Positions 1 to 27,368 of a DNA stretch of 27,368 nt are shown piece after piece. The position numbers were made by a program, and so were the translations under genes. The notes under the pieces were generated by a model. The model had not been told where the DNA came from, ran no database searches, and saw only the letters and a list, made by a program, of their open reading frames with translations. Numbering within the stretch: position 1 is the stretch's first letter; every line of letters begins with the position of its first letter. The DNA is from a virus. Location: the IMG/VR virus record IMGVR_UViG_3300032288_002028, positions 1-27,368 of that record; one strand, 5' to 3'.

Positions 1-232
1 AACCGGCGATGTCCTTCCAAGTGTCAACATACCGCCAATCTCCGTTCACCACTCTACCCAGCTTATGCACTATCATTTCCCGCGCCTCAGTTGCGCTAGG
101 AGTCCACTTAACGCCCCTCTCAGCCACCCTACTAGCCAAAACATCTTTAACGGTCTGTACGGTCTCAGAAACGGCTCTAAACGATCCATACCTTTGCTCT
201 CTTTCCGAAAGTATATTTTCTATATCGCTCAT
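1..232 (-). CDS. DUF6378 family phage protein, C-terminus cut by window edge
   Basis: Reading leftward from an ATG at 232 gives at least 77 residues that run off the window. The translation contains ILSEREQRYGSF near the start, REMIVHKLGRVVNGD in the middle and YVDTWKDIAG at the edge. This is the layout I know from DUF6378 phage proteins (an ERG-x-YG-x-F start, a helix ending in K-x-x-R-x-x-x-G-D and a W-x-D-I-A-G-Y motif). The function of that family is not known to me. A GGAG lies 9 bases upstream of ATG 232; an in-frame ATG at 247 would add five residues. The gene lies downstream of the primase on the same strand, after a 229-base gap holding a C/G-rich hairpin. Confidence 0.7.
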   Translation of the reverse strand, partial: MSDIENILSEREQRYGSFRAVSETVQTVKDVLASRVAERGVKWTPSATEAREMIVHKLGRVVNGDWRYVDTWKDIAG

Positions 233-314
233 CTTCTCGATCTCCATATCGGTTCGGGTTGTGCTGCACGCTTGTACGCGCGGCGTCGGACACCTCGCTG
301 AGCAATCCCCCTTT

Positions 315-341
315 ATCACCCCCCCCCTAAAGGGGGGTGAT
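315..341. other. Strong G/C hairpin in the gap after the primase gene
   Basis: ATCACCCCCC (315-324) pairs with GGGGGGTGAT (332-341) around a seven-base loop, giving a perfect 10-bp stem. Neither strand has a following T-run, so it is not a textbook Rho-independent terminator. It lies between the primase stop and the next leftward gene, where a transcription attenuator or an RNA-processing structure would make sense. The gap (233-461) also holds G-runs at 346-350, 398-400, 408-412 and 418-422, and no gene that I can support. Confidence 0.45.
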
Positions 342-461
342 GATAGGGGGTACTTAGCACTCGGTTAGTCCACCGCAACAGCCCCCCCACCTGTTCAGGG
401 TGAATTAGGGGGAGTTAGGGGGATTTGTTATGGTAGTACTCCCCTATGTAAATTTTTCCTA

Positions 462-2387
462 TCATCCATTCTTCATAGATTCCCCCCATGCCACATCGTG
501 CACTATCCAGCCATGTTCAAAAGGCTTAATCGAATTAGTCAAAAGTAGGTTACCAATAAACCTATCTGTATATGACGGACTTAGCATATTTGCGATTGTC
601 CGCTCATTAACACCGGCACTTGATAGCATATACTTTATAGCTGCCTTAGATACATAAGGCATATCGTTCCTAAGCTCTTTTCCAGATGTTTCCCACGCCC
701 GTTCGAATGTCTCTCTATGCTTATCGGTGGTTGTTTTCTTACCATGATCGACACGCTCTATAATTGCACTTGTGACTGGCAATCCGTCTTCGTCATACCA
801 CTCCGGTATGGTAACCTCTTTCAGCTTAAGATATATGTCCTGAGCCTGTTCAGAGTCTTTCGCCTTGCGCTGCACTAGACGCATTGGCATATCATCTTTA
901 GGTGGTAATACACCGATTTCGATATCCAGCGCCCCACGCCATGCGGACGATCCACGCGCTCGATGTTGGGCTTCTTCTGATACGCCAGTATGATGCACGA
1001 GAAGAATAGAGCAATTAAACTCACGCATTAGACCAGCACAAGCGTCCAGCATTACTTTGGCATCTTGCGCACTATTTTCGTCTCCAAGTAAAAAGCGATG
1101 TAATGTATCGACGACTATTAGCGATGGCGATATTCTTGCGCCATGTATGCTATCAACTATGCGGCTATAGCCTTCTGGTGTGTTTAGATCGCAACCACTC
1201 CGTGAAACGTGCATCTTCAACGGCATATAGCCATGTACATTACGCCAAGCGGCTATCCTGCCGCGCAAGCCATGATGTCCTTCGCCTGCCAGATAGACTA
1301 CCTCGCACGGCTTGACTTTTTGACCATTCCATTCCGGCAAACCGGATGCCATATGTAAGCACCAGTCCAACACAACAAACGTCTTGCCGCTACCGGATTG
1401 ACCATGCACCATGATCATCGATTTTTCTTGGATCCACGACCTAACCAGCCATGATATAGGCGCTGGCTTGGATGCAAAGTCATCCGCCGATATAAGCCAA
1501 CCATCATTGGTCGGCATCAGAAGGCCGATAAGATCGCCGCCATTCTGGGCATAATCATTTGCATCGCCATCACATGGCGGCATGACATATCTAACGCCGT
1601 GTTTGGCAGCCGCCTGCTCTGCGTACCTCTGACCTATGCCAGACTTATCATTATCAGCAACAATGACAATATCTTTAGTTATGCCAAACTTTTCCCTCAT
1701 AATGCCAGAGACGGGCACGAGGTTAGACGCTGAGTATGCAATGATACACGGCCTCCCAGTAGCCTCGCTGATGGTCGCGGCGGTAGCAAATCCCTCGGCA
1801 ATGTACAGCGTTCCTTCGCTAGATGGGTCACCAACCCACCAATACCGACCACCTGTTTGCCCGCCAGAATGGTATAGCTTCTCTCCGTATTGGTCTATGT
1901 ATTGTAGGCTGGATAATTCGCCGTCGTCGCTAAAGAGAGGCAGAATAAGCCGCCCATCGCCGGTGATTTTTGCGCCGTGTGCGGCGATTCCCTTTCGTTC
2001 AATATATGGATGGTGGATTGTCGCAAGATCTGCATCCGCCCAAATAATGTCGCAAGTGTTATGTACGGCCTCTCTGACCAAGGCTAGTTCGGCATCCCTA
2101 ATGGCCTTGGCTTCTTGCATCCGTTGGACATGCAGCATTTCTTCAATATCTGTGAGCTTGCGACCAATATCGGCACGCCACGCAATCTCTATGCCTAAGC
2201 GCCAGTCCCCGAACTTACCAGCTGGAACGCCATCGCCATATGCAACGTACCAGCTTGAGCGATCACGCTTATTAGGATCGCCATCGAATCGATCAAGACG
2301 GCCATCCATCCTTATTTTCTTGGGCGGCGTTAGGCCATGCGCACGCATAGCCTCGGCTAACTGCAGCTCATATACTTCCAAAGTCAT
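462..2387 (-). CDS. Bifunctional TOPRIM primase / RecA-fold replicative helicase
   Basis: A 641-residue protein expected to prime and unwind phage DNA. Residues about 190-285 form a TOPRIM domain: YIAEGFATA carries the conserved Glu198, and VADNDKSG the Asp pair 245/247. Residues about 310-520 are a RecA/RepA-type ATPase with Walker A GQSGSGKT (329-336), Walker B LIVVDTLHRF (423-432), a sensor-like ILLVHHTG (461-468) and the RGSSAWRGALD segment (about 478-488) typical of RepA-like helicases. I see no N-terminal CHC2 zinc finger, so template recognition must differ from DnaG or T7 gp4. The start ATG at 2387 follows AAGGGA. The gene is transcribed divergently from the other replication genes, and the promoter-like TTGACA at 2453-2458 lies upstream of it. 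No DNA polymerase is visible, so the host polymerase is probably recruited. Confidence 0.9.
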   Translation of the reverse strand: MTLEVYELQLAEAMRAHGLTPPKKIRMDGRLDRFDGDPNKRDRSSWYVAYGDGVPAGKFGDWRLGIEIAWRADIGRKLTDIEEMLHVQRMQEAKAIRDAELALVREAVHNTCDIIWADADLATIHHPYIERKGIAAHGAKITGDGRLILPLFSDDGELSSLQYIDQYGEKLYHSGGQTGGRYWWVGDPSSEGTLYIAEGFATAATISEATGRPCIIAYSASNLVPVSGIMREKFGITKDIVIVADNDKSGIGQRYAEQAAAKHGVRYVMPPCDGDANDYAQNGGDLIGLLMPTNDGWLISADDFASKPAPISWLVRSWIQEKSMIMVHGQSGSGKTFVVLDWCLHMASGLPEWNGQKVKPCEVVYLAGEGHHGLRGRIAAWRNVHGYMPLKMHVSRSGCDLNTPEGYSRIVDSIHGARISPSLIVVDTLHRFLLGDENSAQDAKVMLDACAGLMREFNCSILLVHHTGVSEEAQHRARGSSAWRGALDIEIGVLPPKDDMPMRLVQRKAKDSEQAQDIYLKLKEVTIPEWYDEDGLPVTSAIIERVDHGKKTTTDKHRETFERAWETSGKELRNDMPYVSKAAIKYMLSSAGVNERTIANMLSPSYTDRFIGNLLLTNSIKPFEHGWIVHDVAWGESMKNG

Positions 2388-2430
2388 AGTAATCCCTTAT
2401 CGTGGTATATTGTGTTATTTTGTTGCTTGA

Positions 2431-2458
2431 TTGTTATCCTTAATCGTGTCATTGTCAA
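2431..2458 (-). promoter_or_regulatory. Candidate sigma70-type promoter for the primase gene
   Basis: On the minus strand a perfect TTGACA (2458 to 2453) is followed after 16 bases by TAACAA (2436 to 2431), about 45 bases before the primase start. The -35 is ideal and the -10 poor. The -35 is part of TTGACAATGACAC, a direct repeat of TGACA, so a regulator could bind there. No equally good plus-strand promoter was found in 2388-2507 for the divergent Sak4-type gene. Confidence 0.4.
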
Positions 2459-2507
2459 CCTCATTGAGCAACCGGATTGGCCGAACGCTCATTGGAGATG
2501 AGACTAT

Positions 2508-3197
2508 ATGGCTTACGTTCCTAATATCCAGTCTACGAAAGACGTCGCCAGTAAGGGCGTCAATATGCTGGTGTATGGGCAAGCTGGGGCTGGCAAGACA
2601 AGCCTCATTGCCACACTACCTAAACCAATCATTATCAGTGCTGAGGGTGGTCTACTATCAATTAGTGATCACGATATCCCGTTTGTCGAGATCCGTAATC
2701 TCGACGATCTAAGGGGGGTCTATTCGTACATTATGAACGATGGCGGGGAGTATGAATCTGTAGCTATTGATTCGCTGACGGAGATCGCCGAGATCGTCCT
2801 AACGACAGAGAAGAAGAATAGCAAAGATCCACGCCAAGCTTATGGAGCATTAATAGATCAGATGTCTTTGATTGTTCGTAATTTCCGAGACATGGGAAAG
2901 AACGTATATATGACGGCGTGGCTTGATCGTATCAAAGACGATATGACTGGGGCTATGTTGTATGGACCAAGTATGCCTGGCAGCAAGCTTGGGCAATCAA
3001 TCCCTCACTTCTTTGATATCGTCGCGGCGTTGCGTGTCGAACGTGATCAACAGGGTGAGATCTATCGCGCCTTGATGTGTCAGACTGACGGCCATTGGTC
3101 TGCCAAGGATCGGACAAATACTCTCGCCATGTGGGAGCAGTTGGATCTTGGGGATATTATCAATCGTATTAAATTGAAGTGGAAAGAAAAATCATGA
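2508..3197 (+). CDS. Sak4-type RecA-fold ATPase, phage single-strand annealing/recombination protein
   Basis: A 229-residue P-loop protein with Walker A GQAGAGKT at 24-31 and a Walker B-like VAIDSL at 85-90. The SAEGGLLS stretch after the P-loop is typical of the phage AAA_24 / Sak4 nucleotide-binding family. Sak4 proteins are single-domain RecA/Rad51 relatives that help single-strand annealing and usually act with a phage SSB. The DUF669 protein encoded three genes downstream fits that partnership. It opens the rightward operon: ATG 2508 has GGAGATGAG upstream, and the stop overlaps the next start in ATGA (3194-3197). The length fits the family. Confidence 0.8.
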   Translation: MAYVPNIQSTKDVASKGVNMLVYGQAGAGKTSLIATLPKPIIISAEGGLLSISDHDIPFVEIRNLDDLRGVYSYIMNDGGEYESVAIDSLTEIAEIVLTTEKKNSKDPRQAYGALIDQMSLIVRNFRDMGKNVYMTAWLDRIKDDMTGAMLYGPSMPGSKLGQSIPHFFDIVAALRVERDQQGEIYRALMCQTDGHWSAKDRTNTLAMWEQLDLGDIINRIKLKWKEKS

Positions 3198-3580
3198 TCG
3201 ATATTGGCGATTTATATAAGGCATGGATGATCGCAAAAGAAAATGAGGAAGCGTGGGTCTCTGAACGCCGTGACCTTGAGGATAAGATCATCAATCATCT
3301 GAGCTTAGACAACACGGATGACACGACAAAGACGATTAAGCATGGCGATTTGGTTGTTAAGATCACCACTCGCCATGACCGCAAGGTAGATCGCGCCAAA
3401 CTGATGGAGGTCGCCGCCACCAATGGTCTTGATGGTCATCTATCCAGTCTGTTTCGCTGGAAGCCTGAGATCAACAAGGTCGCATGGGATGATGTTGGTG
3501 ATAATGTTCGTGCAATATTGTCTGAGGCGATCACCACCAAAGCAGGACGGCCATCGTTTAAGATTACTCGGAAGGATTGA
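3194..3580 (+). CDS. Small protein coupled to the Sak4-type ATPase, function unknown
   Basis: A 128-residue acidic protein starting at the ATG that overlaps the stop of the ATPase gene (ATGA), with GGAAAG upstream. An upstream in-frame GTG at 3179 is less likely. The first 40 residues are helical and charged (YKAWMIAKENEEAWVSERRD), followed by a beta-like segment and a C-terminal end rich in Lys and Arg. Proteins of this size with this helical start are often found beside Sak4-type genes in phages; I recall a DUF7173-like family but cannot confirm it from sequence alone. A role in recombination is inferred only from the translational coupling. Confidence 0.6.
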   Translation: MIDIGDLYKAWMIAKENEEAWVSERRDLEDKIINHLSLDNTDDTTKTIKHGDLVVKITTRHDRKVDRAKLMEVAATNGLDGHLSSLFRWKPEINKVAWDDVGDNVRAILSEAITTKAGRPSFKITRKD

Positions 3581-3583
3581 GAA

Positions 3584-4087
3584 ATGGAAGATAAGTTCAA
3601 GAAGCTGGATAAGTTAATCTCTGACGCTATTAAGACTAACAATGCATCTATAAGCTGGACGAATGTAGAGAATGTTAGTCGCTGCAATCACCTTCGCGCT
3701 ATGAGTAGTGTCGGTGATTTCGCACACAGCCTCGTTGGAGATCATAGCGGAAAGTATGCCAGGCGCGCAAATGTAGGAGATCTATTTCGTGCAATCTTGT
3801 ATATAGCCAATACTTCCGGCGTATCATTGTTAGATATGTTCGACGGCGATGATGGTCTAGGATTGCGCCGAATGGTGTGTGAGGGTATTGATCATACAGT
3901 TCATAAGTATGATGTCCTTGAAGCTTTCAGCAATGTATCAATGTGCATGGCCACGCTTGGCGTTAATAATGACGGTCTCTGCGAATATGATATTGTTCAA
4001 GCTCTGATTAGTCTCATTGTGCTATCAGCCAAGCTATCCTTTCCGCCACTAATAGATTGCGTGTATGTCGGGTGGGATGAGCAATGA
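3584..4087 (+). CDS. Helical protein, possibly with two degenerate MazG-like repeats
   Basis: A 167-residue protein of unknown function, preceded by GAAGGATTGAGAA and separated from the previous gene by 3 bases. Two internal segments look alike: VGDLFRAILYIANTSGVSL (about residues 63-81) and IVQALISLIVLSAKLSFPPL (about 138-157). Both resemble the last long helix of MazG-like nucleotide pyrophosphohydrolases, normally GDVLxxLxxLAxxxGLSLEE. The same helix occurs in the three paralogues at 21124-22015. The Glu-rich metal-binding helix pair of active MazG is not evident, so activity is doubtful. The assignment is tentative. Confidence 0.6.
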   Translation: MEDKFKKLDKLISDAIKTNNASISWTNVENVSRCNHLRAMSSVGDFAHSLVGDHSGKYARRANVGDLFRAILYIANTSGVSLLDMFDGDDGLGLRRMVCEGIDHTVHKYDVLEAFSNVSMCMATLGVNNDGLCEYDIVQALISLIVLSAKLSFPPLIDCVYVGWDEQ

Positions 4088-4129
4088 AATCTAATATTGC
4101 TAGCTACACCTTAACAACAGGAGAGTAAA

Positions 4130-4627
4130 ATGGCATACCTAGGAACAACATTCCGTCGTGAAGATCTACCGCAATCTGACTATGCGCCCATACCTGACGG
4201 ATGGTACAACGCTATGATTGTTGGCGCGAACCTAAGCGATACTCAGAACGGAACCGGCCAATATATTAAGCTCAAACTTGATATTACAGGGCCTACTCAC
4301 CAAGGCAGATCTGTATGGCACAATCTCAACATCGCCAATGTTAGCAGCGATGCGGAACGTATTGGCCGCCAGCAATTACGGAGCATTCTTGACGCTTGTA
4401 ACATCGATGAGATCTCGGACACGGATGAACTGGTGAACCTTCGTGTCGCCATCAAAATATCGATGGACAAGGACGGCAAGAACAATGCTGTGAAGGTCTT
4501 CAAGCCGTCAACCGATGCTATTCCACCGATGGCGCAAAAGCCTCAGCAAGCGCCACAACAACAACCACAACAACCACAACAGGCGCCCCAACGCGCCCAA
4601 CAATCCGCCCCGCCACCTTGGAAGTGA
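4130..4627 (+). CDS. DUF669 family single-stranded DNA-binding-type protein
   Basis: A 165-residue protein with a good ribosome site (AGGAGAG, 4119-4125). It begins MAYLGTTFRREDLP and continues with an OB-like beta segment including GWYNAMIVGANL, GTGQYIKLKLDITG and GRSVWHNLNI. This matches the DUF669 family of phage proteins, which substitute for SSB. Residues from about 128 on are a Pro/Gln-rich disordered linker, and the last residues are PPPWK, a short aromatic tip as in other SSB tails that recruit partners. It sits between recombination genes and would coat ssDNA for the Sak4-type ATPase and the nuclease. A hairpin follows directly. Confidence 0.8.
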   Translation: MAYLGTTFRREDLPQSDYAPIPDGWYNAMIVGANLSDTQNGTGQYIKLKLDITGPTHQGRSVWHNLNIANVSSDAERIGRQQLRSILDACNIDEISDTDELVNLRVAIKISMDKDGKNNAVKVFKPSTDAIPPMAQKPQQAPQQQPQQPQQAPQRAQQSAPPPWK

Positions 4628-4642
4628 TGGCGTAAAAGAAAA

Positions 4643-4667
4643 CACCCCTCGATTTACTCGGGGGGTG
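4643..4667 (+). terminator. 10-bp hairpin after the SSB-type gene, possible partial terminator
   Basis: CACCCCTCGA (4643-4652) pairs with TCGGGGGGTG (4658-4667), one wobble pair included, around a five-base loop. It begins 15 bases after the DUF669 stop. There is no T-run immediately behind, only CTCTTTT at about 4679-4685, so termination would be weak. It lies about 50 bases before the TTG start of the nuclease gene and could set the ratio of SSB to nuclease, or stabilise the upstream mRNA end. Confidence 0.45.
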
Positions 4668-4716
4668 CTAACTTTAGGCTCTTTTGAAGAAGAAGGCATA
4701 ACAGGGAGCGCATACC

Positions 4717-5661
4717 TTGTCCACTCAATCTAGCATAACCGAAATTCTTGACAAGCAAAAAAAAGATAATGACCTGAGGCCGCATCTTGGATGCAGTTAT
4801 GCTGGTCACCATTGCGCACGGTATATATGGCTCAACTTTCGCTGGGCGGTGACTAAACAGATAGATGGTCGGATCATGCGTCTGTTCAAGCGTGGCCATG
4901 ATGAGGAACCCCGCGTCATCGACCTTCTTAAGTCAATCGGGTTAGACATTACCAATTATGGCGAAGATCAATTATCAGTCCACGTCAAAGGCCATATAAG
5001 CGGCGCATTGGATGGCATAATACAAAGCGGCGTTCCTGAATCGCCGAATGAAAAGCATGTCTTAGAAATCAAAACGCACTCTCTAAAGTCGTTCAATGAT
5101 CTCATAAAGAATGGCGTGAAGGCCTCGAAGCCTGTCCACTATTCACAAGTCCAGTTATATATGCACGCAACAGGAATCAAGAAGGCGCTCTATTTCGCCA
5201 TATGTAAGGATGATGACCGTATATATACTGAGATTATAGAGTATTCATCTTACGCGGCTGATAGTATTGTTGATCACGCCCATGATGTATCGCTTCGTGA
5301 TGAGATTCCAGAACGAATAAGCCACGATCCCACATGGTGGATATGCAAGATGTGCGCGTATCATGATACATGCCATGTATCAAAGCTGACCAAGAACGTA
5401 AATTGCCGGACATGCGCCTATAGCACGGCTAAACCAGATGGGACATGGCGTTGTGAGAAGTTCGAGGCTGACGGAATACCAGATGAACACCAGCGCAAGG
5501 GGTGTGAACATCATGTCATACATCCACATCTTACGCCGTGGGATGTTGATCAGGCCTTTGGTGGAGACGGCATAGCATTTAAGGTCGCCGACAGAGATAT
5601 CATCAATGGCAAAGACGGTATTTCATCCAAAGAATTGATAGACTGGTATTATGGTTTATGA
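4717..5661 (+). CDS. RecB/Cas4-like PD-(D/E)XK nuclease with Fe-S-type cysteine pattern
   Basis: A 314-residue nuclease. The active-site residues are visible: RGHDEEP around His61, GALDG with Asp99, LEIKTH with Glu117 and Lys119, and QVQLY (144-148) as the QxxxY motif. An N-terminal Cys33 (CARYIW) plus C210-x2-C213-x5-C219 gives the one-plus-three cysteine arrangement that holds a 4Fe-4S cluster in Cas4, AddB and Dna2. A second group of four cysteines (230, 233, 246, 263) may bind zinc. There is no ATG near the start; TTG 4717 has AGGGAG 8 bases upstream and is the best start. It overlaps the helicase gene by 11 bases, suggesting joint action on DNA ends (inference). Confidence 0.85.
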   Translation: MSTQSSITEILDKQKKDNDLRPHLGCSYAGHHCARYIWLNFRWAVTKQIDGRIMRLFKRGHDEEPRVIDLLKSIGLDITNYGEDQLSVHVKGHISGALDGIIQSGVPESPNEKHVLEIKTHSLKSFNDLIKNGVKASKPVHYSQVQLYMHATGIKKALYFAICKDDDRIYTEIIEYSSYAADSIVDHAHDVSLRDEIPERISHDPTWWICKMCAYHDTCHVSKLTKNVNCRTCAYSTAKPDGTWRCEKFEADGIPDEHQRKGCEHHVIHPHLTPWDVDQAFGGDGIAFKVADRDIINGKDGISSKELIDWYYGL

Positions 5662-7339
5662 GTTAAGGGAACACCAGCGTAGAGCATTGGATATGCTCTA
5701 TGATTGGATGCCACAGAATAAGGGCAATCCGTGTGTTGTTCTGCCAACTGGGGCTGGCAAGAGTGTCGTCATAGCTGAGTTGTGCCGTGAGGCTCTTATG
5801 GGTTGGCCAGAAACTCGGATCCTGATGATTACTCATGCCAAGGAGCTTATCGAACAAAACGCCGAAAAGCTCAGGTCACAATGGCCGAATGTTCCGATGG
5901 GTATATATAGCGCAAGTGTTGGGTTCAGGGATCTAAGTGAGCCAATAACATATGCTGGCATACAGAGCATACATAACAAAGCTGATGATATTGGCTATAT
6001 CGATTTGGTGGTGATCGATGAGTGCCACGCCATTAATCATGAGGATGAGGGCATATATCGCAAGCTTTTGAATAACCTGAAAGAAATAAATTCTGACATT
6101 CGTGTGATCGGATTCACCGCAACGCCATGGCGTTTAAATCATGGCCTGATCACTGATAAGCCAGCGATCTTTGATGCCCTGATTGAGCCTGTAACAATCG
6201 AAGAGCTGATTGATAAAGGCTGGCTTGCGCCGTTAAGAAGTAAAGTCACCAATTTCAGATACAATACCGATGGTGTAAAAAAACGCGGCGGCGAATACGT
6301 CGAGAACGATCTCCAGCGCGCCATAGATACGGACGAACAAACACAACGGGTTGTCTCTGAGGCTCTGCCATATGTCCAGAGTAGCAAGGCCTGCTTGGTG
6401 TTTTGTTGCGGTGTTGCTCACGCTGAGAATGTGGCAGAAGAATTTAGACGCTATGGTGTAAGAGCGTTGCATATTGATGGTGGAATGTGCAAGGGCGAGA
6501 GGGAGGGAATATTAAGAAAGTTTAAGAACAAAGAAATTGATCTATTAACAAATTGCAATCTTCTGACAACCGGTTTTGATTATCCCGATATCGATCTAAT
6601 TCTGATGATGCGCCCAACGATGTCGCCGATTCTTTATGTCCAGATGGTTGGACGCGGGCTCAGGCTCAAGAGCCACACTGACCATTGCCTTGTGCTTGAT
6701 TATGCTGGTGTTGTATCAACCCATGGCCCCATAACTAATGTCATACCTCCGCAAAAGAAGGGCAAGGTTGGTAATGGCGAAACGCCGGTGAAAGTATGTG
6801 ATGTATGTAGTGAGCTTGTGCATTTATCGGCGCGCAAATGTCCTGCTTGTGGCAACGAATTCCCGCCACCTAAACCGAAGGAATATATTCTTCGACAGGA
6901 CGATATCATGGGGATCGAAGGAACGGACATGGTGGTTCGATCTTGGTTCTGGTCTATCCACAAGAGCAGGATAAACGGAAAGTCATTGTTATCCGTGACA
7001 TACACGGGATTCGGCAAGAACGAGGAAGTAAGTGAGATGTTCCCTTTGACCTATGAAGGTGTGGCAGGACAGATAGCGAGATCGAAATTAAAGAAGATCG
7101 CCAGTCAAGCTGGATTCGATTTAAGTATAAAGTATGTCGGAGAAGACAAAGAAATAATAATGGATGTTTGCAAGCAGTTTGGTGACAAGTCACCGCCCAA
7201 GGTGATAGAATACAAAAAGGATGGAAAGTATATAAAGGTGATAAGACGTGACTATACGGACAGAGCATGTGGAGCAGAGGGAGTTTGTTCAGTTCTTTCG
7301 CCAGAAGTGGCCGAAAGTAAGGATCTTTGCTATACCTAA
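5651..7339 (+). CDS. Superfamily 2 DEAD/DEAH-type helicase with zinc ribbon
   Basis: A 562-residue ATP-dependent helicase of the SSL2/RadD-like kind. Domain 1 holds Walker A PTGAGKS (32-38), DECH (123-126) and TATP (156-159). Domain 2 holds LLTTGFDYPDID (about 304-315) and QMVGRGLR (331-338). A four-cysteine zinc ribbon follows (C383, C386, C397, C400), as in bacterial RadD relatives, then an alpha/beta C-terminal region. The start ATG lies inside the nuclease gene. The last 31 residues, cysteine-rich and ending LCYT, overlap the next gene and look unconstrained. It probably remodels replication forks or recombination intermediates. Confidence 0.88.
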   Translation: MVYELREHQRRALDMLYDWMPQNKGNPCVVLPTGAGKSVVIAELCREALMGWPETRILMITHAKELIEQNAEKLRSQWPNVPMGIYSASVGFRDLSEPITYAGIQSIHNKADDIGYIDLVVIDECHAINHEDEGIYRKLLNNLKEINSDIRVIGFTATPWRLNHGLITDKPAIFDALIEPVTIEELIDKGWLAPLRSKVTNFRYNTDGVKKRGGEYVENDLQRAIDTDEQTQRVVSEALPYVQSSKACLVFCCGVAHAENVAEEFRRYGVRALHIDGGMCKGEREGILRKFKNKEIDLLTNCNLLTTGFDYPDIDLILMMRPTMSPILYVQMVGRGLRLKSHTDHCLVLDYAGVVSTHGPITNVIPPQKKGKVGNGETPVKVCDVCSELVHLSARKCPACGNEFPPPKPKEYILRQDDIMGIEGTDMVVRSWFWSIHKSRINGKSLLSVTYTGFGKNEEVSEMFPLTYEGVAGQIARSKLKKIASQAGFDLSIKYVGEDKEIIMDVCKQFGDKSPPKVIEYKKDGKYIKVIRRDYTDRACGAEGVCSVLSPEVAESKDLCYT

Positions 7340-7589
7340 CGGCGGTGCAAGAACGCCATCTGTTGCCGGTAAATTAAAGGCCGAAGGTGTAAGTGCTGGC
7401 GTGCCTGATTTATTCATTCCAGAGTGGAAATTGTGGATTGAAATGAAGAAAGAAGGCGGTTCGGTAAGTAAACCGCAAAAAGAGTGGATAGACTATCTAT
7501 GTAATGTAGGCTATCGTGTGCTTGTGTGTTATGGGCGTGATGACGCTATCGAACAGGTTGTGAGGTTTAATGATGCAAAAGCTGGTTAA
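7248..7589 (+). CDS. VRR-NUC domain nuclease, Holliday-junction resolvase-like
   Basis: A 113-residue stand-alone VRR-NUC protein. It shows the usual TEHVEQREFVQ start, the IPNGGART loop (29-36), GVPDLFIP with Asp54, WIEMKKEGG with Glu65 and Lys67, and a Gln77-x-x-W80 motif, which together form the PD-(D/E)XK active site of this family. Relatives cut branched DNA. The GTG start at 7248 has AAGGTGAT just upstream and gives the family-typical N-terminus; it lies 92 bases inside the helicase gene in another frame. It is likely to resolve recombination or replication branches in the phage genome. Confidence 0.88.
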   Translation: MTIRTEHVEQREFVQFFRQKWPKVRIFAIPNGGARTPSVAGKLKAEGVSAGVPDLFIPEWKLWIEMKKEGGSVSKPQKEWIDYLCNVGYRVLVCYGRDDAIEQVVRFNDAKAG

Positions 7590-7722
7590 AGACAAACATA
7601 TTACGGTGAGAATTCCCGATGAGATCAGGGAAGAATTAAGACGAAAGGCAGAAGATAATACAAGGACTATATCTGCCCAAGTCCTTCATTATATTAAGAT
7701 AGGTCTTGAGAATAGTAAGTAA
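7573..7722 (+). CDS. Ribbon-helix-helix (Arc/CopG-type) DNA-binding protein
   Basis: A 49-residue basic protein. ITVRIPDEIREEL is a typical RHH beta strand plus first helix, and RTISAQVLHYIKIGL is the second helix, as in Arc, MetJ or CopG-type repressors. A family member binds DNA as a dimer of strands. ATG 7573 has GAGG seven bases upstream; ATG 7570, one codon earlier, is the alternative. It overlaps the end of the VRR-NUC gene. Three GTGTT repeats spaced 11 and 10 bases lie directly behind the gene (7728-7753) and are candidate binding sites. It probably regulates the genes that follow. Confidence 0.8.
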   Translation: MQKLVKDKHITVRIPDEIREELRRKAEDNTRTISAQVLHYIKIGLENSK

Positions 7723-7727
7723 TTTTT

Positions 7728-7753
7728 GTGTTGCTGCCGTGTTGGAACGTGTT
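7728..7753 (+). promoter_or_regulatory. Triple GTGTT repeat at helical spacing, candidate operator
   Basis: GTGTT occurs at 7728, 7739 and 7749, spacings of 11 and 10 bases, so all three copies face the same side of the DNA helix. They lie in the 101-base gap (7723-7823) between the RHH gene and the next gene. A weak promoter-like pair, TTGCTG (7731-7736) and TACATT 16 bases later (7753-7758), overlaps them. RHH repressors often bind short direct repeats at such spacing, so autoregulation or control of the downstream genes is plausible. Confidence 0.35.
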
Positions 7754-7823
7754 ACATTTGTTGCAGAGGCGATGGGGTCTCTAACAAAGTCTAACCAAGT
7801 ATAACACGGGAGCGTTATATATT

Positions 7824-8021
7824 ATGGATGAGAATGCTTTACTTTGTTTTGTCAATCGCCATTCGATGGTGGTGAAACGCGCAAGAACCGCCGAAAGCTG
7901 CACCGAATCTGTTCGCTGTCTGCAGTGGGTCATTGGATCTCAATCGATCCCCATCATGATGCGCCTGCGTGCTGAGCGTGTGATTGATAGCTTTAATTCC
8001 AGATTCGGAGCAAAAAAATGA
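7824..8021 (+). CDS. Small unknown protein
   Basis: A 65-residue basic protein with two possible helices (residues about 14-35 and 40-60), including ESVRCLQWVIGSQSIP. I do not recognise a family. The ribosome site is weak: GGGAG lies 11 bases before the ATG. Its stop overlaps the ATG of the next gene (ATGA), so the two are probably translated together. It is the first gene after the RHH gene and its repeat cluster. Confidence 0.55.
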   Translation: MDENALLCFVNRHSMVVKRARTAESCTESVRCLQWVIGSQSIPIMMRLRAERVIDSFNSRFGAKK

Positions 8022-8200
8022 ATAACGCTATTTCAGAAGCCCTTTTGAGTGTTGTGAACGCTAATATCGGTATGCTTGCCTCGGATGATGTTCTGGTGAA
8101 GCTTTCCGCCATTGACACGCTCGAATGTGTGATGGATGAGGCAACACGCTATCCAATGGCGCAAGAGGCTGCACGCCGTGCCTTGGATTCTTTTGTGTGA
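8018..8200 (+). CDS. Small helical unknown protein
   Basis: A 60-residue acidic protein, almost entirely helical by composition (Ala, Leu, Val and Asp rich), with the segment EALLSVVNANIGMLASDD. No family is recognised. It starts at the ATGA overlap with the preceding gene, which argues that it is real and co-translated. It is followed by a 56-base gap with a G/C hairpin. Confidence 0.55.
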   Translation: MNNAISEALLSVVNANIGMLASDDVLVKLSAIDTLECVMDEATRYPMAQEAARRALDSFV

Positions 8201-8209
8201 TACTGGCTC

Positions 8210-8232
8210 GGGGTGGTCTGTGTGGCCGCCCC
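8210..8232 (+). other. 7-bp G/C hairpin between small genes
   Basis: GGGGTGG (8210-8216) pairs with CCGCCCC (8226-8232), one G-T wobble included, around a nine-base loop. No T-run follows. It starts 9 bases after a stop codon and ends 24 bases before the next ATG, so it could be an mRNA stability or attenuation element rather than a full terminator. Confidence 0.35.
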
Positions 8233-8256
8233 ATTATGTTGTGAGTGGAGAATGTT

Positions 8257-8904
8257 ATGATTGACCGCGAAGAGTTTGTCAGGAGCATGAGTTTTGACAC
8301 CCTGCTCGAGATGTTCAAGGATACTAAGGATCCTGAGCGCATCTCCGCCATGTATTATGTATGGCGGCATTTTGAGATGAGTTATGAGGAGCTGTATGGA
8401 CTTGAATATGTGAAGAGTAAGTACATAGGCAGAGAAACCAACTACGGAATACCAATATGCAAGAAGGCTTTAGAAAAGATCGAGGCTCATAATATAGGTG
8501 TTAATAAAAGTATGAGTCGTGTGGATCTATCAATATCATACATGACCCTATGTTCCCTTGCAGAATACCTAATGAAAGAACACATCATCTATTTATCGTC
8601 ATTAGATAATTGTGATTTGTCCAAGACAAGCCAACGCGCGTTAGTCTTTGTTGCGCATCATTTTAAGGACTTCTACGAGGACAAACGTTGGAATAACTTA
8701 GCCGATTCTCATGTGTTAAGGACTAAGGTGGATGATGATATTTGGAGCGGCGATGAAGAACATTGGAGATACTTTAGAAACGTTGACCTTTCAGATAACC
8801 TGAGAAAAATTGGTGTATATTTCCACCCAACTATAAATGAATGGTGGACTACAAGCGCCAAGATCCAGAGAGTCTTTGATGAACTCAATCGGAGGGTAAA
8901 GTAA
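8257..8904 (+). CDS. Unknown protein, 215 residues
   Basis: A hydrophilic, mostly helical protein rich in aromatic residues. It begins MIDREEFVRSMSFDTLLEMF and has a later EEHWRYFRNVDLSDNLRKIG segment. No family, metal site, signal peptide or membrane segment is recognised. I chose ATG 8257 because GGAG lies six bases upstream; an in-frame GTG at 8245 would start inside that ribosome site. The stop overlaps the start of the XRE gene (TAATG), placing both in one translation unit. It is the largest gene of this small-gene block. Confidence 0.6.
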   Translation: MIDREEFVRSMSFDTLLEMFKDTKDPERISAMYYVWRHFEMSYEELYGLEYVKSKYIGRETNYGIPICKKALEKIEAHNIGVNKSMSRVDLSISYMTLCSLAEYLMKEHIIYLSSLDNCDLSKTSQRALVFVAHHFKDFYEDKRWNNLADSHVLRTKVDDDIWSGDEEHWRYFRNVDLSDNLRKIGVYFHPTINEWWTTSAKIQRVFDELNRRVK

Positions 8905-9113
8905 TGTCTCTTTTTGAACTCAATACGCGTATAGAAAAAGAGCGCAGGGCAAAGGGCATGTCTCAACGTTCCTTGGCAAAGGCTGCTGACCTGTCGTCAA
9001 TGACCATTTCTAAGATTGAATCTGGCGAGTCGTGCAACCCCACAATCTGGACGGTGAAGAAGATTGCCAAAGTCTTGGGCGTTAGTATCGGTTATCTGGC
9101 GGGTGAAGAATGA
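8904..9113 (+). CDS. XRE-family helix-turn-helix regulator 1
   Basis: A 69-residue single-domain HTH_3 protein. The helix-turn-helix runs from about residue 21 to 45 (SQRSLAKAADLSSMTISKIE), with the typical GESCNPTIWTVKKIAKVLGV continuation and a last helix SIGYLAGEE. There is no ligand or protease domain, so it resembles a Cro-like or compact phage repressor. It is encoded 75 bases upstream of a second XRE gene. A switch between early and late expression is possible, but no integrase or opposing repressor operon is visible to support a lysogeny role. Confidence 0.85.
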   Translation: MSLFELNTRIEKERRAKGMSQRSLAKAADLSSMTISKIESGESCNPTIWTVKKIAKVLGVSIGYLAGEE

Positions 9114-9188
9114 TCTCCAAAAGCGGACGGACGATAATCAGGGAGAGCGCGACATGAATTGCGCAAATCATCAACAAGGAGAACAACA

Positions 9189-9395
9189 ATGACTAATCCA
9201 ATCGGAGCGAAGATCGCCCATGAACGCAAGTTACGCGGGATCTCGCAAAACAAGATGGCGCAATTATGCGGTATTCCATTCTCGACGCTAAATCAGATCG
9301 AAACTGGTCACGTCAAAAGCCCGTCTGCCATCAAGGTCAAGCAAATCGCCGTTGGTCTTGGTGTGAGTGTCGATTATTTGCTGAGTGATATCTAA
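9189..9395 (+). CDS. XRE-family helix-turn-helix regulator 2
   Basis: A 68-residue HTH_3 protein: KIAHERKLRGISQNKMAQLC, then PFSTLNQIETGHV as recognition helix and turn, and VSVDYLLSDI at the end. AAGGAG (9176-9181) lies seven bases before ATG 9189, which decides the start. A 12-codon reading frame (9154-9192) with its own GGGAG ends over this ATG (ATGA) and may couple translation. It is similar in layout to the XRE gene just upstream but not a recent copy. The next gene follows with no gap (TAA then ATG). Confidence 0.85.
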   Translation: MTNPIGAKIAHERKLRGISQNKMAQLCGIPFSTLNQIETGHVKSPSAIKVKQIAVGLGVSVDYLLSDI

Positions 9396-9680
9396 ATGAA
9401 CAACGTGACATACTCTGTACATGCGGTTGTACATAAGAATACTGGAAGTCAATCTTTCATCGTATTCAATTCAGACAGGAAATGGGTCAAGGATCTTCTC
9501 GAGGTTGAGCCGTATGACTTTGGCTCAAAGAGTGCAGCGAAGAACTTTATCCAATCCATGACTGTCTTTGATTTTGATCGTCCCATCGACAAGATAGATC
9601 ATGTCAATCTCAGGATTGAGCGGTCATGGGATGGATCCATGATAAATGAACGGACGATTGTTAATGAGAGAGAAGATTAA
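9396..9680 (+). CDS. Unknown protein, 94 residues
   Basis: A protein with alternating hydrophobic residues suggesting beta strands at the N-terminus (VTYSVHAVVHKN, FIVFNSDRKW), then a mixed C-terminal part with VNLRIERSW. No family is recognised. It starts immediately after the stop of the second XRE gene, so it is probably translated by reinitiation; no clear ribosome site is visible. Its neighbours on the right are likewise very short unknown genes. Confidence 0.55.
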   Translation: MNNVTYSVHAVVHKNTGSQSFIVFNSDRKWVKDLLEVEPYDFGSKSAAKNFIQSMTVFDFDRPIDKIDHVNLRIERSWDGSMINERTIVNERED

Positions 9681-9681
9681 T

Positions 9682-9831
9682 ATGACTGACCTAGAACAAT
9701 TCGCCAATGAGTTGCAGGATCTTATCAATAGATATGTTGATAAGGTTAAGATAATCCAGATGTTTGGCTTCCTCGATATGGTGAAATTTAAGCTGTATCT
9801 TAGTCATTCAGAGAAGAGAGGCGAAGAATGA
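9682..9831 (+). CDS. Very small unknown protein, 49 residues
   Basis: The protein is helical and amphipathic: LEQFANELQDLINRYVDKVK followed by a hydrophobic IIQMFGFLDMVKFKLYL segment. I prefer ATG 9682, one base after the stop of the gene before; in-frame starts at 9646 and 9664 would lie inside that gene. The ribosome site (AGAGAAG) is weak. The stop overlaps the next ATG (ATGA), which supports expression. No function can be given. Confidence 0.45.
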   Translation: MTDLEQFANELQDLINRYVDKVKIIQMFGFLDMVKFKLYLSHSEKRGEE

Positions 9832-10055
9832 CAACAGAAACAAATTCAACGAAAACAAATGTGATATCAATCGATTTCTTAATTGAAAAAATAAAACAAG
9901 ACTGTTCTAACAAGAATTTTGAGTCAATAATTGTCATCGGAACGGCTGAAGATGGCAGTCTTTATTCCCTCAAAGCTGGTAACATAGTTCCAAAGAAAGT
10001 TCTTTGGTATGCACGTCTTCTCGAGCGAATGTGGTGCCAAGATGTACACTCGTAA
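9828..10055 (+). CDS. Unknown protein, 75 residues
   Basis: Begins at the ATGA overlap with the preceding gene, with AGAGAGGCGAAGA upstream. The N-terminal 15 residues are Thr/Asn-rich and probably disordered; the core has IDFLIEKIKQDC, a beta-like ESIIVIGTAEDGSLYSLKAG and a final WYARLLERMW helix. I do not recognise a family. A perfect 18-base palindrome (9990-10007) lies inside this gene directly before a possible start of the next one. Confidence 0.5.
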   Translation: MTTETNSTKTNVISIDFLIEKIKQDCSNKNFESIIVIGTAEDGSLYSLKAGNIVPKKVLWYARLLERMWCQDVHS

Positions 10056-10344
10056 GCTAGATAAAACGTGGATGTATCATCTCCGTATCAATTGCCCGTA
10101 TTGCAGCAAGAGCAATGAAATACATAGGGGGCATGGATATATAGACGGAAAAACATGGGGGCATATGTGTTATGGATGCCATGTGGTGTTCTTCTTCGAT
10201 TCGAACAACAGGCCGTATAAGATCCCATGGTATGTACTTCTCTGTGAGAAGGTTGATAGGTGGATGAAGTCAAAGACAGGCAATGATCTATATCTTGCTT
10301 TCTGGGTTTCGTTCACAGTCATATCATGGTGGTTAATATGGTAA
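10042..10344 (+). CDS. Small zinc-ribbon protein with C-terminal membrane segment
   Basis: A 100-residue protein (111 if ATG 10009 is used instead). CPYC (residues 18-21) and CYGC (43-46) form a rubredoxin/zinc-ribbon-like knuckle pair. The C-terminal 20 residues (LYLAFWVSFTVISWWLIW) look like a single membrane helix, with the ribbon on the other side of a charged linker. No named family is recognised. ATG 10042 overlaps the preceding gene by 14 bases; ATG 10009 sits just after the palindrome at 9990-10007, so the start is open. It could be a membrane-tethered regulator or redox-type protein (inference). Confidence 0.55.
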   Translation: MYTRKLDKTWMYHLRINCPYCSKSNEIHRGHGYIDGKTWGHMCYGCHVVFFFDSNNRPYKIPWYVLLCEKVDRWMKSKTGNDLYLAFWVSFTVISWWLIW

Positions 10345-10802
10345 GTGATAAACAAAGAGTGGAGTTCAGCCTTGCGCCAGCTATGTTGCGCATTGCTCTA
10401 AGTGGCAGCATTCCAAAGAGCGAAAGGGACGCTGAATATCACCAAACCAATGATCTTCTATATGAGGCATTGCAACAACCAATCGACGATCTGTTGCCAG
10501 ATCATGCAGTCAAGATTGCACGCCGCGTTACGCGATTTACCGATGAGTATCTTGGGAGAAAATACAACAACCAAGATCCATACATGATCTTGATCATGAT
10601 TATTCAATGGCTCAAAGGGCGCATAGACGATGGCTATATAAATCTTATTGATGGATCGCCATTCGCTAAAGCGTGTGATAATGTGTTATCAACGCTGTAC
10701 AAGGACGAGGAACGCTTCAACATGGCGATGGACGAAGCCACAAGAAACGCCAAAACCTTGCAGCAGGATCTTAACAATAACGGATACTTTAGATATGCCT
10801 AG
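10338..10802 (+). CDS. Unknown helical protein, 154 residues
   Basis: A soluble, mainly helical protein with MLRIALSGSIP near the start, VKIARRVTRFTDEYLG in the middle and a C-terminal MDEATRNAKTLQQDLNNN helix. No family is recognised. ATG 10338 (GGTGG upstream) is preferred over ATG 10326; both overlap the preceding gene. It overlaps the thyX start by 8 bases, so it is translationally linked to the thymidylate genes, which is the only functional hint. Confidence 0.55.
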   Translation: MVSDKQRVEFSLAPAMLRIALSGSIPKSERDAEYHQTNDLLYEALQQPIDDLLPDHAVKIARRVTRFTDEYLGRKYNNQDPYMILIMIIQWLKGRIDDGYINLIDGSPFAKACDNVLSTLYKDEERFNMAMDEATRNAKTLQQDLNNNGYFRYA

Positions 10803-11637
10803 TGTATTGGATCATGGAGAGATTGTTCTCCTCGATGTCATGGGAAACGATGCTGATATCGTCAAGGCTGCGCGTGTTTCCTACTCCGCCAGTAAGAACA
10901 AAACACATGGCGATGATCGCGCCCTGATTCGGTATCTGATGAAGCACAAGCATACATCTCCTTTCGAGATGGCAGAGCTTAAGTTTTTTCTCAAGATGCC
11001 AATCTTTATCGCTCGGCAATGGGTTCGCCATAGGACGGCGAATAGTGTTGACCGTGCCGCCAGTATGAACGAAACATCATATCGCTATTCTGTGGCTGAT
11101 GGTGAATATTACACTCCGGCGCTGGGTGAGATAAGGTCACAGTCTAAGAATAATAAGCAATGTGGTGGTGATGTCCTCCGAGAACATGATGCAGACTGGT
11201 TTATTTATAATTACCAAGAAGCCTGTGGATATGCTTTCGAAACATATGAGCGTATGATAGGGCGTAACGTCTCTCGCGAGATCGCCAGAGGCGCGTTGCC
11301 ACAGTCAACATACACAGAATTCTATTGGAAGATTGATCTCCATAACTTGCTTCATTTCCTGAATCTGAGAATGCACCCACATGCCCAAGAGCAGATTCGC
11401 GCCTATGCGAATATCATGTTCGATATGGTGAAAGAAAGATTCCCGCTCACCGTTGAAGCGTTTGAGGATTATGTCTTGCATGCTAAGACATTCTCAAGGC
11501 AACAGATGGAATTATTGCGCGAGATCATAGCGACGGGGAGTTTCGATCCGATAAATCCGCATGAGAACTTGAGCGCAAGAGAGACGCAAGATCTTCTTGA
11601 CGCCATTGGTTGGATTGAGACTGGAGCGCAAAAATGA
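10795..11637 (+). CDS. thyX: FAD-dependent thymidylate synthase ThyX
   Basis: A 280-residue enzyme that makes dTMP from dUMP using methylene-tetrahydrofolate and FAD/NADPH. The N-terminal VVRAARVSY-like segment ([10 protein letters not shown]), [27 protein letters not shown] (74-80) and the C-terminal helix block [22 protein letters not shown] are diagnostic. The ThyX signature RHR-x7-S is interrupted: after RHRTAN there are seven extra residues (SVDRAAS, 84-90) before [12 protein letters not shown] 10795 gives the family N-terminus; longer upstream reading is the shadow of the preceding gene. It overlaps dcd by ATGA, so the two form a dTTP supply unit. Confidence 0.93.
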
Positions 11638-12194
11638 TAATGCCTGATAGCTGGATTCGTGAGCAGTCTCTAAGGAATGGAATGATTGAGCCATTCGTGG
11701 ACAGATTGCAGCGTCACAACGTTATATCATATGGCGTTTCTTCGTATGGCTATGATGCACGTGTTAGTCGCGAGTTCAAGATCTTCACCAATGTAAATTC
11801 GGTTATCGTTGATCCAAAGAATTTCGATAGCGCGGCTTTCGTTGATCGTGAAACCGATGTTTGTGTGATCCCGCCTAATTCATTCGCATTGGCGCGGACG
11901 GTCGAATATTTCCGTATTCCACGCGATACGTTGGTGATCTGCTTGGGAAAATCAACTTATGCCAGAACAGGCATCATCGTCAATGTAACGCCGTTAGAGC
12001 CGGAGTGGGAAGGCCATGTAACCTTGGAGTTCTCTAACACCACGCCATTGCCCGCCAAGATCTACGCCAACGAGGGAGCGTGCCAATTCATCTTCCTGAA
12101 GTCCGATACGCCGTGTGAAACCTCTTACCGTGATCGTTCTGGAAAGTACCAAGGCCAGATCGGTGTTACCCTGCCTAAGATAGCTTATGAGTGA
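11634..12194 (+). CDS. dcd: dCTP deaminase
   Basis: A 186-residue enzyme, normal length for the trimeric Gram-negative type, which deaminates dCTP to dUTP. The features visible are the SSYGYDARV segment (36-44), [10 protein letters not shown] (104-113, with the conserved Ser and Arg), PLEPEWEGH (120-128) and LEFSN with the catalytic-type Glu132, followed by EGACQFIF. dUTP is hydrolysed to dUMP, the ThyX substrate; no dUTPase is encoded here, so the host enzyme probably does this. It starts at the ATGA overlap with thyX. Confidence 0.92.
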
Positions 12195-12204
12195 GGAGAA
12201 GAGA

Positions 12205-12426
12205 ATGAGCAGCGTATATGTTGTGATTTCTCGCCGTAAATGCACTCCTCGGGTCTATTCTACTTTGCGCATGGCGGCGAATAGCATTGCTGAGCGTCAG
12301 AGGTGGATTCTATCGACAGACGGACGCTGGGTAGCATATACGAATGATGGCGATATGTTTACCCTGACAAGATGCGAGATCGAACGCGGTAAGACACGTG
12401 GTAAATATGCTAAGAAGATCGCTTAA
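12205..12426 (+). CDS. Small basic unknown protein closing the rightward operon
   Basis: A 73-residue, strongly basic protein (SSVYVVISRRKCTPRVY at the start, GKTRGKYAKKIA at the end). No family is recognised. GAGGAGAAG directly before ATG 12205 decides the start over ATG 12187. Its last 17 bases overlap tail-to-tail with the holin gene of the opposite strand, and no terminator is visible between the two operons, so convergent transcription may interfere here. Confidence 0.55.
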   Translation: MSSVYVVISRRKCTPRVYSTLRMAANSIAERQRWILSTDGRWVAYTNDGDMFTLTRCEIERGKTRGKYAKKIA

Positions 12427-12832
12427 GTTTCTCCGCCGTGCGATAGGCGCCAAGACCAAGCAGACCAAAAAGCAACGTCAATAGTGTATCCAGTTCAAGA
12501 GCTGGGGGGATTGTCCAACCGTATACATTCTCCCCAAGCCATCCAAACAATGGCCGGAAAACAATCTGATACGATAAGCCAGAGACGCACACCCAACCCG
12601 TGGCTGGCCGCCAGCCAGATTTAAACAGACTATCAGACTGGGCTTCGATATTGTTCGTCTCAATCTGTGCTCTGGCCAGATCTGTTTCGGCAGCAAGGAC
12701 GGCCAGTTCGCCGGATTGTTGGAGTTTGAATAGCTCTAGCTTGGCAGCGTCACGCTTCTCGGGATCGGGGAAGATCTTGTCTATGACCTTCCCGCCAATG
12801 TCCAAGAGCGCGGTAATCGGATCTAAAGACAT
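12410..12832 (-). CDS. Holin of the 3TM gene-transfer-agent type
   Basis: A 140-residue membrane protein. LLDIGGKVIDKIFPDPEKRDAAKLELFKLQQSGEL is described here by its key pieces: GGKVIDKIFPDPEKRD, then a Lys/Glu/Leu helix, then SGWRPATGWVCV, then hydrophobic segments around residues 80-98 and 112-130. This is the layout of the GTA_holin_3TM family, which permeabilises the inner membrane so that the lysozyme can reach the wall. ATG 12832 sits one base after the lysozyme stop, with AAGGA upstream; an in-frame ATG at 12850 is less likely. It is the last gene of the late operon. Confidence 0.8.
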   Translation of the reverse strand: MSLDPITALLDIGGKVIDKIFPDPEKRDAAKLELFKLQQSGELAVLAAETDLARAQIETNNIEAQSDSLFKSGWRPATGWVCVSGLSYQIVFRPLFGWLGENVYGWTIPPALELDTLLTLLFGLLGLGAYRTAEKLKRSS

Positions 12833-12833
12833 A

Positions 12834-13244
12834 TCACTTTCCTTCTTCAATCAGCTTCTTGATTCTATCAGCACGACCTTTGACCTGCTTCGCCCAAAGG
12901 GAATTCATGGCCTCAAAAGCCGCTTGTTTGTTCTCGCCATTCTGTAGATGCGCTAGCATCTTTTTAAATCCTAACAGTCTGGGCACACCCATGTTATAGG
13001 CCATGTTCAGCAACGCACGTTGACGGCCTTCTGATAATCTACGCCACCACGGGATAGCCTTGTCTAACTCAGCAACCGCCATATCAATACGGTTGTTCAA
13101 GAGCCAGAGAGCTTCTTCCTTGGTAATGCCGTCATCCAGATTGATTCCAACGCCGATGGTTAGCTTTCCCGCCGTGCATGTATACGGTTTTAATACCATA
13201 CCCTCATCTTCGATCAACTGGCGTATGAGCAAGGGTCTGTTCAT
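12834..13244 (-). CDS. GH24 lysozyme, phage endolysin
   Basis: A 136-residue muramidase of the T4/P22/P1 lysozyme family that cuts the peptidoglycan glycan strand. The catalytic pattern E-8-C-5-T is present: Glu14 (EDEG), Cys23 (PYTCTAG) and Thr29 (LTIGVG). Cys in place of T4 Asp20 is common in phage endolysins. NMAYNMG and later helices match the C-terminal lobe. I see no signal or SAR helix at the N-terminus, so release must depend on a holin. It starts in an ATGA overlap with the membrane protein gene upstream and is followed by the holin gene. Confidence 0.92.
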   Translation of the reverse strand: MNRPLLIRQLIEDEGMVLKPYTCTAGKLTIGVGINLDDGITKEEALWLLNNRIDMAVAELDKAIPWWRRLSEGRQRALLNMAYNMGVPRLLGFKKMLAHLQNGENKQAAFEAMNSLWAKQVKGRADRIKKLIEEGK

Positions 13245-13630
13245 TTCTCCCCCCTCCGTTCTAAGGCCTCGGCTATAACCTGATCTATACCGGCGTTTTG
13301 GCGTCTTTCGATGAAATTGAAGATCCACCGAACAATAGCCCAACCCGGCAATCCACAAGTAAAACTAAGCCCAAGCATAACAGATAACCCAAATTGACCA
13401 CTATTCACGAAGTCCAACAGATCAAGCGCGTTGACGAACCAAGACCCACCAGCAACACTAGCAATGAAAGTGCTTATCGTGCACACTGCCATCTCTTTTT
13501 TTGTTTTGGGCGGTGTCATACACATTACTACAATATTTGCACACACTCCGCCTACCGCCGTGACTACTGTTTGGACGTTCAAAAGCTTGAGAATGGCGAT
13601 TGACCCTATGCCCGATGCTGGCTCGGTCAT
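13241..13630 (-). CDS. Three-segment membrane protein, candidate second holin or lysis protein
   Basis: A 129-residue protein with hydrophobic segments at about residues 11-36, 47-63 and 78-103, a TPPKTKKE cytoplasmic-type loop, and a charged C-terminal helix (ERRQNAGIDQVIAEALERRG). The CGLPGWAIVRW segment before the last helix occurs in phage holin-like proteins that precede lysozyme genes. It ends in an ATGA overlap with the lysozyme start, so it is in the lysis unit. AAAGGCGTAAAAGG precedes ATG 13630. Its first 173 bases overlap the end of the upstream gene in another frame. Confidence 0.65.
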   Translation of the reverse strand: MTEPASGIGSIAILKLLNVQTVVTAVGGVCANIVVMCMTPPKTKKEMAVCTISTFIASVAGGSWFVNALDLLDFVNSGQFGLSVMLGLSFTCGLPGWAIVRWIFNFIERRQNAGIDQVIAEALERRGEK

Positions 13631-13910
13631 CCCTTTTACGCCTTTCGGTATTATAGAAGTATATCCGTACCAATAATACCCATAATAGCCTTGGCATTAA
13701 ATAATAAAAGTTGAGGATCACAACTTCTCGGAAACTTATCGGCATTCCGATTGACTCATTCGCCATAGATACCGTCACCAACCCAACGGTAAATATGCCA
13801 AAGTTAACGATCAAAGGCTCTATAATAACTGCCTTGTGCTTAGATAGTCTGATGAAGAAATCGCATATCTTGGACAGACTTGGCAGGGTTGGTGTATAGA
13901 TGATGTTCAT
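13458..13910 (-). CDS. Membrane protein with long out-of-frame overlap into the next gene
   Basis: A 150-residue protein. Residues 1-85 contain two hydrophobic segments (about 27-50 and 62-84, the latter VVILNFYYLMPRLLWVLLVR), followed by a basic RRKRDD. From about residue 94 the frame overlaps the start of the 129-residue membrane protein gene for 173 bases; this part (with CKYC and a terminal HFHC) looks like unselected sequence. ATG 13910 overlaps the stop of the papain-like gene (ATGA), which supports expression. The real protein may be the membrane part only. A role in lysis or its timing is inferred from position. Confidence 0.5.
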   Translation of the reverse strand: MNIIYTPTLPSLSKICDFFIRLSKHKAVIIEPLIVNFGIFTVGLVTVSMANESIGMPISFREVVILNFYYLMPRLLWVLLVRIYFYNTERRKRDDRASIGHRVNRHSQAFERPNSSHGGRRSVCKYCSNVYDTAQNKKRDGSVHDKHFHC

Positions 13911-14362
13911 CGGTTGCTCTTGATGCTCATAATTACTGCGTACAACATATTTGGATCATACCGCCATGGCTGGTTTAAGCCAATAGCCGCTGCGACGCAT
14001 TCTGAACAAAACCACTTCTTAGCGCCACCGTCATCTCTACGCCAAACGAATCCTAACAATCCAGCAATGTCATATGGCGAACCTTCGATCTTGCGAAAGA
14101 AGTCTATACATTGCGAAGGCTCAACGCCGATATCCGATATGTCGACAATATCCCACCGGCTTTTACAGAGACGCATTTCCTTGCGCCTAACTCCGCCATC
14201 CTCGCCAGACGACGACCAGCAAACATATTCATCTGATGTGCCATCGACCTTAAAACATAGTTCGACGTGGCTGTGAGGACCATTAGTCCACCAGCGCACC
14301 AGTCGATTAAACACGCCCTTGAGTTTAGGGCGCGTTCCTTTATAAAATGCAATGTAAATCAT
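13907..14362 (-). CDS. Permuted papain-fold (YiiX/NlpC-P60-like) cysteine hydrolase
   Basis: A 151-residue protein with GPHSHVELCF (28-37, His32 as candidate catalytic His) before WFCSECVAAA (117-126, Cys119 as candidate nucleophile). His before Cys is the circularly permuted order seen in YiiX-like papain-fold hydrolases, which act on cell-wall peptides or on lipids and amides. A middle region GSPYDIAGLLGF also fits. It is placed between the tail-fibre genes and the lysis genes, so peptide cross-link cleavage in lysis is one option; a structural role is another. ATGA overlaps join it to both neighbours. Confidence 0.65.
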   Translation of the reverse strand: MIYIAFYKGTRPKLKGVFNRLVRWWTNGPHSHVELCFKVDGTSDEYVCWSSSGEDGGVRRKEMRLCKSRWDIVDISDIGVEPSQCIDFFRKIEGSPYDIAGLLGFVWRRDDGGAKKWFCSECVAAAIGLNQPWRYDPNMLYAVIMSIKSNR

Positions 14363-14874
14363 TCGGTACCTTCATAGCATTCAGGCCATCCGCCAGAATA
14401 GTCATAATTATCTGGATCTTTAGAGGCATAGAGCTTTTCTTTATGGACTCTTGACGCGATATCGTTATCCATGACCTTCTGAATACCAGCCTTCATGATA
14501 AGCTTGGCCAGCCCTATGGTCATATCAACAGTCTTCCCGCATAGCGTACGCCACTGGGGAACAATGACAGTCGTTACGGGAGCACCATTACCGGCTATGA
14601 TGATGGACGTATATTCTTGAATTGCGGTTTCATTCGACCGAAACCACATATCGTTAACCTTGACACCACCATAGAAACGACGGCGATCACGCTCACGCTT
14701 GATCTCTTCCCATTTATGGTCAGCAGGAGATCCGACATAGGCAATAATATCAGGGTGATCCATCGGCAGAGGATCTTTGTCAGTCAAAAGATCCCCATTC
14801 TCGCTATAGGCTGGTGAGGAGAATAGACCATTTACCTTGCCGCTAGCATCGCGGGTTACATACTTCATGTCCAT
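14359..14874 (-). CDS. DUF4376-containing tail-fibre-associated protein
   Basis: A 171-residue protein. Residues about 55-110 match the DUF4376 pattern: W-x-x-I-K-R-E-R-D-R-R, then GGVKVNDMWFRSN, an Asp/Gln-rich helix and a Trp-rich turn. Such proteins are commonly encoded right after tail-fibre or tailspike genes and are thought to aid fibre assembly or form part of the fibre. That matches its position three bases after the tailspike stop. ATG 14874 and ATG 14868 are both possible. The C-terminal end is acidic and aromatic (YDYSGGWPECYEGTE). Confidence 0.7.
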   Translation of the reverse strand: MDMKYVTRDASGKVNGLFSSPAYSENGDLLTDKDPLPMDHPDIIAYVGSPADHKWEEIKRERDRRRFYGGVKVNDMWFRSNETAIQEYTSIIIAGNGAPVTTVIVPQWRTLCGKTVDMTIGLAKLIMKAGIQKVMDNDIASRVHKEKLYASKDPDNYDYSGGWPECYEGTE

Positions 14875-14877
14875 GTC

Positions 14878-16353
14878 TTAGATCCTTCCACGTTGGTCAC
14901 GCCAGCCCTGAGTGTTGATTTCAATCGCCTGTGATGCAATGCTGGCTCTCACTCTAATCTGATTCGCGGTGTTAGGCAAAACAGTGAGAGTTGCTGACAG
15001 CCTGCTGGCGTTTGTCGGCATTTGGCTTGCGATCTGGGAATTTTGTTGGCTCGGTGTCGCATCAGTTTGGTATGGAGAGCTAATGCGGATGTAGTAGTTG
15101 TTGGTCGTGTTTCCCCCATTAACTATGATGTGCGCCCAGATAGGATCGGCCTCACTGAACTGCGGAACGGTTAATGTGAAAAGAGATGCAGTTGTTCCTA
15201 CCGTCGTTGACGCATCAAGCAGGCCGGTTGACCAAAGGAACTCATCGCCGAATTGTGTGTACTGTATGATATTGCTACTGCTATTCGTGCATATATAGCC
15301 TATGCGCCGCTTGGCTGTGTAGCCAGTCGGCATAACTGGATTTGTTGCGGACAGAGAAAACAAAGCATCAACTGCACCAGTCGATACATTCTTGATTAAC
15401 CATACGGCATACCATGTAGAGGCCGCCTTGCTACCGGCATCAAGACCGCCTTGATTTGTGCCAGCCGCCCAAGATGCATCTAGTCGCTTGGTGATAGACG
15501 AAGCTAAGACCATATCTTGGGTATCTGCACCGTCTCTGCACTTGCCAGAAGCAATATCAATATCGTTCGCCGAATCAGTCGTATTGTTGGACGTTCTAAG
15601 GCCGACCAAGTATCCGGCTGGTGTTCCACTGCCAGCTAAAGGAGACCCATCCGCGCGTGTATAGGATGTGCAACGCACTACCCCGCCAGCATAGCCACGG
15701 AACACGGCGAAATCACCGGCGGTAGTCGTGATGTTTGCACCAGTCGGCAATACCAAACTAGCGCCATTGGTGAGCGTCAACGTACCAGTGAAACGGACAG
15801 TACGACTTGCACCTTGCGCCAGTGTGATGGTTGTGATGGTGGTCGTCCCCGTCACGTCCACAAGATTGCCAGTTGCATTGGTGAGGTTGATCGTACTAGC
15901 CGATGCAATGTCTGTTCCCTGTGCCTCATTCACGGCGTATGACAACGCCTGCATTGCCTCTTTAACACGCAACGGGGACATCAGAACAGTATTGCTGGTG
16001 GCAGCCTGAGCCTCGGCCGTGGATGCAATGCTTGCTGAGAACACCACATCGCTGTATTGCTCGGTGACTGATGGCGCGTTGTATATCACGCTGCCATTTT
16101 TATTCATCACACGAATGCTATACGCACTATTGACGTATAAACGCGCCGGAGTGCCTGAATTAACAGGATATCCGCCGGTCGTGCGAATGGGCTGCGTGGC
16201 GGCAATGGTTAGGTTTTTATCCCAATACACCGTAATTGGGTTGGTCTGGGGATCAAGGTTGGCTTGACCAATCCAGATGTAACCACCCTCTAAGGGCTGT
16301 CCGTCAATATCCGTGATAATCGGATAGGGCGGCTGTACTGAAAGTGCTGTCAT
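14878..16353 (-). CDS. Tailspike/tail fibre with P22-type head-binding domain
   Basis: A 491-residue receptor-binding protein. Residues about 5-95 resemble the P22 tailspike head-binding domain: GQPLEGGYIWIGQANLDPQT, NPITVYWD, QPIRTTGGYPV and ARLYV, then YSIRVMNKNG. The middle is Thr/Asn/Ala-rich, and residues about 240-491 are beta-rich without the glycosidase motifs of the P22 beta helix, so the host-binding part is different and its receptor unknown. It is the first product after the ejection proteins (ATGA overlap at 16350-16353), as gene 9 is late in the P22 order. Proteins like this form trimers. Confidence 0.8.
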   Translation of the reverse strand: MTALSVQPPYPIITDIDGQPLEGGYIWIGQANLDPQTNPITVYWDKNLTIAATQPIRTTGGYPVNSGTPARLYVNSAYSIRVMNKNGSVIYNAPSVTEQYSDVVFSASIASTAEAQAATSNTVLMSPLRVKEAMQALSYAVNEAQGTDIASASTINLTNATGNLVDVTGTTTITTITLAQGASRTVRFTGTLTLTNGASLVLPTGANITTTAGDFAVFRGYAGGVVRCTSYTRADGSPLAGSGTPAGYLVGLRTSNNTTDSANDIDIASGKCRDGADTQDMVLASSITKRLDASWAAGTNQGGLDAGSKAASTWYAVWLIKNVSTGAVDALFSLSATNPVMPTGYTAKRRIGYICTNSSSNIIQYTQFGDEFLWSTGLLDASTTVGTTASLFTLTVPQFSEADPIWAHIIVNGGNTTNNYYIRISSPYQTDATPSQQNSQIASQMPTNASRLSATLTVLPNTANQIRVRASIASQAIEINTQGWRDQRGRI

Positions 16354-18341
16354 TCTTTGTTTGTCCTTTTTAACAATTCCTCGACAGATTTTAGGGCTTG
16401 CTCTTCGTCAACCTTTGTTCTGAACATGCCAACACCTTTTGATAGTCCGGCGGCCAGCAAATCAAGTGCAGAGCTGGCAATAGGACGGCGTGCAGCCTCG
16501 ACACCCTTCGTTATCGCCCCCTCAATCTGCCCCTTGAAACTTGTTGATGCGGGAGCGCCAAACATCCGGTCTAGTTCATTGGCAAAGATAAGCTGATTGA
16601 TCAGATCTCCATTGGCCTTCATGCCTTGCCGCTGTGATACATCATTTACCTTGTCTAGCGCGTCAATCATATTAACACGGGATGATACATTGCTTAATAT
16701 CCGCCGTGATAAAGTACCAAGGCTTTTCGCTGCATTTGGTGACTCTAAATCTACTTTGGAACCAACGACATCCTGCAAACCATTTAGGGCATCGATACTG
16801 TCACTCAGACGGCCATTAACCTCCCGATATTGGGGAAATTGATCACCGAGGGTTGTATTAAGATTGCGACGCAAGCCCTTTAATATATTTTGCGCCGTGC
16901 GTGTGAGTGGCTTGTCGATTCTCTTTCCATAATCCACCTGCGTATCGATGAACCTCTTAGCCGTATGGACGGCATAGGCATCGGGTTTACCGGCGGGAAG
17001 ATCCGTCAACCGCTCAAGGGTTGCATTTAAAATTCGCCCGGCTTCATTATCGCCCTGAATGTCTGACCCTTTGAGGTCGACAGAAGCTTTTCCATTGGAG
17101 TCAAAGTTCACACGCGCGTTGATCTTGTTTAAGTCCTCAACAAAGGTATCAATCGCAGGTTGAAAATTAACATCTGCGTTGCGCAATTGATTTTGAGCCA
17201 CGCTTTCTAATTCTTTACCGTCCTTTTTCCTCTTATCGATAAGAAACGATACCCGCTCTTCCAATGTCTTACCGACCTCATCAGAAGGCCTGTTCTGTGC
17301 CCTAAATCTTTCATTCTTCATGCCTAGACGTTGGATATTCAACATCCGCATCATGCGCCGTCTATCTTCGTCGTCGGAGGCCTTGAGGTTGGAGATAACA
17401 CCATCCTGCCAACCCTGCTCTATCGCTTTCTCAGCTTGTTTATCAGGTAAGACGCGCGTCCCAACAAGGCGATATCTCGCAGCATCAGCATTAAATGGAT
17501 CATTGCGCAATAGATCCGATAACTCTTTGTATTTCTCAGGTTGCGCCAATGCTTGGATATCTGCCTTGGCCTCGGTCGCTTTCTGACCGATCATTCCAAC
17601 ATCTTGTCTGACTGATTCCCTGACAGATCTTGGAGCAGCGGCAAGACCGCCAGCCAGTCCACCGGCGATACCAGCGGCGGCCTGACCGATAGCCCCTGCA
17701 CCTGCTTCCTCGGCTGCCTGCTGTGCCGCGCCAGATGTTCCACCTGATACCACCTGCATTGCCGGAGCCTCTGCCAATGCGCCAGCGACGGCTTTCGTGA
17801 CAGGAGCGCGTGCAGTCTGTGACACGATTTGTGCCGTCTTAGCCAATCCACCAGCACCGCCAGCAGCCTCAGCCGCTGTCTGGATGATACGCTCTGCCTC
17901 TGTGCGTGGTTCTGCTACGCCAATCCTGGTAAGGAGGTCTGACATTGCATCGCTAGGCAAGGTATACTGTGTACCCAATAAATTGTTTACCGATGCGACA
18001 ATAGGATCGCCTAACGCTTGAGTTAACGCACCGGCGGCAAGGCCAGCAGCGGCACCAGGAATAGCACCGACACCACCGAACGGAGCACCCAGGACGGCAC
18101 CACCAGCAGCGCCGGCGGCGGGTATAGCTAATCCGCGCGTCAAGGCACCGACAACACCGGCGGCGGTAGTCTCTGGCTCTGCAGCTGGGGCTTGTGCCTG
18201 TGTTTGGGGCGGTCGTTGTCCCGCATCGCTTGCAGCGCGTATATCCGCTACGCGCTTCTTTAATTCCGGCGCATCCGGCGCAATATCATCCGGTATATTG
18301 TCTATTGTTATACCGTCTTTCGTCGTTATGGAGTACGGCAT
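16350..18341 (-). CDS. Ejected internal (pilot) protein, P22 gp16-like position
   Basis: A 663-residue virion protein. The N-terminus is acidic, then comes a Pro/Ala linker (about 40-65) and a long Gly/Ala-rich hydrophobic stretch (about 65-125, e.g. GAAGGAVLGAPFGGVGAIPG) able to insert in membranes. A long helical region follows (about 300-600). This layout is that of ejection proteins that form a conduit across the cell envelope. Together with the gp20-like and gp7-like genes upstream it makes the P22-type E-protein trio. ATG 18341 overlaps the previous stop (TAATG) and is chosen over an in-frame start at 18347. Confidence 0.75.
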   Translation of the reverse strand: MPYSITTKDGITIDNIPDDIAPDAPELKKRVADIRAASDAGQRPPQTQAQAPAAEPETTAAGVVGALTRGLAIPAAGAAGGAVLGAPFGGVGAIPGAAAGLAAGALTQALGDPIVASVNNLLGTQYTLPSDAMSDLLTRIGVAEPRTEAERIIQTAAEAAGGAGGLAKTAQIVSQTARAPVTKAVAGALAEAPAMQVVSGGTSGAAQQAAEEAGAGAIGQAAAGIAGGLAGGLAAAPRSVRESVRQDVGMIGQKATEAKADIQALAQPEKYKELSDLLRNDPFNADAARYRLVGTRVLPDKQAEKAIEQGWQDGVISNLKASDDEDRRRMMRMLNIQRLGMKNERFRAQNRPSDEVGKTLEERVSFLIDKRKKDGKELESVAQNQLRNADVNFQPAIDTFVEDLNKINARVNFDSNGKASVDLKGSDIQGDNEAGRILNATLERLTDLPAGKPDAYAVHTAKRFIDTQVDYGKRIDKPLTRTAQNILKGLRRNLNTTLGDQFPQYREVNGRLSDSIDALNGLQDVVGSKVDLESPNAAKSLGTLSRRILSNVSSRVNMIDALDKVNDVSQRQGMKANGDLINQLIFANELDRMFGAPASTSFKGQIEGAITKGVEAARRPIASSALDLLAAGLSKGVGMFRTKVDEEQALKSVEELLKRTNKE

Positions 18342-19660
18342 TACCAATCTACCTTTATGTTTCTATTGCCAGCGTTCGGGGCATTAGCAGGAGGAACCTC
18401 GGAGGGCTTGACCGGAATCTCCGTAGCCGGAACACCATATCTCTTGACGGCCAATTCCTCGCCCTTTTTGAGCATGGAATTGATCGTCTGGAAACTCTTG
18501 TAAAGTGAATCAGGAGATTGTGTGAGCTCTAAGCTAGAGACCGCATTCTTTAATAGTTTCATATCGCTGTCTGACAGAACACCAGCCAGTTTATCGACAT
18601 TAGATAGCGCAATCTTGTTCTTAATTCCCTCGACCTTAGCCTCGAAATCCGCCGTCTCTTGTGACAACAGAGTTGGAATGCGAGACTGTATTGGTCCTGT
18701 GGCTGTCTTTATAGCGTTCTTAAACTGTATGTTTCCACTCTGATCTGTAACAGGTTTCCCCGTCTTTGGATCAATATTCACAGACATATTTATCAATTCA
18801 TCTATATCAGATAGACCGCCTCTGATTGTGTTTATCTTATCTTGACCTTCGGCTGCCATCTTATTAACAAGCTGATCCCTCTTTTCCTTTTCGACAGATA
18901 TCTTCTGATCAATCTTCTGTCTTTCTATATCGTTCTTTTGCCGTGATGATTCAGCGTTCATGGCGGCAATTCTGGAGTTCATTCGCGCAATTTCTGCGTC
19001 TTGCTGAATCTTCCAGATATCCCAACCTTTCTTCTCCAGATCAGCAGCAGCACCCTCCTCGGCGAATTTGGCCTCTGCTGCGGCTTTCATTGCTTTTGCC
19101 TGTGATTCTGTTAGTTCCGCGCCCTGACGCTGCATTTCTGTGGATGCCTTGGCAACCTTGCCCCAACGCTCTGGATCAAGCGCCGATAGAGTGAAGCCAA
19201 TGCTCGACTGCACCGTAAGAGGATCGGAGTCCAGACGCTGGCGCATATCGGAGAAGACGCTCGCATCCTCGCCGTTCTTGGTCATGGCTTCGATGCGCGT
19301 GTCTAGCATATTCTTAGCAATGTCGACATTGCCGTTCCGCAATGCACTATAAATCTCAACGCCCTCTTTATATTCTTTCTCTCTTGTACCTTCATCAGCC
19401 ATCTCCCAACCTTGTTTGATGGCTTCCCGTTGGCCAGGGTATTTGAGCGTAAGCATCCCGAACGCTTCGGGACGGCCATCGGCAAAGGCACGTTGGACAT
19501 CCTTAGCATATTCCAGCTCTTTCGCCGCCGCTTCTTCCTTGGCCTTTTCAAGCTCTCTGCTCTTGCCATAATCAGCCAGAGCTTGACCAAATCTATTAAA
19601 GGCGCTGGTTAGATCCGGCGCAGGCATATCCCTATACGGATTAAATAGAGGAGTTGTCAT
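18341..19660 (-). CDS. Ejected internal protein, P22 gp20-like position
   Basis: A 439-residue, mostly helical protein rich in Ala, Lys, Glu and Gln. A long coiled-coil stretch covers about residues 180-270 (EAKFAEEGAAADLEKKGWDI and MNAESSRQKNDIERQKIDQK), and the C-terminus is Pro-rich. It resembles DNA-transfer proteins such as P22 gp20 in size, composition and gene order, between gp7-like and gp16-like genes. During infection these proteins leave the virion before the DNA. GAGG lies nine bases before ATG 19660. Confidence 0.75.
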   Translation of the reverse strand: MTTPLFNPYRDMPAPDLTSAFNRFGQALADYGKSRELEKAKEEAAAKELEYAKDVQRAFADGRPEAFGMLTLKYPGQREAIKQGWEMADEGTREKEYKEGVEIYSALRNGNVDIAKNMLDTRIEAMTKNGEDASVFSDMRQRLDSDPLTVQSSIGFTLSALDPERWGKVAKASTEMQRQGAELTESQAKAMKAAAEAKFAEEGAAADLEKKGWDIWKIQQDAEIARMNSRIAAMNAESSRQKNDIERQKIDQKISVEKEKRDQLVNKMAAEGQDKINTIRGGLSDIDELINMSVNIDPKTGKPVTDQSGNIQFKNAIKTATGPIQSRIPTLLSQETADFEAKVEGIKNKIALSNVDKLAGVLSDSDMKLLKNAVSSLELTQSPDSLYKSFQTINSMLKKGEELAVKRYGVPATEIPVKPSEVPPANAPNAGNRNIKVDW

Positions 19661-19671
19661 GTTCTATGTCC

Positions 19672-20310
19672 TCACCACAATCCTACTGAACGACCACCTA
19701 AGAACGTCCCGCCAATATTTAGCAGATCACCGAATGATTGTCTCGCGACATTGCCCTTCGCGGTAACGCCCATAGCTTGAGCAGCAGCACCACGGCCAAA
19801 CAGATCCGATACATTCTGCCCAAGTTGCATTCCTGGTTTTCCCTGCATGGCGGCAGATGCTTGTCCGAGTTCTGTCAACCCGCCCAATCTATTGTATTGT
19901 TGTTCAAGTAGGCTCGATAAGACCTGCGGCCTGAATTGGGCAAGGGATGCTTGGAAATTACCGCCACGCAATCCGCCAGTAGCAGCCGCGTTCTGCAATA
20001 GAGCATTTTCACCTTGCTGCGTAAGGGCCTGAAACTGAGGCGAAGTGGCAATTCGTTCGATGGCGGCCTGTTCTGCCTCAGGACCCTGAAGCCCCAAGAA
20101 CGTTTGTTGCTGTCCCAATGCTTGGCCGCCAGCCGTGACATACGGCGACATAAGCTTGACCAATTCATCGAATTGGCGGCGCTGTTCTGCCACACCTTCT
20201 TGAGATGCTTGGTATTGTAATTGCCCCGCCTGAGCAGCAGCTTCGCCTGCCTGTTTAGCGCCAGTAATACCACCAACAATGTTACCAACGGCCTTGCCAA
20301 TCGCACCCAT
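19672..20310 (-). CDS. P22 gp7-like DNA transfer/ejection protein
   Basis: A 212-residue protein. A Gly/Ala-rich N-terminus (AIGKAVGNIVGGITGAKQAG) leads into an Ala/Gln coiled coil and the conserved LMSPYVTAGGQALGQQ block (about 53-68). GGLRGGNFQASLAQF and a C-terminal LLNIGGTFLGGRS segment follow. This block is recognisable in P22 gp7-type injection proteins. GGAG lies eight bases before ATG 20310, inside the end of the gp14-like gene. It precedes the gp20-like gene by 11 bases. Confidence 0.8.
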   Translation of the reverse strand: MGAIGKAVGNIVGGITGAKQAGEAAAQAGQLQYQASQEGVAEQRRQFDELVKLMSPYVTAGGQALGQQQTFLGLQGPEAEQAAIERIATSPQFQALTQQGENALLQNAAATGGLRGGNFQASLAQFRPQVLSSLLEQQYNRLGGLTELGQASAAMQGKPGMQLGQNVSDLFGRGAAAQAMGVTAKGNVARQSFGDLLNIGGTFLGGRSVGLW

Positions 20311-20311
20311 A

Positions 20312-20770
20312 TTACTTACTCCAGTCCTTCCTAGTCATTCCTAGGATGTAAACGCCTTTTAATTCACCATTAACCATGTACGCATCCCGCCTCATGCCTT
20401 CTTCCACGAATCCAAGCTTAAGGCAGTAATTCCTCGCCGATTCTAGGCCTTCAACGACATAGGCCGTGACGCGCATAATGTTCGGGTTATAGAAAGCCCA
20501 ATCGATGCAAGATCTACCTAATTCGCGGGAATGCTTAATGGCTGATCTTTTTAGAAGGGCGTGCAAGTCTAACTCGATGAAACCAGATTCGATCGCCATA
20601 AATAGACCGCAAAATTGATCATCGACCCACGCCGATAAATAACGAACATTTGGATGTACAATCGGGGAGGCTGGTCGATGGTCATGACCAACGCGATGTA
20701 TATAGGGGTCACTATATACCTCTAGCAGTTGATCGTATGTTACTTGTTCGCTGACCCAGACACGCGCCAT
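20312..20770 (-). CDS. GNAT-fold protein, P22 gp14-like (DUF2824)
   Basis: A 152-residue protein. Its C-terminal half has an acetyltransferase-like signature: ESARNYCLKLGFVEEGMRRD, then VYILGMTRKDW. The central CoA-binding loop is weak (SRELGRSC), so activity is uncertain. P22 gp14, encoded before gp7, is a member of such a GNAT-like family and is needed to assemble ejection proteins; the gene order here is the same. GAGGTAAAT precedes ATG 20770, the first gene of the left late operon; a promoter candidate lies upstream at 20814-20841. Longer in-frame extensions lie in the intergenic region and lack support. Confidence 0.75.
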   Translation of the reverse strand: MARVWVSEQVTYDQLLEVYSDPYIHRVGHDHRPASPIVHPNVRYLSAWVDDQFCGLFMAIESGFIELDLHALLKRSAIKHSRELGRSCIDWAFYNPNIMRVTAYVVEGLESARNYCLKLGFVEEGMRRDAYMVNGELKGVYILGMTRKDWSK

Positions 20771-20813
20771 ATTTACCTCGTTATGGAGCGCCGGTGACTC
20801 TAATACTCGGACT

Positions 20814-20841
20814 CTTATATATTTGCACAAAAGACATACAA
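20814..20841 (-). promoter_or_regulatory. Candidate leftward late promoter before the gp14-like gene
   Basis: On the minus strand TTGTAT (20841 to 20836) and TATAAG (20819 to 20814) are separated by 16 bases, 43 bases before ATG 20770. Between the -10 and the gene lie three GAGT tetramers (on the minus strand) within about 20 bases. Because the preceding late genes end at 23008 and the cassette between runs the other way, the leftward ejection genes need a promoter around here. The boxes are only moderately good. Confidence 0.35.
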
Positions 20842-20853
20842 ACACAATAGAGG

Positions 20854-20881
20854 TTGAGTTAAATATAAAACGTGGTAATTT
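20854..20881 (+). promoter_or_regulatory. Candidate rightward promoter for the seven-gene cassette
   Basis: TTGAGT (20854-20859) and TAATTT (20876-20881) are separated by 16 bases, about 34 bases before ATG 20915. The AT-rich surroundings suit a promoter. It faces away from the candidate late promoter at 20814-20841, so the 144-base gap (20771-20914) is a divergent control region. Box quality is modest. Confidence 0.3.
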
Positions 20882-20914
20882 GTAAGAAACAGAAACACAC
20901 AACAAGAGGATAAA

Positions 20915-21127
20915 ATGGATCCGCATATTTATTCACCTATCGCCATCGCCAGAAATGTTCTGGGCGATAGATACCGCCAAGGTCGCCGCGGTGAGATTTA
21001 CATCGATGGCCGCCAGAGCGATATCCGCGAGGCCATCATGATTGCCAACAAGATCCTCGCTAGGCAGGAACAACCACTCATCCATTATCCATCCGTTAAT
21101 CCTAAACATGACAGGAGTGTAGCGTGA
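20915..21127 (+). CDS. Unknown basic protein, first gene of the reversed cassette
   Basis: A 70-residue basic protein with RYRQGRRGEIYIDGRQSDIR in the middle and a helix (AIMIANKILARQEQP) after it. AAGAGGATAAA precedes the ATG. No family is recognised. It ends in a GTGA overlap with the first MazG-like gene, so the two are coupled. As the leading gene of an operon opposite to the late genes it could be regulatory, but no DNA-binding motif is clear. Confidence 0.6.
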   Translation: MDPHIYSPIAIARNVLGDRYRQGRRGEIYIDGRQSDIREAIMIANKILARQEQPLIHYPSVNPKHDRSVA

Positions 21128-21384
21128 GTAATCTAGCTGACACCGTGCGCGATATAGAGAAGTGGGTGTTCGATAATGGCTTGGAGACCGAAAGCCCTAA
21201 CGCCACACTGGTGGAGATTTTTGAAAGATTAAAGTTCTCTGTTCATGATTCTAACAGACAGGATACGATGATCGGCATTGGTAATGTTGGTGTTCTTCTA
21301 ATTACGCTCGCCGAACAATATGGGTTGTCATTTGAGGCATGCCTTAAGCGTTACTTTGAGGTTGTGAAGGATCAGAAGTTATGA
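21124..21384 (+). CDS. MazG-like fold protein A, active site apparently lost
   Basis: An 86-residue protein aligning well with the small phage MazG-like proteins: I-x-x-W-x-x-D-N-G-L at the start, a Glu-containing helix IFERLKFSVHD, then IGNVGVLLITLAEQYGLSFE and KDQK at the end. Active MazG proteins coordinate Mg2+ with an E-x-x-E helix and E/D residues such as the Asp of GDV. Here GDV reads GNV and the second helix Glu is missing, so NTP hydrolysis is unlikely. The GTG start overlaps the preceding stop. Paralogues B and C follow directly. Confidence 0.7.
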   Translation: MSNLADTVRDIEKWVFDNGLETESPNATLVEIFERLKFSVHDSNRQDTMIGIGNVGVLLITLAEQYGLSFEACLKRYFEVVKDQKL

Positions 21385-21749
21385 ATCATGATGAGAGGCA
21401 GGAAATCCAACGCCATAATAACGAACGATTATCAAGGATGGTTGACGGTATGGTTTATAATAAGCGAAGAATATTATCCCATCCACGCAAGCAATTTATG
21501 TCCGACATTGTTGATGATATCCATAGATCAATATTCTATAAGCGTATTCCGGAGAGGAATGGCGAGAAAAGTATTGTAAAGACAGAACCGCATGTACTGC
21601 AATACGTCAAGAACACCATGGCAGATGATATCAAGATGACCGTTGGAGATGTCGCAGTCTGTTTAATGATGATATCCGAGATCTATAAAGTACCTCTGAA
21701 TGAAATGCTTCAAATATTACATAGAGAACTTGAAGTGAGTGGATTATGA
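21381..21749 (+). CDS. MazG-like fold protein B, with extra N-terminus
   Basis: A 122-residue protein. About 50 extra basic, His-rich residues precede a C-terminal MazG-like part with ADDIKMTVGDVAVCLMMISE (about residues 80-99) and a KVPLNEMLQILHRELEV ending. Here the GDV Asp is kept, but the paired Glu helix is not clear, so activity remains doubtful. It starts in an ATGA overlap with protein A and ends in one with protein C. It is the most diverged of the three. Confidence 0.6.
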   Translation: MNHDERQEIQRHNNERLSRMVDGMVYNKRRILSHPRKQFMSDIVDDIHRSIFYKRIPERNGEKSIVKTEPHVLQYVKNTMADDIKMTVGDVAVCLMMISEIYKVPLNEMLQILHRELEVSGL

Positions 21750-22015
21750 TCAATTATCCAGCCGATGATGCCATCAAGGGAATAGAGAAAGCAATCGTTG
21801 ATGCTGGTTTCGACCAGAAAAACCCGAGAGCAACAATTGCCGTTCTGCGGGATTATTTATATGATTCTGACAAATTTATTAACGACGGAACTCAGATGTT
21901 TATTGCAATATCAAAAATGGCCGCTGGTCTGATTGTGTTGGCAAAGCAAAACAATATCTCGTTTGAAAGATGCCTTGTACATGCTTTAGTAACATTGCAC
22001 TTGGGGGAGTCATGA
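21746..22015 (+). CDS. MazG-like fold protein C, active site apparently lost
   Basis: An 89-residue protein clearly paralogous to A. DDAIKGIEKAIVDAGFDQKN aligns with the A start (Ile, Glu, Lys, Asp and Gly shared), both then have P-x-A-T, and LIVLAKQNNISFERCL aligns with LITLAEQYGLSFEACL. The GDV motif is replaced by SKMAAG and no E-x-x-E is seen, so metal binding looks lost. It overlaps both neighbours by ATGA; the next gene encodes the exported nuclease, whose ribosome site GGGGGAG is inside the end of this gene. Confidence 0.65.
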   Translation: MINYPADDAIKGIEKAIVDAGFDQKNPRATIAVLRDYLYDSDKFINDGTQMFIAISKMAAGLIVLAKQNNISFERCLVHALVTLHLGES

Positions 22016-22446
22016 ACATCAACGCCACACTTGCTGCAACATTTATGCTATTGGCTGTAGATGTTGCGCTCATCGGGAACGCCACCGCTGATTCATCTTA
22101 CGAATGGCGTGTGATCGATGGTGACACCTTCGAGATCCCGTCTCAAGTCTCACTATCTATCCTGTCGGACTTAAATGTATCTGTTCGAGTTAGAGGCGTA
22201 GATACGCCAGAGATCAAGGGAAAGTGCTTTGACGAACGGCGCAAGGCAGAGCAGGCTAAAATCTTCACCAAAGATGCGCTCTCTAATGCTAAGTCGGTTG
22301 AGATTAAGAACGCCGAATGGGATAAGTATGGCGGCCGGATTGACGCTGATGTGGTGATAGATGGCAAGAATCTTGCCAAAATGTTAATCGAACGAGATCT
22401 TGGGCGGCCTTATGATGGCGGCAGTCGTCGCTCATGGTGTAAGTAG
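22012..22446 (+). CDS. Probably exported thermonuclease (staphylococcal-nuclease family)
   Basis: A 144-residue SNase-fold nuclease. The hydrophobic start (TLAATFMLLAVDVALIG) ending NATA-DSS looks like a signal peptide, though it lacks the usual basic residues near Met. The nuclease core has VIDGDTFEI (metal Asp), VRVRGVDTPEIKG (Arg and Glu of the active site) and WDKYGGRIDADV, then a final RRSWC, as in proteobacterial thermonuclease relatives. It would cut DNA/RNA in the periplasm or outside. ATG 22012 has GGGGGAG just upstream and overlaps the MazG-like gene C. A role against incoming DNA is inferred. Confidence 0.82.
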   Translation: MNINATLAATFMLLAVDVALIGNATADSSYEWRVIDGDTFEIPSQVSLSILSDLNVSVRVRGVDTPEIKGKCFDERRKAEQAKIFTKDALSNAKSVEIKNAEWDKYGGRIDADVVIDGKNLAKMLIERDLGRPYDGGSRRSWCK

Positions 22447-22457
22447 GAGTGACCAAA

Positions 22458-22700
22458 ATGTTTGTGCAACTTTCTGATGACGATCTGCATAATCTTAAGA
22501 GGGTATTAGAAGCCTCTAACGACCTTGCTTATGCTATAAATAGACTTCTCAATTGTGTTAATGGCGATGTCTGTCATAGTTTTGAGGATTTCGCATTAGA
22601 TGGATTTGGGAGTGCCATGAATTACATGGACGAAGCCACGCATGGAGTTCAAGGGTTATTATCCAGAATGAATCATGCTCGGAAGTTGGACTTGAAATGA
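22458..22700 (+). CDS. Unknown acidic helical protein
   Basis: An 80-residue protein with LSDDDLHNLKRVLEASNDL, AINRLLNCVNGDVCHSFEDF and a last MDEATHGVQGLLSRMNHAR helix. It is soluble and no family is recognised. AGGAG lies eight bases before ATG 22458, which I prefer to GTG 22449. It overlaps the next small gene by ATGA. Its position beside the exported nuclease leaves open a function as an inhibitor that protects the cytoplasm, but nothing in the sequence proves this. Confidence 0.55.
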   Translation: MFVQLSDDDLHNLKRVLEASNDLAYAINRLLNCVNGDVCHSFEDFALDGFGSAMNYMDEATHGVQGLLSRMNHARKLDLK

Positions 22701-22867
22701 CGACAGCAGAATACGCCACCCTTCTGGGCGCGATTTACCTTACGCCATTCTTGCCAAGATGGTTTCTTCTCTCATTCGGTTGTTTTTTCGCCATTGGAGG
22801 GGTGATAGGCGCATGCCTCAATTTGGCAAATTCTGATCTACCGCGTATCTTGCAACAGCTCATGTGA
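22697..22867 (+). CDS. Small membrane protein, 56 residues, last gene of the cassette
   Basis: A short protein too small for many gene finders. After MTTAEYATLLGAIYLTPFLP it has WFLLSFGCFFAIGGVIGAC, a membrane helix, and possibly a second weak one before it, then a polar C-terminus. No family is recognised. It starts in an ATGA overlap with the preceding gene, which supports it. The gap behind it (22868-23007) holds no gene that I can see but contains palindromes at 22943-23013. Confidence 0.6.
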   Translation: MTTAEYATLLGAIYLTPFLPRWFLLSFGCFFAIGGVIGACLNLANSDLPRILQQLM

Positions 22868-22942
22868 TTTCCTCTCGCCCGCCAAATCAGGGGCATTGTG
22901 GATGATTTGCTGCAAGATGGCCTGAATTGTGAATGGCTGCCT

Positions 22943-23013
22943 ATGTCAAGAAATGATCATTTTTTTGACATATCTTCACCATTATGTCAGAAAAAGGCTA
23001 CATGACATCATGT
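22943..23013. promoter_or_regulatory. Cluster of four TGACAT/ATGTCA hexamers and palindromes
   Basis: ATGTCA occurs at 22943-22948 and 22984-22989, and its complement TGACAT at 22966-22971 and 23003-23008, giving two inverted pairs. The first pair frames AAATGATCATTT, a perfect 12-base palindrome centred on GATC and followed by a T-run. The last copy lies in ACATGACATCATGT (23000-23013), another palindrome, which overlaps the stop codon of the minus-strand gene. As it lies between convergent operons, it could be a two-way terminator, or an operator array. Confidence 0.5.
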
Positions 23014-23340
23014 AATCTCCCGCCCTGAACACCGGATAACGGTGTACGCCGAATCGCATGCGGTCGATATGTAGCCACCACTACCTATTACATGGCCGCA
23101 TAGCTCTGGGAATGTATACGTTTCACCAGATGCAATAATACGATTGAACGTGATGCAATTAGATTGATCTGCACCAAGTCCGTTAGGAACGAGATTTACG
23201 CTTATGGTTGAATCGCTGCCAGAGGTATTGGTTGCTGTGAACTTGTCAATTATCGCTTGGCAATTGCTCGCCGTATACTGTGTTGACTGGGCAATGCCAG
23301 AATATTTCGACGGTATAAGTTCTTTGACATAAACGGCCAT
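23008..23340 (-). CDS. Podophage structural beta protein (decoration or tail type)
   Basis: A 110-residue beta-rich protein. The pattern TQYTASNCQAIIDKFTATNT, then TISVNLVP, SGETYTFPELCGHVI and a final RCSGREIT is one I know from small proteins encoded beside tail genes of podophages. I cannot name a verified function. Four cysteines are spread through it. It is the last gene of the right late block; the start ATG 23340 is seven bases behind the stop of the gene before it. It could decorate the virion. Confidence 0.65.
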   Translation of the reverse strand: MAVYVKELIPSKYSGIAQSTQYTASNCQAIIDKFTATNTSGSDSTISVNLVPNGLGADQSNCITFNRIIASGETYTFPELCGHVIGSGGYISTACDSAYTVIRCSGREIT

Positions 23341-23347
23341 GGATCAC

Positions 23348-24514
23348 CTATTGCTGGACTTGTGTAACATTTAATATGACAGATGGCGAAGCAGGGGCAA
23401 AGGCCGTGGCAGCAAAAAAATCAACCGATAAGGTGATATCATTAACGGCGAAGGCTAGTGTCACATAGTCGTTTGCGGCCAGACTTATGACCCTGCTTAG
23501 AGCTAGTGTTGTATACCCACCGTTTATGTCTACAGAAATCAACCGAGATGAATTGTCTATATTTACGCCATTCTTTCTAAACCACGCCCAAAATGTCTTA
23601 GCAGAAGCGCTCGTACTGGTTAGCTGTATGGTTGCGTCAAAACGATATAGACCAGACTGAGCGACAACAATTCTTGACGTCGGAGATCCAATACTAATCC
23701 CATTGGCAATCTGTGTATTATCGAAAGTTATATCATAGGCCGTGTTTATTGCCGCTGCTGCTTGGTCGGTCGTCTTGGTGAACACGCCATAATATTCTTG
23801 TTGCTCGATAGTCGGACGGACGAAGATCTCGCCATTGGTTGCATCTACTTGCAGGACTGCGGCAATCGGTATGACATTATTCGGGGCGGTTGGCTTAACA
23901 TTGGTTAGTTTCCCCGCCTGCGTCGGATGGCAATACAAGATATCGCCGACAGACCAAGTCTCACTGACACTAACTCCGGTGGTGTCTATACCATTTACAT
24001 GCCCCCATACAGTGCAGTACCCAACTTCTCCACTGTCTGGTAAGTCGTGCGACATGACCCCAAGGATATACAGGCTTGATAGTGTTCCATCGGCTAAATA
24101 GTTCGATACTTGGAGGGTGTTATTCGTTCCAGCCCCAACGAACCCAACTGGACTTCCCTTGGTAATGGTTGCGCCGGTAAGATTCTGCACACGGGCATAG
24201 GTCTCCATGCCTATTTGCTGCGTGACACCATAATCCATACCGATACTAGCGGTCTGGTTAGGCTCATCCCAATGGAGCCTCGCCTTCTTCTCGGTATGGG
24301 GCGCATTCTTATTTAGATCGATATAATCAGTTGACACTGAGTTATTGGGCGTATTGGCTGGTGACTTGATGGCTAGTTCAAGCGGATTCGGGTCAGTGCT
24401 GGTCGACTCTAGGCCAGATGCGACGCTGAATAGCCGTTCGAACTGCTTGATTTGCTGAGGATCTTTGAGGAAGGAAGCAAGTTGAGCGCGTGTTAATTTC
24501 AATTCATTAGCCAT
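23348..24514 (-). CDS. Tail protein with C-terminal C1q/TNF-like domain, candidate tail needle or fibre
   Basis: A 388-residue protein. The N-terminal 50 residues form a helix (TRAQLASFLKDPQQIKQFER). The middle (about 75-225) has a beta domain known from podophage structural proteins: GMDYGVTQQIGMETYARVQN, then GDILYCHPTQAGKLTNVKP. The last 150 residues look like a C1q/TNF jelly roll: YGVFTKTTDQAAAAI, SGLYRFDATIQLT, FRKNGVNIDNS and SLAANDYVTLAF. It directly follows the gp10-like gene, where P22 encodes the tail needle; the Sf6 needle has a TNF-like knob. Host contact is inferred. Confidence 0.7.
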   Translation of the reverse strand: MANELKLTRAQLASFLKDPQQIKQFERLFSVASGLESTSTDPNPLELAIKSPANTPNNSVSTDYIDLNKNAPHTEKKARLHWDEPNQTASIGMDYGVTQQIGMETYARVQNLTGATITKGSPVGFVGAGTNNTLQVSNYLADGTLSSLYILGVMSHDLPDSGEVGYCTVWGHVNGIDTTGVSVSETWSVGDILYCHPTQAGKLTNVKPTAPNNVIPIAAVLQVDATNGEIFVRPTIEQQEYYGVFTKTTDQAAAAINTAYDITFDNTQIANGISIGSPTSRIVVAQSGLYRFDATIQLTSTSASAKTFWAWFRKNGVNIDNSSRLISVDINGGYTTLALSRVISLAANDYVTLAFAVNDITLSVDFFAATAFAPASPSVILNVTQVQQ

Positions 24515-24515
24515 A

Positions 24516-25922
24516 TTAGTACACCAATGGTGTTAGTTTGGCCTCAATCCTAACGAATGACATATGGGCTTGGCTGTCACCCTTGAACCTTTGAACACGC
24601 CAGTTACGCATATGACCTTGTCTGAACCAGACCAGACGCTTATTGCGATTGCCAATAGTGCCAATGCTGATTGATTTATCTTGCGACCATGTTTGGCCAT
24701 CAATCGAATAGCTTGTCGATATCTTTGGATCCTTGCCGATCTCAACCCGACCAGTCAACGCCACCAGTTCGATCTGATTGAATATCGCGCCATTGCCCTC
24801 ATTGTAGAGGATCGATGACCCAAATTCCCAACGAACGATATCGCCGAAATGATGAGATGTGTTGTCATCAAGATAGCCAAGCTTGTTGCTATTGGTGTCA
24901 CCAACAATCCACTTGTCGTAGCACCATACAAAGTTTCTTGCCCGATACTTTGAGAACCCGTCAATCGCACTGGTAAGGACAAACCATATCGGAGATTGAG
25001 TGTCAGATGATGCGGCTATGTCATAGACCAATGTTCTATCTGGCAGATGGATATACAAAAAGCGATGTGATCGATGGTTTCTGGCTTCCAGTTTTACCGT
25101 CGAAAGTTGATCCTCGGTGTACCCTTGGAGAATATAATCTATCTCCTGCGTGCCTATTTTCTTCGTATCGCCATTGGATGCAACATAGACAGATGGCGGC
25201 TCATTGCGTCCACTGCCAAGAAATGCAATCAGATCTGAGAATACGCAACAGGCGTGAGTTCCGATCACTCCCTTCTGCACCTGTGCGCCATCGATCCGTT
25301 GGAACGGAAATAGATCGCCACCAACGTTATCAAACACCTCGATAGTATGGCGATTTAAGACATACATCTCATTGCGTAGTTTGATGATAGCCTTGACAGG
25401 ATCGGGATCGATCTCAGACGAACCATACTTTAGAGGGTTAACGGATGTTGGATCATTCAATTCGGTCACAACGAGGCTGGTTCCGTCTGTGGTCATGAAG
25501 TAACCATCGACCCAAGCAAAATCCACCACGTTCCCGAGATCTGGATCCGCGACGGAGGTCAACGTCGTGCCATTCCAGTAATACAGGTTGCCAGATGACG
25601 CAACGGCCAAACGATCAAAGCTATAATCGAACGTCACATATTGGCTATCATCGCCACCAACGTCGCCAAGCTCAGTTATCACGCCATCCGATGACACACT
25701 TACTAGCTTAGTTCCCATGACTCGATAGAGCGTGCCGTTCCATTCAATCCCGCCTCGATCCTTCCCTAATCCGGTAGCATATTCGATGATGCCATCAGCA
25801 GGACGAATGAAGCCTTCGCTTATGCCAGATTGTTTAGGTACAGGGATCATATTGACAGGATAAGATGTCCGCAAATCCGGCGAATTGTCGGTATATATGC
25901 CGCTGATTAACGGAATCTGCAT
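24516..25922 (-). CDS. Packaged-DNA stabilisation tail protein, P22 gp10-like
   Basis: A 468-residue protein of the family of P22 gp10, which closes the portal channel and joins the gp4 ring to the tail. PLISGIYTDNSPDLRTSYPVN-like opening, VPKQSGISEGFIRPADGI, repeated WNGTLY/YWNGTTL beta-propeller-type segments, RNEMYVLNRHTIEVFDNVGG and a late SYSIDGQTWSQDK are diagnostic. The length equals P22 gp10 within a few residues. It follows gp4-like and two small genes and precedes the TNF-domain protein by one base. Confidence 0.88.
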   Translation of the reverse strand: MQIPLISGIYTDNSPDLRTSYPVNMIPVPKQSGISEGFIRPADGIIEYATGLGKDRGGIEWNGTLYRVMGTKLVSVSSDGVITELGDVGGDDSQYVTFDYSFDRLAVASSGNLYYWNGTTLTSVADPDLGNVVDFAWVDGYFMTTDGTSLVVTELNDPTSVNPLKYGSSEIDPDPVKAIIKLRNEMYVLNRHTIEVFDNVGGDLFPFQRIDGAQVQKGVIGTHACCVFSDLIAFLGSGRNEPPSVYVASNGDTKKIGTQEIDYILQGYTEDQLSTVKLEARNHRSHRFLYIHLPDRTLVYDIAASSDTQSPIWFVLTSAIDGFSKYRARNFVWCYDKWIVGDTNSNKLGYLDDNTSHHFGDIVRWEFGSSILYNEGNGAIFNQIELVALTGRVEIGKDPKISTSYSIDGQTWSQDKSISIGTIGNRNKRLVWFRQGHMRNWRVQRFKGDSQAHMSFVRIEAKLTPLVY

Positions 25923-25926
25923 GATA

Positions 25927-26208
25927 TCACCACTTCACCTTATCCGCCCAATAAGCCGCGCTCATCTTGCCTTTAGCGATATTCTCGGCATGGCGTGCCT
26001 TAAAAGATTCTCTCCGTTTACGTGCGGCTTCTGATTCGTTCTCTTTTCTTGGGCTACCAGAAACGCCTTGTTGCCCGAAACGAATCGTCTTAACCTTATC
26101 GCCTTCCTTCGCCACAACAACATGGCTTTTTGTCGGATGGTTAGGCGTTTTCTTGGGCTTGTTGTAGCCAGACACGCCAACGCGATTAAGGCGAGGATCC
26201 TTCGCCAT
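25927..26208 (-). CDS. Conserved small basic phage protein (DUF5872-like)
   Basis: A 93-residue, very basic protein. The N-terminal DPRLNRVGVSGYNKPKKTP, the core KSHVVVAKEGDKVKTIRFGQ and the C-terminal KGKMSAAYWADKVKW are conserved in a family I recall as DUF5872, found in many podophages and marine phages. The function is unknown; the charge suggests nucleic-acid contact. ATG 26208 overlaps the stop of the gene before it (TAATG). Lying between gp4-like and gp10-like genes, it may be part of the tail or packaged DNA (inference). Confidence 0.7.
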   Translation of the reverse strand: MAKDPRLNRVGVSGYNKPKKTPNHPTKSHVVVAKEGDKVKTIRFGQQGVSGSPRKENESEAARKRRESFKARHAENIAKGKMSAAYWADKVKW

Positions 26209-26666
26209 TATGCAATCCTATACCAAGAGTTGGTGTTAGCATAATACCGCAAGCGGAATGAATCTTGGGCGGCTAGCGTGGTTGGAGCGCCATAGACAGC
26301 AGTCGCGCCATTGTTCGAAATGGTTAACGCCGTGATTTGCTGGGTCGTAGTGACCAACACCTCTTGCCCATCCGTAGAAGTTGTGTTCAACGGCAAGGTG
26401 AGTGTGCCGGTCGCAAGCGTTCCGGCTGGTTGCAATAGAACCCACACGCTCACGGACGGACTAGATCCGGCAACGGCGATATTGAAACCAGTGCCAGGCG
26501 TGACAAATTGGCTAGACAGTTCAGGCGATGCGAAAGACTTCTGAAAATAAGTCAATAGTGTGTTAAGGGATGCACGCCGTGCGTCACCATTGGCCGTATT
26601 GTACAAGGGTATTTGATCGCCACCTGATAGGTCATTCACAACCGGCAATTGATTAATAGTTGGCAT
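26208..26666 (-). CDS. Small podophage structural protein (tail/head fibre type)
   Basis: A 152-residue beta-rich protein with the recognisable start MPTINQLPVVNDLSGGDQIP and LYNTANGDARRASL, then a TFQKSF-like linker and a C-terminal jelly-type beta region with DGQEVLVTTTQQITALTI and SFRLRYYANTNSWYR. Such proteins recur in podophage head-tail regions between gp4-like and gp10-like genes; their place in the virion is not established. It starts one base after the gp4-like stop. The N-terminal segment resembles the attachment motif of other podophage fibres. Confidence 0.65.
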   Translation of the reverse strand: MPTINQLPVVNDLSGGDQIPLYNTANGDARRASLNTLLTYFQKSFASPELSSQFVTPGTGFNIAVAGSSPSVSVWVLLQPAGTLATGTLTLPLNTTSTDGQEVLVTTTQQITALTISNNGATAVYGAPTTLAAQDSFRLRYYANTNSWYRIA

Positions 26667-26667
26667 G

Positions 26668-27147
26668 TTAAAACTCCAATTCGCCGTCTTGACCGGCCAG
26701 AATACCTTCGGTTGGTGACTGCATAAACGGATTGCCTGCTATGCCCCACGGCTTATTGCCAGCACCAACAGGCAAGGTATCGGGAAATTGCTGGGGATTC
26801 GGCATAACGGCGCGTTGCAACAGTACGTTGTAACTATTCTTCGCCGATATTCGCGTATCCTGCATTACCTCACGGCCATAGCTCGGAGCGATCCTGATCG
26901 CCAGGTTGGTGATGATCGCTTCATACGCGCTATCGGGGACTTCGCTTTGTGCGTCGATGTCACTGTACTGCGGGCTATTCGGAAGAGGATATCCAAGGCG
27001 TATACCCTTGCCGTTCCACTCGGCCAGCATAGAATCTAAGCGCCGCAACGCTGACTCGATCTGATCTGGCTGCATATCAAAAGCAGAGGAAGCAAGGCCA
27101 ATTTCCTCGAAAGCCGCTTGAATAAATTGGCGCTTGCTATATCCCAT
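26668..27147 (-). CDS. Tail accessory factor, P22 gp4-like
   Basis: A 159-residue head-completion protein that binds below the portal and starts tail assembly; P22 gp4 has 166 residues. The signature is present: FIQAAFEEIGLASSAFD, ESALRRLDSMLAEWNGKGIRLGY as a helix pair (the key residues being LxxLDxMLAEW and GIRLGY), and VPDSAYEAIITNLAIRIAPSYG. AAGGAAACGG precedes ATG 27147. The gene is the first of the tail block after the DUF6496 protein, with a 55-base gap. Confidence 0.88.
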   Translation of the reverse strand: MGYSKRQFIQAAFEEIGLASSAFDMQPDQIESALRRLDSMLAEWNGKGIRLGYPLPNSPQYSDIDAQSEVPDSAYEAIITNLAIRIAPSYGREVMQDTRISAKNSYNVLLQRAVMPNPQQFPDTLPVGAGNKPWGIAGNPFMQSPTEGILAGQDGELEF

Positions 27148-27202
27148 TTCCGTTTCCTTCTGTCCTCTGAGTATATTAGACCCAAAGGACTATTGACGGC
27201 AA

Positions 27203-27367
27203 TTATTTCTTTTTCGGAGCCTTGCTGGGCTTGCCTGCTTTCATCGCAGCAGTCCGCGCCGTGCTTAGTGCGACGGCCACAGCCTGCTTTTGCGGCATGC
27301 CCTTTTTCATCTCTTTCGAGATATTTCCAGAGATTGTCTTCTTGGAGTAACCTTTTTTGAGCGGCAT
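27203..27367 (-). CDS. Small DUF6496-like basic phage protein
   Basis: A 54-residue basic protein read leftward from ATG 27367, one base from the window edge. [20 protein letters not shown] and the following [19 protein letters not shown] match the short DUF6496-type proteins common between portal/capsid and tail genes in podophages. The Lys-rich end (PSKAPKKK) is typical. Its function is unknown. The family starts with MPLKKG-like residues, so the gene is probably complete. The gap to the gp4-like gene is 55 bases. Confidence 0.75.
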
Positions 27368-27368
27368 A

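What the first reader, a model, noticed from the sequence alone, without database searches (positions are those of the whole stretch)
20915..22867. Seven-gene cassette inverted inside the late tail/ejection block
Seven overlapping plus-strand genes sit between the gp10/TNF-type tail genes (minus) and the gp14-like ejection genes (minus). In P22 these two blocks are contiguous. The cassette has its own promoter candidate, ends at a palindrome cluster and encodes non-structural proteins: three MazG-fold paralogues, an exported nuclease and small unknown or membrane proteins. This is the shape of a moron carrying a function useful during infection, such as superinfection exclusion, counter-defence or nucleotide signalling. 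The combination is not one I know.
Basis: partly seen in the sequence, partly recalled or inferred. Interest (0 to 1): 0.7.

Follow-up and report, generated by a model that had tools for sequence, protein, structure and literature searches.

The report
Inverted accessory operon among late genes
A short-tailed (P22-like) virus of bacteria carries, on the opposite strand inside its particle-building genes, a tight seven-gene extra operon with an apparently exported DNA-cutting enzyme and two or three enzyme-like proteins that have lost their active sites; none of about 150 compared relatives has it there, so it is probably an acquired extra whose job is still unknown.

Summary
Seven coupled plus-strand ORFs cover 20915-22867; 500 shuffles never give more than 821 bp of such a chain. 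The block lies between g23008 and the gp14-like gene of a P22-like late cluster. In 152 non-identical relatives the g23008-to-gp7 distance is at most 1.7 kb (2.7 kb here), no relative carries the cassette, and none shows a comparable opposite-strand insert. [quoted passage not shown]

Contents: c3 and c5 are MazG-like and c4 probably so, but the metal-binding acids that MazG needs are mostly gone, so they are likely pseudoenzymes. c6 is a staphylococcal-nuclease-family protein with intact core motifs, probably exported. c8 looks membrane-bound; c2 and c7 have no detected relatives. The promoter candidate is no better than chance; the palindrome is real but not a classical terminator. Function is inferred: most likely DNA cutting outside the cytoplasm (superinfection exclusion).

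In passing: a small covarying RNA pseudoknot, absent from Rfam in the loci tested, sits behind promoter-like sequences upstream of gp14-type genes and portal genes in many P22-like phages.

The parts
20915..21127 (+). c2, 70 aa, no detected relatives
   Evidence: ORF with upstream AAGAGGAT-AAA-ATG; no family or phage match; coding signal ambiguous between strands
21124..21384 (+). c3, 86 aa, MazG-like, predicted inactive
   Evidence: phrog_28554 MazG-like E=2e-7; aligns to phage MazG proteins with DxxD replaced by IxxN
21381..21749 (+). c4, 122 aa, probable diverged MazG-like paralogue (C-terminal half)
   Evidence: ungapped 72-residue alignment with c3, z=7.5; hhalign score 25.2 against at most 18.6 for controls; structure model too weak to use
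21746..22015 (+). c5, 89 aa, MazG-like paralogue of c3, predicted inactive
   Evidence: hhalign probability 94; pairwise z=16.7 with c3; DxxD replaced by IxxK
22012..22446 (+). c6, 144 aa, SNase-family nuclease with N-terminal signal-like segment
   Evidence: PF00565 27.8 bits (cut-off 21); phrog_452 E=6e-14; aligned to staphylococcal nuclease; homologues in L162 and L165 have clear signal peptides
22449..22700 (+). c7, 83 aa, no detected relatives
22697..22867 (+). c8, 56 aa, hydrophobic, probably membrane protein
   Evidence: sequence shows two hydrophobic stretches; no family match
22942..22972 (.). AT-rich palindrome TATGTCAA...TTGACATA at the 3' end of the cassette
22983..23008 (.). further ATGTCA/TGACAT half-sites next to the palindrome
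20814..20914 (.). AT-rich gap between gp14 and c2 that would have to hold the cassette promoter
   Evidence: position; promoter scan not above chance
20780..20813 (-). degenerate match to the leader pseudoknot found 5' of gp14-type genes in relatives (suggestive only)
   Evidence: mean alignment score 16.9 against a maximum of 14.7 over 60 random slices; a model built without this sequence does not find it
20312..20773 (-). gp14-type late gene (right flank on the late strand)
   Evidence: phrog_651 E=6e-12; DUF2824 just below cut-off
19672..20310 (-). gp7-type DNA ejection gene
   Evidence: phrog_598
23008..23340 (-). g23008, small late gene (other flank), conserved in relatives
   Evidence: phrog_20100 E=5e-4; found next to gp10/TNF in most relatives
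23348..24514 (-). TNF/C1q-type structural gene candidate
   Evidence: the gene in the same position in MW202867 is annotated cerebellin-1 domain; no PHROG match
24516..25922 (-). gp10-type head closure gene
   Evidence: phrog_578 E=8e-107

Best explanation
A phage-specific accessory operon (moron) of about 2.1 kb sits between g23008 and the gp14/gp7 ejection genes, on the early-gene strand. Shown: a seven-gene coupled chain, absence from all relatives examined, MazG-like proteins without the metal ligands, a nuclease of the SNase family with its core motifs. Inferred: it is transcribed from its own promoter, apart from late transcription, and acts during infection. Most likely mechanism: c6 is exported and cuts DNA outside the cytoplasm, so that DNA injected by a competing phage is destroyed (superinfection exclusion), helped or placed by the small membrane protein c8; the MazG-derived proteins act by binding nucleotides or partner proteins without hydrolysing them. 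I put the moron part at about 0.85 and the exclusion mechanism at about 0.3.
For: Chain far above chance; plus-frame coding signal for c3-c7. Empty site: g23008 lies about 60-130 bp before gp14 in L010, L012, L015, L016, L018, L073, L124 and others; g23008-to-gp7 distance at most 1.7 kb in 152 non-identical loci against 2.7 kb here; no comparable opposite-strand insert in 163 loci scanned, while the same test flags the window with gaps of 973 and 628 bp. No homologue of c2, c4, c5, c7 or c8 in any fetched locus. SNase family match and motifs; signal peptides in homologues. Loss of MazG ligands (ligands defined in PMC10014863 and PMC8342488).
Against: No promoter signal above chance and no expression data. 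The nuclease's own predicted signal segment has no positive charge at its start. In other phages relatives of c6 lie beside endolysin or baseplate genes, which fits a role at lysis as well as exclusion. No link to known exclusion or defence families. Codon use does not mark the block as foreign or early.
Confidence: 0.4

Rival explanations
1. Counter-defence: the three MazG-derived proteins are nucleotide-binding sponges that sequester a signalling nucleotide made by host immunity, in the manner of known phage sponge proteins.
For: MazG-like fold with catalytic acids lost in c3 and c5 and largely in c4; paralogues kept as intact coupled genes.
Against: No sequence link to known sponges or to any PADLOC family; ligand binding cannot be predicted; the nuclease is not explained.
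Confidence: 0.15
2. Lysis or scavenging aid: the exported nuclease cuts host DNA at lysis to free virions or recycle nucleotides, and the other genes are fellow passengers.
For: Relatives of c6 lie next to endolysin genes in L170 and L172 and next to a baseplate-type gene in L169.
Against: Here the gene is on the strand opposite to the late and lysis genes.
Confidence: 0.2
3. Displaced early genes: a piece of an early accessory operon, like those with MazG-like genes in other phages, moved into the late block without a new function.
For: Same strand as the early genes; MazG-like genes of other phages lie among replication or early genes; two P22-like relatives carry MazG-like genes outside the late virion block.
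Against: No early-region homologue of the other cassette genes in any relative.
Confidence: 0.25
4. Assembly artefact: foreign DNA joined into this contig.
For: Single metagenomic record; no second copy found.
Against: The insert lies exactly between two genes that are neighbours in relatives, and its codon use matches the phage.
Confidence: 0.04

Closest known systems
P22 'ant moron' (immI, sieA) between genes 16 and 9 (PMC2629481)
   Same: Independent non-structural gene group inserted in a P22-like late operon, variable between relatives
   Different: Here the site is between g23008 and gp14 and no ant, arc, mnt or sieA match was found; that paper states that no morons were then known elsewhere in the assembly gene cluster of these phages
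Phage MazG and MazZ pyrophosphohydrolases (S-PM2, PMC6850273; S-2L, PMC8342488)
   Same: Sequence-profile similarity of c3 and c5; the top fold match of a weak c3 model is S-2L MazG-like 7ody, though not significant (E=1.2)
   Different: Metal-binding acids lost; three tandem short paralogues
Staphylococcal nuclease / thermonuclease family (PF00565)
   Same: Family profile and the DGDT, R..VDTPE and DKYG..R motifs; secretion
   Different: Phage-borne in a moron; only distantly related to the Staphylococcus enzyme
Lambdoid nin-type gene strings with ATGA overlaps (described in PMC8022706)
   Same: Short genes joined by ATGA overlaps
   Different: Different genes and inserted in the late block

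Membership tests
Moron (definition in PMC2629481) | Inserted in a phage operon when compared across related phages | tested here: met
   Absent from 152 non-identical relatives with g23008 and gp7; neighbours adjacent or nearly so there
Moron (definition in PMC2629481) | Usually expressed independently (own promoter) | tested here: inconclusive
   Opposite strand, but promoter scan at chance level
Moron (definition in PMC2629481) | No function in morphogenesis or lysis | not testable with these tools
   Contents look non-structural, but a role at lysis is not excluded
P22 ant moron | Located between genes 16 and 9 | tested here: not met
   Located between g23008 and gp14
P22 ant moron | Contains ant, arc, mnt or sieA homologues | tested here: not met
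   No such match in Pfam, PHROGs or NCBIfam
MazG NTP pyrophosphohydrolases | Sequence or profile similarity to MazG | tested here: met
   c3 phrog_28554 E=2e-7, c5 hhalign 94; c4 only weakly
MazG NTP pyrophosphohydrolases | Metal ligands EExxE and (E/D)xxD | tested here: not met
   Second motif IxxN in c3, IxxK in c5; first motif partial in c3 and absent in c5; c4 keeps one Asp
MazG NTP pyrophosphohydrolases | Pyrophosphohydrolase activity | not testable with these tools
   Needs purified protein
SNase family PF00565 | Pfam score above curated cut-off | tested here: met
   27.8 bits, cut-off 21
SNase family PF00565 | Catalytic Arg, Asp and Glu of staphylococcal nuclease | tested here: met
   DGDT and R..VDTPE aligned; the second Arg follows DKYGG, one residue later than in staphylococcal nuclease, as in homologues L162 and L165
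SNase family PF00565 | Secretion signal (secreted members) | tested here: inconclusive
   Hydrophobic N-terminus with ATA-D site but no positive charge; homologues have clear signals

The most novel reading that the evidence does not exclude
The cassette is an unrecognised infection-control system in which two or three catalytically dead MazG paralogues form a nucleotide-binding heteromer and work together with an exported nuclease and a membrane protein to block competing phages or host signalling, placed at a previously unreported moron site of P22-like phages.
Probability: 0.1. Interest if true: 0.75.

Novelty: new variant of a known kind. Interest (0 to 1): 0.5.

Why it matters
P22-like phages are the model for short-tailed assembly, and a 2008 comparison (PMC2629481) found morons at only one place in their assembly gene cluster and asked whether other places tolerate insertion. 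This genome shows a second place, on the opposite strand, in an environmental relative. The gene set is unusual: MazG-like proteins without catalytic acids next to a predicted exported nuclease, small enough to express and test for exclusion or counter-defence. The RNA pseudoknot noticed beside the site could be of wider interest.

Tried and rejected
Promoter and terminator scans: at chance level. Repeats flanking the insert as a transposition footprint: none of 8 bases or more between the two edges. AlphaFold of c4: mean pLDDT 52, not used; of c3 with c5: pLDDT 62, fold search top hits include MazG-type proteins but none significant. Viral-collection scans with c2, c3, c4, c7: no relatives. 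PADLOC: only chance-level or SNase-domain matches. Early protein 3584-4087 as a further MazG-like pair: weak, not claimed. Opposite-strand 254-aa ORFs in L055, L060 and L063: not counted, since loci with gaps of similar size read two late-strand ORFs there and the opposite-strand test did not flag these loci. Leader pseudoknot in the window: an independent model does not find it, so the copy is only suggestive. Papers on MazG pseudoenzymes in phages: none found.

Full report
What was checked. The window is a 27,368-base virus record with early-type genes on the plus strand (about 2.5-12.2 kb) and late genes on the minus strand. Head genes (terminase, portal, coat) were not seen in it, so it is probably a fragment. 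The finding concerns seven plus-strand ORFs inside the late block.

Observation. The seven ORFs are present at the stated place. Five of six junctions are 4-base ATGA or GTGA overlaps; the sixth is a TAG followed two bases later by GTG. The coupled chain covers 1953 bp; the other strand has at most 237 bp, and 500 dinucleotide shuffles reach at most 821 bp and two genes. Codon statistics trained on the other window genes favour the plus frame for c3-c7; c2 scores about equally on the other strand and c8 is too short to tell. GC skew changes sign over the block. The nuclease most likely starts at 22012, after GGGGGAG, rather than at 21970.

Neighbourhood. At the high-coordinate side of the block lie g23008, a TNF/C1q-type gene candidate and the gp10-type gene; at the low-coordinate side lie gp14-, gp7- and gp20-type genes. 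Eighty relatives were fetched with gp10 (65-71% identity) and eighty with gp14. In many of them g23008 is followed after about 60-130 bp by gp14, or by one late-strand gene of about 130 codons and then gp14 or another small late gene and gp7. Over all fetched loci, 152 non-identical ones have g23008 and gp7 on one strand, with a distance of 178 to 1713 bp; in the window it is 2698 bp. A test for stretches of the late block with no late-strand ORF found five short cases in 163 loci, none with a gene chain, while the same test flags the window clearly. No fetched locus encodes relatives of c2, c4, c5, c7 or c8; matches to c3 are only the phage MazG proteins fetched on purpose, and the nuclease matches lie outside this site. 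The insertion is therefore specific to this phage at the sampling available.

Contents. c3 matches phage MazG-like families and about 330 phage records by tblastn, many annotated MazG-like or DNA-binding; several of those genes lie beside replication or nucleotide genes. c5 is its paralogue (31% identity overall; shuffle z 16.7) and c4 is probably another (z 7.5; hhalign 25.2 against at most 18.6 for other window proteins and shuffles). MazG needs two acids on one helix and two on the next (Mtb Glu119, Glu122, Glu138, Asp141, PMC10014863; S-2L MazZ Glu35, Glu38, Glu50, Asp53, PMC8342488). In c3 the second pair reads IxxN and in c5 IxxK; in c4 only one Asp remains. These proteins are thus predicted not to hydrolyse nucleotides; even an active cyanophage MazG was found not to act on ppGpp (PMC6850273). 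c6 passes the Pfam SNase cut-off and aligns to staphylococcal nuclease through the catalytic motifs. Its N-terminus is hydrophobic with an ATA-D site; two homologues have typical signal peptides. c8 is hydrophobic. c2 and c7 have no detected relatives.

Signals. The promoter scan over the region gives what shuffled sequence gives. The palindrome TATGTCAAGAAATGATCATTTTTTTGACATA at 22942-22972 is exceptional on the plus strand (0 of 200 shuffles fold as well), with two more half-sites up to 23008. It lacks the T-run after the stem of a classical terminator; an operator or a processing site is equally possible.

Meaning. The block satisfies the main part of the moron definition in PMC2629481 and fails both features of the P22 ant moron. 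That paper notes that no morons were known elsewhere in the assembly gene cluster of P22-like phages; this is such a case, though in a distant environmental relative. The function is not shown. I favour DNA cutting outside the cytoplasm as superinfection exclusion (about 0.3), with lysis aid, displaced early genes and nucleotide sponge as live rivals.

A further observation beside the site. The segment upstream of gp14-type genes in relatives holds a conserved element: GCTG-AG-N(4-7)-GAGC-NNC-CAGC-R-GCTC, an H-type pseudoknot. On 38 distinct sequences without the window, 95.7% of cells pair (shuffled 88.7, sd 0.9), five of eight pairs change on both sides in some sequences, the covariation score is 0.272 (shuffled 0.141, sd 0.015), and sliding the partners destroys it. 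A model gives 50 matches with E up to 0.05 in 76 loci, all on the late strand, almost always once per locus; the sequences it was built from match by construction. No match was found in Rfam 15 for the window segment or for 19 loci. The others lack window homologues nearby; two of the downstream genes tested are portal genes (phrog_156) and several more begin alike. It looks like a late-gene leader RNA. The window has only a degenerate resemblance at 20780-20813: its mean alignment score beats 60 of 60 random slices, but a model built without it does not find it. If real, it would place the cassette at a boundary between two late transcription units, which would explain why the insertion is tolerated; this step is inference.

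Limits. No expression data, no host, one record. Structure models were poor. Collection scans with short proteins find only close relatives.

Noticed in passing
e.g. L089:4465-4492, L122:9951-9985, L146:9933-9964, L161:9968-10002; portal-side copies L249:2256-2282, L267:2370-2396: Conserved covarying 35-nt H-type pseudoknot directly behind a sigma70-like promoter, upstream of gp14-type (or replacement) genes, and upstream of portal genes in other contigs; no Rfam match in the loci tested; probably a late-gene leader RNA of P22-like phages.
   Followed up: partly
window 20780-20813 (-): Degenerate resemblance to that pseudoknot 5' of gp14; not recovered by an independent model.
   Followed up: partly
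L005, L008, L024, just 5' of gp14: The leader pseudoknot is replaced by a hairpin of the form AAAACCGTCAGACTGGCGGTTTT that looks like an intrinsic terminator.
   Followed up: no
L183 (PV364321.1, Pseudomonas phage PfAn1) 8995-11131: The gp10-type gene and a neighbouring minor tail gene are inverted relative to the other late genes in the stretch.
   Followed up: no
window 3584-4087 (+): Early protein whose weak MazG-profile scores fall in two places, possibly a further tandem of diverged MazG-like domains; below significance.
   Followed up: partly
L170:5404-6223, L172:3119-4345, L169:1278-2575: Relatives of the SNase gene lie beside endolysin genes or a baseplate-type gene in other phages.
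   Followed up: partly
L025:5414-10001, L028:5453-10001, L036:1374-6846: Inserts of about 4.5-5.5 kb between g26208 and gp10 homologues, another variable slot in the late block.
   Followed up: no
window 22847-22918: Inverted repeat with 17-nt arms (82%) across the end of c8.
   Followed up: no
L196:5303-5650 and L197:3286-3546: Two P22-like relatives carry MazG-like genes outside the late virion block: one with catalytic motifs, a few genes upstream of terminase, and one short and diverged among small genes.
   Followed up: partly
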